From Devosia riboflavina (lineage in GTDB: Bacteria > Pseudomonadota > Alphaproteobacteria > Rhizobiales > Devosiaceae), in NCBI RefSeq assembly GCF_000743575.1, contig NZ_JQGC01000001.1:1-64000 (forward strand): a stretch of DNA of 64,000 nt. The letters are read 5' to 3'. The notes below the pieces were generated by a model. The model was not told the DNA's origin. It ran no database searches and saw only the letters and a list, made by a program, of their open reading frames with translations. The first letter of the stretch is position 1. Each line of letters opens with the position of its first letter. This document shows, one piece after another, positions 1-64,000 of this stretch. A program made the translations under genes and the position numbers.

Positions 1-149
1 GCTTGCACATACCTCTTGACGGCCAGGCGATTAGACGACCCGCTCCGCGGGAGGGGAGCGCGCTGCTGGTTCAGCGTCATCGTTTAGGCCTTTGAGCGGC
101 TAAGGTCGCAGTCGGATCATGGAGTTTCTTTCAACGAGAGGAACTCCCC

Positions 150-1055
150 ATGGTTACGTCACCGGCCATTTCACCGGTATCGCCGCTTCGCCAGCGCATG
201 CAGCAGGACATGCTGATGCGCGGCCTGGGCGTCCACACCCAGCATGATTATGTCCGTCACGTCCGGCGCTTTGCCGCTTTTCTGGGGCAGAGCCCTGATG
301 TGGCCACGGCAGACGATCTCCGTCGCTATCAACTTTTTCAGCATGAAAACGGCGTCAGTCCCTCGACGATCAATGGTGCCGTCTCGGCCTTGCGCTTCCT
401 GTTCGAGGTAACGCTGAAGCGGCGAGATCTGTCGCGCGCCCTGGTGATTACCCGCTATCAGCGCCAGCTGCCCGACGTGCTCAGCGTGGAGGAAGCAGGT
501 CGATTGCTCCAGGCAGCGCCGGGCATCAAGTACAAGGCGGCGCTCGGGGTCGCCTATGGCGCCGGATTACGCGTCTCCGAAGTGGCGCATCTCAAGATCG
601 ACGATATCGACAGCGCCCGTATGCTGATCCGGGTCGAGCAGGGCAAGGGGCGCAAGGATCGTAACGCCATGCTCTCGCCCCAACTGCTGGAGCTGCTGCG
701 CCTGTGGTGGCGCGAGGGCAAGCGAACTGGCGTCATGCTGCCCCATGGCTGGCTGTTTCCGGGGCGCTGGCGCACCGATCCGATCTCGTCGCGACAACTG
801 CATCGCGCGGTGCAGGAGGCGGCCGAGGTCGCCGGCATCCGCAAGAAGGTCAGCCCGCATACCTTGCGGCACAGCTTTGCCACGCACCTCTTGGAGCAGG
901 ATGTCGATATCCGGGTCATCCAGGTGCTGCTCGGCCACTCCAAGCTTGAGACGACCGCGCTCTACACCAAGGTCTCGACCCGCACGATCCAGGCGGTGGC
1001 CAGTCCGCTCGACCGGTTGATGGCCCTGATGGAGGACAAGCCTCCGCCCGCCTGA
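150..1055 (+). CDS. Tyrosine recombinase/integrase of an IS91-type element
   Basis: This 301-residue site-specific recombinase cuts and rejoins DNA through a tyrosine-DNA intermediate. An N-terminal SAM-like core-binding domain (about 15-95) is followed by the catalytic domain (about 105-290). The catalytic set is visible: R141 in GAGLRVSEV, K166 in GKGRKD, H237-x-x-R240 in PHTLRHSF, H263 in LLGHS and the nucleophile Y272 in ALYTK. Length is normal for the XerC/D-like group. The ATG at 150 follows a GAGAGGAAC ribosome-binding site. The gene stops 4 bp before the IS91 transposase, and this pairing is common in alphaproteobacterial IS91 elements, where the recombinase is thought to be an accessory gene. 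It appears intact. Its exact role in transposition is not known. Confidence 0.9.
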   Translation: MVTSPAISPVSPLRQRMQQDMLMRGLGVHTQHDYVRHVRRFAAFLGQSPDVATADDLRRYQLFQHENGVSPSTINGAVSALRFLFEVTLKRRDLSRALVITRYQRQLPDVLSVEEAGRLLQAAPGIKYKAALGVAYGAGLRVSEVAHLKIDDIDSARMLIRVEQGKGRKDRNAMLSPQLLELLRLWWREGKRTGVMLPHGWLFPGRWRTDPISSRQLHRAVQEAAEVAGIRKKVSPHTLRHSFATHLLEQDVDIRVIQVLLGHSKLETTALYTKVSTRTIQAVASPLDRLMALMEDKPPPA

Positions 1056-1059
1056 CCCG

Positions 1060-2247
1060 GTGCGCTCCACTATCGAGGTTGCCGATATCTTTCGCTCTGC
1101 CGGCCCTGCTTATCGGCTCGCCCATGCCGGGCATTTGAGCCTCAGCCAGCTCAAGGTGATGTCGGCGATCGAGACCTGTCGCACTGCTGCTCTGGGCGGT
1201 CACGTCGAAGCCTGTTCCGACTGCGGGCATCAGCGGATCGCCTACAACTCCTGTCGCAACCGGCACTGTCCACGGTGCCAGGGCGCGGCGGCACGCACAT
1301 GGTTGGAGGCCCAGGAGGCCAATCTCCTGCCGGTCGGCTACTTCCACGTCGTGTTCACGCTACCCGCTCAGGTCGCCGACATCGCCTTCCACAACAAGGC
1401 GCTGATTTACGACCTGCTGTTCAAGGCGGCGTCTGAGACCATGCTGACGATTGCCGCCGACCCAAAACACCTGGGCGCCCGCATCGGCATTACCGCCGTG
1501 CTCCACACCTGGGGTTCGGCCATGACTCATCATCCGCATATCCACATGATCGTGCCCGGTGGCGGCATCACACCGGATGGTCGGTGGATATCATCGCGGC
1601 CAGCCTTCCTGTTGCCGGTCAGGGTGCTGGGGGCGCTGTTCCGCCGGTTGTTCCTGAGCAGGCTGCTCGAGCTGCATAATGCTGGGAAGCTCAACTTCTT
1701 CGGCAAGCTGGCAGGGCTCAGCGATCGCCGTGCCTTCCAGCGTCATTTCGCGCCGGTCGGCAAGAAGCGCTGGGTGGTCTATGCCAAAGCGCCCTTTGCA
1801 GGGCCTGAGGCGGTGCTCGCTTATCTCTCCCGCTACACCCACCGGGTCGCGATCTCGAGCAGCCGCCTCATTGCCTTCGACGGCAATGAGGTCACCTTCC
1901 GCTACAAGGATTATCGCCGCAGCGGCGCCAACCGGCAGCAGATCATGACCCTGGCCGCCGACGAGTTCATCCGCCGCTTCCTGATCCACGTCCTGCCGCG
2001 TGGGTTCCACCGCATCCGGCACTACGGCCTGCTCGCCAGCTCCGCCCGCAAGGACTGCCTCGCCAAGGCCCGCGACATGCTGGGGGTGGCGCCGACGACG
2101 GACGAACCGCACGCCCCCGAGACCGCTCCAGATCCGCGCCCGCCTTGTCCTTGCTGCGGCGGCACCATGGTGATCATCGAGACCTTTGCGCCCTGGTGCC
2201 GGCCGCGAGCGCCGCCAACCCGGGAGACCGTCCATGACCCGGCATGA
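1060..2247 (+). CDS. IS91-family rolling-circle transposase (HUH/Y2)
   Basis: This 395-residue protein is the element's transposase, a single-strand endonuclease of the HUH superfamily. The N-terminal zinc-binding region has paired cysteines near residues 52/55 and 70/73 (motif CPRC). The HUH motif is H160-I-H162 within HHPHIHMIVPGGG. The two candidate catalytic tyrosines are Y255 and Y259 in YLSRYTHR, typical of Y2 IS91 transposases. A C-terminal CPCCGG motif (about residue 365) may bind a further zinc. Translation probably starts at a GTG 4 bp after the recombinase stop, suggesting coupling. The frame is full length with no internal stop, so the copy may be active. Confidence 0.92.
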   Translation: MRSTIEVADIFRSAGPAYRLAHAGHLSLSQLKVMSAIETCRTAALGGHVEACSDCGHQRIAYNSCRNRHCPRCQGAAARTWLEAQEANLLPVGYFHVVFTLPAQVADIAFHNKALIYDLLFKAASETMLTIAADPKHLGARIGITAVLHTWGSAMTHHPHIHMIVPGGGITPDGRWISSRPAFLLPVRVLGALFRRLFLSRLLELHNAGKLNFFGKLAGLSDRRAFQRHFAPVGKKRWVVYAKAPFAGPEAVLAYLSRYTHRVAISSSRLIAFDGNEVTFRYKDYRRSGANRQQIMTLAADEFIRRFLIHVLPRGFHRIRHYGLLASSARKDCLAKARDMLGVAPTTDEPHAPETAPDPRPPCPCCGGTMVIIETFAPWCRPRAPPTRETVHDPA

Positions 2248-2606
2248 TCCGACTGGTCCAACGGCTGCGCCACATCGTGGGCCGACGGGATGGTTCGCGC
2301 CAGGCGCCACGTCGACCATCATCATACACGCCAATCTCAGCAACACCGTCACCGCTGAGGCTCAAAGGCTGCCCGGACGACGTTCAACAGGCAGGTGCGC
2401 CACGCCATATGCCGCTGCCCGCAGCAGGACTTCGGTCAGGTCAAATCAGAAAACCCCATAGCCCAGTGCATGCGGACCGCGGGTTCCTGCATGGGTGGCT
2501 TTCGTACGCAAAACAGCGCCCGAAACCCTTCACCATCTCGGAAGCTCAGCGCTAACTGATCAATACCCAAAAGCTGCCATCAGTGACGAAGATAAACCTA
2601 AACGCC
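2248..2606. other. Intergenic, probably includes the right end of the IS91 element
   Basis: This stretch of 359 bases separates the transposase from the convergent DUF3644 gene. Short open frames occur on both strands but none has a recognisable ribosome-binding site or protein similarity. The IS91 right terminus should lie here, but I cannot place it without a second copy for comparison. Confidence 0.4.
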
Positions 2607-3797
2607 TCAGAGCTTCACGGCCCTGATTTTCTGGTAGACCTCTGGGTCATTAACCGCGGCCACAAGCTTCTCCACCCACTCGGGTGAATATGCATACGCT
2701 TTGTAAACCGGGTGGTAGATGCAGTGAGTCTTGTCGGTGTTTTCTGGCTGAGGAGCGCCATTCTTCGGCCGCACGTTGAAGTGCCGCATTGCCTGCAGAT
2801 GCGTGTGCGACGTGAAGTGTTTCTTGGTCTTTGTTGCGACCTGTTTGACGACCTTCCCCGGCTTTAGCGGATAGAGGTCATCCGAGATGACCTTCTTGGC
2901 CAAAACGTTATGGATTTCCTTTCCCTCAGCCGATATTGGGTTGACGAACTGGATGTGGGCTTTGGACTTCGGGGCGGCGCTGAGGGTGTATACGACCTGA
3001 AACTGGAACTCGATGTTATTCAGCTGCTCCGGCGTCATTCCATCAGTGATGAGAGCATCAATGGCGTTGATGTCAACGGGGAGCTCGTACTGGTTGAGCG
3101 TTGTCACCTGTTCGAGGTTCATGCTTGCGAACTGTAATGCAAACGAGAGCTCGCTTGCGAGGGTCAGCTCCTTTCCGAATAGCTCGCATAGGGCCTTGTC
3201 AAAGTTCAGACAGCACGCTTGGAAAATCCCGAGCCACTTCTGATCGGCCTTGCCCAAGAGGTGGTGCTCTACCTTATCCCGCAGCACCTTCAGCGCCCGC
3301 AGATTCTGCCGCACTCCGTCCGGCAGCGGGCAGTCTGCCCGCTCCACTAACTCGCTTAGCGGCTTAGAGAATCCGTCGGCATTTATGAGTTCCACCGTCG
3401 TATTGCGTGAGTGCCACTCATGCATGAGGTAGGTCCACGCTACGTTCGCCAACATCGTGAACACCTCGGTTTTAAACCTGAGAGCAGCACTGTTGAACAC
3501 TTGGACTGCGAGGATCATGGCCTCGCGGGCACGTATGAGCCGCTCGTCATCGTATCGGTTGAGACCAGTCTGCTGATCGTACGACTTCTTCTTCAGGAGG
3601 AAGAACGCAACCTCATCTCCGGACGCCGACTCCTGCTCGGCGTTCTTTTTGACGCCGGTTATGCGTCCGCTGTTAATGGTCGCCTTTCGACCAACGTTGA
3701 TGAGGGCTTGTATGTCCTGATTGCGCCACTTCTGCGCAAGTAGCGCTTTGGCAACACGTTTTTCCTCAGGTGTCAGTGACACGGCGTTCTTTGCCAA
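2607..3797 (-). CDS. DUF3644-family protein with N-terminal helix-turn-helix
   Basis: This 396-residue protein matches the DUF3644 family as I recall it. The N-terminal stretch (about 8-50, with WRNQDIQALIN and GRKATINSGRI) looks like a DNA-binding helix-turn-helix. It is followed by a helical DUF3644 region (about 80-220) with YDDERLIRAREAMILAV and a conserved RDKVEHHLLG. The R-x4-6-H arrangement in RDKVEHH is reminiscent of HEPN-type RNases, but that is inference. The start appears to be TTG at 3797, preceded by GGGGGCGAG; no ATG lies near the N-terminus. Family members occur mostly in accessory islands and their function is unknown. By eye the gene is less GC-rich than its neighbours, which suits recent transfer. 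Confidence 0.75.
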   Translation of the reverse strand: MAKNAVSLTPEEKRVAKALLAQKWRNQDIQALINVGRKATINSGRITGVKKNAEQESASGDEVAFFLLKKKSYDQQTGLNRYDDERLIRAREAMILAVQVFNSAALRFKTEVFTMLANVAWTYLMHEWHSRNTTVELINADGFSKPLSELVERADCPLPDGVRQNLRALKVLRDKVEHHLLGKADQKWLGIFQACCLNFDKALCELFGKELTLASELSFALQFASMNLEQVTTLNQYELPVDINAIDALITDGMTPEQLNNIEFQFQVVYTLSAAPKSKAHIQFVNPISAEGKEIHNVLAKKVISDDLYPLKPGKVVKQVATKTKKHFTSHTHLQAMRHFNVRPKNGAPQPENTDKTHCIYHPVYKAYAYSPEWVEKLVAAVNDPEVYQKIRAVKL

Positions 3798-4208
3798 ACT
3801 CGCCCCCAGACAATCGGCAGATCACTGCATCAATACTACCCAAAACTGACCGTCTGAAAACCACCCCGTTTTTTTGGGACGCTGGCAAAACACTGAGCGG
3901 ACCGACCGCTTTCAGGATTTCAAAAGGCCTGCCCGAACGGCAGAAATGGGGCGCGTTGCTGCCCGTCCGCTGCTAGAAGGTCACCACGCCGAGCATTTGT
4001 GGATCCGCCTCCGAACAATATCAGCGCATAGCCACCGGCATGCCGAACGGTGTCTGCACCGTCTACTGGGCCTGCTTCTGACTCCATCGTGTTCCAACGT
4101 GTACAATAGGGGCCAATATCTTCGCCCGTAGCAACGTCAAGTGCGCGCTCCTAGGGATCCACAAGCCGCGTGGTGGCACCTCAGCACCACCGTCAGTCAC
4201 CATGCGGC
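3798..4208. other. Intergenic region, no supported gene
   Basis: Between the DUF3644 gene and the next plus-strand gene there is a T-tract near 3869-3877 and a few short frames without ribosome-binding sites. It should contain the divergent promoters. I recognise no coding sequence or repeat. Confidence 0.35.
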
Positions 4209-4922
4209 ATGCCTACGAATCTCAACCGCGCCGATTTTGTGCTGATCGACCACCTGCAGGCGGCATGGGCTCGCGCGGGCCGGGAAAACCTGGACCCGTA
4301 TCTGTCGGTCGAGCGCGAAAAACGCGTCTTTCCGCTGATCTGCCAGTTCGACCCGACAGAGGGTCAATACCACAGCTGGCTGTCTCACTGGCGCCGCCGG
4401 CTCTGGGACCAAAGAGGTTTTCGGACGAGCGTGGACCTCATGCAGCTGGAAGACGTCCGGCGGGCACTGGCTCGATTCCATGACCTCAAGGACCGGCTGC
4501 CCGTCGAGCAGCGCGATATCGGCCAGTACCGAACGGTCGATGACTTACGGTCAATCATTCCGACACGCATTGCAGAATCCCAGCGTCGGAAAGAACGCGA
4601 AAGCCTCAAGGCCGAGGCCTATCGCCAATCCGAAATTCTCTACCGCGATGGCAAATGGATGGTGGTGCGGTTGAAGGGTTTTGCCGCAGCCCGCTTCTGG
4701 GGACTGGGCACAAAATGGTGCACGACCAGTGCCGAACACATCTACCTCAGCTACGCCGGCAAAGGTGACCTCGTTGTCTTCCTGACGCCACACGGAAAAT
4801 ACCAACTCGCCCCCGCCAGCACAATGTTTCGAGATGAGCGCGACGACCCGATCGACGTGAGGATTTTCCGTGGCGCGCCGCCAGCGTTCATGAGCTTGGT
4901 GGGCAGTCATCTGGGCCGATGA
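4209..4922 (+). CDS. Hypothetical protein with GTKWCTT motif
   Basis: I do not recognise a named function. From the ATG at 4209 the protein has 237 residues; an in-frame GTG at 4170 would add 13. The N-terminal half is charged and helical (R/E/K-rich around 115-140). The C-terminal part contains WMVVRLKGFAAARFWGLGTKWCTT (motif core at 167-173), then Y-x-GKGDLVVFLTPHGKYQL. A W-C-T motif after GT, followed by a beta-rich stretch, recurs in phage and plasmid proteins of unknown role, so this is likely a cargo or phage-derived gene. It stands alone: the neighbours on both sides are over 340 bases away. Expression is not certain. Confidence 0.6.
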   Translation: MPTNLNRADFVLIDHLQAAWARAGRENLDPYLSVEREKRVFPLICQFDPTEGQYHSWLSHWRRRLWDQRGFRTSVDLMQLEDVRRALARFHDLKDRLPVEQRDIGQYRTVDDLRSIIPTRIAESQRRKERESLKAEAYRQSEILYRDGKWMVVRLKGFAAARFWGLGTKWCTTSAEHIYLSYAGKGDLVVFLTPHGKYQLAPASTMFRDERDDPIDVRIFRGAPPAFMSLVGSHLGR

Positions 4923-5270
4923 CGGGACGAGACAATGCCCAATAGTAGAGACCTATAGGTATGGAGAGGCTGACCAGGCGCTGAGCGCTGCCGATCAATT
5001 TGGACCGGCGCAAAGCCGAAAACCAGTTCCCTTCCGTGCCTTAATCTATTCTCCACCTGGTGCGTTCGGCGGTCCGGAACCAAAAATTAACTACGATTTA
5101 CGCTGGCGCAGAATGGGGATTGCCAAGCCGAAACGGATCCGGCAGCGTTTTGCGACGATGTCAATTCCGGCGTCGAAACGGTTGGAACCGCCCTCTGCAA
5201 AGGGCGGCCGACGGAAGGTCTGCAAACCCGCCGTCGACCTGACCGACATCATACTGATTGGACCAGTACA
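4923..5270. other. Intergenic region upstream of the GIY-YIG/AAA module
   Basis: This stretch of 348 bases has no supported gene. It must carry the promoter of the 5271-9510 module. AT-rich patches occur near 5040-5050 and 5083-5103, but I cannot assign a -35/-10 pair with confidence. Confidence 0.35.
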
Positions 5271-6566
5271 ATGAAGGCTAATGCCACTTCTAGCGGCCGC
5301 ATGGCTGCATGCAACCCCAATTCCCCAACATCCGATCTGCCCGCATCGGGCCGCACCGATCTTTCGCATCCCGGACTGATCAGCCATCCGACGCTGACGC
5401 CCAGTGTCCAGGTGCAGATCCTGTCCGCGGTCGATGCGACTGGCTCGGCCAGCATCAGCGACATCATCGCCGAGCTCCCGGGACATGACGATCCGGTTAG
5501 CGCCGTGTTTGCTCTCGTCGCTGCCGGCGCCCTGGTGGTGCTATCGGAAGGCATCATCGATGCCCACACGGTCTTGGCCCGGCGGCTGCCGTCTGACCAA
5601 TCCGGTGACCTCGTCCCGGTTGACCCAGCTCCTTCACCAGCCCCTTCGCGCGAAAGCCTGGAAGACCAGCTCGCCGCTGTGCAGTGGACCGACTTTGTGG
5701 CTGACGCCGAGGCTGAGCTGCCGCCAGAATTGGTTCAGGTCCCAGCTTCGTCACTGCAGCCGCGGATCCTTCGTGGCTCCGGCAGGCATCGCGCTGCCTT
5801 CAAATATGCGCCCGGGCTGCAGCAGCCTGGTGTCTATATCCAGCTCTGCGGCTCGGAAGCTTACGTTGGCTTTGGCGGCGATGTCGGGTTCCGAATCGCC
5901 ATGGGCAAACAGATGGATGCTTTGCCTGACACCATCTTGGTGATCACTGACGCGAACAATAGTTTGAGTGAAGAAGACGTGCTCGCCCTCGAACGCATTC
6001 TTTGGGCCTATGTATCGGACGATGCCGACTTCACTGTCGTCAACAAACAGCCCGACGGGGCCCCGATCAGCGTCGAACGCTACGATCAGCTTGTCCAGTT
6101 CACTGCGCAGGTGGTTCTCGCATTACGCCAAGGCGGCATCATGTTCCTCGAGGGTTCGGTGCGTCAGCGCTTGGCCGGTCCACGCGCGGAACCCGATCGC
6201 CTCGGAGCGGTCCGTCCCCTTGATTCCATTCCCGAAGGCCGGGTGATGGAACTCAACTATCGCGGTCTGACGGCTTTGGCCGCAGAGCGTGATGACGGGA
6301 CCTGGTTGCTGCTGCGGGGCAGCGACGTGCGCATCGACACGGTAAAATCTGCCTCAGCCAATGCGTCGTTCCAGCGCGCGGCATGGCTTCATTCGGGATT
6401 GCTGGAGCTAGCCGAGGATGGCAGCTGCTATGTCCTGATGCGCGACGTTGTCTTTTCCTCCGGCAGCGCCGTCGGCCACTTCGTCTCGGGCAGCAAAGGT
6501 TTTGGCCTGAGCTGTTGGCAGCCGATAGACCCGGACGACTGTGAGATCGACGCGCTCGCTCTTTAG
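5271..6566 (+). CDS. Winged-helix/GIY-YIG nuclease-like protein with C-terminal DUF4357
   Basis: This 431-residue protein has three visible parts. Residues about 42-105 look like a winged helix (LTPSVQVQILSAVD, SISDIIAEL, ALVAAGALVVL). Residues about 185-290 fit a GIY-YIG nuclease fold: GVYI at 187-190, YVG at 198-200, R208, E241 in LERIL and N258 in VVNKQ, which correspond in order to the GIY, YIG, Arg, Glu and Asn catalytic positions. Residues about 325-420 resemble DUF4357 (TWLLLRGSDVR, then VVFSSGSAVGHFVSGS), a domain known to follow GIY-YIG domains in bacterial proteins. It is probably a DNA-cutting or DNA-binding protein. It heads a plus-strand module with an AAA protease 84 bp downstream. 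The ATG at 5271 has only a weak ribosome-binding site; the ATG at 5301 is an alternative. Target and function are unknown. Confidence 0.65.
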   Translation: MKANATSSGRMAACNPNSPTSDLPASGRTDLSHPGLISHPTLTPSVQVQILSAVDATGSASISDIIAELPGHDDPVSAVFALVAAGALVVLSEGIIDAHTVLARRLPSDQSGDLVPVDPAPSPAPSRESLEDQLAAVQWTDFVADAEAELPPELVQVPASSLQPRILRGSGRHRAAFKYAPGLQQPGVYIQLCGSEAYVGFGGDVGFRIAMGKQMDALPDTILVITDANNSLSEEDVLALERILWAYVSDDADFTVVNKQPDGAPISVERYDQLVQFTAQVVLALRQGGIMFLEGSVRQRLAGPRAEPDRLGAVRPLDSIPEGRVMELNYRGLTALAAERDDGTWLLLRGSDVRIDTVKSASANASFQRAAWLHSGLLELAEDGSCYVLMRDVVFSSGSAVGHFVSGSKGFGLSCWQPIDPDDCEIDALAL

Positions 6567-6650
6567 AGCGCGTCCCACACTCCGCCTCCCACACCTTTCC
6601 TCATTTTCTGTTCAAGGCGCGGCTTCGGCCGCCGCCGACGGAGAACACGC

Positions 6651-8612
6651 ATGTCTCTTTCCGCTCTCAACCGCAAGTCCCGCAAGGACACCGGCAAGAC
6701 CAGTGCCGGATCCGAACCCGTCACAACGCCACGGGAACTCGAACGTCCCGGTGAGGCTTTGGGCCGGCTCCTACTCGACAGGGCTCTTACGCCCAAGCTG
6801 CGCCGGCTGTTCAAGTCTGCGGCCAAGCTCATCATCATCAAGACCAAGGATGAAGCCACCGCCCGGCTGCTCGACACTTACATCGCGTCCCAGGATGGGA
6901 ACGTGGTCGTCGAAGCCTATTGCGAGCCGCCGCGCCCGGGGAAATCGCAGGACCTTAATGGCCGGCACGAACTGGCCAAACTGCAATGGGGGCGAACAGT
7001 CATCCTGATCTCCCCGGATCCAGAGCGCGTGCTTGTGCCAGAGGCTTTGGTTGGTGCGGATGTCATCATTACTGTCCCACCGCCGAACTTGGCGGTGGTC
7101 CGGCAGACTATCCGGTCGGTCACGGGACAGCCCGTCCGAGGTCTGCATCGCGCCGACATCGAAGGCTTGGGCGTTGAAAATTTTGTCACTGCCATTCGCC
7201 CTCTGCTCTCGGCGCGAGAATGCGTGTTCAATCTACGCCGGGCGTCCAAGGCTCTGCGCAAGGACGTCGGCGCCGCGATTACGGTTACCCTTGGGGACCT
7301 GGCCATGACCCGATCTGTCTCTGCCTGGGCCCTCGAGACGCTGGACCTCATGGAAAAGGTGGAAGAGGGAAAGCTCAAGTCAACGAGCTTGATCCATGGC
7401 TGCCTGGAAGGTCCGCCGGGCACGGGCAAGACCACACTGGCCCAAGCTGTGGCCGGTTCGGCCGGCTGGACGTTCGTGCGGACATCCGTTGGCGAATGGT
7501 TTGCGAGTTCCGGCGGACATCTGGGTGATGTCATTCGCGCAGCCCGCCGGTTTTTTGACGAAATCGCGCTGGCCACCACGCCGGTCGTCGGTCTGATCGA
7601 CGAGATCGACAGTTTGCCTAACCGCGCCGCCATGGATGAAAAGGACAGCCAGTGGTGGACGCCCGTCGTCACTTTCGTTCTCACAGAGATCGACAAGCTG
7701 CGGCATGCTGGAAAGCCCATCCTGCTGCTCGGCGCGACCAATCATTTTGAAAAGCTGGACGGGGCCCTTATCCGTCCCGGCCGGCTGGAGCGGCGGGTTC
7801 CGGTTCTTTTGCCCGATTCCATGGACCGGCAGCGGCTGTTTGCCTGTTTCCTTGGGGACAGGCTGCCGACATCCGCAGTAGTCCAGCTGGCGCGGCTGGC
7901 AATTGGTGCCAGCCCGGCGCGCATCAAGAGCTGGTGTGAAACTGCCGTGGCACGGGCCCAAAAAGCGGGGCGCCCTCTGGTCCTGCGCGACGTTTTGGAC
8001 CTGGTCGCGCCGCCCGATGGCCGATCGCCGCACAAGGACCGTGCAATAGCCCTACATGAGGCCGGGCACGCTGTGGTTGCCATTGAACTGGGGCTGCCTG
8101 TCCAGGAAGTGTCCATCCTGAGCATGGGCGCCATTGGCGGCTATGTGACCACCGGTGATGGCGATACCTCCCTTCTCACCCGAGAACAGATCGAGCGCAC
8201 CGGCACAATGATGCTGGGCGGTCGGGCTGCCGACGAAGCTCTGGGCCCTGGAGGCCATGCCGGGGCAGCGGCAGACCTTGAAAGCGTCAACAGCCTATTG
8301 CGCTCGGCGATGCTGGACTTCGGGCTCTATGGTTCACTGCGAACGGCGAAGAACACCGACTATCGGGATTTTAAGAATGGTGTTCCTCTCGCCGTGGTCA
8401 TCGACATCGAACTCAACCGCTTCCTCAAGCGCGCGACCGAGATCGTCATCCGGCGCCAGACCGACATTGCCCGCCTTGTCGACGTGCTGCTCGATGAACG
8501 GGTCATTACCGGCGAGCGTCTCGACGAAATCCTCGGTGCTTCCGAGAGCGCCCAACCCGATCTGCCACCTGACCATGACGAGCCCCTGGCTTTGGCGGAG
8601 GCCGCATCATGA
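6651..8612 (+). CDS. Soluble AAA ATPase with FtsH-like M41 zinc protease domain
   Basis: This 653-residue protein joins a non-FtsH N-terminal domain (about 30-205) to an AAA module and a peptidase M41 domain. AAA features: Walker A GPPGTGKT at 254-261, Walker B VVGLIDEID at 312-320, sensor-1 asparagine in GATN (364), and arginine fingers in RPGRLERR (375-382). The protease has HEAGH at 469-473 and a likely third zinc ligand D542 in AAADLESV. FtsH is membrane anchored; this protein has no transmembrane segment, so it should act in the cytoplasm. The N-terminal domain presumably replaces the anchor for substrate choice. It overlaps the next gene by 4 bp (ATGA), showing an operon. Both catalytic centres look intact. 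Substrate unknown. Confidence 0.85.
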   Translation: MSLSALNRKSRKDTGKTSAGSEPVTTPRELERPGEALGRLLLDRALTPKLRRLFKSAAKLIIIKTKDEATARLLDTYIASQDGNVVVEAYCEPPRPGKSQDLNGRHELAKLQWGRTVILISPDPERVLVPEALVGADVIITVPPPNLAVVRQTIRSVTGQPVRGLHRADIEGLGVENFVTAIRPLLSARECVFNLRRASKALRKDVGAAITVTLGDLAMTRSVSAWALETLDLMEKVEEGKLKSTSLIHGCLEGPPGTGKTTLAQAVAGSAGWTFVRTSVGEWFASSGGHLGDVIRAARRFFDEIALATTPVVGLIDEIDSLPNRAAMDEKDSQWWTPVVTFVLTEIDKLRHAGKPILLLGATNHFEKLDGALIRPGRLERRVPVLLPDSMDRQRLFACFLGDRLPTSAVVQLARLAIGASPARIKSWCETAVARAQKAGRPLVLRDVLDLVAPPDGRSPHKDRAIALHEAGHAVVAIELGLPVQEVSILSMGAIGGYVTTGDGDTSLLTREQIERTGTMMLGGRAADEALGPGGHAGAAADLESVNSLLRSAMLDFGLYGSLRTAKNTDYRDFKNGVPLAVVIDIELNRFLKRATEIVIRRQTDIARLVDVLLDERVITGERLDEILGASESAQPDLPPDHDEPLALAEAAS

Positions 8613-9214
8613 GTATCGCCGCAGAAACCAAAGCCTTGATCGAAGCCTGTCTTGCTGGGGATCCCGCTCTTGCATCCCTGGCGGTGGTGGGGACCGCTCC
8701 TGACACCTTGTCTGCGCATATCGCGCCAGGCCGCCCGCTTAATGCGATTGGTGGATCGAGCTTCTCCCCTCATCCGCCCTTCCTCCGCGAGACCGTGGTA
8801 GAATTGGTTGTGCGCATGCAGCGGCTCCGCTGGACTCGATCTCTGCCGTACAATCCCAAGGGGTGGCCCCCAGAAGATCGAGACTTGCAGGCGCTTCACA
8901 GGAAGCACGACAAGGCAGTTGTTGGCTTTGAATGCGGCCCTGGCTGGACCGATCTCTTGGACGCCAGTTTTGTCTGGCTGCACGAGATCGCACCGGACAG
9001 GGATTGGGCACCGACGCAGATCAAGGAAAAGTTTGGGACGCTGAGGTTCTATTGGTATGGCGACCTGCCTGACCTTGGCGACGAAATCATCTCAGTGGCC
9101 GAAAACGTGTCCAGCCATATCTGCGAAGTGTGCGGTGCCCAGGGTCACCTGCGCAAGGACATCGGCTGGTGGAGCGTGCGTTGCCGTGAGCACGCCAAGG
9201 AGGCCTGGTCATGA
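8609..9214 (+). CDS. Hypothetical protein with C-terminal CxxC...CxxH zinc-finger motif
   Basis: This 201-residue protein belongs to a family I have seen in phages and islands without a known function. The middle carries GPGWTDLLDASFVWL and IKEKFGTLRFYW. The C-terminus has C172-x2-C175 and C192-x2-H195 (HICEVCG ... VRCREH), a probable zinc site. It overlaps the AAA protease stop by 4 bp and the next start by 4 bp, so it is translationally coupled within the same operon. It could be an adaptor or a nucleic-acid-binding partner of the protease; that is inference from position only. Confidence 0.7.
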   Translation: MSIAAETKALIEACLAGDPALASLAVVGTAPDTLSAHIAPGRPLNAIGGSSFSPHPPFLRETVVELVVRMQRLRWTRSLPYNPKGWPPEDRDLQALHRKHDKAVVGFECGPGWTDLLDASFVWLHEIAPDRDWAPTQIKEKFGTLRFYWYGDLPDLGDEIISVAENVSSHICEVCGAQGHLRKDIGWWSVRCREHAKEAWS

Positions 9215-9510
9215 GCCGGGTCTCCGCCAAAACGCTGAAACGCGCGCTCCGCGACTGGGAGAAACTGTCCAATGGGCACTCGCCTAGCCCTGAGGATCTG
9301 TCCAGTGCGCCGCTGCTGACGGACTGGGAGCCACGCTGGACCGCGACGGGTGTCATGTTCTTGGTCGGACAGGTTCGGGGGCATCCAAAGCTTCAAGACG
9401 GGCCGTGCAGCACTTCCGTGGTGCTGGCAGCCGATGTCCACGAGGGCTGGGCACGCACAATCAGCCGATATTACCGGCTCGGTCCGCAGCGTGGAGAGAC
9501 CCTCCATTAG
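9211..9510 (+). CDS. Small DUF6634-like protein
   Basis: This 99-residue protein ends in a conserved-looking pattern, GHPKL-x2-GPCSTS followed by WARTISRYYRLG, which I associate with DUF6634, a small uncharacterised alphaproteobacterial family. It starts on the ATGA overlap with the preceding gene and is the last gene of the four-gene module. No signal peptide, membrane segment or catalytic motif is visible. The domain assignment rests on memory of the pattern, so it is tentative; that it is a real gene is well supported by the overlap. Confidence 0.6.
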   Translation: MSRVSAKTLKRALRDWEKLSNGHSPSPEDLSSAPLLTDWEPRWTATGVMFLVGQVRGHPKLQDGPCSTSVVLAADVHEGWARTISRYYRLGPQRGETLH

Positions 9511-9566
9511 CGCCAGCCGGTCCGCACATAGTCGCGGGCTAGCAGCCGAACGTCACCCCATATTGA

Positions 9567-9587
9567 AGTACGGTTCTAAACCGTACT
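9567..9587. promoter_or_regulatory. Perfect 21-bp palindrome, likely KfrA-type operator
   Basis: Arms AGTACGGTT (9567-9575) and AACCGTACT (9579-9587) flank a 3-bp centre. It lies 33 bp before the start of the KfrA-like gene, in an AT-richer stretch suited to a promoter. KfrA proteins are known to repress their own promoters from such inverted repeats, so autoregulation is likely. Confidence 0.7.
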
Positions 9588-9620
9588 ATACTAAACCCTC
9601 AAGTCCATCAGGAGCGCGAT

Positions 9621-10196
9621 ATGAGCGCAGAAATCGCCAGCCTCGAAAAAGTTCGCGCCGCCGTCGCGCAGCTTCATCTGAACAACCAACGCGCCACCGC
9701 CGACGCGGTGATCGCCGCGATCGGCGGTGGCTCGAAACCAACGGTATTGAAGCATCTTAAAACATTGCGTGAGGAGCCGCCGCAAGCGGTGGACGACCTT
9801 CCGGCGGGTATCCTCGATCTGGTCCGGCCAGTCGTCGCGCAGATCTTTGCCGAGGGCCGAAAAGCTGAAGCGGTGCGAACCCGCGATCAGATTGAGCGGC
9901 TGCACCGGATGCTCGGTGACCTGGAGGCCGAGGTGGAAACGCTAGGGGCGGTCAATGCTGCGCTGGACGAGCAAGTCGTCGACTTGGGTCGGGAGCTCGA
10001 TAAGTCCAGCAAGGCTCTGTCGAGCGCCGAAGCGCAGATCGTGGCTAGGGATCGCAAGATCGAGAAACTGACAGCACAGCTCAGCGAAAAGGAAATGGTC
10101 GCCCAGCGCCAACTCGCCGCGGCCATGAAGGGGTTCGATGAGAGACTTACAGCTCTTGCCACGCAGTTGGCTCCTGCGAGTGCGGACAAGAAATAG
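9621..10196 (+). CDS. KfrA-like DNA-binding protein with coiled coil
   Basis: This 191-residue protein has an N-terminal KfrA-type DNA-binding domain (about 1-60, with NNQRATADAVIAAIGGGSKPTVLKHLKTL). A long alpha-helical heptad region runs from about 90 to 170 and is predicted to form a coiled coil. KfrA of IncP plasmids is an autoregulated nucleoid-like DNA-binding protein that helps plasmid stability; chromosomal copies sit in integrated elements. The ATG at 9621 follows CAGGAGCGCG. The palindrome at 9567-9587 is a plausible own operator. It points to a plasmid or conjugative-element origin of the 1-10.4 kb region. Confidence 0.8.
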   Translation: MSAEIASLEKVRAAVAQLHLNNQRATADAVIAAIGGGSKPTVLKHLKTLREEPPQAVDDLPAGILDLVRPVVAQIFAEGRKAEAVRTRDQIERLHRMLGDLEAEVETLGAVNAALDEQVVDLGRELDKSSKALSSAEAQIVARDRKIEKLTAQLSEKEMVAQRQLAAAMKGFDERLTALATQLAPASADKK

Positions 10197-10484
10197 CGCA
10201 ATGGGACTGCGTCTAAACCCACGACTTTTTTGGGCGACACCTCTGGCTATCAGTGGCAAGGACCCCGTTTCGTGCCTGGCTTACCTAGAACGGACCGATT
10301 GCTACGCGCCCCGTTCCGGCCGTTAAGAGCCAAAAAGCCGGTTCTCGAAAGCAGACATGCAAATTTGGCAGGGATAGTTCCGCCAGCAGCCCCCGCTGTT
10401 TCCCCTTCCATACACTACGCGGGATTGTGCATTTGGGCAGTTCAGTCGGTTTGTCGGATATGGGCAAAGCCACGCATCCGGAAG
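10197..10484. other. Intergenic region at right edge of the first island
   Basis: These 288 bases lie between the KfrA-like gene and the convergent ABC permease gene. I see no supported gene, tRNA or clear terminator. It is the likely junction between accessory and core-like DNA. Confidence 0.35.
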
Positions 10485-12170
10485 CTAGAGCAGCGACGCG
10501 CTGGGGGCAAAGCGGCGCGCGGTGACTTCAAGCAGCAGGGCTACCGCCAGGGTCACGGCAACGACGACGGTGGCCAGGGCCGAGGCCGCCGGGGAGTTCC
10601 CCTCATACTGCAGGAAGAACACCATCACGCCCAGCGTCTCTGTGCCGGTTGACCACAGGAGGGCCGAGAGCGTCAATTCGTTGAAGGCGCTCATGAAGAC
10701 GAGGAGGGCACCGGCAATGGTTGCGGGCAGCACCGAGGGCAGCGACAGCTGCACAAGCCGCCGCGGCACGCGCGCACCGAGGATCTGGCCGGCCTCGTCG
10801 AGTGCCGGATCCATCGTGGCGTAGCTTGCCGCGACAGGACGGAGCGCCAGCGGCAAGAAGCGGGCCAGATAGGCGACAAGAATGATCCAGGCGGTGCCAT
10901 AGAGTGACACGCCGAACACCGGCAGTGGCGGCAGGAAGACCATGATTACACCAAGCGCCAGCACAGTGCCGGGAACGGCATAGGGCGCGTCGGCAAGAAG
11001 ATCTAGCAGCCGGGCGAGCGCATTTCGGCGGACGGTGGTCAGGTAGCCGAGGATGAAACTGGCCAGGGCCGAAATCAGCGCAGCGGCGCCGGCCAGAAGA
11101 AAGCTGTTGGTGAAGGCGCGGCGCAGGGCGGCATTGCTGAAAAGGAAGCCGAAATTATCGAGGCTGAGGGTGGCAACGCTCAAGCGAACGCCAAGCGCCG
11201 GAACAAGGGCGCTGGCGATCAGTGCCAGCAGCGGCAGAACCGAAATCAGCAGCACAAGCAGCCAGACGACACACTCCATGGGCAGGCGGAACCTGCCGAG
11301 CGCGAAGGGATCAAGGGGCTGCCCGGTGCGGTCGAGGTAGGAGGTGCGGCGCAGCAACAGCCAGCGGAGCAACAATCCGGCTGCAGCCAGCAGCACCAGC
11401 ACCAGCGACAGGCTCGCCACCTGCGCCAGCGCCGACGGCCCGAAGCCGGTGAGGCGTTGATAGATCAGGGTCGTCAGCACCGTGACGCGCCCGGGGATGC
11501 CGAGCAGTGCCGGCACGCCGAAATTGCCGATGGCCGCGACGAAGGCAAGGGCACCGCCGGCCAACAGGCCCGGCCGGGCCAGTGGCAAGACGATGCGCCA
11601 GAGGATCGCCGTGCGCCGCGCGCCGCTCACGCTGGCGGCTTCGACGAGATCGCGCGGCAGTGCGCGCAAAGAGGTCAGCGTCGCCAGCATGACCAGCGGC
11701 GCATGTTCGAGCCCCATGACCCAGATGATGCCGCCCATGGAATATAGAGGATTGGTGGTGCCCGGTGGCGGCGCAAGGCCGGCGAGGCGTAGGAGCGGGC
11801 TTGAGGGGCCGGTGAGTTCGATCCAGGCCAGGGCCGAGATCTGCGGCGGGATCAGCATGGGCAGCAATAGCAGGAAGCCAAGTGCTGTCCGGCCGCGAAT
11901 GTCGGTCAGATGCAGCACGGCCGCGCCCAGCCCCCCGATCAGCAGCGAGACCATGGTCGCGCCGACCGAGGCAATCATCGTATTGCCGAGTGCGCGTGGC
12001 GCCGCGCGGCTCTGCCAGACGTCGAACAGGATGCCGAAGGCCTGGCCGTCCTCGCCAGGCCGCAGCGCCTCGATCAGCAGCCGGCCGAGCGGCATCACCC
12101 CGACCACGAGCACGTAAAGACACAGTCCGGCGAGGAGGAAAACCTCGCCGGACTGCGAAGGCCACCGCAT
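10485..12170 (-). CDS. Fe3+/2-aminoethylphosphonate-type ABC transporter permease (duplicated)
   Basis: This is an inner-membrane permease of the FbpB/PhnV-like class with two fused permease halves and about 12 membrane segments. Each half has an EAA loop: VEAASVSGARRTAILWRI (first) and LDEAGQILGARVPRR (second). It pairs with the binding protein and ATPase genes upstream on the same strand. From the ATG at 12170 it has 561 residues. An in-frame TTG at 12221 would overlap the preceding gene by 23 bp and give 578; neither has a strong ribosome-binding site. It is the last gene of the operon. The family imports ferric iron, phosphonates or small organics; the substrate is not evident. Confidence 0.85.
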   Translation of the reverse strand: MRWPSQSGEVFLLAGLCLYVLVVGVMPLGRLLIEALRPGEDGQAFGILFDVWQSRAAPRALGNTMIASVGATMVSLLIGGLGAAVLHLTDIRGRTALGFLLLLPMLIPPQISALAWIELTGPSSPLLRLAGLAPPPGTTNPLYSMGGIIWVMGLEHAPLVMLATLTSLRALPRDLVEAASVSGARRTAILWRIVLPLARPGLLAGGALAFVAAIGNFGVPALLGIPGRVTVLTTLIYQRLTGFGPSALAQVASLSLVLVLLAAAGLLLRWLLLRRTSYLDRTGQPLDPFALGRFRLPMECVVWLLVLLISVLPLLALIASALVPALGVRLSVATLSLDNFGFLFSNAALRRAFTNSFLLAGAAALISALASFILGYLTTVRRNALARLLDLLADAPYAVPGTVLALGVIMVFLPPLPVFGVSLYGTAWIILVAYLARFLPLALRPVAASYATMDPALDEAGQILGARVPRRLVQLSLPSVLPATIAGALLVFMSAFNELTLSALLWSTGTETLGVMVFFLQYEGNSPAASALATVVVAVTLAVALLLEVTARRFAPSASLL

Positions 12171-12198
12171 GCGCAGGGGTGGCAGCAGGCCCAGGCGA

Positions 12199-13188
12199 TC
12201 AGCCGCCGAAGAGATCGGCAAAGTGCTGCTTGTTGGCTTCGTCGTCGGCCAGCATCTGGTCGAAGTCGGCCGGCAGAATGTTCAGGGAATCGACTTCCGG
12301 ATAGCCTTCGGGAACGGCAACGCCGGCAAAGATCGGGAAGTAGCCCTGGGTGACCGACTGCTCCTGGGCGGACGCGGACAACTGCCAGTCGACAAAGATC
12401 TTGGCAGCTTCGAGCGCGTCGGTGTCCTTGAAGATGGCGATCGGCTGGGTGATGGAGGAAACGCCCTCGGCCGGGAAGACGAAATCGACGGGCGAGCCGT
12501 CCTTCTTGGCGTTGAGCGCCATATATTCGATGATGATGCCATAGGGCTTTTCGCCACGCGCCACGGCCTCGACCACGGTGCCATTGCCCTGGCCGGCCAC
12601 GGCGCCATTGTCAGCGAGAGTCTCGTAATATTCCCAGCCGAATTCGGGCTGCTGCACAACGGTGCCGACATGGATGACGGCCGCGCCGGAATAAAGCGGG
12701 CTCGGCATGATGAGGCCTGAGGCGATCTCGGGCTGGGTGAGGTCGGCCCAGGCAGTCGGCGGCGTGTCGACCAGGTCGGTGTTGTAGATGATGCCGGTGG
12801 TGATCAGCTTGGTGCCGAAAAAGGTCATGTCCGGATCAACGACGCTGGCCGGAAGGTTTTCGACCGGCGCGTCGGTATAGGCATAGAGCAGGCCTTCGTT
12901 CTTGAGCTGCGTCATGGCGACCGCATCGGCGATCAGGATGACGTCGGCCTGGACCTGACCGGCGGCCACTTCGGCCTGCAGCTTGCTCATCACTTCGGTC
13001 GTGCCCGAACGGAAGAGTTCGACGGTGATCTCGGGGTGATCGACGTTGAACGCCTCGATCACGGCTGTCATCTGCTCGGTGGGCTGGGACGTATAGACGG
13101 TGATGGTCGAGCCATCCTGGGCCAGAACGGAGGCCGGAACGGCCGAAATGGCGAAGGCTGCCGCAAGGCGAAGAAGCGTTGTTTTCAT
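12199..13188 (-). CDS. Periplasmic binding protein, Fe3+/phosphonate type ABC importer
   Basis: The protein has 329 residues from the ATG at 13188. A Sec signal peptide is clear (MKTTLLRLAAAFAISAVPASVLA, cleavage near ALA-QD). The mature part begins TITVYTSQPTEQ and carries the pattern of the FutA/AfuA/PhnS binding proteins (VILIADAVAMTQLKNEGLLY). It captures the substrate for the two-half permease downstream. Earlier in-frame starts at 13200 and 13254 would place extra residues before the signal peptide and are less likely. A 77-bp gap separates it from the metallo-hydrolase gene upstream. Substrate uncertain: iron is as plausible as 2-aminoethylphosphonate or another organophosphonate. Confidence 0.85.
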   Translation of the reverse strand: MKTTLLRLAAAFAISAVPASVLAQDGSTITVYTSQPTEQMTAVIEAFNVDHPEITVELFRSGTTEVMSKLQAEVAAGQVQADVILIADAVAMTQLKNEGLLYAYTDAPVENLPASVVDPDMTFFGTKLITTGIIYNTDLVDTPPTAWADLTQPEIASGLIMPSPLYSGAAVIHVGTVVQQPEFGWEYYETLADNGAVAGQGNGTVVEAVARGEKPYGIIIEYMALNAKKDGSPVDFVFPAEGVSSITQPIAIFKDTDALEAAKIFVDWQLSASAQEQSVTQGYFPIFAGVAVPEGYPEVDSLNILPADFDQMLADDEANKQHFADLFGG

Positions 13189-13265
13189 CGGATTTTCCAT
13201 CGTGTGACCCGCGGGTGCGAGCGTCGGAGGGGACGTAGCCAAATCGCGTGACATCGGCGTGACGC

Positions 13266-14330
13266 TCAGGCGAGTTGCAGCGCGCCTTCCGTCCAGGGGA
13301 TGGCGGGCAACGCCGCATGCAGGGCGCGGAGTTGTTCCGCCGGCACGAAGGCAGGCATCACGACCTCCGGCTCGACCGCGTCGAGAAGGGCCCGAATATC
13401 TGACAATCGGGGGTGCACGTTCCAGCGCAGGACGCTGGCGCGGCCTCCGGCAACGGCAAGCGCCGCCGGCGTGCCGCGCGAGACATGGCCGGTGAAGACG
13501 ATTTTGACTTCGCCGGTCCGCCAGGTGGCGAGCAATTGCGCGGCGAGACCGCCGCTTGCATCGGCCTTGGCTGCGATCATGACGCCGTCCGGCTCGTCAT
13601 CTGCATAGAGAGTTTCCGTCTGCTCGAGCAGGGAGGCCAGGCGCTCTAGTGCGCCCGGTGCCAGTTCCGCGCCGCCCTCGATCAGCATGGCGGCCACGGC
13701 GCGATGGACGGGGCAGAGGCGGACGCGATGGCCTGCCTCCCACAGCAAGAGCGCCATTTCCAGGCCGCGGCCCGCCGCCGGAGCGGGCAGCAGCAAGGGG
13801 CCGGCGGCGGCAAGTGCGGTCAGTTCGGCAAGGGCCTGCTGCACCGTGCCGTCCCAGGCGCCATAGGAGGCATCGGCAACCAACGCACGCGCGCGCGGCC
13901 AGGGTTCAGCAGGATAGAGGTTGCTTTCGAGCGAGAAGTCGCCGGTATAGAGCAATCCTTCTGCGCCGCCGATCCGCATCCAGACGGCGCCGGGGGCATG
14001 GCCGCAGCGGCCGGTGGCGATCTCGAGGCCGAGATGGCGGGCGGCATCGTCAAAATCGCCGACGGCGCGGATATCGGCGAGCCGTGCGGCAAGGCCGGTG
14101 GCAAAGACCGGGGGGCTGCCGATGTCTCCGAGGCGATACAGGGCACCGGTATGGTCACGGTGGGAATGGCTGACAAGAACTGCGTCCACGGTGCCGACGC
14201 CGACCAGGTCGGGTTCGCGGTCGTCATCGGGCCCCTTGCCGCAATCGAGCAGCAGGCGGCGTCCGGCGATCTCGAGAAGGAAGCAGGCGGGTCCCTTTTG
14301 TCCATAGCCCGATATCGCGGTCAGCCTCAT
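13266..14330 (-). CDS. Metallo-beta-lactamase fold hydrolase with beta-CASP-like domain
   Basis: This 354-residue protein has the MBL signature SHSHRDHTG (about 54-62), a lone metal-site histidine in GHAPGA and an aspartate in YTGDFS. The second half resembles a beta-CASP module: an APAAGRG motif, FTGHVSRGTPA, and a late HPRLSDIRALLDAV-x4-VVMP stretch. MBL/beta-CASP enzymes are mostly nucleases, but small-molecule hydrolases also occur in the fold. It sits inside an ABC importer operon, overlapping the ATPase gene stop by 4 bp (ATGA), so it is co-expressed and may process the imported compound. No signal peptide: cytoplasmic. The beta-CASP call is from motifs by eye. Confidence 0.75.
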   Translation of the reverse strand: MRLTAISGYGQKGPACFLLEIAGRRLLLDCGKGPDDDREPDLVGVGTVDAVLVSHSHRDHTGALYRLGDIGSPPVFATGLAARLADIRAVGDFDDAARHLGLEIATGRCGHAPGAVWMRIGGAEGLLYTGDFSLESNLYPAEPWPRARALVADASYGAWDGTVQQALAELTALAAAGPLLLPAPAAGRGLEMALLLWEAGHRVRLCPVHRAVAAMLIEGGAELAPGALERLASLLEQTETLYADDEPDGVMIAAKADASGGLAAQLLATWRTGEVKIVFTGHVSRGTPAALAVAGGRASVLRWNVHPRLSDIRALLDAVEPEVVMPAFVPAEQLRALHAALPAIPWTEGALQLA

Positions 14331-15382
14331 GCCGGGAGCACCCAGCCGCCGGTCACGGCAAGATCGACACGCGCACCGGGCTCTGGCGCCGCCGCCATGC
14401 CGAGGCCGATGGTCTTGCCGCCAAACTGCTCCAGCGCCAGCGTCACCAGGTGATCGGCGCCGCGGAAGGATGTGTCGACTACCCTGCCGACCAGATGGGG
14501 CCGCAGTCCGGCCGCTGCCGGGACGACGTTTTCGGGACGCAGGCTGAGCTGGGCGGCGCCGACTGCAGCCACACCCGGAAGGTCGAGCGTCACGCCGCCG
14601 AGGGAGACGCGGCGCGTTCGGTCGTCGAGCCGTGCGGCCACGTCGACCGGCAGAACCACCCCCTTGCCGAAAAACTCGGCCACCATCCGCGTCGCCGGCT
14701 GCCCATATAGCTCCTGGGGCGTTCCCAGCTGCTCGATGCGACCGGCATTCATGACGGCGACCCGGTCGGCCAGGGCCATGGCCTCGGCCTGGTCATGCGT
14801 GACAAAGACGAAGGTGGTGCCGGTCTTGCGGTGAATGCGGCGAAACTCGGCCTGCATGGACTCGCGCAGGTGCGGATCGAGATTGGCCAGCGGCTCGTCG
14901 AGCAGGATGAGTTCAGGCTCGGTCACGAGGCAGCGCGCCAGTGCGGTGCGCTGGCGCTGGCCGCCGGACAGTTCGGGCGGTCGGCGACTGCCCAGGCCCT
15001 CGAGTCCAACCATCGCAAGGGCGGCCTCGACCCGTGCCGCGCGCTCGCGGCCGTGCATACCCCGCACCGACAGGCCAAAGCCCACATTTTCGGCGACGCT
15101 CATGTGCGGCCAAAGGGCATAAGACTGAAATACCATGCCCAGCTTGCGCGCTTCGGTCTCAACCCAATGGTCGGGGCCAGCCACCACGCGGCCAGCGATC
15201 TCGATCTCGCCGGAGGTTGGCCGTTCGAGCCCGGCAATCAGGCGCAGCAAGGTGGTCTTGCCGCAGCCGGACGGTCCCAGCAGCGCGAGGAAGGTGCTCG
15301 GCTCGACCGACAGCGTCACATCCTGCAGCACTGCGGTGTTGCCGAAGCGCTTGTTGATCTGCCTCAGTGTGATCTGGTCCAT
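14327..15382 (-). CDS. ABC transporter ATP-binding protein (FbpC/PotA-like)
   Basis: The protein has 351 residues. Walker A GPSGCGKTT, signature LSGGQRQR, Walker B LILLDEPLANLD and the switch histidine in FVTHDQ are all present. A C-terminal TOBE-like domain (about 270-345) marks the MalK/FbpC/PotA branch. It energises the permease encoded at 10485-12170. The ATG at 15382 follows AGGGGAG; a longer frame to 15487 has no good start. It is the first gene of the minus-strand operon, which runs ATPase, metallo-hydrolase, binding protein, permease, and is divergent from the ugp-type operon. Confidence 0.9.
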   Translation of the reverse strand: MDQITLRQINKRFGNTAVLQDVTLSVEPSTFLALLGPSGCGKTTLLRLIAGLERPTSGEIEIAGRVVAGPDHWVETEARKLGMVFQSYALWPHMSVAENVGFGLSVRGMHGRERAARVEAALAMVGLEGLGSRRPPELSGGQRQRTALARCLVTEPELILLDEPLANLDPHLRESMQAEFRRIHRKTGTTFVFVTHDQAEAMALADRVAVMNAGRIEQLGTPQELYGQPATRMVAEFFGKGVVLPVDVAARLDDRTRRVSLGGVTLDLPGVAAVGAAQLSLRPENVVPAAAGLRPHLVGRVVDTSFRGADHLVTLALEQFGGKTIGLGMAAAPEPGARVDLAVTGGWVLPA

Positions 15383-15562
15383 CGCAATCTCCCCTTCGGG
15401 CGGTGGCTGTAGGCAGGCGATGTGACAATCGTGTAACGGCAAGGCCGGCTGCGGGTCTGCCTGGCCTCCGAAGCCAGGAATTCGCACGTCGATCCTCCGT
15501 CACGCAACCTTCGCCTTAGCGTTAAGAAACCGTCAGCTCTGCCGCGTACATCGACCGGGCAA

Positions 15563-15578
15563 TGCAATTACAATTGCA
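15563..15578. promoter_or_regulatory. Perfect palindrome TGCAATT-AC-AATTGCA, likely operator of the ugp-type operon
   Basis: The two 7-bp arms (15563-15569 and 15572-15578) are exact inverted complements. The site lies 10 bp before the binding-protein start, overlapping the leader just upstream of GGGAGAG. AT-cored palindromes of this kind are typical RpiR/HexR-type operators, and an RpiR regulator ends this operon. The link is inference. Confidence 0.6.
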
Positions 15579-15588
15579 GGGAGAGATC

Positions 15589-16848
15589 ATGTCACGCAGT
15601 TTGCACATTTCGATTGCAGCCAGCTTCGTCGCCCTGGCCGCCTCCACCATCGCCGCCCAGGCGCAGACCACAGTCAGCTTTTGGCACAGCTTCAACAATC
15701 GAGCCGGTGAAGCTCTCGAAGAAATCATCGCCAACTACGAAGCCGCCAATCCGGACGTCGACATCCAGGGTGAGTATGTCGGCAACTACAACGACATCGT
15801 CGCTCGCCTGCAGGCCGCCATTCCTGCCAACCGGGCGCCCGCCGCAGTGATCCTGGAGGTCACGCGCTACGGGCTCTTTGCCGATGGCGGTGTGCTGGTG
15901 GACCTCACGCCCTATTTCGAAGCCGACCCGCTCAAGGACGTGCTCTATGATTATGCTCGCGAAATCGGGGTCATAGGGGACAAGAACTATACCGTCCCGT
16001 TCAACTCCTCGACCCCGATCCTGTATTACAACAAGGACATTTTCGCCCGCGCCGGCATTGAGGGCGAGCCCGACCTCGGCACTTTCGACGAGATCCTCAA
16101 GGCTGCCCAGACAATCACCGAAACGCTTGGATCAGAGGGCATCACTGGAATCGCCGCACCCGGCCAGTTCGCACGCTGGGGCCTCGTCATGGCCAATGGC
16201 AGCGACCTCATCGATTCCATGACCGGCGAAATCCTGCTTGATGATCCCAAGACCATCGAGGCCTACGAATGGATGGCATCCCTCGTGGATGAGCACAAGG
16301 TAGCCTCGGCCGACGGTGTCACCGAGGAAGACAACGGACGTGACGCGTTCCTCGCCGGCAAGGTCGGCATCATGATGAACTCGACCGGCAACTATGTCGG
16401 CGCCCGCGAAGCTCTCGGCGATAACCTCGGCGTTTTGCCCATGCCCTGCAATCCCGATTGCTCCGTGCCGATCGGCGGCGCCGGCATCGGCATTCTTGCC
16501 AGCGCTCCGCAGGACGTCCAGGACGCGGCCTATGATTTCGTGAGCTATGCCGCCTCGGCCGAAGCCAACGCCATCTGGTTTGCCGCGACCGGCTACCTGC
16601 CGATCAACAAGAACTCGGCCGAACAGCCTGTCGCCGCCGAAGCACTGGCCAACCAGCCGGGCATCGACGTAGCGATCAAGTCCCTTCCCTATGCCCACGG
16701 CCGTGCCCGCACCCCGGTGGTGACCTGGATGCGCACTACCGAGTACGATGTGTGGCAAGCGATGGCCTTGGGCCAGACCCCCGTGGAAGCGGCGATGACC
16801 AAATTCGCTGAAGACACCCGTGCTGAGGAAGCCCGCATCAGCAACTGA
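15589..16848 (+). CDS. ugpB: sn-Glycerol-3-phosphate/glycerophosphodiester ABC binding protein
   Basis: The protein has 419 residues from the ATG at 15589, which follows GGGAGAG. A Sec signal peptide (about 1-25, ending AAQAQ) precedes TVSFWHSFNNRAGEAL, typical of family-1 solute-binding proteins of the UgpB type. It captures substrate in the periplasm for the UgpAE-like permeases. The operon that follows includes two permeases, a glycerophosphodiester phosphodiesterase and a UgpC-like ATPase, the same set as E. coli ugpBAECQ in a slightly different order. Exact ligand (glycerol-3-phosphate or a glycerophosphodiester) is inferred from that context. Confidence 0.85.
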   Translation: MSRSLHISIAASFVALAASTIAAQAQTTVSFWHSFNNRAGEALEEIIANYEAANPDVDIQGEYVGNYNDIVARLQAAIPANRAPAAVILEVTRYGLFADGGVLVDLTPYFEADPLKDVLYDYAREIGVIGDKNYTVPFNSSTPILYYNKDIFARAGIEGEPDLGTFDEILKAAQTITETLGSEGITGIAAPGQFARWGLVMANGSDLIDSMTGEILLDDPKTIEAYEWMASLVDEHKVASADGVTEEDNGRDAFLAGKVGIMMNSTGNYVGAREALGDNLGVLPMPCNPDCSVPIGGAGIGILASAPQDVQDAAYDFVSYAASAEANAIWFAATGYLPINKNSAEQPVAAEALANQPGIDVAIKSLPYAHGRARTPVVTWMRTTEYDVWQAMALGQTPVEAAMTKFAEDTRAEEARISN

Positions 16849-16908
16849 TCCTCTGCCAGATGGGCGGCGGGCCATTTCCGGTCCGCTGCCCTCCCAGGAG
16901 CCTGCGAA

Positions 16909-17775
16909 ATGTCCAAGCTCACGCCCTATCTGCTGGTCGCGCCGCTTGTCGCCTTCATCGCGATTTTTACCTATGTCCCGATCGTTTCGAGCGTCGACCT
17001 CAGCTTCCGCTCCTGGAACTTCATGTCGCCGGAAATGCCGTTCGTCGGCTTTTCCAACTATGCGCGGCTCTTTGCCTGGGACGACTTTTGGGATTCGCTC
17101 AAGGTCACGACGATCTTTGCGGTCATATCGGTGCCGATCAGGCTGGTGCTGGCCCTGGCCATCGCGAGCTACCTCAAGCGCGAAACGCTGAGCTCGCGAG
17201 TCTTGCGCGGGGCCATGTTTCTGCCGACCATCACTTCGACGGTCTCGATCGCGGTTGTCTTTTCCTGGGTATTCTCCACCGACTATGGTCTCGCCAACGG
17301 CCTACTGACCGCCATGGGGCTGGGCAAGGTACCGTGGCTGCAGGACCCGAGCGTGACGCTCCTCGTCCTCATCTTCATCAACACCTGGAAGCAGCTTGGC
17401 TACGACGTCATCATCTATATCGCCGGGCTGCAGGCGGTGCCTCAGGAGCTCTACGACGCTGCCGCCATGGACGGGGGACGGCGCTTCCAGGTGTTCCGGC
17501 GGGTCACCGTGCCGCTCATTATGCCCACGACCTATTTCCTGCTGGTGATCTCGGTCATCGAGGCCTTCCAGATTTTCACCATCATCAACGTGATGACGCG
17601 CGGCGGGCCGGCGGGAGCGACCGACATGCTGGTGCACCTGCTTTATCGCACCGGCTTCGTGCTCTTCGATATCGGCACGGGCTCGGCGCTCGCCATCATC
17701 CTTTTCGTGCTGCTGATCGGGCTGGCCCTGGTCAAGGCGCGGGCCCTCGGCGCCAAGGTGCACTATGAAGCTTAG
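16909..17775 (+). CDS. ugpA: ABC sugar/glycerol-3-phosphate permease, UgpA-like
   Basis: This 288-residue inner-membrane permease has six predicted membrane helices. The EAA loop is visible as LYDAAAMDGGRRFQVFRRVTVP, the contact site for the ATPase. It follows the binding protein by 60 bp with CAGGAG before the start, and overlaps the next permease gene by 11 bp. With the 17765-18574 product it forms the heterodimeric channel. The UgpA name rests on operon context; sequence alone shows a MalF/UgpA-class permease. Confidence 0.85.
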   Translation: MSKLTPYLLVAPLVAFIAIFTYVPIVSSVDLSFRSWNFMSPEMPFVGFSNYARLFAWDDFWDSLKVTTIFAVISVPIRLVLALAIASYLKRETLSSRVLRGAMFLPTITSTVSIAVVFSWVFSTDYGLANGLLTAMGLGKVPWLQDPSVTLLVLIFINTWKQLGYDVIIYIAGLQAVPQELYDAAAMDGGRRFQVFRRVTVPLIMPTTYFLLVISVIEAFQIFTIINVMTRGGPAGATDMLVHLLYRTGFVLFDIGTGSALAIILFVLLIGLALVKARALGAKVHYEA

Positions 17776-18574
17776 GCAAAACGCAACGACCGCGCTGGCG
17801 CTCGTTGCCGGGCTCCTGTTCCTGTCGCCGGTCCTCTACTCGATCTGGATGTCGTTCCAGACGGCGCAGTCCTATTATCGCGGCGGCTTCGAATTCAGCC
17901 TGGGCAACTATGGGACGGCGGTCACCAAGTTCAATTTCGCCCGCTACCTCGTCAACTCGATCATTGTGTCGGGCATGGTGACGCTGGTGGGGCTGGCGGT
18001 TTCGACGACGGCGGCGTTTGCCTTCGCGCGCTTCGACTTCAAGGGCCGCGACCTGCTCTTCGGGATCACGGTGGCGACTTTGATGATCCCGAGCCACATC
18101 ACGCTCATTCCGAACTATCTGACCCTGGCGCGGGTCGGCCTGCTCGATACCTATGCCGGGCTCATTTTGCCCGCGATCTCCAACGGCTTTGCCGCGTTTT
18201 TCCTGCGCCAGTACATCCGCGGCATTCCGCGCGCACTCGATGAGGCAGCTTACATGGACGGGGCACGGCCGCTGCAGGTCCTGTGGCGGGTGATCGTGCC
18301 GATCTCGCGGCCCGCCATCTTCTCGATGGGGCTCTACATCTTCCTTGGCGAGTGGAACAACTACATCTGGCCGCTCGTCGCGGTAGGCAAGGAAGACCTC
18401 TATACGCTGCAACTCGGGCTCGCCAGGCTCTACAGCGTCAACCCCGGTGAAGGATTGATCGACTGGCCGCTGGTCATGGCGGCCTCGACCATCACCATCC
18501 TGCCGGTCCTGTTCGGCTTTTTCCTGGTGGAGCGGCATCTGGTGCGCGGCATCACCATGGGCGCCGTCAAATGA
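17765..18574 (+). CDS. ugpE: ABC sugar/glycerol-3-phosphate permease, UgpE-like
   Basis: This 269-residue permease of the MalG/UgpE class has six predicted helices, an EAA loop at LDEAAYMDGARPLQVLWRVIVP and the C-terminal stretch VERHLVRGITMGAVK common to this class. The start overlaps the end of the UgpA-like gene, showing translational coupling. It forms the second half of the channel. The next gene, a glycerophosphodiesterase, starts 16 bp later in the same operon. Confidence 0.85.
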   Translation: MKLRQNATTALALVAGLLFLSPVLYSIWMSFQTAQSYYRGGFEFSLGNYGTAVTKFNFARYLVNSIIVSGMVTLVGLAVSTTAAFAFARFDFKGRDLLFGITVATLMIPSHITLIPNYLTLARVGLLDTYAGLILPAISNGFAAFFLRQYIRGIPRALDEAAYMDGARPLQVLWRVIVPISRPAIFSMGLYIFLGEWNNYIWPLVAVGKEDLYTLQLGLARLYSVNPGEGLIDWPLVMAASTITILPVLFGFFLVERHLVRGITMGAVK

Positions 18575-18590
18575 TACAAGGACAAAGACG

Positions 18591-19340
18591 ATGACACGCA
18601 TCGCATCCCATCGCGGCGGCACGCTCGAATTTGGCGACAGCACGCCCACCGGATTTCGCAAGACGGCGCAGATGGCGCTCGAGGAGGTCGAATTCGACGT
18701 CCATCCGACACGCGACGGCGCCATCATGGTCCATCACGATGCAACGCTCGAGCGCACCACCGACAAGACCGGGGCGATCGCAACGCTGAGCGAAGCCGAG
18801 GTGCGGGCCGCGACCATCAATTACAGCGGCGGCGAGCATCCGCTCTCGCTGGACGAGCTTTGCGACATCTATCGCGACAGCACGGTCGAGTTCCGCTGCG
18901 AGATCAAGCCGGATGCCGAAGGCCGCGCCTACAGTAACTTCGTGCCAGGGGTCGTCGATACCTTGCGCAAAGGCGGTATGCGGGAGCGGACGCGGTTCTC
19001 GTCGTTCCTGCTCGATACGCTGGTGGAGCTCGGTGCGGTGACGCAGCGGCCCTGTCTCTGGCTGGTTAGCCCGCAGGTCTTGCGGCTCGTCGGCAGAACC
19101 GCGCTCTTTGAAATAGTGCGCGCGCGCTCGATATCCGAGATCGGGGTCCACATCGACGAGGCGGACGCCGAGCTGATGGCGGCGGCCAACGACGCGGGAA
19201 TCGCTTTTGGATGCTGGGCAGCACATACGGCCGAACAGATCGAAAAGGCACTTGGGCTGGGGATCAAGGTCTTCACGACCGACCGGCCGAGCCTGGCCAT
19301 TGCTCTGCGCGACAATCGAGCGGGGAGGCAGCCGGCATGA
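18591..19340 (+). CDS. ugpQ: Glycerophosphodiester phosphodiesterase (UgpQ-like)
   Basis: This 249-residue TIM-barrel enzyme hydrolyses glycerophosphodiesters to glycerol-3-phosphate and an alcohol. The GDPD signature is visible: ASHRGG near the N-terminus, VEFDVHPTRDGAIMVHHD (metal and catalytic acid/base residues E, D, H), and EIKPD later. There is no signal peptide, so it is cytoplasmic and acts on imported diesters, as UgpQ does. It lies between the permease and ATPase genes and overlaps the ATPase start by 4 bp. Confidence 0.9.
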   Translation: MTRIASHRGGTLEFGDSTPTGFRKTAQMALEEVEFDVHPTRDGAIMVHHDATLERTTDKTGAIATLSEAEVRAATINYSGGEHPLSLDELCDIYRDSTVEFRCEIKPDAEGRAYSNFVPGVVDTLRKGGMRERTRFSSFLLDTLVELGAVTQRPCLWLVSPQVLRLVGRTALFEIVRARSISEIGVHIDEADAELMAAANDAGIAFGCWAAHTAEQIEKALGLGIKVFTTDRPSLAIALRDNRAGRQPA

Positions 19341-20362
19341 GCGCCATAGCGCTACGTAACGTCCGTAAGGCTTATCACGGCGGTCCGACGGTGCTCCACG
19401 ATCTGTCGATGGCAATCGAAGCCGGGGAGTTCATCGTTATCGTCGGCCCCTCCGGATGCGGCAAGTCCACGCTTTTGCGCCTCATTGCCGGGCTCGAGCG
19501 CGCCGATGGCGGCGATATCGAAATCGGCGGCACCCGCGCCAACGACTTGCCGCCGCAGGACCGCGATATTGCGATGATCTTCCAGAACTATGCGCTCTAC
19601 CCGCATATGAGCGTGCGCGAGAACATCGCCTTCGGGCTCGAACTGCGCGGCGTGCCCAAGCGCGAACGCAACGCGCGCGCCGAGAGCGTCGCCGGGATGC
19701 TGCAGCTCGACCCCTATCTCGAGCGCAAGCCGGGCGCACTCTCGGGCGGGCAACGCCAGCGCGTGGCCATGGGCCGGGCCATGGCGCGCAAGAGCTCCAT
19801 CTTCCTGATGGACGAGCCGCTCTCCAATCTCGACAATGCATTGCGCATCGCCATGCGCACTGAAGTCAAGGAACTGCATCGCCAACTTGGTGCCACCATG
19901 GTCTATGTGACCCACGACCAGACCGAGGCCCTGTCGCTGGCCGATCGCATCGCCGTGATGAAGGACGGGCACCTGTTGCAGTTCGATACGCCTGAGGCGA
20001 TCTATGATCGGCCGGCGCACCGGTTCGTCGCCGGGTTCCTTGGCGTGCCGCCGATGAACTTTCTGTCGGCAAAAGCGGTGCCGGGCTATTCGGGACCCGA
20101 GGGACTGACCATAGGCCTCCGCCCCGAGCACCTGTCCATTCATGCCGGGGAGCCGGCGGCCAACGGGCTGGGTGTGCGGCTCCTGCTCTCGGAAATGACC
20201 GGGGCGACGGTCATCCTTCATTGCGAGAGTGCCGCCGGGCGTATCACGCTGAACTGCGCGCGCAAGGACATGCCACAGGGGAGCGATGCCCTGTGGGTAA
20301 ATCTCGAGCTTTCGCATGCGCTCTATTTCGATGAAGACGGCAAGCGTGTTGAATTGTCCTGA
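19337..20362 (+). CDS. ugpC: ABC transporter ATP-binding protein, UgpC/MalK-like
   Basis: This 341-residue ATPase has Walker A GPSGCGKST, Q-loop in MIFQNYALYPHMSV, signature LSGGQRQR, Walker B SIFLMDEPLSNLD and switch histidine in VTHDQTE. A C-terminal TOBE region (about 235-335) places it with MalK/UgpC. It drives the UgpAE-like permease. The ATG at 19337 overlaps the phosphodiesterase stop (ATGA); a frame extending upstream to 19211 is an artefact of that overlap. Confidence 0.9.
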   Translation: MSAIALRNVRKAYHGGPTVLHDLSMAIEAGEFIVIVGPSGCGKSTLLRLIAGLERADGGDIEIGGTRANDLPPQDRDIAMIFQNYALYPHMSVRENIAFGLELRGVPKRERNARAESVAGMLQLDPYLERKPGALSGGQRQRVAMGRAMARKSSIFLMDEPLSNLDNALRIAMRTEVKELHRQLGATMVYVTHDQTEALSLADRIAVMKDGHLLQFDTPEAIYDRPAHRFVAGFLGVPPMNFLSAKAVPGYSGPEGLTIGLRPEHLSIHAGEPAANGLGVRLLLSEMTGATVILHCESAAGRITLNCARKDMPQGSDALWVNLELSHALYFDEDGKRVELS

Positions 20363-20410
20363 AGGCAGGAAGCACACCTGCGTCCCTTTTCATCCAGGCC
20401 GGGATCGTCC

Positions 20411-21301
20411 GTGATCGAAACGAAAGATACGGTTTCCGAGGCATTGCGGAACCTCATCGCACGCAATTCGACGCGACTGACGCGGGCGGACGAGCGCCTG
20501 CTCGAAGTCCTCACCCAGGACCCGGTGCGCGCTGCCATCGACAATGGCGCGGCTGTGTCGTCCCGGGCGGGCGTTCATCCGGCATCGGCGGTTCGCCTGG
20601 CGCGCCGGCTTGGCTTTTCCGGCTATCCAGAATTTCGCACCTTCATCCAGTCGAGCCTGATCGCGGGCGGGGGCGACCTCGACAGTCCCGCTGCGCGAAT
20701 GGCGGCGCGACTCGTCAAGGCGGACGACGGCGGCGTTCTCTCTTCGATCCTCGACAGCGAAATCGCCGCACTCGAGCAGGTCCGCCAGCGCGTATCGGGC
20801 GGTGACATCCGCCGATTTGCCGAGTGCATCCGCGAGAGCCGGCGCGTTTTCGTCTTCGGGCGCGGACATTTTGCCTCTCTCTCGGCCCTGGTGACCTTGC
20901 GCCTCAATCGCTCTGGCTATCCTTGCGTCGATCTCGGCAGTCACATGCACCAACTCCCCGAGGTGTTGAGCCAGATGACGCGCAAGGACACGCTCTGGCT
21001 TTTCTCCTTCCGCCGATCGGTGCCGGTGCTGAACGAGATCAGGGCCATCGCGCATTCGGCCAAGGCTACGACCATGGCGATTACCGACCTGAAGGGCGTA
21101 CTGATCAGCCCCCCGCCCGACCACCACATCGCTGTCTCGCGCGGGGCTGTGGGTGAGTCGCAGTCGCTCGTCGTTCCCATGACGATCGCCAATGCCATCA
21201 TCCTCGATCTTGCCTCGATCGATGAAGGTCATTCGATCCGCTCCCTTGAGCGGTTCAAGGCCTTTCGCACCCAGAGCGGCCTCTCACGCTCTCTGACCTG
21301 A
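20411..21301 (+). CDS. MurR/RpiR-family transcriptional regulator
   Basis: This 296-residue regulator has an N-terminal RpiR-type helix-turn-helix (about 1-80, with AAVSSRAGVHPASAVRLARRLGFSGYPEF) and a sugar-phosphate-binding SIS domain (about 120-270, with RRVFVFGRGHFASL). The start is a GTG at 20411. It is 48 bp after the ATPase and last in the ugp-type operon, so it is a likely local regulator sensing a phosphorylated ligand. The palindrome at 15563-15578 is a candidate operator. PhoB control, usual for E. coli ugp, is not excluded; I saw no clear Pho box. Confidence 0.88.
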   Translation: MIETKDTVSEALRNLIARNSTRLTRADERLLEVLTQDPVRAAIDNGAAVSSRAGVHPASAVRLARRLGFSGYPEFRTFIQSSLIAGGGDLDSPAARMAARLVKADDGGVLSSILDSEIAALEQVRQRVSGGDIRRFAECIRESRRVFVFGRGHFASLSALVTLRLNRSGYPCVDLGSHMHQLPEVLSQMTRKDTLWLFSFRRSVPVLNEIRAIAHSAKATTMAITDLKGVLISPPPDHHIAVSRGAVGESQSLVVPMTIANAIILDLASIDEGHSIRSLERFKAFRTQSGLSRSLT

Positions 21302-21675
21302 GGCGTTACGGGCAGCTAAGCGCCCCCATTCCGGCCGGTAAAGTGGGTCGGATGGGATCCCGAGAGCTGCCTTTTAGAGCTGCAAGTATTCACGGCAAGT
21401 GCGATGCGGTTCGCTGTGTGTTCGCTTTTGAGCAGGCGGCGACTGTCTGCGGACAGCGAATACCAGATGTGGAGAACCGGGATGCGCGGTTTGAGCAGCA
21501 ACGGCCAAAAAAGAGCTTTAACGACCGCCATCCAAGATAACTGGCAACCCAAACCTGAATCAACCAGCCTGGCCGGCCACCAGAGAAAATCGTGCCAGAT
21601 ACAGGATCGGCTACAAGGATGAATACGGGGCTTCCGCCTCAAATGTGACCGCTCAACACTGGTCGCAGCGATCGA
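21302..21675. other. Intergenic region, no supported gene
   Basis: These 374 bases lie between the convergent rpiR-type and gntR-type genes. Open frames on both strands lack ribosome-binding sites and known motifs, and composition looks less GC-rich than the flanks. I found no strong terminator hairpin. It may be a decayed insertion. Confidence 0.35.
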
Positions 21676-22380
21676 CTAATTGTTGCGAAAAGACAGGCGC
21701 ACCAATTGACCGTTCATCACCGCATTCTGGCATTCCAGCAATTGGCCGTTGTCGATCCGTCCGGTAGAGGCCACGACCAGGATCGGCGCATTTGCCGGAC
21801 TCTGCAGCAATTCTGCCTCCCGCTCACTCGGCAAGCGGGCGCTGACCGTTGTCGAGACACGCCGCAACTGTCCCAGCCCCTCATTGCGAACGATCCGCGT
21901 CAGGGAGTCGGTTTCCGCCAGCCTTGCCTGGAGGTTGTCCACCAGGTCGGCCCGAATATGACGGACGGTAAGGATGAACGGCATGTCATTGCCCGTGATG
22001 AGCGCGGTTACCCGCAGCAGCGGCATTTCCGGCGCAATGGCAAGGTTGGCTGCCAGTTCCGTGTCGGCTGACACCATGGTGTAATCGAGGACCTGCATGC
22101 TTGATCTCACCCCCTGACCATCTAGGACATCCCTGAAGCGCGATGTTGCATCGACCTCGTAGGTTATGCCGGTCGGCATCACGAAGGAGCCACGCCCGTT
22201 GATACTGCGGATCAATCCATCCTGAGACAGGGCCAGATAGGCGCGCCGGACCGTATTGCGGCTGACATTGTGAGATGCCGAAAGCTCAAATTCGGGTGGC
22301 AATTGGCTGCCTGGGCGCAACTCACCCACAATGATCGCCTTGCGCAGTGCATCATAGACGCGGAACCACTGAGCCGCCAT
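21676..22380 (-). CDS. GntR/HutC-family transcriptional regulator (UTRA domain)
   Basis: This 234-residue regulator has an N-terminal GntR winged helix (about 1-70, with LRPGSQLPPEFELSASHNVSRNTVRRAYLALSQDGLI and the wing GRGSFV). A UTRA ligand-binding domain follows (about 90-230), as in PhnF and HutC. The ATG at 22380 follows GGGGAGAG; a longer frame upstream is not supported. It is divergent from the dipeptide-type ABC operon and probably represses it from the palindrome at 22405-22420. Ligand unknown. Confidence 0.87.
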   Translation of the reverse strand: MAAQWFRVYDALRKAIIVGELRPGSQLPPEFELSASHNVSRNTVRRAYLALSQDGLIRSINGRGSFVMPTGITYEVDATSRFRDVLDGQGVRSSMQVLDYTMVSADTELAANLAIAPEMPLLRVTALITGNDMPFILTVRHIRADLVDNLQARLAETDSLTRIVRNEGLGQLRRVSTTVSARLPSEREAELLQSPANAPILVVASTGRIDNGQLLECQNAVMNGQLVRLSFRNN

Positions 22381-22404
22381 GAACTCTCCCCGACAAATTT
22401 CTTG

Positions 22405-22420
22405 AGCTGTACCTACAGCT
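22405..22420. promoter_or_regulatory. Palindrome AGCTGTA-CC-TACAGCT, likely GntR operator
   Basis: Exact 7-bp arms (22405-22411 and 22414-22420) lie 25 bp upstream of the gntR-type start, in the divergent promoter region shared with the ABC operon. Size and position fit a HutC-type operator. The match to this particular regulator is inferred. Confidence 0.6.
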
Positions 22421-22598
22421 GTCACGCGCGTTACACAATGACGTCCTAGACAGATCACGTCACGGCGAACGGCTCCCCTGCGCGCCCGACCATCACTGAA
22501 CATAGCAAATTCGCAACCGAAGCGTCGGGCGCCATGTGCGTCCGTCTGCGCAGCGGTGTGCGCTTTTACAGCCACTTGGCATTCCGAGAGGAGACACC

Positions 22599-24179
22599 AT
22601 GACTGATCTCAATCGTCGCACTGTCCTGACCCTGGGGGCCGCGACAGCCGCCGCATTGGCGTTGCCGCGCGCTGTCTTTGCCCAGGCTGACGACCGCCCG
22701 GAAGTCACCGTGGCCGTGCAAAAGGTTTCCAATTCCAACACGCTCGAAATGCTGTCGGAACAGTCCAATGTCGGCGCCCGCATCTATACCAGCTATGCCG
22801 AGCCGCTGATCGGTACCGACTGGGTTGGCGACATGTCGCTCAAGCCATCGATCGCCACATCCTGGAACCGGATCGATGACTATACGATCGAGGTCGAGCT
22901 GCGCGACGACGTCAAGTTCCACAATGGCGACCTGCTGACGGCCGAAGACGTGGCCTTCACCTTCGGTCCTGACCGCATGTGGGGCGGTGGCACGATTGAA
23001 GTGCCCGAGGCAGTCATTGCCGCGTCGCGTCGCTCGCTGCCGGCCTTTGATCGTGTCGAAATCCTCTCGCCCACCAAGGTGCGCTTTCACAATTCGATCA
23101 TCGACCCCGTGCTTGAAGGGCGTCTTGCCAGTGCCATCGGCATGGTCGTGAACAAGCGTGCATTCCTTGAGACCGGCGACTGGATGACCTGGGCCCGCAT
23201 GCCCATCACCACCGGCCCCTATCGCATCGCCGACTTCCAGGCCGACTCCGTGCTTAGCCTCGAAGCCTTTGATGATCATTGGGATGGTCGCCCGCCGCTG
23301 AGCAAGCTGCGCTTCGTGGAAACACCCGAAACCGCATCGCGCATCAACCTGCTGCGCTCGGGCGGTGCCGATTTTGCCTGCGATATTCCGCCCGACCAGA
23401 TCGCGACCGTTGAAGCCGACAGCCGTTTCGAAGTCGTCGGCGGCCCGATCAACAACTCGCGCTACACCATCTTCAACAAGTCCCACCCGGTACTGGCCAA
23501 TCCGCTGATCCGCCAGGCCCTGACCCATTCGGTGGATCGTGACCTGATCGTGGAAGCCCTCTGGGGCGGCCGCACGACCGTGCCACGGGGCCTGCAGTGG
23601 GAATTTTACGGCGACTTCTACATCGCCGACCATGAAAACCCCGCCTACGACCCCGACAAGGCTCGTGCCCTGCTGGCTGAAGCGGGCTATGCCGGCGAAG
23701 CCATCCCCTATCGCGTGCTGAACGACTACTACACCAACCAGACCTCGACCGCCCAGATCAACACCGAGAACTGGCGCGCCGTGGGGCTCAATGTCGAGCT
23801 GCAGATGGTCGAAAACTGGGGCCAGATCAGCGAAGGCGAACCGGCCACCCGCGGTATCCATGACTGGTCGGCGGCTGCCTCCCTGCCGGATCCCTGCGTG
23901 CAGATGCCAGGCTCCTGGGGCCCCACCAGCAATGGCTGGCGGAATGGCCAGTGGACCAACGAGGAATTTGGCCCGCTCTCTAACGAACTCGAAACCAGCA
24001 CCGACAAAGCCCGTCGCATCGCAATCTGGCGCCGCATGCTGCAGATCATCGAGATCGAAGATCCCGCTTACGTCGTCCTGCATCGCAACGCCTCCTTCAC
24101 GGCCAAGCGCAAGGACATCCAGTGGACGGCCGCCCAGTCCTTCGTCATGGACTTCAGCCGCCACAACTGGGGCGCGTGA
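22599..24179 (+). CDS. Peptide/nickel-type ABC substrate-binding protein (SBP family 5)
   Basis: The protein has 526 residues from the ATG at 22599, which follows GAGAGGAGAC. The N-terminus has a twin-arginine signal (NRRTVLTLGAATAAALAL, ending VFAQA), so export may be Tat-dependent. The mature protein has the SBP_bac_5 pattern with FHNGDLLTAEDVAFTF and a Y-N/P-x-DP-x-KA-like YDPDKARALLAEAGY segment. It captures a ligand for the DppBCDF-like transporter encoded downstream. Family members bind peptides, nickel or oligosaccharides; the GntR partner and isomerase downstream suggest a sugar-derived compound, but this is not certain. Confidence 0.87.
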   Translation: MTDLNRRTVLTLGAATAAALALPRAVFAQADDRPEVTVAVQKVSNSNTLEMLSEQSNVGARIYTSYAEPLIGTDWVGDMSLKPSIATSWNRIDDYTIEVELRDDVKFHNGDLLTAEDVAFTFGPDRMWGGGTIEVPEAVIAASRRSLPAFDRVEILSPTKVRFHNSIIDPVLEGRLASAIGMVVNKRAFLETGDWMTWARMPITTGPYRIADFQADSVLSLEAFDDHWDGRPPLSKLRFVETPETASRINLLRSGGADFACDIPPDQIATVEADSRFEVVGGPINNSRYTIFNKSHPVLANPLIRQALTHSVDRDLIVEALWGGRTTVPRGLQWEFYGDFYIADHENPAYDPDKARALLAEAGYAGEAIPYRVLNDYYTNQTSTAQINTENWRAVGLNVELQMVENWGQISEGEPATRGIHDWSAAASLPDPCVQMPGSWGPTSNGWRNGQWTNEEFGPLSNELETSTDKARRIAIWRRMLQIIEIEDPAYVVLHRNASFTAKRKDIQWTAAQSFVMDFSRHNWGA

Positions 24180-24182
24180 GCC

Positions 24183-25169
24183 ATGGCTTTCGTCCAGATC
24201 CGCGACATGTCGGTGGCCTTCGGCTCGGCCCCGGCTTTGCGTGGCATCAGCCTCTCGGTCGAGCGTGGTGAAGCGCTCGGCCTGGTCGGCGAGTCAGGCT
24301 GTGGCAAGTCCATAACCTGGCTGGCCGCCCTTGGCCTGTTGCCGCGGTCGGCCAAGGTGGGCGGCTCCGTGCTGCTCGATGGGGTCGAACTCATCGGCGC
24401 ATCGCCATCGGTGCTGGAGCCGGTGCGGGGCGGACGCATCGCCATGATCTTCCAGGACCCGGCCTCGAGCCTCAATCCTGTCCATCGCATTGGCCACCAG
24501 ATTGCCGAGGCGCTGGCCCTCCATCGCGGGCTGACCGGCGCGCCAGCCCGCGCCGAAGTCATCCGCCTGCTCGACCAGGTCGGCATTCCCGACGCCAAGA
24601 CCCGCGCTAACGCCTATCCGCATGAACTCTCGGGCGGCCAGAACCAGCGCGTCATGATCGCCATGGCCTTGGCGGGCGAGCCCGAATTGCTGGTGGCCGA
24701 CGAGCCAACGACGGCGCTCGATGTCACCATTCAGGCGCAGATTCTGGACCTCTTGGGCACCATCCGCCGCGATACCGGCATGGGGCTGGTCCTGATTTCC
24801 CATGACCTGGGCGTGGTCTCGGAAACCTGTTCACGCATCGCCGTCATGTATGCCGGCCGCATCGTCGAACAGGCCGAAAGCGCCGCGATCTTTGCCAATC
24901 CCAGTCACCCCTATACTCGCGGCCTGCTTGGCGCAATGCCGCCGATCAGCGGTCCGCGCCAGAAGCTGGTGTCCATTCCCGGTAGCGTTCCGGAGGCTTC
25001 GCGCATGCCACAGGGCTGTGCCTTTGCGCCGCGTTGCAGCGAGGCCATTGCCGACTGCACGCGCGTTGATCCGGCCGCCGTCACTGTCGAGGCCAACCAT
25101 CTTGCCGCCTGCATCAGGGCCACACCGGCCAAGACCGGCACCCGAACCCCCGAAAGGGTCCTGGCATGA
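24183..25169 (+). CDS. dppD: Dipeptide-type ABC transporter ATPase, DppD-like
   Basis: This 328-residue ATPase has Walker [10 protein letters not shown], signature LSGGQNQR, Walker [13 protein letters not shown] and H-loop ISHDL. The C-terminal oligopeptide-type region includes GCAFAPRC, a cysteine motif typical of OppD/DppD proteins that often holds an iron-sulphur site. The signature has N in place of the second conserved Q, which is common in this family. It starts 3 bp after the binding protein stop and overlaps the next ATPase gene by 4 bp. Confidence 0.87.
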
Positions 25170-26179
25170 CCGCATCCCAAATGCCGCTGCTGAGTGCGCA
25201 AGACCTGGCGCGCACCTATAGTATTCGCCGGGGCATGGCCGGTCGCGTCACCAATGTACGGGCCGTCGACGGGGTCACTCTCACCATAGCGCGTGGCGAG
25301 ACCCTGGGGCTGGTCGGCGAATCCGGCTGCGGCAAGTCGACCACCGCTCGTCTGGTGCTCGGGATCGAGCGGCCAGATGAAGGTCAGGTGCGCTTTGACG
25401 GCGCCCCCATGCCCGGCTCGGGCAGCCCGGGCTGGGCCGCCTTGCGCAAGCGCATGCAACTGGTCTTCCAGGACCCGCTGAGCGCGCTCGACCGTCGCCT
25501 GCCGGTTGGCCTGCAGATCCGCGAACCGCTCGAAATCCACCGCATGGGTACCCCCGCCGAACAGAATGCCCGCGTTGCCGAAGTCATGGAAGAAGTGGGA
25601 CTCCAGCCCCATCATGCCGACCGGCACCCCCATGCCCTGTCCGGCGGACAACGCCAGCGCGCCGTGATCGCCCGGGCGCTGGTGACCCAGCCAGATCTTC
25701 TGGTCTGCGACGAGCCGATCAGCGCCCTCGACGTCTCGATCCAGGCGCAGGTGATGAACCTTCTGGTCGAGCTGCAGGAACGGCTGGGCATGGGCATGCT
25801 GTTCGTCAGCCATGATCTGCGCGCCGTGCGCCAGATCAGCCATCGCGTCGCCGTCATGTATCTAGGGCGGATCGTCGAGGAAGGCGCGCCCGACGAAATC
25901 CTCCATGCGCCGGCCCATCCCTATTCGCAGGCCCTGGTCTCGGCCATTCCCCATCCGGGCAAGACCGCGCGGCGCATCGTGCTGCAAGGCGATCCGCCCA
26001 ATCCGGCCGATCGTCCCCCCGGCTGTGCCTTTCATCCCCGCTGCCCGGTGACAGCGATGCGCTGCCGAACCGAAACGCCGCTGCTGAAGCCGCGCCCGAG
26101 CGATGGGCGCCGCGTCGCCTGCCACGTCGCGCAGGGCGAGGTCGCCCCCGGCCATGTCGGCCAATTGGAGCTGAGCTGA
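25166..26179 (+). CDS. dppF: Dipeptide-type ABC transporter ATPase, DppF-like
   Basis: This 337-residue ATPase is the partner of the preceding DppD-like protein. It has Walker [10 protein letters not shown], signature LSGGQRQR, Walker [15 protein letters not shown] and H-loop VSHDLRAV. The C-terminal GCAFHPRC motif is again the oligopeptide-transporter type. It starts on a 4-bp overlap and its stop overlaps the first base of the next gene start, so translation is coupled throughout the operon. Confidence 0.87.
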
Positions 26180-27114
26180 TGTTGCATTATCTGGGCACGC
26201 GCCTGCTGCGCGCCACCGTCAGCGTGGTGATGGTCGTCACCTTCGTCTTCATCGTCCTGCGCATGTCGGGCGATCCTGCAGTCGTCATCATGGGCGCTGA
26301 CGCGCCGCCGGAGGCCGTGGATGCCTTCCGCACCGCCTGGGGCCTCGATCAGCCGATCTGGGTGCAGTATCTGTCCTTTTTCAAGGCCATTTTCAGCGGC
26401 GATCTCGGCCAGTCGATGCGCGATGGGCGCGACGCGGTTGCCGTGGTGCTCGAACGCGTCCCGTCCACACTGGCCCTGACCGTGCCGGCCTTCCTGCTCA
26501 ATGTGGGCATCGGCATTCCCGCCGGCGTCTATGCGGCCCTGCACCGCAACACCGCGATCGACCGCTTCGTCATGGTCATGGCCGTCACCGGCTTTGCCAT
26601 GCCCTCCTTCATCCTGGCCATGCTGCTGGTGCTGGTGTTTTCGGTCAATCTGGGCTGGCTGCCATCGGCGGGCCAGGATTCCTGGCTCAATGCCATCCTG
26701 CCCATTGTCACCATGGGCTTTGGGGGCGCGGCCCTTTTAGCCCGCTTTACCCGCAGCGCCATGCTCGAAGTGCTCGGCCAGTCCTATATCCGCACCGCCA
26801 GCGCCAAGGGTCTCTCCTGGTCCGCTGTGGTCTGGCGGCATGCACTGCAAAATGCAGCCATCCCCACCGTCACCATTATCGGCTTCATGCTGGGCGGTCT
26901 GGTGGCCGGGGCGGTGGTGGTCGAAAGCGTCTTCTCCTGGCCCGGCGTCGGCCGCTTGCTGGTCGTCTCGGTCTCCAACCGTGACCTGGCGGTCGTCCAG
27001 GCCATCGTCCTGATGATCGCCCTGACCATGGTTGCGGCCAATTTCGTCGTCGACATTCTCTACGGCCTGCTCGACCCCAAGATGCAATCGCAGACGCGCG
27101 CGGCGCGCGCCTGA
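26179..27114 (+). CDS. dppB: Dipeptide-type ABC permease, DppB-like
   Basis: This 311-residue inner-membrane permease begins with the N-terminal helix and RMSGDPAVVIMG pattern of DppB/OppB proteins. Six helices are predicted and an EAA-like loop is visible in YIRTASAKGLSWSAVVWRHAL. It overlaps the DppF-like gene by 1 bp. It forms the translocation channel with the following DppC-like protein. Confidence 0.87.
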   Translation: MLHYLGTRLLRATVSVVMVVTFVFIVLRMSGDPAVVIMGADAPPEAVDAFRTAWGLDQPIWVQYLSFFKAIFSGDLGQSMRDGRDAVAVVLERVPSTLALTVPAFLLNVGIGIPAGVYAALHRNTAIDRFVMVMAVTGFAMPSFILAMLLVLVFSVNLGWLPSAGQDSWLNAILPIVTMGFGGAALLARFTRSAMLEVLGQSYIRTASAKGLSWSAVVWRHALQNAAIPTVTIIGFMLGGLVAGAVVVESVFSWPGVGRLLVVSVSNRDLAVVQAIVLMIALTMVAANFVVDILYGLLDPKMQSQTRAARA

Positions 27115-27145
27115 CCGCCTCGACACTCACCCTCGGAGACCGCCT

Positions 27146-28045
27146 ATGGCCGATATTCCATCCAGCGAGCTTGGCGCCGGACAAACCCTGGCCGTCCGCG
27201 CCCAGGCCCTGCTCGCCCAGTTCGGCAAGCTGCCGGTACTGATGCTGATTGCCGTCACCTGGCTCGGCTTCATGCTCGCCGTCGCCATTCTGGCTGACCT
27301 CATCACCCCCTATCCCTATACCCAGATGGACCTCCATAACCGGCTGAGCAGCCCGGTTTTCATGGGCGGCGACTGGGCTCATCCGCTGGGCACCGACGAG
27401 TTGGGCCGCGACGTGCTGTCCCGTCTGATCGCCTCGATCCGCATGAGCCTGCTCATTGCCTTCGGCGCCACGATCATCGGGGCCGTCATCGGGGTGACGC
27501 TGGGTTTCGTGGCGGCCCATTTCCGCGGCTTCATCGAGCAGATAGTTCTGGCCCTGGTCGACTTTTCAGCGGCCATCCCCTTCCTGGTCCTGGCGCTGGC
27601 GGTGTTGGCCTTCTTTGGCAATTCGATCGTGCTTTTCGTGTGCCTGCTCGGTCTGCATGCCTGGGAGCGCTATGCCCGTATTGCGCGAGGCCTCGCGATC
27701 AGCGGCAATGCCCAGGGCTATTCGGCGGCCGTGCACCAACTGGGAGCCTCGCCCCTGCGCCTCTATGGTCGGCACATCCTGCCCAATATCGCCTCGACGC
27801 TCATCGTCTCGATGACCCTGGCCTTCCCCGAAATCATCCTGCTCGAAAGCGGGCTTTCCTTCCTGGGCCTGGGCGTGCAGCCGCCCAATACCTCGCTGGG
27901 CAATATGGTCGGCTTCGGGCGTGAATATCTCTCGAGCGCCCCCTGGATCATGCTGGCCCCCGCCTTTGTCATCACCATCACCGCGCTGTGCATCTCGCTT
28001 GTCGGCGACGGCCTGCGCGACAAGCTCGACCCCACCCTCACCTGA
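27146..28045 (+). CDS. dppC: Dipeptide-type ABC permease, DppC-like
   Basis: The permease has 299 residues from the ATG at 27146, preceded by CTCGGAGACC. It shows the DppC layout: a cytoplasmic N-terminus, HPLGTDELGRDVLSRLIASIR after the first helix, then five further helices. The EAA loop lies in ARGLAISGNAQGYSAAVHQLGASP. It completes the SBP-DppDF-DppBC transporter. The unusual order, with both ATPases before the permeases, is often seen in Rhizobiales. Confidence 0.87.
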   Translation: MADIPSSELGAGQTLAVRAQALLAQFGKLPVLMLIAVTWLGFMLAVAILADLITPYPYTQMDLHNRLSSPVFMGGDWAHPLGTDELGRDVLSRLIASIRMSLLIAFGATIIGAVIGVTLGFVAAHFRGFIEQIVLALVDFSAAIPFLVLALAVLAFFGNSIVLFVCLLGLHAWERYARIARGLAISGNAQGYSAAVHQLGASPLRLYGRHILPNIASTLIVSMTLAFPEIILLESGLSFLGLGVQPPNTSLGNMVGFGREYLSSAPWIMLAPAFVITITALCISLVGDGLRDKLDPTLT

Positions 28046-28088
28046 TTTACCCCCCGGCCCCGACGGCCGGTTACGAAAGGACGCGACT

Positions 28089-28907
28089 ATGACTGATCTG
28101 CCTATCGTTGGCGCCGCCATGACGTTGAAGGACGTCGAAATCAACCGCAACTGGTTGCTGGAAAAGCCACGTGACCTCGAACTGCAGGACTTTGTTCCGG
28201 CCGAAGTGCTCGCTGGCGACTGGCAGAGCGTGGCCACCGAAGCCCGCCGCCTGCTCGACGGCCACCAGGGGCGCCTGGGCATTCATGGTCCCTTCATGGG
28301 CCTCAACGTCGCCTCCTCCGACCCGGATATCCGCGCCGTCGTCGCCAAGCGCATGGATCAGGCGCTCGATGTTGCCGAGGCGCTCGAAGTCACGCAGATC
28401 GTCATCCACAGCCCCTATTCGACCTGGATGCACAACAATCTCGACAACTGGCCCGAACAACGCCAGCAGGTCATCAACCTGACCCATGAGACGCTTGGTG
28501 CCGCCGTCAAGCGCGCCGAGAACCAGGGCTGCGTCTTCGTACTTGAGAACATCGAGGACAAGGACCCCGCCGACCGCCGCAAGCTGGTGGAAAGCTTCAA
28601 TTCGACCGCCTTTGCGCTGTCGATCGACACCGGCCATGCAGCCTATGCCTATGGCTCGACGGGCGCCCCGCCGGTCGACTATTTCGTGCAGGATGCCGGC
28701 GAGATGCTGGCCCATGTCCACCTGCAGGACGCCGATGGCTATGCCGACCGCCACTGGCCGCTGGGCTATGGCAACGTCAACTTCCGCGCCATCTTCGCCA
28801 ACCTCGCCAAGATCACCTCCAATCCGCGCCTGATCATTGAAATCCGCGATAAATCCCAGATCCAGGCCTCCGCCGCCCACCTCGCTGCCCTCGGCCTGGC
28901 CCAATAG
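28089..28907 (+). CDS. Sugar phosphate isomerase/epimerase-like TIM barrel protein
   Basis: This 272-residue protein looks like an AP-endonuclease-2/xylose-isomerase-like TIM barrel. Likely metal ligands are in VIHSPYS, FVLENIEDKD (glutamate), SIDTGHAAY (D and H), VHLQDADGYADRHWPLGYG (H, D, H) and LIIEIRD (glutamate). The family includes sugar epimerases, isomerases and some endonuclease IV relatives. It starts 43 bp after the permease with GAAAGGACG before it, and ends the operon, so it probably processes the imported compound. Substrate not known. Confidence 0.8.
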   Translation: MTDLPIVGAAMTLKDVEINRNWLLEKPRDLELQDFVPAEVLAGDWQSVATEARRLLDGHQGRLGIHGPFMGLNVASSDPDIRAVVAKRMDQALDVAEALEVTQIVIHSPYSTWMHNNLDNWPEQRQQVINLTHETLGAAVKRAENQGCVFVLENIEDKDPADRRKLVESFNSTAFALSIDTGHAAYAYGSTGAPPVDYFVQDAGEMLAHVHLQDADGYADRHWPLGYGNVNFRAIFANLAKITSNPRLIIEIRDKSQIQASAAHLAALGLAQ

Positions 28908-28921
28908 AAAACTCGATCACC

Positions 28922-28953
28922 TCAATCGCCAAGACCCAGGTCTTGGCGATTGA
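28922..28953. terminator. Perfect 15-bp hairpin after the dipeptide-type operon
   Basis: The arms 28922-28936 and 28939-28953 (core CAATCGCCAAGACC and its exact complement) are separated by 2 bp, 14 bp past the last stop codon. No T-run follows on either side, so it may be a non-canonical or Rho-assisted terminator or an RNA-stabilising hairpin. Confidence 0.6.
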
Positions 28954-29250
28954 CCGGGCCAGCCGTCGAACATTCAACACGGCTTCTGCCCATTGGAGAG
29001 CAGACCCAACTGTTCCAACAGCGTCATTGACGATTTGAGATTCTTCCCGCCGTCCAACGGTGGATCGAGTATTCGGTCTTCTGCGAGAGCTATGCCACGT
29101 GCCGGTGTCTGCTGGTCGGATCTCGTGTCCACCCGGACCCGGAAGTTGAAAGGGCAGCTATGGCAACCAGAAAGCCAGAAGCCGCCAGGCGGCTCCCGGC
29201 CCCATTGCATCCCCTGACCACCCCAACATCGCAGGTCAAGCGTTAGGCCT
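28954..29250. other. Intergenic region, probable left junction of the tRNA-linked element
   Basis: No supported gene lies in these bases. The left end of the 29-35 kb element should be here or just beyond. I looked for a copy of the 3' end of the tRNA-Arg as an attachment repeat and did not find one by eye. Confidence 0.35.
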
Positions 29251-29370
29251 ACCCGTGGACCCGTGGACCCGTGGACCCGTGGACCCGTGGACCCGTGGAC
29301 CCGTGGACCCGTGGACCCGTGGACCCGTGGACCCGTGGACCCGTGGACCCGTGGACCCGTGGACCCGTGA
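29251..29370. repeat. 15-copy tandem repeat of the 8-mer ACCCGTGG
   Basis: Fourteen exact copies of ACCCGTGG are followed by a last copy ending A instead of G, with no interruption. It lies 41 bp beyond the 3' end of the ribbon-helix-helix gene. Translated frames give an artefactual 8-residue peptide repeat and are not genes. Exact uniformity suggests recent expansion. It might be a partition (centromere-like) site for the ParA/RHH pair or a simple slippage tract. Confidence 0.97.
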
Positions 29371-29410
29371 AAAGTTGAATAAGAGCAGGGCAGTCAAGGG
29401 ATATTCGCGA

Positions 29411-29704
29411 TCAGGTGAAGTTCCCGTCGTCCTGGGCACGATTGGCGGCAGCACTGTTGTATCCCCCCTTGCGCCGAAGATAGTCTGAGAAGCGCGTTGC
29501 CCGAGAGAAGACACCTGGGCGGCCTGCCTTTTTCAATCCCTCGTCAATATAGCCAGCGATCAGAGCATTCATCGTCGTGCCTTCCATGTGGGCCTGAAGC
29601 TTGAGGTCCAGGACAATCACATCCGGCAACCTGATCCTGACCTCCCTGACGATCTCGGTCTTTTGAGAGACACAGTTCTGCTCGATGTCCATAGGATCGG
29701 TCAT
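29411..29704 (-). CDS. Ribbon-helix-helix protein, likely partition partner of ParA
   Basis: This 97-residue protein has a central segment VREVRIRLPDVIVLDLKLQAHMEG-x2-MNALIAGYIDEGLKKA (about 18-65), which fits a ribbon-helix-helix fold: a beta strand followed by two helices. Such proteins act as centromere-binding partners of ParA ATPases on plasmids. The ATG at 29704 overlaps the parA stop (ATGA), so the two are co-translated. The C-terminal 30 residues are basic and probably disordered. A longer frame on this strand reaching 30124 is only the shadow of parA. The fold call is by eye. Confidence 0.7.
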   Translation of the reverse strand: MTDPMDIEQNCVSQKTEIVREVRIRLPDVIVLDLKLQAHMEGTTMNALIAGYIDEGLKKAGRPGVFSRATRFSDYLRRKGGYNSAAANRAQDDGNFT

Positions 29705-30423
29705 CACGCCACCTTGCGCTTTTCTGCTTCGGTGAAGATGGCGGCGAGCAGCTTGCGCATCTCCCGGTCCCCGATATCTCCAGGCAGATATTCGGAAACA
29801 CCGAGCCCCTTCTCCATGGCGTCGATATATTGCACCCGGCGCCCGACGACCGCGGGCAGGACCGCGCCCTGCTCGGCGTATCGATCGACATAAAACTGCG
29901 TACGCGGCAGGTTCCCCCGAACGATCAGGTTCAGGACGACGCTGCCCGGCGTCCTGGAAACGCCCCACAACCTGCGGATCGGTTCCGTCGCCTTGAGGTC
30001 CAGAGGCGAGGGCTGGCTCGGCGTCAGCATGAAATCCGCCAGGTCCACCGCCCGCTTCATGCCCAGAGCATCGCGCCCGGCGGTGTCGATGACGATGAAC
30101 TCGAACCCGTTCTTCTCGGCCCAATCGATCGCTTCCCCGATCCGGGCGAGACTGGCCCGGCGCACGAGCGGACCCTCCCGCTTGACACCGCGGGCTTCAG
30201 CCCAATGCACACAAGACTGCTGACCGCTATCACCATCGATATCGGTGTCGAAGATGACGGTCTTCAAACCACAGCAATGGGCCGTGACCGCGACGTTGAC
30301 ACCCAGGGTGCTTTTGCCGGTGCCGCCTTTGGACGCGGCAAGGAGCAGCACGAAGCGCTTGAACGAGGGCGGCAGGGCAATCGGGTTTTCAGGCTGTGGA
30401 TGACGCATAACCAACTTCTCCAT
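29704..30423 (-). CDS. parA: ParA-family partition ATPase
   Basis: This 239-residue protein has the deviant Walker A SKGGTGKST at about 31-39, a switch region VIFDTDIDGDSGQQS and a Walker B-like FIVIDTAGRD. It is a short ParA without an N-terminal DNA-binding domain, the type Ib form that pairs with a small ribbon-helix-helix protein, as here. It would segregate a plasmid or the circular form of an element. It is divergent from the 30435 gene by only 11 bp, so the promoters must overlap the genes. The C-terminal half has YAEQGAVLPAVVGRRVQY, also seen in plasmid ParA-like proteins. Confidence 0.88.
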   Translation of the reverse strand: MEKLVMRHPQPENPIALPPSFKRFVLLLAASKGGTGKSTLGVNVAVTAHCCGLKTVIFDTDIDGDSGQQSCVHWAEARGVKREGPLVRRASLARIGEAIDWAEKNGFEFIVIDTAGRDALGMKRAVDLADFMLTPSQPSPLDLKATEPIRRLWGVSRTPGSVVLNLIVRGNLPRTQFYVDRYAEQGAVLPAVVGRRVQYIDAMEKGLGVSEYLPGDIGDREMRKLLAAIFTEAEKRKVA

Positions 30424-30434
30424 TAACGAATCGC

Positions 30435-31322
30435 ATGATATACGAATTTCTGCGACTCACAAAGACCGATGCCATGGATCTGCTGTCCTCTCTCCATCAG
30501 GCCCGCGAAAAGGCCATGCCGTGGCGTATCCTGGCTGGGCGATTGGCGCAGTTGGAAGCGAGTGCACCGCTGGCGCCGGATGGCCAACCCTGGATTCGTG
30601 CGGTCGAAGCCATATCGGGATTTTCGGCCAATCATCTCCGGCGCATGAGCAAGGCTTCGTCCTTGATCGAGGTTATGGTGCAGCGCTGGCCAGATCATGC
30701 GGGCATTTTGAATGCGCTGTCCTTTACCCATTCCGAGGTTCTGGGCCGGCTTTGGGAAGCCGATGCGGCCGCAGTTGAACACCTGCTCAAGGCCGAGCGC
30801 TGGCCGAGTTATGGCGCGCTCCTGGCGCAATACGAGAAGGCACGATCCCGGCGTTCGGCCCCCAACGCGGCGGGCAAGCTGGCCCTGGGCAATTTTCGGG
30901 ACCGCGTGAATAGCTTTCTCGAGCAAAAGTCGAGTCTAGCTCTATTCGATCGGGTACCGCACCATCCCTATCTCAAACCGGACTTTCTGGCCTTTCTGCC
31001 CAACGGCCAGATCATTGCCTGGGACTGTATGCTCATGCCTGAAAAGGTCGATCAGGAAGCCCTGCATAGACGCTTTGCCGCTTGGGCGACGGAAGCGAGC
31101 TTCGTCACCGAGTTCTGGATTGCCGTGCAGCATGATCGTGGCATGGACCACATGCATCGCTGCATAATGGATCTGGACCTCAAGAATATCGGTGTCATGG
31201 CTTTCGGTGGATCGGGCGCGGTCATATCGCCCCATGGCCCGCCGGCGCCGGATCGCCGGAAGTCGGCTGTCAACACCGCCTTTGCCCCATCCTTGCAGTC
31301 GCGAGGCGATAGCCGAAATTAA
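30435..31322 (+). CDS. Hypothetical protein of the tRNA-Arg element
   Basis: This 295-residue protein is unrecognised. The N-terminal 160 residues are helical and include a possible DNA-binding stretch (ISGFSANHLRRMSKAS, about 60-75). The C-terminal part has HHPYLKPDFLAFLPNGQIIAWDCML (about 176-200): a PD followed by a beta strand and a D-x-M. This resembles a PD-(D/E)xK nuclease core, but the last lysine is missing, so any catalytic role is doubtful. It is divergent from parA and 67 bp before the tyrosine recombinase. It may be a replication- or partition-linked protein. Confidence 0.6.
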   Translation: MIYEFLRLTKTDAMDLLSSLHQAREKAMPWRILAGRLAQLEASAPLAPDGQPWIRAVEAISGFSANHLRRMSKASSLIEVMVQRWPDHAGILNALSFTHSEVLGRLWEADAAAVEHLLKAERWPSYGALLAQYEKARSRRSAPNAAGKLALGNFRDRVNSFLEQKSSLALFDRVPHHPYLKPDFLAFLPNGQIIAWDCMLMPEKVDQEALHRRFAAWATEASFVTEFWIAVQHDRGMDHMHRCIMDLDLKNIGVMAFGGSGAVISPHGPPAPDRRKSAVNTAFAPSLQSRGDSRN

Positions 31323-31389
31323 AGGCGCGGGATTCTTGCTGCTCACGCGGTTACAGTCGAGTCAACGGTAACATAGCCGGCGAGCCAAA

Positions 31390-32418
31390 ATGACCGAGAC
31401 CTCATCCTATCCTGAATGCCTGCGCCGTCCCGATGCTGGCGGCCATGTGCAGACGCGGACGACGAAGACCGAAACCCGCTATCGGAAGCGCTATCAGGGG
31501 ATGGCGAAGACCTGGCGCCGCCGGCATCGGGTGGACGTGGTGACCCCGTTCGAGCTGGCAACCGATATCGGTTACCGGTCATCCGGCCTGAGCCGGAACA
31601 CACTCAAACAATACCATGCCGCCATTCGTCAGCACCTGCGGGATCTCTGGGATGAGTGCGCCATCAGGTTCGACCAGGTCGCCCGCATCGATGCATTGCT
31701 GCGCCAGCAGGCGCCCATGCCGAAAGCGACGACGGGCAAGGCGGGCCACAAGACCTCGGCCGGTCGCGCCAAGTCAGTAAAGCCGGAAACCCTGTCCGCG
31801 CTGGTCACCGAACTGCTCCTGCGCCCGACCGCGATCCGCCGTATCGCCGCCGCCCTGCTCGAATATGGCGTCGACCTGGCCACGCGCCCCGGCGAGTTCC
31901 TGACCATGCGGGAGGACCCTCGCGGCCAGCTCTGGGTTCGCTCTGCAAAATATTCCGAGACCAACGGAAAAGGCTTGCAGCCGCTCCGCATGCTCGTCGT
32001 CGACAATCTCGATCCTTTCGAGATTGACGAACTCAAGGAGATCGCCGCCCTGCTTCTGGCCGAGCGCGCCACGGGTGCAACGACCGCCAGCCTGCTGCGC
32101 CGCTGCCAGCATGCCATTCGCGAGGCCCGCAAGGCCGTTGGCGGCCGCTCCAGGCGGGTCACCGCCTATACCGTTCGCCATCAGGCCCGCGCCAATATGT
32201 CGGCAATGGGCATGTCGCCCGAAGAGGTCGCCGTGGTCATGAACCATGCCAGCGCCATGACGGCACAATCCCACTATGCGCCGGCGCGCAGCGCCTGGAA
32301 GGGTGCGGTGGGTGCAAAACCGCCTGCGGTAGAACCCGAACTGGTCGCCAAGGTTCGACCGGGCAATAGATCGCGGGGCTGGGCTATGCAGGTGTCGGCC
32401 GGACCGAAGCCGATGTGA
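31390..32418 (+). CDS. Divergent tyrosine recombinase of the tRNA-Arg element
   Basis: This 342-residue protein has a C-terminal catalytic pattern of tyrosine recombinases: R166 in TRPGEF, H264-x-x-R267 in TVRHQARAN, H286 in MNHASA and a probable nucleophile Y296 in SHYAPAR. A lysine at 187 could be the beta-2 lysine. The N-terminal region (about 25-105) is basic and would bind DNA. It lies in an unusual group, with a long spacer between the Arg and the HxxR. It may resolve element dimers or integrate the element; the neighbouring serine recombinase is the other candidate. Not closely related by eye to the 150-1055 recombinase. Confidence 0.75.
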   Translation: MTETSSYPECLRRPDAGGHVQTRTTKTETRYRKRYQGMAKTWRRRHRVDVVTPFELATDIGYRSSGLSRNTLKQYHAAIRQHLRDLWDECAIRFDQVARIDALLRQQAPMPKATTGKAGHKTSAGRAKSVKPETLSALVTELLLRPTAIRRIAAALLEYGVDLATRPGEFLTMREDPRGQLWVRSAKYSETNGKGLQPLRMLVVDNLDPFEIDELKEIAALLLAERATGATTASLLRRCQHAIREARKAVGGRSRRVTAYTVRHQARANMSAMGMSPEEVAVVMNHASAMTAQSHYAPARSAWKGAVGAKPPAVEPELVAKVRPGNRSRGWAMQVSAGPKPM

Positions 32419-32629
32419 GTGAACGTGGTGAATGCGGGCGGGAAACAAACCGTTAATGACGGCAACAGCCTTTGCTTGCCCTGGACCCGGCGATTGCTAT
32501 GGTGCAGGCGTCGATCTTTTCCCAGGATCGATGGACATGGTTGGCGACCGCATGAAGCGGCCGCCACCGGGACGGCAATCCCGGCAGCGACCTGGCCATG
32601 ATCAACTTCTGCTTACACAGAGGCTTTAC
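32419..32629. other. Short intergenic leader region
   Basis: About 210 bases without a supported gene between the tyrosine recombinase and the small frames before 32766. It probably contains a promoter; I cannot place it. Confidence 0.3.
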
Positions 32630-32761
32630 ATGGTTATCCTTCTTCTGAACGCGCCATCGCGCGTCGTCAATGACGTGTCCGTCACGTCGAACTCCCCGTT
32701 CTTTACCATCGTCATTCGCACCGTCGTGCCTGGTGCCCCCTGCCCTGCCGGTCGGGAGTAA
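32630..32761 (+). CDS. Possible small peptide upstream of the 32766 gene
   Basis: A 43-residue frame beginning MVILLLNAPSRVVNDV ends 4 bp before the next start. The upstream bases ACAGAGGCTTTAC contain a weak AGAGG ribosome-binding site. It could be a leader peptide or a small element-encoded protein. No similarity is known to me and it may be chance. Confidence 0.35.
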   Translation: MVILLLNAPSRVVNDVSVTSNSPFFTIVIRTVVPGAPCPAGRE

Positions 32762-32765
32762 GGTC

Positions 32766-33149
32766 ATGAAGATCGTTGCTCTGATCGAAGATGGCCTTGG
32801 CCATCGCCATCTCGTCGCGTCCCGATCCCCGGACCTGTTGCGTCGCGAACTCGCGGCCCGAACCAGAACCGCCATGCTGATCTGGTGCGCGGTGCCACCG
32901 GAATACCATAGCGCCGCAACCATCGTGACCAAGGCCATGGACCGCCTCGGCGCCGATGGGCCGGAGGCGCTTGCCGCCATCCCCGTGAACCGCATCGTGA
33001 AAGTTCTGGTGGACCTGTGTGTCACCGAGCCGCGGCGCACGGCGCGCTGGCGTCGGATCAAGCGTCGGGTACGCGAAATCGGCCAATGGTTTCCAGGCAA
33101 CTGGCGAGGCGCCGCCCCTGCCGAGCATCTGCGCAGCCCCAGCGCCTGA
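32766..33149 (+). CDS. Hypothetical 127-residue protein of the tRNA-Arg element
   Basis: The protein has 127 residues and begins MKIVALIEDGLGHRHLVASRS, preceded by GGGAGTAAGGTC. The middle part has IWCAVPPEYHSAATIVTKAMDRLGADGPEALAAIPVNRIVKVLVDLCV, which looks like a helical fold. The C-terminus is strongly basic (RRTARWRRIKRRVREIGQWF), suggesting nucleic-acid binding. I do not recognise a family. It lies between the two recombinases and probably belongs to the same element. Confidence 0.55.
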   Translation: MKIVALIEDGLGHRHLVASRSPDLLRRELAARTRTAMLIWCAVPPEYHSAATIVTKAMDRLGADGPEALAAIPVNRIVKVLVDLCVTEPRRTARWRRIKRRVREIGQWFPGNWRGAAPAEHLRSPSA

Positions 33150-33180
33150 CCGCTGGGCAATGCCGTGGGTCTACGGCCCC

Positions 33181-33228
33181 ACGGACCCGCGGACCAACGG
33201 ACCAATGGACCAATGGACCAATGGACCG
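33181..33228. repeat. Second 8-bp tandem repeat, unit NNGGACCM
   Basis: Six units follow one another: ACGGACCC, GCGGACCA, ACGGACCA, then three of ATGGACCA, with a partial ATGGACCG after. The period of 8 and the GGACC core are the same as in the 29251-29370 array read in another phase (GTGGACCC). It is shorter and more varied, as if older. Confidence 0.85.
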
Positions 33229-33433
33229 GCCGATCCCGTAACTTTCTGATTTTCTCTACAAAAATACGTTTGCCAGCCCGAAAATAATCGAGGACGCTGG
33301 ATGTGCATCCGAGGGGTTGACCCTTCATCCCGCCGGGTGCCGCTCAGGGGCAGGTGCCGAAAACTTCCCGCGTCGGCCGGTGGTCGATCCCTGATGCGTA
33401 GGCCACCGGCTGGCGCGGGACTCCACGGTTTAC
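33229..33433. other. Intergenic region before the serine recombinase
   Basis: Just after the second tandem repeat there is an AT-rich patch (about 33240-33285) suited to a promoter. Frames here lack supporting features. Confidence 0.3.
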
Positions 33434-33644
33434 ATGGCGTCGAAACCCTCCGGCTCGCCGGCGCCATGTGCGGTTCGCACGCAAAGGCCGGTTCAGGAAG
33501 AAGAGCGCCTGTGCACCGGCGCAACCGCAAAGACCGTCATCGACATGACGGTCATCCTCGACCTCGTCATCGGGCCTGAAGTGTCCGTTGCCGAAGCCGA
33601 TCTTTATCTGCACTGGGCCAGTGATCTGCTGACCCCGGCAAAGG

Positions 33645-33667
<23 letters not shown>
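33434..33667 (+). CDS. Possible small protein overlapping the serine recombinase start
   Basis: A 77-residue frame ends in SVAEADLYLHWASDLLTPAKDDDDDTS and overlaps the serine recombinase start by 23 bp, an arrangement typical of coupled genes. The start is uncertain: the ATG at 33434 has no ribosome-binding site and 33545 (40 residues) is an alternative. The acidic tail is notable. It could be a recombination directionality factor by position and size, but no helix-turn-helix is visible. Confidence 0.4.
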
Positions 33668-35347
<1,680 letters not shown>

Positions 35348-35498
35348 ATGCCGGATTCGGGCATGGCCCGAAGAATGGGCGCAAACTAGTCGAAGCTTGC
35401 CTTCGGCGCAACGGGGGAAATCCCGGCGCTTGATAAGTCCTGACAGGAACTGGCATCAGCCTATGGGAGAGCAGGATTTCGCCTTTGGAGAATTGCCG

Positions 35499-36101
35499 AT
35501 GACCACTCTTCCCGGTCCTGATGGATTGCCCCGTTGCCGTTGGTGCTCGGGTGCACCAGAGTTTTTGCCCTACCATGATCATGAATGGGGTTTTCCCGTT
35601 GGCGACGATACCCGCCTCTTTGAAAAGCTATGTCTTGAGGGCTTTCAGTCGGGCTTGAGCTGGCGGACCATTCTCAACAAACGCGAGGCGTTCCGCGCCG
35701 GGTTTGCCGGCTTCAATATCGATAAGGTCGCGACCTTCACTGAAGTGGACATCGACCGCCTCCTGGCCGACAAGGGCATCGTGCGCCATCGCGGCAAAAT
35801 CGAAGCGGCAATCAACAATGCACGGCGCGCCCAGGAGCTGATCAGGGAGGCTGGTTCGATTGCTGCCTATGTCTGGCGTTATGAAACGCCCGACGAAGCG
35901 CCGCCGCAGAGCCAGACCACCAGTCCGGCCGCCATTGCCCTTTCAAAGGACCTCAAGAAGCGTGGCTGGAAATTCGTCGGGCCGACGACGGTCTTTGCCT
36001 TCATGCAGGCCATGGGGCTCGTCAACGATCATGCCGTTGGCTGTATCAGCCGGGAGAAGGCGGCGCAGGACCGTGCGGCCTTCACAGTCCCCGGCCGCTG
36101 A
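35499..36101 (+). CDS. tag: DNA-3-methyladenine glycosylase I
   Basis: This 200-residue repair enzyme removes 3-methyladenine from alkylated DNA. It shows PRCRWCSG, YHDHEWGFPVGDD and LFEKLCLEGFQSGLSWRTILNKREAFR, the Tag core, with a cysteine and later histidines (VNDHAVGC) that bind the structural zinc. The ATG at 35499 follows TTTGGAG; an upstream ATG at 35463 would add 12 residues. It is monocistronic and ends just before a bidirectional terminator. Confidence 0.93.
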   Translation: MTTLPGPDGLPRCRWCSGAPEFLPYHDHEWGFPVGDDTRLFEKLCLEGFQSGLSWRTILNKREAFRAGFAGFNIDKVATFTEVDIDRLLADKGIVRHRGKIEAAINNARRAQELIREAGSIAAYVWRYETPDEAPPQSQTTSPAAIALSKDLKKRGWKFVGPTTVFAFMQAMGLVNDHAVGCISREKAAQDRAAFTVPGR

Positions 36102-36107
36102 AAGCGA

Positions 36108-36141
36108 AAACCGCGCCGCCCTTTTTGAGATGGCGCGGTTT
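36108..36141. terminator. Bidirectional terminator between tag and the RND pump gene
   Basis: Arms AAACCGCGCC (36108-36117) and GGCGCGGTTT (36132-36141) form a 10-bp stem around a 14-base loop. A-runs on the left and GTTTATT on the right allow termination in both directions. It lies between the convergent tag stop (36101) and the RND gene stop (36144). Confidence 0.75.
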
Positions 36142-36143
36142 GT

Positions 36144-39100
36144 TTATTCGGCGGGCTTGGCCGGCGTGGCCCCGGCCTCGTCGTGCTCATGATCATCCGG
36201 CGCCTTGGGCAGGAAGCGGCGGGTGAAGGCGCTAAAGCTGTCGATATAGGTGAGCAGCACCGGCACGACGAGCAAGGTCAGTGCCGTCGAGCTGACAAGA
36301 CCGCCGATCACGGCATGGGCCATCGGCGCGTTCTGCCCGGAGCCTTCATGCAGGCTCAACGCCAGCGGCAGCATGCCGAAGATCATGGCGAGCGTCGTCA
36401 TGATGATCGGGCGGAAGCGCGTCACCCCGGCTTCGACCAGAGCCTCATAGAGGTTCCAGCCTGCCTTGACGTGCTGGTTGGCGTTGTCGACGAGTAGGAT
36501 GGCGTTCTTGACCACGAGACCCATCAGCATGATGAAGCCGATGGCCGAGAACATGTTGAGTGTCGATCCGCCAATCAGCAAGCCCACCATCACGCCGATC
36601 AGCGCGAGGGGCAGCGAACCCATGATGGCGATCGGCTGCAGGAAGCTGCCGAACTGGCTGGCGAGGACCAGATAGATGAAAATCACCGCCAACAGCAGCG
36701 CCGAGCCGATGGCGCCCATCGTGTCAGCGATCTGCTCGACTTCGCCGCCAAAGCTGCTGCGATAGCCCGTCGGGAATTCGAGGCTGTCAACGGCCGCCTG
36801 GAGCTGCGGCGTTACCGTGCCCAGTTCAACACCTGAGAGATAGGCCTCGACGGTCACACCACGCTGCAGGTCCTGGCGATTGATCGTCGCCGGCCCGGTG
36901 CTGGCAACGACTTCCGCCACCTGGCCAAGCGTGATCATGCCATTCGAACCCGTCGCGCCCGACTGGGCGATCGGCAGGTTGCTGATCGCATCGAGATCGT
37001 TGCGCAGGCTCTCCGGCAGCCGGACGACCAGCGAGGAAATCTCCCCGTTGGGCGCCGTCCAGTCCACGACTTCTTCGCCGCTGATCAGCGGCCCCATGGT
37101 CGCGGCCACCTGCGACATAGACACGCCCAGATTATTGGCCAGTTCGCGATCGACATTGATGCCGACGATCGACTGCGCGTCATCAAGGCTCGAGGTGATG
37201 TCGATGAGGCCGTCAATCTTTTCCATCTCCGCCATCAACTGGTCGGCGAGACGGCCAAGTTCAACGAAGCTATCGCCATAAAGCGTGATCGAAACCGGGG
37301 CAGTCGATTGACCGAGGCCAGAGGCCGCCGACACCTGGAACTTGGCGCCGGGCACGGCTTCGAGCAGGCGTCGCGCCTCAGGCATCAGGTCCTGCGGCGA
37401 GCGCGTACGCTCCTCGCTTGAAACCAGGGTCACGGTCAGCGTGCCGGTATTGGCGCCGCTCGAGGCAAGGCCACCGGCGATGGTCGAATAGGTCCGCTCG
37501 ACTTCCGGGATCTGGCGCAGAACGGTTTCGGCCTGCCGCAGCTTTTGCGCCGTGTGTTCCTTGGTCGACCCGGCCGGCGTCTCGGCGGTGACGGTGAAGA
37601 TACCCGTATCCGTTGCCGGCACGAATTCCACCCCAACCCGTGGGAAGAGAGCCAGCGCCCCCACCAGCGACAGCACGGCGATCAGCAACACCGTCTTGCG
37701 ATATTTGAGGCCCCAGCGGATGAGGTGGCGATAGCCCTCGGTGACCCATTCGAAGAAGCGGTCGAACTGCTGGATCGCTCGGCCGACCGGTCCGCGTTTG
37801 ACGTTGGGGTTGGATGCCGGATCGTACCACACGCTTGACATCATGGGGTCGAGAGTGAAGGCGACGAAGAGCGAGATCAGCACCGCAACCGAAACGGTGA
37901 CGCCGAACTGCAGGAAGAACCGCCCCATGATGCCGTCCATGAAGGCGACGGGGAGGAACACGGCAACGATAGAGAGGGTCGTGGCGAGAACCGCCAACCC
38001 GATCTCGTTGGTGCCGTCAAAAGCCGCCTGACGGTGGTTTTTGCCCATGTGCAAGTGGCGCGTGATGTTTTCGCGCACCACGATAGCATCGTCGATGAGG
38101 ATACCCACTGCCAGCGACAGGGCCAGCAGCGTCATCATGTTGAGCGTAAAGCCCAGGAAGTTGAGCGCCACCATGGTTCCGATGATCGAGATCGGCAGGG
38201 TAAGGCCGGTAATGACGGTCGATCGCCAGGAGTTGAGGAAAAGGAACACGATCACGACGGCGAGGATGGCACCTTCGATGAGCATGTTCTGAACTGCATG
38301 GAACGAGTCTTCTACCGGCTTGGCATTATCCACCACGACTTCGATATTGATGCCGGCGTTCGACAATTCGTTGGTGAGAAGGTTGTCGATGGTGCGACGG
38401 ATGTTTTCCGCCACGCCAACCGTATTGGCGCCCTGGGTCTTGAGGATGTCGATCGCCAGAGCCCGCTCGCCATTGAGAATGGCAAGGCTCGAAGCTTCCC
38501 CGGTTCCGTCCTCGATCGTCGCCACATCGCGCAGGGTAACCGGCTGACCGCCCTGATTGCCGACGATGATGTCGTAGAAATCTTCCTGGTTCTCAAGACG
38601 TCCGAGCACCTGGATGGACTGCACAATGCTCCCTTCGGTGATCGAACCGGCGGAGAGGTCGCGGTTCGAAGCCTGCAGCGCCGAGATCACGGCATTGGGC
38701 GCGATGTTGTACGCCGTCAGACGATCGGGATCGATCTGGATATTGAGCTGTCGCGGCACGCCACCGACCACCGACGCGCTACCCACACCCGAAATATTGG
38801 AGAGGCGGGTGACGATAATGTCTTCGGTGAGAGAGGTGAGGTCACGGTCCGAAAGCGTGTCGGAGCTAACGGCGAGCGAGAGCACCGGCAATGCCGACGG
38901 GTCAAAGCGCAGCACGCGCGGATCGCCGGCATTGTCGGGCAAGTCCGCCTTGATCGGGTCGATCTTGTCGCGAACTTCCTGGGCCATCTGCTGGGAGTTC
39001 TGCTCAAGGTCGAAGATCATGAGCACCATGGCCTGGCCCGACTGGGCCGTAGACTGGATGGTGTCGAGACCCGCGAGCGTATTCACGGCGTCTTCGATAG

Positions 39101-39296
39101 GTTTGACGATGTCGGCTTCCACGGCCTCCGGAGAAGCGCCGGGGTAGCTGACCACCACGGCAACGACCGGAAAGTCGATGTCGGGCATCTGCTCGATGGG
39201 CAGGCGCTGGTACGAATAGACACCAAAGACCAGGATCGCGACCATGATCATGGTCGCAAAGACCGGATGGTTGACGCTGATGCGCGTGAGGAACAT
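36144..39296 (-). CDS. RND-family multidrug efflux transporter (HAE1/AcrB-like)
   Basis: This 1050-residue inner-membrane proton-drug antiporter has the typical length. N-terminal [25 protein letters not shown] is followed by a large periplasmic loop, and the second membrane block carries the proton-relay pair in [13 protein letters not shown] repeat of the block follows after residue about 530 ([31 protein letters not shown]). It forms a tripartite pump with the adaptor encoded upstream and a TolC-type outer-membrane protein, which is not in this window. The two genes are 5 bp apart on the minus strand. Confidence 0.93.
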
Positions 39297-39301
39297 GACC
39301 G

Positions 39302-40498
39302 TCAGTCCTCTACTGTTTGATAGGCCGAACCAGCGGTGAGCTCGGTCAGCGGCGCAGAGACGATAACATCGCCCGCATTGAGGCCCGTCACTTCAACGAT
39401 GGTGCCGCGGTTCCAGGCTTCCCCCGGTTCGACCGCCTGCCGGACGAGCGTGCCATTGTCGAGCCTGAGCACGAATTCGCCCTCGGCGTCTTCGCGCATC
39501 GCCGTTGCCGGCACTGCGATGGCGTCGGCCTTCTCGCTGACGGTGATCAGGCCGGTCGCAAACATGCCGCCGCGCAGGAGACCTGCGTCATTGTCGATCA
39601 GAACATAGATCGGAATGGTACGGGTACCCGTGGCGGCCACCGGATTGACGCGCGAAACCTCGCCTTCAAACGTCTGATTGGCGAGACCCGTCGCTGTCAC
39701 TTCCACGGTCTGGCCCGGCGCCACGAGCGCGCTCGATGTCACCGAACCGGACGCCTGGAATTCCATGTCGTCGAGATTGACCACGGTAAAGAGTGCTGTG
39801 CCCGTCCCAATGGTCTGGCCGGCTTCAACAGAACGCTCGGAAACCACGCCGTCCATCGGAGCACGAACGGTGGCATTGCTCAACGCTAGCTCGGCCACCG
39901 ACACGGCGGTCGAGAGCGCCGTCATATTGGCCTCAAGCGCCGCGGTAGCGGATCTCGCCTGTTCTAGCGCCGAAGGGCTCGTCAGTCCTTGGCGTGCCAG
40001 TTCTTCAGTGCGCTCAAGCTGCTGCTGCGAAGAGACCAGTTGCGCGCGCGTCGCATCGGCCGTCGCTCGCTGCTGCGCCAATTGCAATGAGAGATTGGCC
40101 GGATCGATCTCGACCAGCACCTGACCCTCTTTGACACTATCGCCGGGCCGAACCGCAACGCTCAGAACGCGACCAGCGGCCTGTGCCGCCACAACAGCCT
40201 GCTTGGAGGGCACCAGCGAACCGGTAACCCGCACCGTCTGGCGCAGAACCTGCGGCGCAATCGTCGTTGTCTCGGATGACAAAAGCTGCCGCACGACCGG
40301 CGCTTCTTCTGCAACCTGGACAGGCGCGGGCGCGGGCGGACGCGTCAAGAAGAACACGACGCCGCCGACAACGATCAGCCCGAGCACGATCCATGGCCCG
40401 ATCCGCCGTTTGGGCTTGAGGCCCTCGGCGACCCGGCGGGCGTTTTCTTTTTCCCGCTTGCTTTGTGCCCATTCGGGCTTTTCATGGGCTGTGGTCAT
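39302..40498 (-). CDS. RND efflux periplasmic adaptor subunit
   Basis: This 398-residue membrane-fusion protein has an N-terminal cytoplasmic stretch, one membrane anchor (GPWIVLGLIVVGGVVFFLT, about 33-51), then lipoyl and barrel-sandwich parts (RVLSVAVRPGDSVKEGQVLVEID), a helical hairpin (about 130-195) and a beta-barrel domain. Unlike AcrA it has no lipobox and is held by a membrane helix. It is the first gene of the pump operon, divergent from a two-component system that may regulate it. Confidence 0.9.
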   Translation of the reverse strand: MTTAHEKPEWAQSKREKENARRVAEGLKPKRRIGPWIVLGLIVVGGVVFFLTRPPAPAPVQVAEEAPVVRQLLSSETTTIAPQVLRQTVRVTGSLVPSKQAVVAAQAAGRVLSVAVRPGDSVKEGQVLVEIDPANLSLQLAQQRATADATRAQLVSSQQQLERTEELARQGLTSPSALEQARSATAALEANMTALSTAVSVAELALSNATVRAPMDGVVSERSVEAGQTIGTGTALFTVVNLDDMEFQASGSVTSSALVAPGQTVEVTATGLANQTFEGEVSRVNPVAATGTRTIPIYVLIDNDAGLLRGGMFATGLITVSEKADAIAVPATAMREDAEGEFVLRLDNGTLVRQAVEPGEAWNRGTIVEVTGLNAGDVIVSAPLTELTAGSAYQTVED

Positions 40499-40809
40499 GG
40501 AGAGTGTCCTGATAAAATGGGGTCGATTGATAGTCTATCGGCCTGTGGGCACTGGCCTATCGGGGCATAAATGGGCGGAGGGAGCGCGAGGGCGGCGTCG
40601 CCCGGCGCAGATGTCGCAAACTGTCGGCCAAGGCTGTGTCCAGTCCAGGATTGGCGCAAGGTCCGGAGAACCGGCCGCCGCGGTGTCAAAATGCTCGCAT
40701 CGGGGTCCTTTTCCATTGTCCATATTGCCGCAACATTGCGAAACTGCAAAGTCCGCGCAATGCAATGGCAATCATTGTCAGACATAACCCCGTCCATGAT
40801 GAGGTAGCC
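40499..40809. other. Divergent promoter region between efflux operon and two-component system
   Basis: 311 bases with no supported gene. The region close to 40735-40800 is AT-richer and precedes the response regulator start; the efflux promoter would lie near 40500-40560. No clear operator palindrome found. Confidence 0.4.
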
Positions 40810-41478
40810 ATGCGTATACTTTTGGTGGAGGACGAGCTCGATCTGGCACGGGCGTTGATCAGTGCTCTCGAACGCCACGACATTCTGGTAGATCACGTTT
40901 CAACGCTGGAAATGGCGCTCGAAGCGGTCGAAAATGCTGTTCATTCCATCGCGGTTCTCGATCGCAAACTGCCCGATGGCGACAGCCTGACGATCATTCC
41001 GCAATTGCGCCGGGCGCAGTCCGGCCTGCCGATCATCGTGCTTTCCGCCCTCGGCTCTCCCGAACATCGCATCGAAGGCCTCGAAACCGGCGCCGACGAC
41101 TATCTTGCAAAGCCCTTTGTCGTCGACGAACTGGTCGCCCGCATTCGCGCCCTGATGCGCCGTCCCGCCATGATCGCGGATATGGGTATTACGGTGGGCA
41201 AACTCACCTTCAATCTCGGCGATGGCACGGCCACTGCTGCCGGCGAGCCGATGACGCTGACCCGTCGCGAAGTGCTCGCCCTCGAAGTCCTGGTGCGCCG
41301 CGCCGGCCGAACCGTGGCCCGTTCTGCCCTCGAAGAAGCCGTCTATGGCTTTGACGACGAAATCGCCTCGAACACGCTCGACGCCCACATTTCCCGGCTG
41401 CGGCGCAAGCTGGCTCCGGCCAATGTCGAAATCCACAGCATCAGGGGGATCGGCTACCTTCTAAGGGCAACCTCATGA
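40810..41478 (+). CDS. Two-component response regulator (OmpR/PhoB-like)
   Basis: The protein has 222 residues. The receiver domain shows VEDELDLARAL, the phospho-acceptor aspartate in AVLDRKLPDGD, VLSALGS and DYLAKPF (switch lysine). The C-terminal winged helix (about 130-220) includes TLTRREVLALEVLVRRAGRTVARSALEEAVYGFDDEIASNTLDAHISRLRRKL, typical of OmpR/PhoB regulators. The ATG at 40810 follows GATGAGGTAGCC. It overlaps its sensor kinase gene by 4 bp. Divergent from the RND pump operon, so that pump is a likely target. Confidence 0.92.
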   Translation: MRILLVEDELDLARALISALERHDILVDHVSTLEMALEAVENAVHSIAVLDRKLPDGDSLTIIPQLRRAQSGLPIIVLSALGSPEHRIEGLETGADDYLAKPFVVDELVARIRALMRRPAMIADMGITVGKLTFNLGDGTATAAGEPMTLTRREVLALEVLVRRAGRTVARSALEEAVYGFDDEIASNTLDAHISRLRRKLAPANVEIHSIRGIGYLLRATS

Positions 41479-42821
41479 AGCGCCGGGCCCTATCGCTGCG
41501 CCTCGTCCTCTCGCGCGGCCTCATCGCCATTCAGATCGTGGTGCTGGTAGGCTTCACGCTCGTGGCCGCAGTGCCATTCCTGCTTGCGATCAGCGCCCAG
41601 CAGGGGCTCGATGAAGGCATCGTGGACGACATCGTCCGCTCCGCGCAACGTCTCGAGGATGGCAGCTTTTCTCTGGAGCCCAATTCCGACCTGCAGGAAG
41701 CCTTCGAGATCTATCCCGATTTCTGGTTCATCATGGTCGATGCGGAGGGCAATATCCTGCGGCGCGGCAATGTCCCTGCCCCGGTCAATCTCTTCCCGCA
41801 AAACCTGGTCCATGTCTCGTCGGCTAATTTCACCGATTTCGGGGATTCCAAACACCCCTACGCCATCGTCCGGACGCGCAATACCAGCATGGGACGCCTC
41901 TGGGTGATGACCGGCGGCGGCCCGCCCGTCAGCTTCAGCGTTGTCATGAAGACGTTCGGCCATCCCATGTTTATCGGCCTGATCATCCTCTTGTCCGCCG
42001 CAACGGTTCTCGCCATTCCATCGCTGATCCGCAGGTCGCTTCTGGGCGTTGAGCAGATAGCGCGCGACGCCGAGCAGATCGATATCGGCCAGAGCGATGT
42101 TCGACTGTCCTACAAGAATGTCCCGGTCGAACTTATCCCCCTGGTCCGCGCCTTCAACGAGGCGTTGGATCGTCTCGATAGCGGTATTGCCCGCCAGCGG
42201 CGATTCCTCGCCGACGCAGCGCATGAATTGCGCACGCCCATCGCCATCCTGCAAACGCGCCTCGAATCACTTCCCGATAGCCCGGAAAAGCGCCAGTTGC
42301 AGCGAGACTCGGCCCGGCTTGGCGGCATGGCCAACGAACTCCTCGATCTTCATCGCCTGGCACTGTCCCCGGACGGTTTTGAAACCGTCGACCTCGTCGA
42401 CATCGCCGCCCAGGTGACCGCCGATCTCGCACCCCTCGCCATCGACGCCGGCTGCGATATCGAATTCGTTGGCCCCGAAAAACCCGTCGAGGTTAAGGGC
42501 GATGCCTCATCCCTCTCCCGTGCCGTCGCCAATCTTGTTCTCAATGCCATGTCCCATGGCGGCCCGGCGGTAAATATCCGGGTCGAGGTCAATCCCGATG
42601 GCCGTATCTGCGTCTCGGACAATGGCCCGGGCGTCGATCCCGAGCATCGCGAAGAGATATTCTGGCCTTTCCATCGGCTATCGCCATCCCCGCATGGCGC
42701 CGGGCTGGGTCTGAGCCTGGTCTACGACATCATCAAGCGTCATGGCGGCAAGGTCAGTGTAGCCACCGCGCCACAAGGCGGCGCCCTCTTCGAGATCAGC
42801 TTGCCCCTGATTACGGCCTAG
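41475..42821 (+). CDS. Two-component sensor histidine kinase
   Basis: This 448-residue membrane kinase has a helix near 12-40, a periplasmic sensor loop (about 41-155) and a second helix (about 160-182). A HAMP-like linker follows, then the HisKA box ADAAHELRTPIAILQTRLE and the ATPase domain with N box NLVLNAMSHGG, DNGPGV and a G box GAGLGLSLVYDIIKRHGG. It phosphorylates the adjacent response regulator. Its stop codon overlaps that of the convergent SURF1 gene. Confidence 0.92.
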   Translation: MKRRALSLRLVLSRGLIAIQIVVLVGFTLVAAVPFLLAISAQQGLDEGIVDDIVRSAQRLEDGSFSLEPNSDLQEAFEIYPDFWFIMVDAEGNILRRGNVPAPVNLFPQNLVHVSSANFTDFGDSKHPYAIVRTRNTSMGRLWVMTGGGPPVSFSVVMKTFGHPMFIGLIILLSAATVLAIPSLIRRSLLGVEQIARDAEQIDIGQSDVRLSYKNVPVELIPLVRAFNEALDRLDSGIARQRRFLADAAHELRTPIAILQTRLESLPDSPEKRQLQRDSARLGGMANELLDLHRLALSPDGFETVDLVDIAAQVTADLAPLAIDAGCDIEFVGPEKPVEVKGDASSLSRAVANLVLNAMSHGGPAVNIRVEVNPDGRICVSDNGPGVDPEHREEIFWPFHRLSPSPHGAGLGLSLVYDIIKRHGGKVSVATAPQGGALFEISLPLITA

Positions 42822-43537
42822 CGCCGGAGCCGATCGCGCAGCAGCCAGTAGAGCGCGAAGAGCGAAAGCAGCGTCAGCCCGAACCAGGTCAGGGCATAGA
42901 CGAGGTGATTGTTCGAGAAGGTGAGGACGGTCAACCCACCGATCGGATAGCTTTCATCCGTCTTATCCGCATCGACGAAGAACGGCGCCAGATTGTAGAT
43001 CCCACTCGCTGCGCCAATCTCGGCCACATCGCGCGAATACCAGCGCCCGGCATCGGGATCATTGCTGCGCAGGAAGCCGCCATCGGGCTCGCTGGCCCGC
43101 AATAGCCCGGAGACCGCAACCGCGTCGTCAGGCCGCGCTATACCAGCATCCCGTTCCGCGGCTGTCACAAAACCACGATTGACCAACAGTGCCCGACCAT
43201 CGTCCAGCGCCAGAGGGGTCATCACCCAGAAGCCACCGCCATGCACGGTGACTGCCTGGCTCAGCGTATCATCGCCCTCGAACCGGCCACGAACCGAGAC
43301 ACGCTGATATTCGCTGACCTCGGGATCGATTGCGCCCCAATCTGCCTCGTTGAGATCAAGTGGCGCGGCGGTGCTGCGCGCTTCCACCGCCGCCACGAGA
43401 TCGTTTTTCCAGGCCAGCCGCTCGACCTGCCACACGCCTAGGGTCGCAAAACCCAAGGCGCAGACCGCAGCGAAAGCGGCAAAGGCAACGAGGCCGAAGG
43501 AGAGCTTCCGCGCCCCCTGCCCTTCTCGCTTCGTCAT
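42818..43537 (-). CDS. SURF1-family protein, last gene of the cyo operon
   Basis: This 239-residue protein has two membrane helices near the ends (about 14-35 and 208-230) with a large outside domain between, typical of SURF1. It shows GFATLGVWQVERLAWK and the late YPIGGLTVLTFSNNHLVYALTWFGL. SURF1 proteins help assemble heme-copper oxidases, and Surf1-like proteins accompany quinol oxidases in alphaproteobacteria. It is 4 bp after cyoD. Here it takes the place usually held by cyoE, which is absent. Confidence 0.88.
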   Translation of the reverse strand: MTKREGQGARKLSFGLVAFAAFAAVCALGFATLGVWQVERLAWKNDLVAAVEARSTAAPLDLNEADWGAIDPEVSEYQRVSVRGRFEGDDTLSQAVTVHGGGFWVMTPLALDDGRALLVNRGFVTAAERDAGIARPDDAVAVSGLLRASEPDGGFLRSNDPDAGRWYSRDVAEIGAASGIYNLAPFFVDADKTDESYPIGGLTVLTFSNNHLVYALTWFGLTLLSLFALYWLLRDRLRR

Positions 43538-43541
43538 AGCG

Positions 43542-43952
43542 TCAGATCAAGTCTGCCGGGTTCATGATATGGCCCGGCATCATATTGGTATTGAGGTGGA
43601 ACATCACCCACAGTGAGCCCGACAGCGCAATCACGATCACTATGATGGTGAAGATCGCCGCCATCATCGTCCAGCCGCCTTCGGACTTGGTGTTCATGTG
43701 CAGGAAATAGACCATGTGCACAAAGATCTGCACCACGCCGAAAGCCATGATTACGAGGGTCGCGATCATGGTGTCGGCGATGACATCGGCCATCACCAGC
43801 CAGAACGGAATCGCGGTGAGGATGACCGAAAGCGCGAAGCCGATGAGATAGGTACGGCGCGTACCGTGATCGTGCCCGTCGCCATGCGCATCGGGATTGG
43901 GGTGGGCATGCGTGCCCGAAGCTAGCGTGTCGTGAGAGGTCGAAGCGCTCAT
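43542..43952 (-). CDS. cyoD: Cytochrome bo3 quinol oxidase subunit IV
   Basis: This 136-residue subunit has a hydrophilic histidine-rich N-terminus (THAHPNPDAHGDGHDHG) and three membrane helices. LIGFALSVILTAIPFW and FGVVQIFVHMVYFLHMN are CyoD hallmarks. It stabilises the oxidase. The start at 43952 overlaps the cyoC stop (ATGA); an upstream frame to 44033 is a shadow of cyoC. Confidence 0.92.
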   Translation of the reverse strand: MSASTSHDTLASGTHAHPNPDAHGDGHDHGTRRTYLIGFALSVILTAIPFWLVMADVIADTMIATLVIMAFGVVQIFVHMVYFLHMNTKSEGGWTMMAAIFTIIVIVIALSGSLWVMFHLNTNMMPGHIMNPADLI

Positions 43953-44578
43953 CGCAGCATCCCCATGAGATAGACAACCGTAAAAACGCCGATCCAGATG
44001 ACGTCGAGGAAGTGCCAGAACATCGACAGACACTGCACGCGGATCTTGTTGGCGGGGACCAGGCCCTTGGCGCTGATTTGCACCAGCAGCGTAACCAGCC
44101 AGAGAATGCCGAAGGTCACGTGGAGGGCGTGCGTGCCCACCAGCACGAAGAAGGCCGACAAAAAGGCCGAACGCTGCGGCACCGCGCCTTCATGGATCAT
44201 GTGGTAGAACTCATAGAGCGTCAGCCCCAGGAACACCGCGCCCAGGAGGCCGGTGATTACCAGCCAGACCAGCGTTCCGGTCTTCTTGCCCTCGTCCATG
44301 TCGAGCATGGCAAAGCCATAGGTGATCGAGCTGAGGAGCAGCGCACCTGTGCTGACAGCCACCAGTTGCAGGTTGAACAGATGCTCCGGCGACGGGCCGG
44401 CGGCGAAATTGCCGCCGAGCACGCCATAGATGGCAAAGAGCGAGGCGAAGATGAGACAGTCGCTCATCAGGTAGATCCAGAACCCGATCTGGGTCGAGCC
44501 ATGCGGAGCGTGGTGATGCGGCACCAGTTCATAGAACTGCGGGGCTTCGCCCTCAGCGGTTGTTGCTTGTGAACTCAT
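43949..44578 (-). CDS. cyoC: Cytochrome bo3 quinol oxidase subunit III
   Basis: This 209-residue subunit has five predicted helices. Hallmarks are GFWIYLMSDCLIFASLFA and GTHALHVTFGILW. It starts 1 bp after cyoB in the minus-strand operon. It lacks catalytic cofactors and supports the stability and proton supply of the complex. Confidence 0.93.
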   Translation of the reverse strand: MSSQATTAEGEAPQFYELVPHHHAPHGSTQIGFWIYLMSDCLIFASLFAIYGVLGGNFAAGPSPEHLFNLQLVAVSTGALLLSSITYGFAMLDMDEGKKTGTLVWLVITGLLGAVFLGLTLYEFYHMIHEGAVPQRSAFLSAFFVLVGTHALHVTFGILWLVTLLVQISAKGLVPANKIRVQCLSMFWHFLDVIWIGVFTVVYLMGMLR

Positions 44579-44579
44579 C

Positions 44580-46577
44580 TTAGCGGGCTCCGCTCAGAAG
44601 GCGCGTGCGTTCGTTCTCGACGTCGGCAATAGCCTCGACCGGGATGTAATAGTCACGGTCATAGTTGAAGGTGTGGATGATGGCGGCGCCGATGAGCGCG
44701 ACGAAGCTCAGGATGGCGAGCCACCACATGTACCAGATGAGGGCAAAGCCGAGCACGACGCTGAGCCCCGCGAGGACCACGCCCGTGCCGGTATTGCGCG
44801 GCATGTGGATTTCCATAAAATCCTTGGTCGGACGCTGTGCATGCCGCGCCTTCATGTCGGCCCAGGCATCATTGTCGTGAATGATGGGCGTGAAGGCGAA
44901 ATTGTACTGCGGCGGCGGCGAGGACGTGGCCCATTCGAGCGTGCGGCCATTCCACGGATCGCCGGTCGTGTCCCATTCCTTGTTCTTGCCAAAGATGGAG
45001 ACGCCAAACTGCACCAGCATGGCCGCAATACCCGCGGCGATCACCAGCGCACCGATACCGGCGATGATGAACCAGATTTGCAGCGATGGGTCGTCGAACG
45101 TGCGCAGGCGCCGGGTAACGCCCATGAGCCCCAGCACATAGAGCGGGCCGAAGGCCAACCAGAAGCCGACATTCCAGAGCCAGAACGAGATCTTGCCCCA
45201 ATAGGTGTTGAGCTTGTAGCCAAAAGCCTTGGGCCACCAGTAGTTGATGCCGGCAAAGATGCCGAACAGCACGCCGCCAATGATCACATTGTGGAAGTGC
45301 GCCACGAGGAACAGCGAGTTGTGCAGCACGAAGTCGGCCGGCGGCACGGCGAGCAGCACGCCGGTCATGCCACCGATGGTGAAGGTGAGCATGAAGGCGA
45401 TGAGCCACATCATCGGCAGTTCGAAGCGGATGCGGCCCTTATACATCGTAAAGAGCCAGTTGAAGATTTTGGCACCTGTAGGGATCGAGATGATCATCGT
45501 GGTGATGCCGAAGAACGAATTGACGCTGGCGCCCGAGCCCATAGTGAAGAAGTGGTGCAGCCACACAAGATAGGACAGCACCGTGATCACCACGGTCGCA
45601 TAGACCATGGACGTGTAGCCGAAGAGGCGCTTGCCCGAGAAGGTCGAGGCGACTTCCGAGAAAATGCCGAAGCACGGCAGGATGAGGATGTAGACTTCCG
45701 GGTGACCCCAGATCCAGATGAGGTTGATATACATCATCGGGCTGCCGCCGAAATCGGCGGTGAAGAAATTGGTGCCGACATAGCGATCAAGCGCCAGGAG
45801 GGTCAGCACAGCGGTCAGGATCGGGAAGGACGCGACAATAAGCACGTTGGTGCAGAGCGAGGTCCAGGTGAAGACCGGCATCTTCATCAAGCTCATGCCC
45901 GGGGCGCGCATCTTGATGATAGTCGCGATCAGGTTGACGCCCGAGAGAGTTGTGCCGACGCCCGCCACCTGCAGCGCCCATATATAATAGTCAACGCCCG
46001 ATGCAGGTGAATGCTCGATCCCCGACAATGGCGGGAAAGCCAGCCAGCCGGTCTGCGCAAACTCGCCGATGAAAAGGCTCATCATGACCAGCACGGCACC
46101 ACCGGCGGTCATCCAGAACGAGAAATTGTTGAGGAACGGGAAGCTGACGTCGCGCGCGCCGATCTGCAGCGGCACCACATAATTCATGAAGCCCGTGATC
46201 AGCGGCATGGCGACGAAGAAGATCATGATCACGCCATGTACGGAGAACAGCTGATCATAGTGGTGGGCGTTGAGGTAACCCTCATAGCCGTTGAAGGCGA
46301 TGGCCTGTTGTAGGCGCATCATCAAGGCGTCGGCAAAGCCGCGCAGCAGCATGACGAGACCGAGCACCATGTACATGATGCCGATCTTCTTGTGGTCGAC
46401 GCTGGTGAACCACTCTTTCCAGAGATAGGACCAGAGCTTGAAATAGGTCAGCGCGCCAACCACTGCGAGGCCGCCCAGCACCACGACGATGAAGGTCACG
46501 ACGAGGATCGGCTCGTGGATCGGCAGGACGTCCCAGGTGAGACGCCCGAAAATGAAGGACCAGAATTCGTTTGTCAT
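44580..46577 (-). CDS. cyoB: Cytochrome bo3 quinol oxidase subunit I
   Basis: This 665-residue catalytic subunit reduces oxygen and pumps protons in the inner membrane. Heme/copper ligands lie in [41 protein letters not shown] and [12 protein letters not shown]. The quinol-oxidase N-terminal and C-terminal extra helices are present, consistent with its length. It overlaps cyoA by 4 bp. Confidence 0.96.
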
Positions 46578-47764
46578 AGCGCGTCAGCCGAGGTGTTTTG
46601 GTTGAAGGCGAGCTTGCCGGCGAGCCAGTCAAGCGCGGGCGCATTGCTGTGCGCGACCATTTCGGGACGGATCAGACCCTTGCCGACAAGCGGCGCAGCA
46701 TCAGGCGCCTTGATGGCCGGCAGCTTTGCCGTCATGGCAATGGCTTCGTCCGTCGAGCAGATCGCCGCGACATAAGTCTTCTGCGGGCCGAAGGGCGAGC
46801 GGTTCTTCTCGCCGCCGCCATAAAGCTCGGGCGCTAGATTGTTGACGCCGGCATGGCCGAGCCCACCCTGCTCGTCGATCGACATCATCTCGCTCACGCA
46901 CATCTTGTCGCGCTCGACGCACATGTTGACGATGGCGGTATAGAGCCCGCTTTCGACGCCGGCAAAGTGCATGACCGGAACGTGCTCGCTGGGCTTTTCG
47001 ACTTCGAGATAGCGCTGGCGGCTGAGCATGTCGGGCGAGTTGCGAACCTCGGCGACCCAGGCCTCGAATTCGCGATCGCTCACGCCCTTGGTTTCGAAAT
47101 GCATGCCGGAGAAACCGTGGCCGCTATAGTGGGCCGCGATGCCCTTATAGGTGCCGGGCTCGTTGATCACGCCATGCAACCGGGTCTGCATTCCCGGCAT
47201 GGCATAGATCTGGCCGGCCATTGCGGGAATGTAGAACGAATTCATCACCGTCGACGCCGTCAGCTTGAAGCTGATCGGGCGATCGACCGGCGCCACCAGT
47301 TCATTGACGGTGGCAATGTCATATTGCGGGTAGATGAACATCCACTTCCAGTCGAGCGCCACGACCTCCACTTCGAGGGGCTCAACTTCCGCGACAACCG
47401 GCCGATCAGGACCGAGACGGCCAAGCTCGCGATAGGGATCGAGCAGATGCGTCGACACCCAGGTCACCGCGCCAAGGCAGATGATGATGGCGAGCGGCGC
47501 CGACCAGATCACCAGCTCGAGCTGGGTCGAGTGATCCCAGTTCGGTTCGTACTTGGCATTGTTGCCCTGCCGATATCTGCGCGCGAACAGCACGACCAGC
47601 ACCATCACCGGAATGATGATGAGCAGCATGAGCACTGTTGCGATGATGATGAGATCGCGCTGCTGCACGGCGACATCGCCGGCCGGCGCCATCACCACGG
47701 CATTACAGCCAGCGAGAAGTGGTGCCGCGAGGGGCACGAGAAGAAGTTTGGCAAAACGAGACAT
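46574..47764 (-). CDS. cyoA: Cytochrome bo3 quinol oxidase subunit II (lipoprotein)
   Basis: The protein has 396 residues from the ATG at 47764. A lipoprotein signal ends in LLAGC, followed by two membrane helices (about 40-120) and a cupredoxin domain. It lacks the CuA cysteine pair of cytochrome c oxidases (the segment reads [13 protein letters not shown]), as expected for a quinol oxidase. The tail (about 300-396) is longer than in E. coli CyoA. First gene of cyoABCD-SURF1. Confidence 0.94.
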
Positions 47765-47967
47765 TGCGGCCCTTGGGAGGAAGACTGCGCTTGGTTTGCG
47801 GACTACTCCCGTGGCATCCTCTGCGCCATCGGACATTTTGTCCACTCGCAAGCGCCCGCTCTTTGATGCAAGACACCATCAAACCAGTCCGTAGCGAACG
47901 ACTGACCGCCTTCTCCCCTCTCCCGGAATGCGGATCGGAAATTCAATAAAACCAGGAGCTTAGCGAC

Positions 47968-49296
47968 ATGGCAGCCTCCACTCCCCAGGTCCCTGAGACT
48001 TCAGCCGAACACGACGCGCGCCAACTGCACGACACCCACAGACCCGTCGATGCCAATGAAATCGCCATCGGTGTGATTATTGGTCGCACCTCGGAATTCT
48101 TCGATTTCTTCGTTTATGCCATCGCTTCGGTGCTGGTTTTCCCGACTCTGATCTTCTCCTTTGCCGATCCTTTGACCGGCACGCTCCTCTCCTTTGCCGT
48201 TTTCGCCCTGGCCTTCGTCGCCCGTCCCGTGGGCACGGCGATCTTCCTTGCCGTCGACCGTCGCTATGGGCGCGGGGTCAAACTTACCATCGCCCTGATG
48301 CTGCTCGGCGTCTCGACCGTGGCGACTGCCTTCCTCCCCGGCTACGATCAGGTCGGCTGGCTTGCCGTCGCTATCCTCGTCATTTTCCGCATCGGCCAAG
48401 GTCTCGCCCTCGCCGGAACCTGGGATGGTCTTGCCTCCCTCCTCGCGCTCAATGCGCCCAATACCAAGCGCGGCTGGTTCGCCATGGTGCCCCAGCTCGG
48501 CGCCCCGATCGGCCTCATCGTTGCATCAGCGCTCTTTGCCTATCTCTCTTGGGCTCTTTCGGCCGAAGACTTCCTCGGCTGGGGCTGGCGCTACCCGTTC
48601 TTCGTGGCCTTCGCCATCAATATCGTCGCGCTCTTCGCGCGCCTCCGCATCGTGGTCACGCCCGAATACACGCATCTCTTCGAAAGCGGCGAACTCGAAC
48701 CCTCGACGCTGCGCGAAACCATCACCAATGACTGGCGCAACATCGTCATCGGCGCCTTTGCGCCTCTGGCCAGCTTCGCCCTCTTCCACATGGTGACCGT
48801 GTTCCCGCTCTCCTATGTGTTCCTTTATACCCAGGAAGTGCCGGCCAATTTCCTCGTCATCGAGATTGCCGCTGCCTGTGTCGGTCTCGTCGCCGTGGTG
48901 CTTTCGGGCTATCTTGCCGACAGCATCGGCCGCCGCCAGCTCCTCGGCTATTCGGCCGCCGCCATCGGCGTCTTCAGTATCTTTGCGCCGCTCCTGCTCG
49001 GTGCCGGCCAGACCGGCGAAACCATCTATATGATCATCGGCTTTGCCCTGCTTGGTCTGTCCTTCGGTCAGTCCTCTGGTGTCGTCGCCGCCAACTTCAC
49101 CCGGCTTTATCGCTATACCGGCTCGGCCCTGACCTCGGACCTCGCTTGGCTTTTCGGCGCCGGCTTCGCTCCGTTGGTTGCCCTACTGCTGTCGAGCAAT
49201 TTCGGCCTCATTTCCTCGGGGGCCTATCTGCTTTCCGGCGCGGTCTGCACGCTTGTTGCACTCTATCTCAACCGGCACCTGGCCCGCACTAACTAA
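47968..49296 (+). CDS. MFS transporter, metabolite:H+ symporter (MHS) type
   Basis: This 442-residue transporter has 12 predicted helices. It begins with VDANEIAIGVIIGRTSEFFDFFVYAIA, the acidic first-helix signature of ProP/ShiA-type MHS symporters, and has the loop motif DRRYGRG. It is divergent from cyoA. Length and pattern suit an osmoprotectant or organic-acid symporter, but the substrate cannot be told from sequence. A strong terminator follows. Confidence 0.85.
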   Translation: MAASTPQVPETSAEHDARQLHDTHRPVDANEIAIGVIIGRTSEFFDFFVYAIASVLVFPTLIFSFADPLTGTLLSFAVFALAFVARPVGTAIFLAVDRRYGRGVKLTIALMLLGVSTVATAFLPGYDQVGWLAVAILVIFRIGQGLALAGTWDGLASLLALNAPNTKRGWFAMVPQLGAPIGLIVASALFAYLSWALSAEDFLGWGWRYPFFVAFAINIVALFARLRIVVTPEYTHLFESGELEPSTLRETITNDWRNIVIGAFAPLASFALFHMVTVFPLSYVFLYTQEVPANFLVIEIAAACVGLVAVVLSGYLADSIGRRQLLGYSAAAIGVFSIFAPLLLGAGQTGETIYMIIGFALLGLSFGQSSGVVAANFTRLYRYTGSALTSDLAWLFGAGFAPLVALLLSSNFGLISSGAYLLSGAVCTLVALYLNRHLARTN

Positions 49297-49315
49297 CTGA
49301 TATCGCAGATCTATT

Positions 49316-49358
49316 GAAGCGCGCGACCACTCCGATGGCCGCGCGCTTCGTCTTTTTT
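49316..49358 (+). terminator. Rho-independent terminator after the MFS gene
   Basis: A GAAGCGCGCG/CGCGCGCTTC stem (49316-49325 with 49340-49349) around a 14-base loop is followed by GTCTTTTTTG. It lies 20 bp past the stop codon. Confidence 0.88.
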
Positions 49359-49394
49359 GTCTTCCGCCAAAAGAACGAGTGCACGCCGTCAATC

Positions 49395-49411
49395 TTGTAT
49401 GGTACATGTAA
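49395..49411. promoter_or_regulatory. Probable GntR/FadR-type operator before the Gfo/Idh gene
   Basis: TTGTATGGTACATGTAA is an imperfect inverted repeat, 59 bp upstream of the oxidoreductase start. Its core TTGTATGGTAC recurs exactly at 59325-59335, next to the FadR-type regulator gene. FadR-type sites have short TNGT-x3-ACNA-like cores, and TTGTATGGTAC overlaps that pattern. Confidence 0.6.
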
Positions 49412-49470
49412 CCGCGCGGCGAAAAGATGAGTCATCACGCTGCGGTTTTGATGGCATGCGAGGAGCGGAA

Positions 49471-50751
49471 ATGGCCAAGACTTATGCAATCGTGGGCACG
49501 GGCGGACGGGCCAGGATGTTCTACGAGGCCATTCTGGGACCCCATAAAGACAATGCCCGCGTGGTCGCCCTTTGCGACACCAACCAGACCCGCATGGACT
49601 ACACCAATCGCATCTTCGTCGAAGAGCTGCGCGGAGAGGCTGTGCCGACCTACAAGGCCAGCGACTTCGAGAAGATGATCGCCGAGCAAAAGCCCGATTT
49701 CGTCATCGTCACCTCCGTCGACCGCACCCACCACAAATATATCATCCGCGCCATGGAACTCGGCTGCGACGTCATCACCGAAAAGCCGATGACGGTCGAC
49801 AAGGAAAAGTGCCAGGACATCCTCGACGCCGTCGAGCGCACCGGCAAGAACATCCGCGTCACCTTCAATTATCGCTATGCCCCGCACAATTCGGCGTTGC
49901 GAGAACTGATCGCCGAAGGCGCCATCGGCACCCCGACCTCGATCCACTTCGAGTGGCTGCTCGATACCCGCCACGGCGCCGACTATTTCCGCCGCTGGCA
50001 CCGCGACAAGCGCAATTCGGGTGGCCTGATGGTCCACAAGTCGACCCACCATTTCGACCTCGTCAATTTCTGGCTCGGCAGCCAGCCTGACACCGTCTTT
50101 GCCATGGGCGATCTCAAATTCTACGGTCGCGCCAATGCCGAGGAACGCGGCGTCTTCACGCCCTATACCCGCACGACGGGCGTGGAAGCGGCAAAGGACG
50201 ACAAGTTCGCCATCGACCTGACCTCGAACCCCGTCCAGAAATCGCTCTATTGGGACGCCGAAAAGGAAGATGGCTACCAGCGCGATCAGAACGTCTTTGG
50301 CGACGGCATTTCCATCGAAGACACGATGAATGTCATGGTCCGCTACCGCAACAAGGCGGTAATGACCTATTCGCTCTATGCCTATGCCCCCTGGGAAGGT
50401 TTCAATGTCGCCATCAACGGCACCGGTGGCCGTCTGGAACTGATGGTCCGCGAAACCTCCTACATCAATGCCGGCTCCACCTCGACCGCCGAAGGCGCGG
50501 CCAAGGGGGTCGATCTCTATCATTTCCCGCTTCACGGCGAGCCGCGCATCATCCCCATCAAGCATGCCGAAGGCGGCCATGGCGGCGGCGACAAGATCAT
50601 GCTCGAAGAAATTTTTGGCAACGCCACGCCGCGCCCTGGCTACGGTGCCAACCATCGCGATGGCGCCCTCTCGATCCTGACCGGCATCGCCGCCAACCAG
50701 TCCTTTGCGACCGGCCTTCCGGTCGACGTCAAAACGCTGGTCAAACTCTGA
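49471..50751 (+). CDS. Gfo/Idh/MocA-family oxidoreductase
   Basis: This 426-residue NAD(P)-dependent enzyme has a Rossmann start (YAIVGTGGRARMFYEAI), the EKP motif VITEKPMTV and a C-terminal beta-sheet domain with HKSTHHFDLVNFWLG. Family members oxidise sugars and inositols. It heads the plus-strand catabolic genes and probably oxidises the sugar or a derivative. It is longer than the L-arabinose 1-dehydrogenases of this fold (about 310 residues), so its exact substrate is open. The ATG at 49471 follows GCGAGGAGCGG. Confidence 0.88.
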   Translation: MAKTYAIVGTGGRARMFYEAILGPHKDNARVVALCDTNQTRMDYTNRIFVEELRGEAVPTYKASDFEKMIAEQKPDFVIVTSVDRTHHKYIIRAMELGCDVITEKPMTVDKEKCQDILDAVERTGKNIRVTFNYRYAPHNSALRELIAEGAIGTPTSIHFEWLLDTRHGADYFRRWHRDKRNSGGLMVHKSTHHFDLVNFWLGSQPDTVFAMGDLKFYGRANAEERGVFTPYTRTTGVEAAKDDKFAIDLTSNPVQKSLYWDAEKEDGYQRDQNVFGDGISIEDTMNVMVRYRNKAVMTYSLYAYAPWEGFNVAINGTGGRLELMVRETSYINAGSTSTAEGAAKGVDLYHFPLHGEPRIIPIKHAEGGHGGGDKIMLEEIFGNATPRPGYGANHRDGALSILTGIAANQSFATGLPVDVKTLVKL

Positions 50752-50851
50752 CCTTAAAGGAACGACTTTCGTTAGCGCCCTGCAGCATCGCCAATGCCCT
50801 TAGGGAGAATGGGCGGCGATGCTGCGGCAGGGGCCCGAGGAGGAAAAGGCC

Positions 50852-52582
50852 ATGCGGAAGTCAGCCGACCAACTCCGTTCGGCGCGCTGGTTCGCGCCGG
50901 ACGACCTACGCAGCTTTGGCCACCGCTCGCGGCTGATGCAGCTCGGCTATTCGGAAGCCGACTTCATGGGCAAACCCGTGATCGGCATCCTCAACACCTG
51001 GTCCGAACTCAACGCCTGCCACAGCCATTTTCCCGAACGCGTCGAAGCGGTAAAGCGCGGCGTCCTCGCAGCCGGTGGTTTCCCCGTCGAACTGCCAACC
51101 CTCTCGGTCGACGAGAGTTTCACCAAGCCCACCTCCATGCTTTACCGCAACCTCCTCGCCATGGAAGCGGAGGAAAATATCCGTTCGCACCCGCTCGATG
51201 GCGTGGTGCTGATGGGGGGCTGCGACAAGACCACGCCCGGCCTCGTCATGGGAGGGATATCAGCCAATGTGCCGATGATCTACCTGCCCGCCGGCCCCAT
51301 GCTGCGCGGCAACTATGCCGGCAAATCCCTCGGCTCCGGCTCCGACGCCTGGAAATACTGGGACGAGCGCCGCGCCGGCAATGTCACCGACGAACAGTGG
51401 CAAGGCCTGCAAGGCGGCATAGCCCGCTCAGCCGGCGTCTGCATGACCATGGGCACCGCCTCGACCATGACCGCAATCGTCGACGCCACGGGCCTCACCC
51501 TGCCCGGCGCCTCCTCGATTCCCGCCGTCGACTCAGCGCACCAGCGCATGGCCGCCGATTGCGGCCGCCGCATCGTCGATATGGCCTGGGAAGACATCAC
51601 CCCGGCCCACATCGTCACCGAAGCCGCCATACGCAACGGCGCCATCGTCGCCATGGCCACCGGCTGCTCGACCAATGCCGTAGTGCACCTGATCGCCATG
51701 GCCCGCCGCGCCGGCGTCGAACTCTCACTTGACGATCTCGACGCCCTTGGCCGCACGACCCCGCTCATCGCCAATGTCCGGCCCAACGGCCAGGGCTACC
51801 TGATGGAAGACTTTTACTTCGCTGGCGGCCTTCGCGCCCTGATGACGCAGTTGACCGACCGGCTGCATCTCGGCGCCGTCACCGTCAACGGCAAGACGCT
51901 GGGCGAAAACCTCGAAGGCGCCGTGGTCTACAACGCCGACGTCATCCGCCCGCTCTCGAACCCGGTCTATCACGAAGGTTCATTGGCCGTTCTCCGCGGC
52001 AATCTTTGCCCCGATGGCGCCGTCATAAAACCCGCCGCCTGCGACCCAAAATATTACCGCCATGAGGGCCCGGCGCTGGTCTACGATTCCTATGCCGAGA
52101 TGAAGGCGGCCATCGACGACGAGAACCTCGACGTCACCCCGGACCATGTCATTGTCCTCCGCAATGCCGGCCCTCTCGGCGGCCCCGGCATGCCCGAATG
52201 GGGCATGCTCCCCATCCCGAAGGCGCTCATAAAACAGGGTTTTCGTGACATGTTGCGTATTTCCGACGCGCGCATGTCCGGCACTTCCTATGGCGCCTGC
52301 GTCCTCCATGTCGCTCCCGAATCCTATATTGGCGGCCCGCTCGCCTTGCTGCGCACCGGCGACATCGTGCGCCTCGACCTCGACAATCGCCGGCTCGACA
52401 TGTTGGTCGCCGAGGACGAGCTGGAACGCCGCCGCGCCGCCTGGACCCCACCCTCCCCACGCTTTGAACGCGGCTGGGGCTGGATATATTCCCAACACGT
52501 CACCCAGGCCGACAAGGGCTGCGACTTCGACTTTTTAGAACGTAGGTTCGGCGCAGCCGCTGGCGAACCGGATATTTACTAG
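50852..52582 (+). CDS. IlvD/Edd-family sugar acid dehydratase
   Basis: This 576-residue iron-sulphur dehydratase converts an aldonic acid to its 2-keto-3-deoxy form. Conserved parts are NTWSELNACHSHFPERVEAVKRG, GGCDKTTPG (cluster cysteine), AGVCMTMGTASTM (cysteine), and ATGCSTNAVVHL. By length and pattern it is close to the L-arabonate/xylonate dehydratase group rather than to IlvD itself. The ATG at 50852 follows GAGGAGGAAAAGG. It lies 100 bp after the Gfo/Idh gene. Specificity among arabonate, xylonate, fuconate or gluconate is not evident. Confidence 0.88.
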   Translation: MRKSADQLRSARWFAPDDLRSFGHRSRLMQLGYSEADFMGKPVIGILNTWSELNACHSHFPERVEAVKRGVLAAGGFPVELPTLSVDESFTKPTSMLYRNLLAMEAEENIRSHPLDGVVLMGGCDKTTPGLVMGGISANVPMIYLPAGPMLRGNYAGKSLGSGSDAWKYWDERRAGNVTDEQWQGLQGGIARSAGVCMTMGTASTMTAIVDATGLTLPGASSIPAVDSAHQRMAADCGRRIVDMAWEDITPAHIVTEAAIRNGAIVAMATGCSTNAVVHLIAMARRAGVELSLDDLDALGRTTPLIANVRPNGQGYLMEDFYFAGGLRALMTQLTDRLHLGAVTVNGKTLGENLEGAVVYNADVIRPLSNPVYHEGSLAVLRGNLCPDGAVIKPAACDPKYYRHEGPALVYDSYAEMKAAIDDENLDVTPDHVIVLRNAGPLGGPGMPEWGMLPIPKALIKQGFRDMLRISDARMSGTSYGACVLHVAPESYIGGPLALLRTGDIVRLDLDNRRLDMLVAEDELERRRAAWTPPSPRFERGWGWIYSQHVTQADKGCDFDFLERRFGAAAGEPDIY

Positions 52583-52621
52583 GACAGCTTGATGGGCACA
52601 GTGTTCAAACAAACTCTGGCC

Positions 52622-52689
52622 GTCATCCTGGCGACGGTCGGGGCCCATCTTGAAATCTCGGGATCGGCCCCGGCCGTCGCCGGGGTGAC
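52622..52689. repeat. Intergenic hairpin element with 24-bp stem
   Basis: Arms 52622-52645 and 52666-52689 pair along all 24 positions if three G-T wobbles are allowed; the ends are GTCATCC and GGGTGAC. The loop has 20 bases. It sits between the dehydratase and DapA-type genes. Similar GTCAYCC-ended hairpins occur at 54641-54676, and related hairpins near 60893-60976, so it is likely an interspersed repeat of the genome. Confidence 0.75.
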
Positions 52690-52731
52690 AACCGAGGGCG
52701 TGGCAGCCTCGGACGAAAAGGACCAAAAAAA

Positions 52732-53631
52732 ATGACCCGTACGCTCGACCGGGCCCTCACCGGCATTTCAGGCATTCTCGTCACGCCCTATGACGAGAAC
52801 GGCGACATCGCCCCGCAAAAGCTGGTGCCCGTCCTCGACCGCGCCCTCGGCGCGGGCCTCCACATGCCGGTCGTCAACGGCAATACCGGCGAGTTCTACG
52901 CGCTCACCACCGAAGAAGCCTCGACCATGGTGCGCGAGGTGGTTCACCTCGTCGCCGGTCGCGCGCCGGTCCTCGCCGGTGTCGGCCGCGGTATCCGCGA
53001 TGCACAGGCGTTGGCTAAAACCTCAGCCAATGCCGGTGCCACCGCCCTCATGGTGCACCAGCCGCCCGATCCCTTCGTCGCCCCACGTGGCATCGTCGAT
53101 TACCTGAAGGCCATTGCCGACGCCTCTGGCGGCTTGCCCATGATGCTTTATCTCCGCAACGACACCATCGGCACGAAGGCGATTGCCGATCTCTGCGCCG
53201 TTCCCGGCGTAAAAGGCGTCAAATGGGCGACGCCCAATCCCTTAAAGCTCGCCGAAGCCAAGGCCGCCTGCGATCCCGAAATCGTCTGGGTCGGTGGCCT
53301 TGCCGAAGTCTGGGCCCCCGCCCTCTACGCCGTCGGCGCCCGCGGCTTCACCTCGGGCCTGATCAATGTCTGGCCCGAACGCTCCCTCGCGATCCACGCT
53401 GCGCTCGATAACGGAGACTATGTCAGCGCCAACAAGCTCATCGCCGGCATGAAAGCCTTCGAAGACATTCGCGCCGAAGAAATGAACGGCACAAACGTCA
53501 CCGGCGTAAAGGCCGCCTTGCAGGCCTTGGGTCGCGATTGCGGCCCCACGCGCCCACCCTCCGCCTGGCCGCTGAGCCCGCCCCAGCAGCAGAAGCTCGA
53601 AGCCTTCATAGCGGAGAACGGGCTCACATAG
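52732..53631 (+). CDS. DapA-family (class I) aldolase/dehydratase
   Basis: This 299-residue TIM-barrel enzyme forms a Schiff base with K164 (GVKWATPN), with Y140 (MLYLRND) as the acid/base. N-terminal GISGILVTPYDENGDIA and VVNGNTGEFYALT are typical. In this context it would act on the 2-keto-3-deoxy acid made by the neighbouring dehydratase: either splitting it (aldolase) or dehydrating it to a 2-oxoglutarate semialdehyde. The aldehyde dehydrogenase in the cluster favours the second. It follows the dehydratase gene after a hairpin element. Confidence 0.87.
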   Translation: MTRTLDRALTGISGILVTPYDENGDIAPQKLVPVLDRALGAGLHMPVVNGNTGEFYALTTEEASTMVREVVHLVAGRAPVLAGVGRGIRDAQALAKTSANAGATALMVHQPPDPFVAPRGIVDYLKAIADASGGLPMMLYLRNDTIGTKAIADLCAVPGVKGVKWATPNPLKLAEAKAACDPEIVWVGGLAEVWAPALYAVGARGFTSGLINVWPERSLAIHAALDNGDYVSANKLIAGMKAFEDIRAEEMNGTNVTGVKAALQALGRDCGPTRPPSAWPLSPPQQQKLEAFIAENGLT

Positions 53632-53779
53632 TCCCCGCACTCAGCACCTCTGCCACTGCGCCGATACCTATGGCGACCAGCACCAATGCCATCAGCACAA
53701 TGACGGCAATGACGCCCCGTTCGAGATCATCGCGCGCCGTGCTTGAGCCGCTTTTCGCTCGTCTGATCGGCCGTCTCAT
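53624..53779 (-). CDS. Small single-span membrane protein (51 residues)
   Basis: A 51-residue frame with a basic N-terminus (MRRPIRRAKSGSS) and one membrane helix (GVIAVIVLMALVLVAIGIGAVAEVL, about 22-46). Its ATG overlaps the stop of the preceding small frame (ATGA). Its stop overlaps the end of the convergent DapA-type gene by 8 bp. It is the last of four minus-strand frames joined by overlaps. Function unknown. Confidence 0.6.
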   Translation of the reverse strand: MRRPIRRAKSGSSTARDDLERGVIAVIVLMALVLVAIGIGAVAEVLSAGTM

Positions 53780-53910
53780 CCGGCGACCCCTACGACGAAA
53801 CCGGCGAGAACACAGAACGACACACAAACAAAGGCAATGATCAGTAGCGCGCCCTTGTCGGCATCGCGCTCATGCGCCTCAGGCCCGCGCTGAGCCATAT
53901 CCCGCCTCAT
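53776..53910 (-). CDS. Small single-span membrane protein (44 residues)
   Basis: A frame short enough to be missed by standard gene calling: MRRDMAQRGPEAHERDADKG followed by a membrane helix (ALLIIAFVCVSFCVLAGFVVGVAG). The start overlaps the GNAT gene stop (ATGA) and its stop overlaps the next start (ATGA). Coupled overlaps on both sides and the hydrophobic helix argue it is a real gene. Function unknown. Confidence 0.6.
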   Translation of the reverse strand: MRRDMAQRGPEAHERDADKGALLIIAFVCVSFCVLAGFVVGVAG

Positions 53911-54362
53911 GACGCCACCAGCGGCAGACGAAACTCGCCACCCTTTACACTGAGAAAGCCGTTATCGGCGAGAAAGGCCTGCAGATCGGCCGCGTCACCC
54001 GGAACATGGGCGGTTACGACCGTGGCACCAGCAAGGTCCGCCCGCGCAATGCCGGTTTCGAGCAATAGCCGCCCGATGCCCCGCCGCCGCGTCGAAGCCT
54101 CGACACCAAGCCAGGCCAGCCGGGCCACATCGGCGCCCTTGTGGTGCCAGATCACCACTGCGCCGACGACTAGCTGGCACTCCGTCGCGACATGCACATG
54201 GGCATCTTCTGCCTGTAGCAATGTCTGCCAGATCGGGTGTTCGCCACCGACGCCACCCGGCAGCCGCTCCGATAAGCCCCACAGGCCGTGAACATCCACC
54301 AGGCGCGCCTCATGCAGCCGGGCAAAGGTTTCAAGGCGCGCCATCGCTGTCACCATGGACAT
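53907..54362 (-). CDS. GNAT-family N-acetyltransferase
   Basis: This 151-residue protein has the acetyl-CoA site RRRGIGRLLLETGIA (R/Q-x-x-G-x-G/A pattern, about 82-96), with LAWLGVEASTRRRG before it. It would transfer an acetyl group to an amine of a small molecule or protein. The ATG at 54362 follows GTGAGGAGCAGGTC. It lies 10 bp after a small membrane protein gene and overlaps the next one, forming a four-gene unit of a GNAT enzyme with membrane peptides. Substrate unknown. Confidence 0.82.
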   Translation of the reverse strand: MSMVTAMARLETFARLHEARLVDVHGLWGLSERLPGGVGGEHPIWQTLLQAEDAHVHVATECQLVVGAVVIWHHKGADVARLAWLGVEASTRRRGIGRLLLETGIARADLAGATVVTAHVPGDAADLQAFLADNGFLSVKGGEFRLPLVAS

Positions 54363-54372
54363 GACCTGCTCC

Positions 54373-54621
54373 TCACCAGCCACTGAGAAAGGCGATGGCA
54401 ATCAGCCCTGCCATGATGATCGAGCAGGTGAACAGGACAAACCTACCGCCTTTCGTCTCGACCACTTCATGCGGCTGATCGCCAGACAGGCCATTTCGAT
54501 AGTGAAGAAGGTAATAGGGGGGACGCATGGTCTTGCACTCCATGTTGGTTGCAAGACGATCCTGCGCCTCTGGCGCATAAAGCCTCCATTCGAAATCATG
54601 CACGCGATATAAGGCCGGCAT
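54373..54621 (-). CDS. Small protein with C-terminal membrane helix
   Basis: From the ATG at 54621 the frame gives 82 residues; from 54528, preceded by GGAG, it gives 51. The second start is better supported. The C-terminus is GGRFVLFTCSIIMAGLIAIAFLSGW, one membrane segment. It is the first gene of the minus-strand GNAT unit, 10 bp before the GNAT start. No family recognised. Confidence 0.55.
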   Translation of the reverse strand: MPALYRVHDFEWRLYAPEAQDRLATNMECKTMRPPYYLLHYRNGLSGDQPHEVVETKGGRFVLFTCSIIMAGLIAIAFLSGW

Positions 54622-54640
54622 AAAGAAGCCGCGCTCACAT

Positions 54641-54676
54641 GGTCCGTCACCCCGGTCCGATCCGGGGTGACGGACC
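54641..54676. repeat. Perfect 15-bp hairpin between the GNAT unit and the ABC ATPase gene
   Basis: GGTCCGTCACCCCGG (54641-54655) and its exact complement (54662-54676) flank a 6-base loop, 6 bp after the ABC ATPase stop at 54683 on the minus strand. It probably ends that operon's transcript and also matches the GTCAYCC-ended intergenic hairpin family. Confidence 0.75.
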
Positions 54677-54682
54677 ACGCCG

Positions 54683-55411
54683 CTAAGTCAGAACCACTTG
54701 CTGCGTCAGTTCCTCGATCGTCGTGTCGGCCTTTGCCACATCGAACACCTTCGTGCCATGGCTCATGATCACGAAGCGATCGCAGACCTGGTAGGCATGG
54801 TAGAGATTGTGAGTCACCAGCACGCTCGACACGCCCTCGGCTTTCAACTTCAGCACCTGATTGAGCAGGGCTTCCGTTTCGCGCACCGATAGCGCCGATG
54901 TCGGCTCGTCGAGCAGCAGCACTCGCCGCTTGAAGAACACCGCCCGTGCAATCGCCACGGCCTGTTTCTGCCCGCCCGAGAGATCACCCACCATCTTGTC
55001 CGGACTATCGATGCCCGAAATATGCACGGCGCTTTCCAGCACCTGCATGGCGATCTCGCGCATCTTTTTCAGGTCCAGAAACCCGAAGCGATCCGTCAGC
55101 TCACGCCCAAGGAAGATGTTTCGCGATATGGACAGGCAGTCCACAAGCGCCGTGTTCTGGTAGATGGTCTCGATCCCCGCCTCGGCGCTGTCGCGGCGAT
55201 TGGCAAAGGTCTGACGCTGCCCATCGACCGAGATGTAGCCCGAGCTTGGTTGATGAATGCCCGAGATCATGTTGACGGTGGTCGACTTCCCCGCGCCATT
55301 ATCGCCCAGCAACCCGACGACTTCGCTGTGCCCGACAGTGAAAGACAGATCCGTCAGCGCCTTCAGCGGTCCAAAGGTCTTGTTGATGTTGTGCAGTTCC
55401 AAGAGGCTCAT
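54683..55411 (-). CDS. Ribose-type ABC transporter ATP-binding protein (single ATPase domain)
   Basis: This 242-residue protein has Walker A GDNGAGKST, signature LSGGQKQAV, Walker B VLLLDEPTSALS and H-loop VTHNLYHAYQ. Ribose-type ATPases usually have two fused domains (about 500 residues); here there is one, as in the FrcA/XylG-like short forms of Rhizobiales. It overlaps the permease gene by 4 bp. It energises the sugar importer of this cluster. Confidence 0.88.
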   Translation of the reverse strand: MSLLELHNINKTFGPLKALTDLSFTVGHSEVVGLLGDNGAGKSTTVNMISGIHQPSSGYISVDGQRQTFANRRDSAEAGIETIYQNTALVDCLSISRNIFLGRELTDRFGFLDLKKMREIAMQVLESAVHISGIDSPDKMVGDLSGGQKQAVAIARAVFFKRRVLLLDEPTSALSVRETEALLNQVLKLKAEGVSSVLVTHNLYHAYQVCDRFVIMSHGTKVFDVAKADTTIEELTQQVVLT

Positions 55412-56418
55412 GACTCGGCTCCCCGGCGATCAAGACCGTGATTGAAGATCGAGGCAGCGACGATCAGCGTGGCAATGAACATGTCGAGATAAAAACCCGG
55501 TGCCCGCATCAACAGCAGCACGTCGGTGATGGTGAAGATCAGCATCACCCCGAGAAACACTCCAAGGATTGAACCCCGGCCGCCACGAAGGGAAAGCCCC
55601 CCGATGACGCAGGCGGCGATGGCCTGAAGCTCCAGCCCAGCACCCTGCCCCGGCTGCACCGAACCAACGCGCGTGGTCGCCAGAATGCCGGCAAAGGCAG
55701 CCATGAACCCTGCGATGGCGAAGGCGATCATCTTGATCCGCCCGGTATTGACGCCGATGGCTGTAGCAGCCGCGCGATTACCACCCGTTGCAAAGATGTG
55801 GTTACCCAGCCGATGCCGATGCAGCATTGCCCAGAAGACCAGGCACAGCGCGATGAACCAGATGAACGCCGCATTGATGCCAAAGATCGTGCCCGAGAAC
55901 AGCGCATTGAATACCGGGTTCGGGTCGAACCGCACCTGCACCGCGCCATTAATAAGAAGCACCGCACCGCGCCAGAACAGCAAGCCACCCAGCGTAACGA
56001 TGAAACTCGGCAGGTTGAATTTTAGCGTCAGAAACCCGTTGCCAAGCCCAATGGTCGCGCCGATCAGCAGCCCGACAGGTGCGGCGATAAACGCATCGAC
56101 GCCCACCCCCACGAGCAGGGCCATGATGACGGCTGTGAGCGTATAGACTGAGCCGATGGAGAGATCGAACTCACCGGCGATCATCAGCACGCCCGCTCCG
56201 AGCGCGAGGCAGCCGAGCACTGGCACGGAGCGCATCATGATGCCCATATTGGCCGATGAGAGATAACGGAAGTCGTCGGGAAACAAGAGCCCGGCGACAA
56301 TGCAGCCAAGCTGCACAACGAGGAATAGCAGCAGAATGGCGCCCGCCGGCATGCTGAGAAGGCTATGGAGCCACTCTCCTGCCGAGCGCCGGGGCGCAAC
56401 GGCCCGGTCATGGGTCAT
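55408..56418 (-). CDS. Ribose/xylose-type ABC transporter permease (RbsC-like)
   Basis: The permease has 336 residues from the ATG at 56418. It has 8-10 predicted helices and typical RbsC segments: GEFDLSIGSVYTLTAVIMALLVG, IGLGNGFLTLKFNLPSFIVTLGG and QAIAACVIGGLSLRGGRGSILG. The longer frame to 56649 runs through the repeat element at 56464-56626 and is not real. It works with the binding protein and ATPase on either side. First residues after the ATG are hydrophilic and a clear ribosome-binding site is lacking. Confidence 0.87.
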   Translation of the reverse strand: MTHDRAVAPRRSAGEWLHSLLSMPAGAILLLFLVVQLGCIVAGLLFPDDFRYLSSANMGIMMRSVPVLGCLALGAGVLMIAGEFDLSIGSVYTLTAVIMALLVGVGVDAFIAAPVGLLIGATIGLGNGFLTLKFNLPSFIVTLGGLLFWRGAVLLINGAVQVRFDPNPVFNALFSGTIFGINAAFIWFIALCLVFWAMLHRHRLGNHIFATGGNRAAATAIGVNTGRIKMIAFAIAGFMAAFAGILATTRVGSVQPGQGAGLELQAIAACVIGGLSLRGGRGSILGVFLGVMLIFTITDVLLLMRAPGFYLDMFIATLIVAASIFNHGLDRRGAES

Positions 56419-56463
56419 ATCGGTCACGTTTTGTATCCAGTTGTCACAATAAACATCAGACTG

Positions 56464-56626
56464 CCGCACCCCCACCCTTGATCCCTCCCCACAGGGGGGA
56501 GGGAGACTAAGGAACCGAAGCTTTGTCAATCGCCTCCCTCCCCTTGATGGGCTTCGAGCCGTCCCGAGGGCAAATCTCTCCGGTGGAGAGATTTGAGGAA
56601 GAAGGAACGAGGGTGGGGTGGGGCAC
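56464..56626. repeat. MITE-like intergenic repeat inside the sugar ABC operon
   Basis: The stretch begins with GCACCCCCACCCTTGATCCC and ends with a G-rich GAGGGTGGGGTGGGGC, giving imperfect inverted termini. Inside are a CCCTCCCC/GGGGAGGG-like hairpin and a perfect 11-bp hairpin, CAAATCTCTCC (56571-56581) with GGAGAGATTTG (56585-56595). It lies between the binding-protein and permease genes. This composition is typical of short interspersed repeats of Rhizobiales. Confidence 0.65.
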
Positions 56627-56658
56627 GGGAACCAGTCCCGCAGCTCCATCCCGGACGA

Positions 56659-57618
56659 TCAGCGATAAGAGCCGATGAGCGGCTTGACGGTGCCGATACG
56701 GGCTTGGTCGAGGAAAGCCCCCTGACCGGTATCGACGTCGGTCGGGGTCAGGCCATAGCGCGCGGCCAAGGCGATCTGGGCGATCGGATAGTAGCCTTGG
56801 AGGTAGGGCTGTTGGTCCATGGTTGCGAACATGGCGCCGCTCTCGACGGCATCGGCAATTTCGACCGCAAGGTCGAACCCGCCAAACGGCACTTCAACAC
56901 CCGCATCCTTGATAGCGCCTGCGCCAACCGTAGAGGTCACCGAGCCAGTGCCGAATACGGCCTTGATATCAGGGTTGGCGATCAGGGCCTGCGCCATGAC
57001 GTTCTGCGCTTCCGCCGGATCAAGACCAGCACGCACCGTCTCGACCTTGATGCCATGTTCACTCATAGCCTTTTCGATGCCGCCACCACGAGCCACGGCA
57101 AAGCTCGCTTCTGGAATTTCGCGCGGATTGAAAACTGTGTCGCCTTCCTTGAGGTCGAATTGCTCGATCATGCGCAGGCCAAGTTCATAGCCCGAGTCGA
57201 ACTCGTTCATGCCCACATAGGCCTGGCGGCAATTGCCGGCTGCGCCTTCGAGGTCGTCATTATTGAAGCCGATAACCACGACGCCCGCTTCGACCGCAGC
57301 GCAAATGCTGTCATCAAACGCATCAGACGAGGAAATGGCGACGGCAATGCCATCGACGCCGGTCGCCACGGCCGTATCGATCAGGTCGTTTTGGCGCACC
57401 GGATCGTTATTGGCATATTGCACGTCGAGATCGACGTTGAAGGCAGCGGCGGCGTCTTGAGCGCCCTTCACCACCGGATTGAAGAACTGCACGCTGGGAT
57501 CGAGGTAGATGATCATGGTCGCCTTGACGGGTTCCTGATCCTGCGCCAGCGCGCCGCCAACGGTTGCGAACAGGGCGCAACCGGCCAGCAGAGCGGCTTT
57601 TGACTTGGTCAACTTCAT
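56659..57618 (-). CDS. Sugar ABC transporter binding protein (RbsB-like)
   Basis: This 319-residue periplasmic protein has a Sec signal (MKLTKSKAALLAGCALFATVGGALA). The mature part has the type-I fold of ribose-binding proteins with FFNPVVKGAQDAAAAFNVDLDVQYANND and GVDGIAVAISSSDAFDD. It captures a sugar for the RbsC-like permease and short ATPase. It lies 105 bp after the aldehyde dehydrogenase gene on the same strand, so import and catabolism are likely co-expressed. Ligand not known; a pentose or deoxyhexose fits the pathway. Confidence 0.88.
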   Translation of the reverse strand: MKLTKSKAALLAGCALFATVGGALAQDQEPVKATMIIYLDPSVQFFNPVVKGAQDAAAAFNVDLDVQYANNDPVRQNDLIDTAVATGVDGIAVAISSSDAFDDSICAAVEAGVVVIGFNNDDLEGAAGNCRQAYVGMNEFDSGYELGLRMIEQFDLKEGDTVFNPREIPEASFAVARGGGIEKAMSEHGIKVETVRAGLDPAEAQNVMAQALIANPDIKAVFGTGSVTSTVGAGAIKDAGVEVPFGGFDLAVEIADAVESGAMFATMDQQPYLQGYYPIAQIALAARYGLTPTDVDTGQGAFLDQARIGTVKPLIGSYR

Positions 57619-57723
57619 CGCTTAATCCTCCCTTTGGATTGTGGCGGGCCCTCCTCAGGTCCCGCTTCGGGCGGCGTGCTCCGACCAAAGATTGCGCCGC
57701 CAGATCCTCTCCCTGGTTTGAGC

Positions 57724-59265
57724 CTAGTGCTCAAACCAGGGTTCGCCGCGCCCGAGGGTCATGTGCAGACCCTTGAACTGCGAATATTCATCAAAGCCAT
57801 AACGGCCGAGTTCGCGGCCAACGCCGCTCATCTTGTAGCCACCGATGGGCATTTCCGGCGTTCCGTCGATCACCGAATTGATCCAGCATCGCCCCGCCCG
57901 CAGTTTTCTCGTGGTTTGAATCGCCGTCTCCAGGTCACGCGACCAGACGCCGGCCGAAAGACCGAACGGCGTGCCATTGGCGAGAGCGACAGCCTCCTCC
58001 GGCGTGTCAAACCCGATGGTGGCCAGCACCGGCCCGAAAATCTCCTCCTGCGCGATGCGCATGTTGGGCCGCACCCCGTCAAAGACCGTCGGAGCAAAGA
58101 AATTGCCCGAGCCTTCGTCGATCTTCTCCCCACCCAAGAGCAGTTCGGCCCCATCTTCCAAACCAGCCGCCACGTAGCCCGCAACCTTGTGGAGATGCGG
58201 CACGGACACCATTGCGCCATAGCGGGTCGTGGCGGCCAGCGGATCGCCGAACGGCAGGCGACGCGAGAGATCGAGCAGGCGCTCGAGCAAGGCCGGACGG
58301 ATGGAATTTTCGACAATCAGCCGGCTGCCCGAAATGCAGCACTGCCCGGCATTGTGAAAGACGCCATAGGCAATGCCGTCGGCAGCAGCCTCAAGATCGG
58401 CGTCGGCAAAAACGATCTGCGGCCCCTTACCGCCCAGTTCGAGCCCGACGCGCTTCACATTGCTCGCTGCAATCCCGGCCAACTGAGTGCCCACACGCAC
58501 GGAGCCCGTAAAAGCCACCATGTCGACACGCGGGTCTTCTGCGAGGATTTGCCCGACATCCGGCCCATAACCGGTGATGACATTGAACACCCCCGCCGGC
58601 AGGCCCGCCTCAAGCGCGATCTCGGCCAGGCGGATCGTCGTGCCCGAGGTAAATTCGCTCGGCTTGACCACAACGGTGCAGCCCGCTCCCAGCGCCCACG
58701 GCACACGCTCCGACATGATGATGAAGGGAAAATTCCACGGCGTAATGATGCCCACAACCCCGGCCGGTTCGCGCAGCACAAGCCCAAGCCGATTGGCCCC
58801 GATGGCATTATGCGTATCGCCCTCGAGCCCGCGGCATTGGCCGGCCGCATAGGTCCAGAGATCGGCGCAATAACCGATTTCGCCGCGCGCCTGGTTGATC
58901 GGCTTGCCCGTCTCGAGGCATTCGATCAGCGCCAACTCGTCCTGATGCTTCAGAATGCCCTGCGCGATGGCGTGAAGAATGGTCGAACGCTCGGCCCCGC
59001 TCATCCGCCCCCAGGGGCCATTGTCGAAAGCCGTGCGAGCTGCGCCGATAGCGCGCGAAGCATCTTCCGTCCTGCCAGCCGGCCATGTGCCGATGACCTT
59101 CCCGCGATGGCCAGGGCTCTCCCGCTCCACGACCCTCCCAGACACCGCATCCACGGATTTGCCATCGATAAGCATGCGATAGGCGCGTTTACTCTGAACA
59201 CGCGGATCACTAAGATTCGGAACGGCAAAATTGTCCTGAAAGCTGGATTGACTTGTGATGGCCAT
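57724..59265 (-). CDS. NAD(P)+-dependent aldehyde dehydrogenase
   Basis: The enzyme has 513 residues from the ATG at 59265. Catalytic residues are N178 (PWNFP), K201 (VVKPSE), E276 (LELGGKGP) and C310 (FHNAGQCC). In this cluster it would oxidise 2-oxoglutarate semialdehyde to 2-oxoglutarate, the last step of the non-phosphorylative pathway, though glycolaldehyde or lactaldehyde are alternatives. The frame extends far upstream to 59997, but the family N-terminus and the operator region show the start is 59265. Divergent from the FadR-type gene. Confidence 0.88.
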   Translation of the reverse strand: MAITSQSSFQDNFAVPNLSDPRVQSKRAYRMLIDGKSVDAVSGRVVERESPGHRGKVIGTWPAGRTEDASRAIGAARTAFDNGPWGRMSGAERSTILHAIAQGILKHQDELALIECLETGKPINQARGEIGYCADLWTYAAGQCRGLEGDTHNAIGANRLGLVLREPAGVVGIITPWNFPFIIMSERVPWALGAGCTVVVKPSEFTSGTTIRLAEIALEAGLPAGVFNVITGYGPDVGQILAEDPRVDMVAFTGSVRVGTQLAGIAASNVKRVGLELGGKGPQIVFADADLEAAADGIAYGVFHNAGQCCISGSRLIVENSIRPALLERLLDLSRRLPFGDPLAATTRYGAMVSVPHLHKVAGYVAAGLEDGAELLLGGEKIDEGSGNFFAPTVFDGVRPNMRIAQEEIFGPVLATIGFDTPEEAVALANGTPFGLSAGVWSRDLETAIQTTRKLRAGRCWINSVIDGTPEMPIGGYKMSGVGRELGRYGFDEYSQFKGLHMTLGRGEPWFEH

Positions 59266-59316
59266 GGCGGACTGACCCACCTCCCCGAAGATGCTGGACC
59301 CGCTCGACCGTGTCCT

Positions 59317-59342
59317 GTATGGAATTGTATGGTACCGTATGG
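59317..59342. promoter_or_regulatory. Three GTATGG direct repeats at exact 10-bp spacing, likely GntR operator
   Basis: GTATGG occurs at 59317-59322, 59327-59332 and 59337-59342, one helical turn apart, in the region between the divergent aldehyde dehydrogenase and FadR-type genes. The middle unit is within TTGTATGGTACC, whose first 11 bases match the site at 49395. It probably binds the adjacent regulator and controls both directions. Confidence 0.65.
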
Positions 59343-59383
59343 CGCATTGACCCAAGCTGTCAATGGCATGGGCGAGATGTAAT

Positions 59384-60070
59384 ATGACTCTGGATATGCA
59401 GACTTCGGCCGAGAGCGGCGAAAGCGCGGCAGCGACCATCGAGAAGGACCTGCGCCGCTCGATCATCGAGCTCGAGCTCCTGCCCGGCGCCCGCCTTTCC
59501 GAACAGGATATCGCGACAAAACTGGGCGTTTCCCGCCAGCCCGTACGCGAAGCGCTGATCCGCCTCGCCAATTCCCGCCTGATCGAAATCCGGCCCCATC
59601 GCGGCACGGTGGTAGCCCGTATTTCAGCCAAGGAAATGATCGAGGCGCTCTTTGTGCGCCAGTCGGTAGAAATCGCCGTCGTCGCCAAGGCCGCGCAAAA
59701 TTTTGACTCCTGGCAGCGCAAACGCATTGCGAGCCTGCTCACCAAGCAGGCAGAAGCGGCCGAACAACTCGACCACGCCGGTTTTCGCGAGCACGATGAG
59801 GCCTTCCACATCGCCATCGCCACCGGTGCAGGCGTGGGCATCGCCTGGATCGCCATCGCCGACATGAAAACCCACATGGACCGGGTCTGTAACATGACCC
59901 TGCAAAGCGAGGCGGACATGGCCCGCCGCGTCCGCGAACACACCGCTATCATGGACGCCATCGACGCCCATGACGTGGAAGGCGCAAAAGCGGCCATGGC
60001 GACGCATTTGGGCAGTATTCTCGACGAGCTTCCCGAGCTAGAAACCCGTCACGCCAATCTTTTTATTTAG
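59384..60070 (+). CDS. GntR/FadR-family transcriptional regulator
   Basis: The regulator has 228 residues from the ATG at 59384 (59396 is an alternative). The N-terminal winged helix (about 15-80) has LPGARLSEQDIATKLGVSRQPVREALIRL and the wing IRPHRGTVVA. The FCD domain (about 90-225) keeps metal-binding residues in HDEAFHIAI, ADMKTHMDR and REHTAIMDAI. It probably senses a sugar acid or keto-acid intermediate and represses the cluster. The SDR gene starts 18 bp after its stop. Confidence 0.9.
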   Translation: MTLDMQTSAESGESAAATIEKDLRRSIIELELLPGARLSEQDIATKLGVSRQPVREALIRLANSRLIEIRPHRGTVVARISAKEMIEALFVRQSVEIAVVAKAAQNFDSWQRKRIASLLTKQAEAAEQLDHAGFREHDEAFHIAIATGAGVGIAWIAIADMKTHMDRVCNMTLQSEADMARRVREHTAIMDAIDAHDVEGAKAAMATHLGSILDELPELETRHANLFI

Positions 60071-60088
60071 ACCGCTCGGAGTTCACCA

Positions 60089-60859
60089 ATGACGCAATCC
60101 GCCCGCTATCCGAGCCTTGTCGGCATGCCCGTGGTCATTTCCGGCGGCGCCTCCGGCATTGGCGAGGCCCTGGTGCGCAATTTTGCTGCACAGGGCGCCA
60201 AGGTCGGCTTTGTCGACATCCAGGACGAGCGCGGCACGGCTCTTGCTGCCGAACTGACCGCAGCCGGCCAGGCCGTACTCTTCACCCGTTGCGACATCAC
60301 CAACACCGACGCCTATCAGACCGCCATTGCCGGCTTCGCTGCCGCCCATGGCGACGCCTTGGCGCTCGTCAACAATGCTGCCCACGACCAGCGCCACGAA
60401 TGGCAGGAAGTGACCTCGGCCTATTGGGACGACCGCATGGCAGTCAATCTGAAGCATTCCTTCTTCGCCATCCAGGCCGTCGCACCCGGCATGGTCAAGG
60501 CCGGCCGCGGCTCGATCATCAATACCGGCTCCATAAGCTGGATGATTATGTCGCCCAAAATCCCGGTCTATGAGACCGCAAAGGCCGCCACCCATGGCCT
60601 CACCCGCGGTATGGCCCGCGAACTGGGAAAATCCGGCATCCGCGTCAACACGCTGGTGCCCGGCTGGGTGATGACCGAGCGCCAATTGACCCACTGGGTT
60701 GATGGGGCAGCCGAGGCCCAGATCGACGCCAACCAGGCCCTTGCCGGTCGGGTCCAGCCCGACGACATCGCCCGCATGGCCCTCTTCCTCGCGGCCGACG
60801 ACAGCGCCATGATTTCTGCGCAGCAGTTCATCGTCGATGGCGGTTGGGCACATAGCTGA
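60089..60859 (+). CDS. SDR-family oxidoreductase (sugar dehydrogenase-like)
   Basis: This 256-residue enzyme has the coenzyme-binding GGASGIG (about 19-25), D43 in FVDIQDE (NAD-type preference), NNAA, and the catalytic S148, Y161 and K165 (TGSIS, YETAK). It ends with DGGWAHS. It likely oxidises a sugar to its lactone or an intermediate alcohol. It shares a plus-strand unit with the FadR-type gene. Several sugars (arabinose, xylose, fucose) fit. Confidence 0.88.
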   Translation: MTQSARYPSLVGMPVVISGGASGIGEALVRNFAAQGAKVGFVDIQDERGTALAAELTAAGQAVLFTRCDITNTDAYQTAIAGFAAAHGDALALVNNAAHDQRHEWQEVTSAYWDDRMAVNLKHSFFAIQAVAPGMVKAGRGSIINTGSISWMIMSPKIPVYETAKAATHGLTRGMARELGKSGIRVNTLVPGWVMTERQLTHWVDGAAEAQIDANQALAGRVQPDDIARMALFLAADDSAMISAQQFIVDGGWAHS

Positions 60860-60892
60860 GAGGCCGGGCACAGCACTCTCCCCTCCTTCGTC

Positions 60893-60976
60893 ACCACCGG
60901 GCGTGTCCCGGTGGTCCCTGTCATCCGTAGGATGGCATGCCGCCAAGAACTGGATTGCCGGGACAAGCCCGGCAAT
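60893..60976. repeat. Cluster of three small hairpins (interspersed repeat)
   Basis: ACCACCGGG/CCCGGTGGT (60893-60901 with 60907-60915), CATCC/GGATG (60922-60934) and ATTGCCGGG/CCCGGCAAT (60954-60962 with 60968-60976) follow in series after the SDR gene. They resemble the other intergenic hairpins of this window and may end transcripts from both sides. Confidence 0.7.
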
Positions 60977-61006
60977 GACGACGACTTATGAGAACTGAAG
61001 AAACGC

Positions 61007-61246
61007 CTAGACAAACAGCGCCGCCGGCTCCACACCCAGCGCCTGAGCCAGATTGTCGATATCATCGAGCGCCAGGTTGAACTTGTCCGAGGTTTCGAGC
61101 GCCCGCATTTCGGCCACGCTCCAGCCGAGGCGCGTCGCAAACACCTCGAGGCTGAGATTGCGGATGCGACGCAGGCGAATGACATTGCTGGCAATAAGCA
61201 TCGCGCCGGTCATTTCGGGATTAACGGCAAAGGCGGTAGCAGCCAT
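61007..61246 (-). CDS. Small XRE/Cro-type helix-turn-helix protein
   Basis: The protein has 79 residues from the ATG at 61246. The segment NVIRLRRIRNLSLEVFATRLGWSVAEMRALETSDKFNLALDDIDNLAQALGV covers the five-helix Cro/C1 fold. It is 5 bp after flbT on the same strand, so the two are co-transcribed. In related bacteria flaF is often next to flbT; this is not FlaF. It may regulate flagellar genes, which is inference from position. Confidence 0.75.
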   Translation of the reverse strand: MAATAFAVNPEMTGAMLIASNVIRLRRIRNLSLEVFATRLGWSVAEMRALETSDKFNLALDDIDNLAQALGVEPAALFV

Positions 61247-61251
61247 GGCGA

Positions 61252-61653
61252 TCAACCCACCAGCTTGAGCTTGGCCCGGGTCTGGGTCAGCTCGGGATTG
61301 GAGAGGCATTTCAGCAACTTGATGGCCTTGTAGGTCGCGCCGTTCATGAGCATGCCATTAACCTCTGCGACGAGCCCCGAATGCTGCGGCGCCTCGGCAA
61401 GCAGCGCCTGCACGGCTTCGAAATAAGCAATGTGGTGACCCGCAACATCGCCGGTCAGATACATCTGCTGCACGGCATGGCGCAGGCGATGGGCGGGTGA
61501 ATTGAGGTCCGCGTCCGAAACATAGTCCTCGGAACGCAAAACGGGGGCCTTACCCCCTACAAGAACGTTGACGATTGCATCGCACTGCACGGTGATCTCC
61601 GCGGTGCCGACGAAGAAGCTTTCGCCGGGTTTTACAGTGAGCTTCAGAGCCAT
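61252..61653 (-). CDS. flbT: Flagellar biosynthesis repressor FlbT
   Basis: This 133-residue protein starts MALKLTVKPGESFFVGTAEI and has PAHRLRHAVQQMYLTG, matching FlbT. FlbT binds the 5' leader of flagellin mRNA and lowers its stability or translation when the hook is incomplete (known in Caulobacter; it may act positively in others). It lies directly downstream of the flagellin gene, with a hairpin between them. Confidence 0.88.
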   Translation of the reverse strand: MALKLTVKPGESFFVGTAEITVQCDAIVNVLVGGKAPVLRSEDYVSDADLNSPAHRLRHAVQQMYLTGDVAGHHIAYFEAVQALLAEAPQHSGLVAEVNGMLMNGATYKAIKLLKCLSNPELTQTRAKLKLVG

Positions 61654-61674
61654 CGTCTTTCCTTCTGGGTAGGA

Positions 61675-61699
61675 CCGGGGGCGACGACGCCGCCCCCGG
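61675..61699 (-). terminator. Hairpin between flagellin and flbT
   Basis: CCGGGGGCG (61675-61683) pairs with CGCCCCCGG (61691-61699) around 7 bases, 12 bp past the flagellin stop on the minus strand. Only a weak pyrimidine run follows, so part of transcription may read through into flbT. Confidence 0.6.
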
Positions 61700-61711
61700 A
61701 AGTCTTGGCGA

Positions 61712-64000
61712 TTAACGCAGGAGCTGCAGAACAGCCTGGTCCTGCTGGCTGGCCATGGAGAGAGCCGACGAGGAGAGCTGCTGGCGGGTCTGGAGAGCCA
61801 GAAGGTTGGCAGCTTCTTCGTTGGTGTCAGCCAAGGTCAGGTTCGCAGCGCCGGTTTCCAGCGTGTTGATCATGTTCTTGGTGAAGGTCTGACGGTTTTC
61901 GACCGACGACAGGTTCGAACCGAAGGTCGAAGCCTGCGAGCGGAGTTCCGACAGAGCCGTCGAGAGCTTGCCGAGCAGGGCGTCGATATCGGTGTCGTTA
62001 TCGAGGTCCTGGCCGACGAGGCTTTCCAGGTTCAGATTAGCCGCAGTGATCGGGCGCTCGTTGCCGTTCTTGTCCTTGGCCTGAATCTGGATCGAGGACG
62101 AACCGGATTCATTGAAGGTGATCGTCAGCTTGTCGCCGCGGAGCAGGTTGATACCGTTGAACGAAGAGTCATCGGCAAACTTGTCGAGCTGGTCACGCAG
62201 GTCGTTGAACTGCTTGGCCAGGTTGTCACGGATGACGTTGCCGGCGATCTTGTGCTGGGTCGGTGCACCGACGCCTGCGCCGTCCTTGTCGAACTCGACG
62301 TCGAGCTGCTGGGTCGAGAGGTTCTCGATACGCAGCTTGCCGTTGTCGTTCGAAGCACGGATCTTGCCGGCTGTAGCGGCGTTGCGGTTGATCTCTTCGA
62401 CGAACTGGTCGACCGTGTTGGACGACTTGTAGGCCGAAACCGCTTCCTTGCCAGTCGAGACATTGTCCGTGCCGAACAGGGCGACGTTCTTGCCCGAAAC
62501 GGCCAGCGTCTTGCCTTCAGGATTGTTGGCAGTGAACACCAGCTTGTCGTCAGCGTCGAACGAAGCAGTCACATCGTTGATACCGGCGGCCTTGAGCTGA
62601 TTGTTGATCAGGTCAAGCTGGTTGGTCTTGTCGTAGGGCGAACCGTCGCGACCCACAACGTTGATATCCGCCGACTTGTCACCGTAGGTCACGGTGAACT
62701 TGTGCGATGCGGCCTCAACGGTCTTTACGTGAGCGCCATTGGTACCATTGGTACTGGTAACAGTGATGCCGGTGGTGTCGGCAGGCGTGTTGGTAAAGGT
62801 CGTGACGCCCGGATTCGCGGTCAGGCCCGTGAAGCCGATCGTGGCCGCAGCCTGGCCTTCGCCCGCCGTCTTGTTGGTCAGCGTGAAGGTATCGGTAGCA
62901 GCGTCGTAGGTCGCCGAGTAGCGAGCGTTCAAGGTGGCATTGCCAGTGATGGCAGCGACCAGGTTGCCGCCCACGGCGTCGGCGTTGGCACCGCCAACAG
63001 CGCCAAGGTCGACGCCGTCGATCTGGATCGTACCGGCCGTAGCGTCAGCACCCGTCAAAACGATCGAGTTGCTGGAGTTGCTTGCGCCGGTCTGGTTGAG
63101 ACCGCTGATCGAGGGAGCATTCTGGTTGGGCTCGGCCGAGCGCAGAGTGATCTTCTGCGTGGTGGCGTCGGCGACAACCGTGTAGCCGCCATCCTTGGCC
63201 TTGTCTTCCAGCGACTTGACGAAGTCGGTGAACGAAGCACCGCCATTGCTGATCTGCTGGCCGCCAACGGTGACGGTGCCGGCATGAGTAGCATTGTAGG
63301 TGAAGGACGTTTCGCCGTAGGTAGCGGCATTCACGCCAGACACAAACTCAACGACCGGCGACGCCTTGGTCTTGTCGTTGTTTTCGATGATCACCTGGTT
63401 GGTGGTGGTGTCCTGGGTCACGGTGTAACCCGAGCCAGCGCCAAGGGCGGTGGTGATGGCCGCTGCCAGTGCGGTTTCGTCAGCGATAGCGCCGGCAGCG
63501 AGCGTGATTTCGCGGCCGTCGATCTTGATCTTTTCGCCGCCATCCCAGTTGCCAGCGGCATTGAACTGGATCAGGGCGCGGGCGCCGGCGCCCTGGCCGG
63601 TTGCCGCGGCGGAGGTCGCTGCATCACCATAAGCAGCATCGAACGACACCGTGGCCTTTTCGCCACCGGTCGCCGACTGCAGCTTGACTTCGTACCCTTC
63701 TGGGAACTGGCCGCCGGAGAGCTTCAGGGTGCTGTCCTTACCGACTTCATAATTGTCGGTCTGGAACGACTTATCCTGGCGAGCCTGACGCAGGGTCGAC
63801 TGCATGGACTCGATATTCTTGGTGATCGCGGTGATGCCCTTGTCGGCAGCCTCGATGACCTTGATGCCCGACGCCATCGAGTCGAGCAGGTTGCTCATGT
63901 CGGCGGCGCGGCTGTTGAGAGCCGAAGCGGTGAAGAAGTTGGACGGGTTGTCCAGAGCAGAGTTCACCTTGTTGCCGGTGGCAAGACGGTTCTGCGTCTT
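61712..64000 (-). CDS. Flagellin, large form, N-terminus beyond the window
   Basis: At least 762 residues are encoded and the gene continues past 64000. Upstream of the apparent GTG start the frame stays open and reads KTQNRLATGNKVNSALDNPSNFFTAS, the conserved flagellin N-terminal D0/D1 region, so a start at 63967 is internal. The C-terminal D0 region (NMINTLETGAANLTLADTNEEAANLLALQTRQQL, ending VLQLLR) is complete. The middle part (about 100-560) is a large alanine/threonine/glycine/asparagine-rich surface-exposed region with repeated ITG, TGAD and TVGG-like stretches. Most flagellins have 300-500 residues, so this one is unusually long. Confidence 0.92.
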   Translation of the reverse strand, partial: KTQNRLATGNKVNSALDNPSNFFTASALNSRAADMSNLLDSMASGIKVIEAADKGITAITKNIESMQSTLRQARQDKSFQTDNYEVGKDSTLKLSGGQFPEGYEVKLQSATGGEKATVSFDAAYGDAATSAAATGQGAGARALIQFNAAGNWDGGEKIKIDGREITLAAGAIADETALAAAITTALGAGSGYTVTQDTTTNQVIIENNDKTKASPVVEFVSGVNAATYGETSFTYNATHAGTVTVGGQQISNGGASFTDFVKSLEDKAKDGGYTVVADATTQKITLRSAEPNQNAPSISGLNQTGASNSSNSIVLTGADATAGTIQIDGVDLGAVGGANADAVGGNLVAAITGNATLNARYSATYDAATDTFTLTNKTAGEGQAAATIGFTGLTANPGVTTFTNTPADTTGITVTSTNGTNGAHVKTVEAASHKFTVTYGDKSADINVVGRDGSPYDKTNQLDLINNQLKAAGINDVTASFDADDKLVFTANNPEGKTLAVSGKNVALFGTDNVSTGKEAVSAYKSSNTVDQFVEEINRNAATAGKIRASNDNGKLRIENLSTQQLDVEFDKDGAGVGAPTQHKIAGNVIRDNLAKQFNDLRDQLDKFADDSSFNGINLLRGDKLTITFNESGSSSIQIQAKDKNGNERPITAANLNLESLVGQDLDNDTDIDALLGKLSTALSELRSQASTFGSNLSSVENRQTFTKNMINTLETGAANLTLADTNEEAANLLALQTRQQLSSSALSMASQQDQAVLQLLR

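Follow-up and report, generated by a model that had tools for sequence, protein, structure and literature searches.

A conserved, mobile gene pair encoding a GIY-YIG nuclease-like protein and an AAA/M41 protease in Devosia

INTRODUCTION

Why does an accessory region of the Devosia riboflavina genome encode a GIY-YIG-like nuclease immediately upstream of an AAA protease resembling FtsH, and with which other genes, if any, does this pair form a functional unit? The locus lies in a 64,000-nucleotide stretch of DNA (here called the window), in which a sequence-only reading had proposed an island-borne, four-gene module consisting of the nuclease, the protease, and two small genes. Here we examine the residues, relatives, neighborhoods, and mobility of these genes and weigh what the pair may do.

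RESULTS

Layout of the locus

The open reading frames of the sequence-only reading were confirmed, as were the 84-bp gap between the nuclease and protease genes and the two 4-bp overlaps that follow (protease/g3 and g3/DUF6634). The features of the locus are as follows.

3936..10324, no strand: mobile block of ~6.4 kb, common to three species with unrelated flanks (alignments to loci L076 and L075), containing u250 and the nuclease, protease, g3, DUF6634, and KfrA-like genes
3936..3969, + strand: left block end, a dispersed-repeat copy forming an inverted pair with 10291-10324 (76% complementary); the repeat also occurs elsewhere in the genome
4209..4922, + strand: u250, a conserved neighbor inside the block (open reading frame; homologues in L009, L010, and L012)
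5087..5094, + strand: TTAACTAC, a variant CtrA-type box (TTAACCAY), 5' of the nuclease gene (the box recurs in relatives)
5271..6566, + strand: GIY-YIG/DUF4357 nuclease-like gene with N-terminal winged helix, 431 aa (match to PADLOC model PDC-S14, invariant residues, kinship to restriction-modification-associated proteins)
5397..5582, + strand: winged-helix-like domain, about residues 43-104 (hhalign with the c10 family)
5829..5993, + strand: GIY-YIG motif region, residues 187-241, with GVY, YVG, R208, and E241 (residue alignment)
6378..6521, + strand: DUF4357-like tail, residues 370-417 (sub-threshold Pfam match)
6651..8612, + strand: FtsH-like AAA/M41 protease gene, 653 aa (Pfam, invariant residues)
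8609..9214, + strand: g3 (gene 3), 201 aa, with a CxxC near the C-terminus; one subclade only
9211..9510, + strand: DUF6634 gene (gene 4), 99 aa (Pfam, 3.4e-15); a recurrent, inconstant neighbor of the protease
9621..10196, + strand: KfrA_N-type gene inside the block (Pfam, 9.4e-14)
10291..10324, - strand: right block end, inverted copy of the left-end repeat, at the edge of homology

u250 had no Pfam match, nor did g3 when searched at E <= 1.

A nuclease-like protein related to restriction-associated GIY-YIG proteins

The first protein contains the GxY ... YxG pattern followed in order by an arginine and a glutamate, as in the GIY-YIG superfamily. Y189, Y198, G200, R208, and E241 were invariant in all 30 aligned relatives; of the residues listed in the sequence-only reading, GVY, YVG, R208, and E241 therefore held, and N258, which varies among these relatives, did not. 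The two Pfam models that this reading had named were also searched. None of the 30 family members matched the GIY-YIG model at E <= 0.1 (the Bosea relative scored 15.7 bits, under the cut-off of 22.6), so the GIY-YIG assignment rests on residues and kinship. The DUF4357 model was matched by the window protein at 22.9 bits, under the cut-off of 38.4, and by 29 of the 30 relatives at E <= 0.1; the relatives in restriction operons passed the cut-off. AlphaFold, given three near-identical sequences as input, returned a mean pLDDT of 30, and a profile search of solved structures yielded none at E <= 1.

The PADLOC model PDC-S14 matched the window nuclease at 1.2e-19, and the nuclease profile aligned with four GIY-YIG-DUF4357 proteins, Bosea included, over 243 columns (99.3%, 2.9e-20); ten unrelated neighborhood profiles used as a control reached at most 0.7%. 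With the Bosea relative as query, related proteins were found on 32 plasmid records, 30 of them annotated as GIY-YIG nuclease. Five relatives beyond Bosea were opened, and three lay in restriction-type operons: M-S-nuclease-helicase in Ketogulonicigenium, a Type I operon with HsdR in Phyllobacterium, and methyltransferase ... nuclease-helicase in Thioclava. Those of Desulforapulum and Azospirillum lay outside such operons. Searches of plasmids, phage records, and viral contigs with the window nuclease returned no match.

The N-terminal domain aligned with the C-terminal domain of c10 (hhalign; 95.9%, 6.3e-9) and with c10 relatives from other genera (97.0%, 1e-10); the winged-helix assignment is thus one of profile comparison and not of Pfam. 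c10 is a separate protein of ~200 aa whose gene precedes those of other protease family members, and it weakly resembles TnsA (23.8%). The Bosea locus has three neighboring genes, for a c10-like protein, a nuclease lacking the winged helix, and the protease, the last two overlapping by 4 bp. In Devosia, winged helix and nuclease are fused in most copies, and a short version without the winged helix occurs at L087, L107, and L112. Fusion of neighboring genes usually signals that the parts work together.

A complete, FtsH-like AAA/M41 protease

The description of the second protein as a full AAA-plus-zinc-protease was borne out: both Pfam domains were clear (AAA, 2.7e-23; Peptidase_M41, 2.3e-16) and the active-site residues intact, with Walker A at about residues 257-260, Walker B at 317-318, HEAGH at 469-473, and D542. 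The Walker A and B residues, R375, R378, H469, E470, H473, and D542 were invariant in all 49 proteases aligned. Against the NCBIfam FtsH equivalog TIGR01241, the protein scored 137.2 bits, below the cut-off of 600. Its highest 19-residue hydropathy was 1.58, with no clear membrane segment; solubility is not thereby proven, since 15 of the 49 relatives reach 1.6 or more. The AAA domain also matched PADLOC IetA models (8e-19).

The proteases at L009 (D. equisanguinis) and L010 (D. ureilytica) are 92-93% identical to that of the window. Across the class, the protease profile matched 10 of 385 genomes at 1e-95, and viral contigs held at least 45 protease loci, whose best segments are 25-40% identical. 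For the trio of window, L075, and L076, dN/dS was 0.111-0.137 for the protease and 0.105-0.151 for the nuclease. Given the invariant catalytic residues and these low ratios, both proteins look like working enzymes under constraint.

The conserved unit is a pair

Among 151 related genomes, the protease was detected in 33 (E <= 1e-60) and the nuclease in 30 (E <= 1e-8), all 30 belonging to Devosia; some genomes carry several copies. Neighborhoods were compared at 60 loci with a simple codon-usage gene caller; some small genes, such as gene 4 of the window, escaped it. Of the 36 nuclease genes called (the duplicate loci L009 and L010 not counted), 32 are followed within 700 bp by the protease gene in the same orientation. 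Two of the other four lie close to a sequence end (533 and 133 bases away), and tblastn detects protease fragments downstream of the remaining two. L124 contains a split nuclease copy near a contig end that was not called as a gene, and the decayed nuclease fragments at L072-L074 have no protease within their short fetched flanks.

The two proteins also share a phylogenetic signal. Maximum-likelihood analysis of 61 proteases gave one clade of 35 rows (support 99/99) that contains 32 of the 33 proteases paired with a nuclease, plus two unpaired rows and one of c10 type; the protease of the Bosea pair stands outside it on a long branch. Nuclease and protease distances correlated over 31 pairs (r = 0.834), a value reached by none of 2,000 permutations, and shared species history contributes to this correlation. 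The link between nuclease and protease drawn in the sequence-only reading is thus upheld by adjacency and correlated distances.

The four-gene module itself did not survive the comparison. Directly 3' of the 33 nuclease-paired proteases we found an integrase gene in 10 cases, c18 in 6, DUF6634 in 4, and ParA in 2; 10 of the other 11 rows have none of these (three are window-type loci with g3), and the Bosea row is untyped. Calls of g3 were confined to a few closely related loci, and the four-gene order was kept in the window, L009, and L010. DUF6634 recurs beyond one subclade, upstream or downstream of the protease and inconstantly. Most relatives thus have other genes downstream of the protease, and the core is two genes. 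A finding that, by the sequence-only reading's own terms, would refute the module was made for the protease: its homologues occur in most genomes without the other three genes. The converse does not hold: in Devosia, each called nuclease gene with enough downstream sequence has a protease or its remains (L072-L074 aside). Across the class, the nuclease profile matched 2 of 385 genomes, the window's own and G162, in which no protease of this family adjoins the match. The literature searched contained no description of the nuclease-protease pairing and nothing on DUF6634.

The pair travels in blocks with unrelated flanks

That the locus is island borne was corroborated by blocks found between unrelated flanks in different contexts. 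Window positions 3941-10324 align to L076 at 85.9% and positions 4130-10148 to L075 at 87.0%, in both cases with unrelated flanks. Genome G025 carries two copies of a shorter block (90.65% identical over 3,690 bp) with differing flanks, and a 4.7-kb nuclease-protease-integrase block, 91.5% identical in the two copies, occurs in different contexts in the window's genome and in G023. The pair is conserved, mobile, and apparently active.

The repeat whose copies form the block ends is dispersed and degenerate, with 72 matches in the same genome (up to 2 mismatches) versus 26 for a reversed control pattern; the inverted pair at the ends is not the longest of 23 inverted pairs listed. At several loci, the left edge coincides with a TTAACCA box and the right edge with a stop codon; these were rejected as a terminal motif, because selection on the operon would look the same. 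A classical transposon was set aside for the window block, in which no transposase-type gene was called, and allelic homing was ruled out by the differing flanks of the copies. When the joined flanks of L076 were sought as an empty site in 75 Devosia genomes, the right flank was widespread and the two were joined in no other genome. In 10 loci from several separate subclades, the protease gene shares 4-23 bp with an overlapping tyrosine recombinase gene, and Phage_integrase was found in 13 of 140 genes neighboring the nuclease, being outside the 25 commonest families of the controls.

Relatives of the protease have other partners outside the genus

Across 397 genomes of the order, the protease search gave 69 places at E <= 1e-50, 55 of them outside Devosia, of which 40 were fetched. 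A GIY-YIG-type nuclease gene preceded the protease in 6 of the 40, in three families, one of which is the window's own. Five of these six keep all four key residues; L281 has a lysine at the arginine column in our alignment. L279, L284, and L308 were rejected as pairs, as they match the nuclease tail only and the GIY-YIG residues are absent. By our reading of the individual loci, a winged-helix gene lies upstream of the protease in 12 of 40, separate in 10 and nuclease fused in 2; an automated tally of 16 includes four nucleases without a winged helix. Other recurring genes were DUF6634 (17/40), metallophosphoesterase (7/40), Tn7-like genes (6/40), and PolB-type exonuclease (5/40). No winged-helix, nuclease, metallophosphoesterase, exonuclease, or DUF6634 match was found in 30 control regions (20 from the genus and 10 from plasmids).

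Among named plasmids, those of R. acidisoli, R. leguminosarum, and Shinella carry a metallophosphoesterase gene 3' of the protease gene, and that of Methylorubrum has an exonuclease gene there; three of these plasmid proteins were individually checked. Because such plasmid genes supplied the models for metallophosphoesterase and exonuclease, the counts in the 40 loci are a test of recurrence. At several plasmid relatives of the protease, winged-helix, nuclease, metallophosphoesterase, and exonuclease partners were all absent. The pair represents one form of a larger group of loci where this protease recurs with different nuclease-like partners; it combines known parts in a new way, and its function is inferred.

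Defense genes are not enriched around the pair in the genus

For each of 20 nuclease loci within Devosia, the seven nearest called genes (140 in all) were compared with controls from the same genomes, 139 genes after one long gene had been dropped. Among the neighbors, 10 PADLOC models were matched at 1e-15, each in one protein: MzaC, MzaD, MzaE, three PDC-S19 models, mad3, mad8, AbiU, and a helicase. The DUF3644 gene of the window encodes the protein that matches the three PDC-S19 models. The controls matched 23 models, including mad3 (in 13 proteins), DpdF, PsyrT, PsyrA, and ShosA. There was thus no PADLOC enrichment around the pair at the 20 loci of the genus.

On plasmids, 78 genes neighboring 10 protease relatives were compared with 90 control genes of the same plasmids; the 78 exclude five nuclease or winged-helix partners, and three L218 calls were replaced by annotated coordinates. 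Of the PADLOC models, 22 were hit among the neighbors, all in single proteins, and they include KwaB, IetA, Lit, and several PDC names; the controls matched 9, including IetA, IetS, and mad3 (in five proteins). We judged mad3, mad8, DpdF, RecD-like, and TRIP13 matches to be probably generic, and the plasmid contrast is weak if generic models are kept in. Defense enrichment around the plasmid relatives is suggestive at most.

A CtrA-type box lies upstream of most nuclease genes

TTAACCAY or TTAACTAY occurs within 400 bp upstream of 24 of the 36 nuclease genes, versus 0.36 in mononucleotide shuffles, and an extended form of the box stands at or near the left homology edge in 12 loci. The sequence TTAACCAT is described as a CtrA motif (PMC6180460, PMC11527210). 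Through this conserved upstream box, expression of the pair may be tied to CtrA.

DISCUSSION

We tentatively favor the reading that the pair is a mobile two-gene module in which a GIY-YIG DNA nuclease, aimed at foreign DNA, is tied to and gated by its own AAA/M41 protease. The nuclease would cut invading DNA of a phage, plasmid, or conjugative element, as suggested by its relatives in Type I restriction operons. The AAA ring may recognize the winged-helix part, which is joined to the nuclease here and encoded separately in other lineages; unfolding or degradation of this part would keep the nuclease at a harmless level until infection or the entry of an element upsets the balance. Our guess is that such control would act as a brake and not as an activator. 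The downstream genes would vary with the carrying element. Consistent with this reading are the pairing itself, the invariant sites, purifying selection, the restriction-operon relatives, the PDC-S14 match, the split and fused arrangements exemplified by Bosea, the recurrence of metallophosphoesterase and PolB-type exonuclease genes beside the protease, and the plasmid neighbors KwaB, IetA, and Lit. Against it stand the missing enrichment in the genus, the two of five nuclease relatives outside restriction operons, the presence of IetA and IetS in plasmid controls as well, and the integrase, ParA, and KfrA neighbors, which fit element housekeeping equally.

It is also possible, though we hold this broader view with more reserve, that the protease is a hub of an alphaproteobacterial family for immunity or conflict between elements, in which one AAA/M41 protein and a winged-helix adaptor serve swappable nucleases that the protease gates by proteolysis. 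The nucleases would be of GIY-YIG-DUF4357, metallophosphoesterase, PolB-type 3'-5' exonuclease, and TnsA-like types, the window carrying a fusion of adaptor and nuclease.

A serious rival to the defense module, albeit one we consider less likely, is that the pair works for its carrier element: the nuclease would make or process a break in integration, excision, or maintenance, and the protease would dismantle a nucleoprotein complex or limit the nuclease or an integrase. ClpX, which acts on the Mu transposase, offers an analogy. The recombinase overlaps and Phage_integrase neighbors speak for such housekeeping, as do the ParA and KfrA neighbors, the protease relatives upstream of Tn7-like operons, and the winged helix shared with c10, itself weakly TnsA-like. 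However, mobile contexts are usual for defense genes too, the pair is retained as its neighbors, integrase and ParA among them, change, the window block has neither integrase nor ParA and only a KfrA-like gene, and nuclease relatives sit in restriction operons. Defense is held no more than tentatively, and housekeeping is retained beside it, because the genus showed no enrichment, the plasmids were suggestive at most, and integrases are among the neighbors.

Regulation of the cell cycle or of the DNA stress response under CtrA, with the protease turning over a DNA-binding repair nuclease and mobility being incidental, appears improbable: it would account for the upstream box and the purifying selection, but not readily for the patchy presence of the nuclease (30 of 151 genomes), its accessory contexts, and its multiple copies. 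The four-gene system of the sequence-only reading is very improbable as the functional unit, since the genes directly downstream of the 33 nuclease-paired proteases vary, despite the order shared by the window, L009, and L010, the purifying selection on g3 and gene 4, and the DUF6634 genes near the protease outside the genus.

Several known systems share parts with the pair. The PDC-S14 and Type I-operon GIY-YIG-DUF4357 proteins have the nuclease and DUF4357 region in common with the window protein; however, those opened in restriction operons have no winged helix and no AAA/M41 neighbor of this family, and the window has a protease in place of restriction subunits. Type I HsdM, HsdS, and HsdR were absent among the seven proteins scanned at 2607-10196 (those of the block genes and the DUF3644 gene). 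According to a Pseudomonas study, PDC-S14 overlaps GAO_29, which appears restriction-like in mechanism, and 57% of 14 PDC-S14 strains in the panel were phage susceptible (PMC10855318); on GAO_29, the literature searched held nothing on such a system beyond the PDC-S14 work. SNIPE likewise uses a GIY-YIG nuclease in anti-phage defense but is a membrane-anchored single protein with DUF4041, and in the sections of its description bearing on FtsH, the latter serves only as a labeling construct (PMC13190303). FtsH itself has AAA and M41 domains with invariant ATPase and zinc-site residues like those of the window protease, which differs in its own N-terminal region, in having no clear membrane segment, and in scoring below the equivalog cut-off. 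IetAS resembles the pair in its AAA protein, whose models the window protease matches, and in the idea of an ATPase plus a protease. In contrast, the IetAS protease is of subtilisin type, whereas that of the window is M41, fused to the AAA domain, and partnered by a nuclease; IetS (S8) models were unmatched by the same seven proteins. Relatives of the protease lie upstream of TnsABC-TniQ-type operons of Tn7-like transposons, and no TnsB, TnsC, or TniQ-type gene was among those called in the window block. Literature searches for Tn7-like transposons with an AAA protease and for a defense system combining GIY-YIG with an AAA+ metalloprotease found nothing.

Defense nucleases must be kept off the host genome. 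If the defense reading is true, coupling a nuclease inseparably to its own AAA/M41 protease would solve this differently from methylation, as in restriction, or membrane tethering, as in SNIPE. Together, these data suggest an undescribed mix-and-match system for defense or element control. Alphaproteobacterial plasmids and islands carry uncharacterized genes annotated "AAA family ATPase," and because the protease recurs beside several nuclease types, the function of one member could explain a group of them.

Edges and surroundings of the mobile block

Both edges of the ~6.4-kb mobile block, which carries the core pair of GIY-YIG/DUF4357 nuclease-like and AAA/M41 FtsH-like protease genes, were marked by a degenerate repeat that is dispersed genome-wide (72 matches, versus 26 for the reversed pattern, with up to two mismatches allowed).

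Window 3939, 10306 and 21308, also genome-wide: repeat GGC[AC]G[AG]AATGGGGCGC
Window 2607-3797 (-): DUF3644 protein gene, adjoining the block
Window 150-2247, contig start: presumably a tyrosine-recombinase-like ORF followed directly by an IS91-type transposase-like ORF, as judged by reading
L083 14785-14861 (-): tRNA-Arg(CCG), far edge of a nuclease-protease island in a related locus
C15:253907-257196 and C26:22000-25219: further nuclease-protease pairs in the window's own genome
C12:116657-118237: protease with c10, a separate ~200-aa winged-helix protein

The DUF3644 assignment (Pfam, 3.8e-37) was accompanied by a match of the same product to the PADLOC phage-defence candidate PDC-S19 (6.6e-48). 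When L083 was compared with L085, homology stopped within the tRNA-Arg(CCG) gene. Relative to L075, a locus sharing the block, dS was 0.82 for g3 (8609-9214, downstream of the protease) versus 0.34 for the nuclease and 0.35 for the protease; this higher synonymous divergence possibly reflects recombination.

Protease relatives in other settings

At L271, L278, L279 and L284, the protease lay amid nuclease-rich arrays combining metallophosphoesterase, exonuclease, winged-helix and DUF6634 genes. Other family members were found upstream of Tn7-like operons of the TnsA-TnsB-TnsC-TniQ type (L102-L106, L109, L113-L117, L120, L122 and L014), with the same arrangement at L270, L277, L280, L282, L292 and L299; the protease stop at such loci was often overlapped by a 70- to 80-aa gene. 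Besides its two further pairs, the window's own genome encodes one c10-protease locus, which adjoins Tn7-like genes. At Tn7-like loci, the AAA gene may belong either to the element interior or to the element's attachment site.
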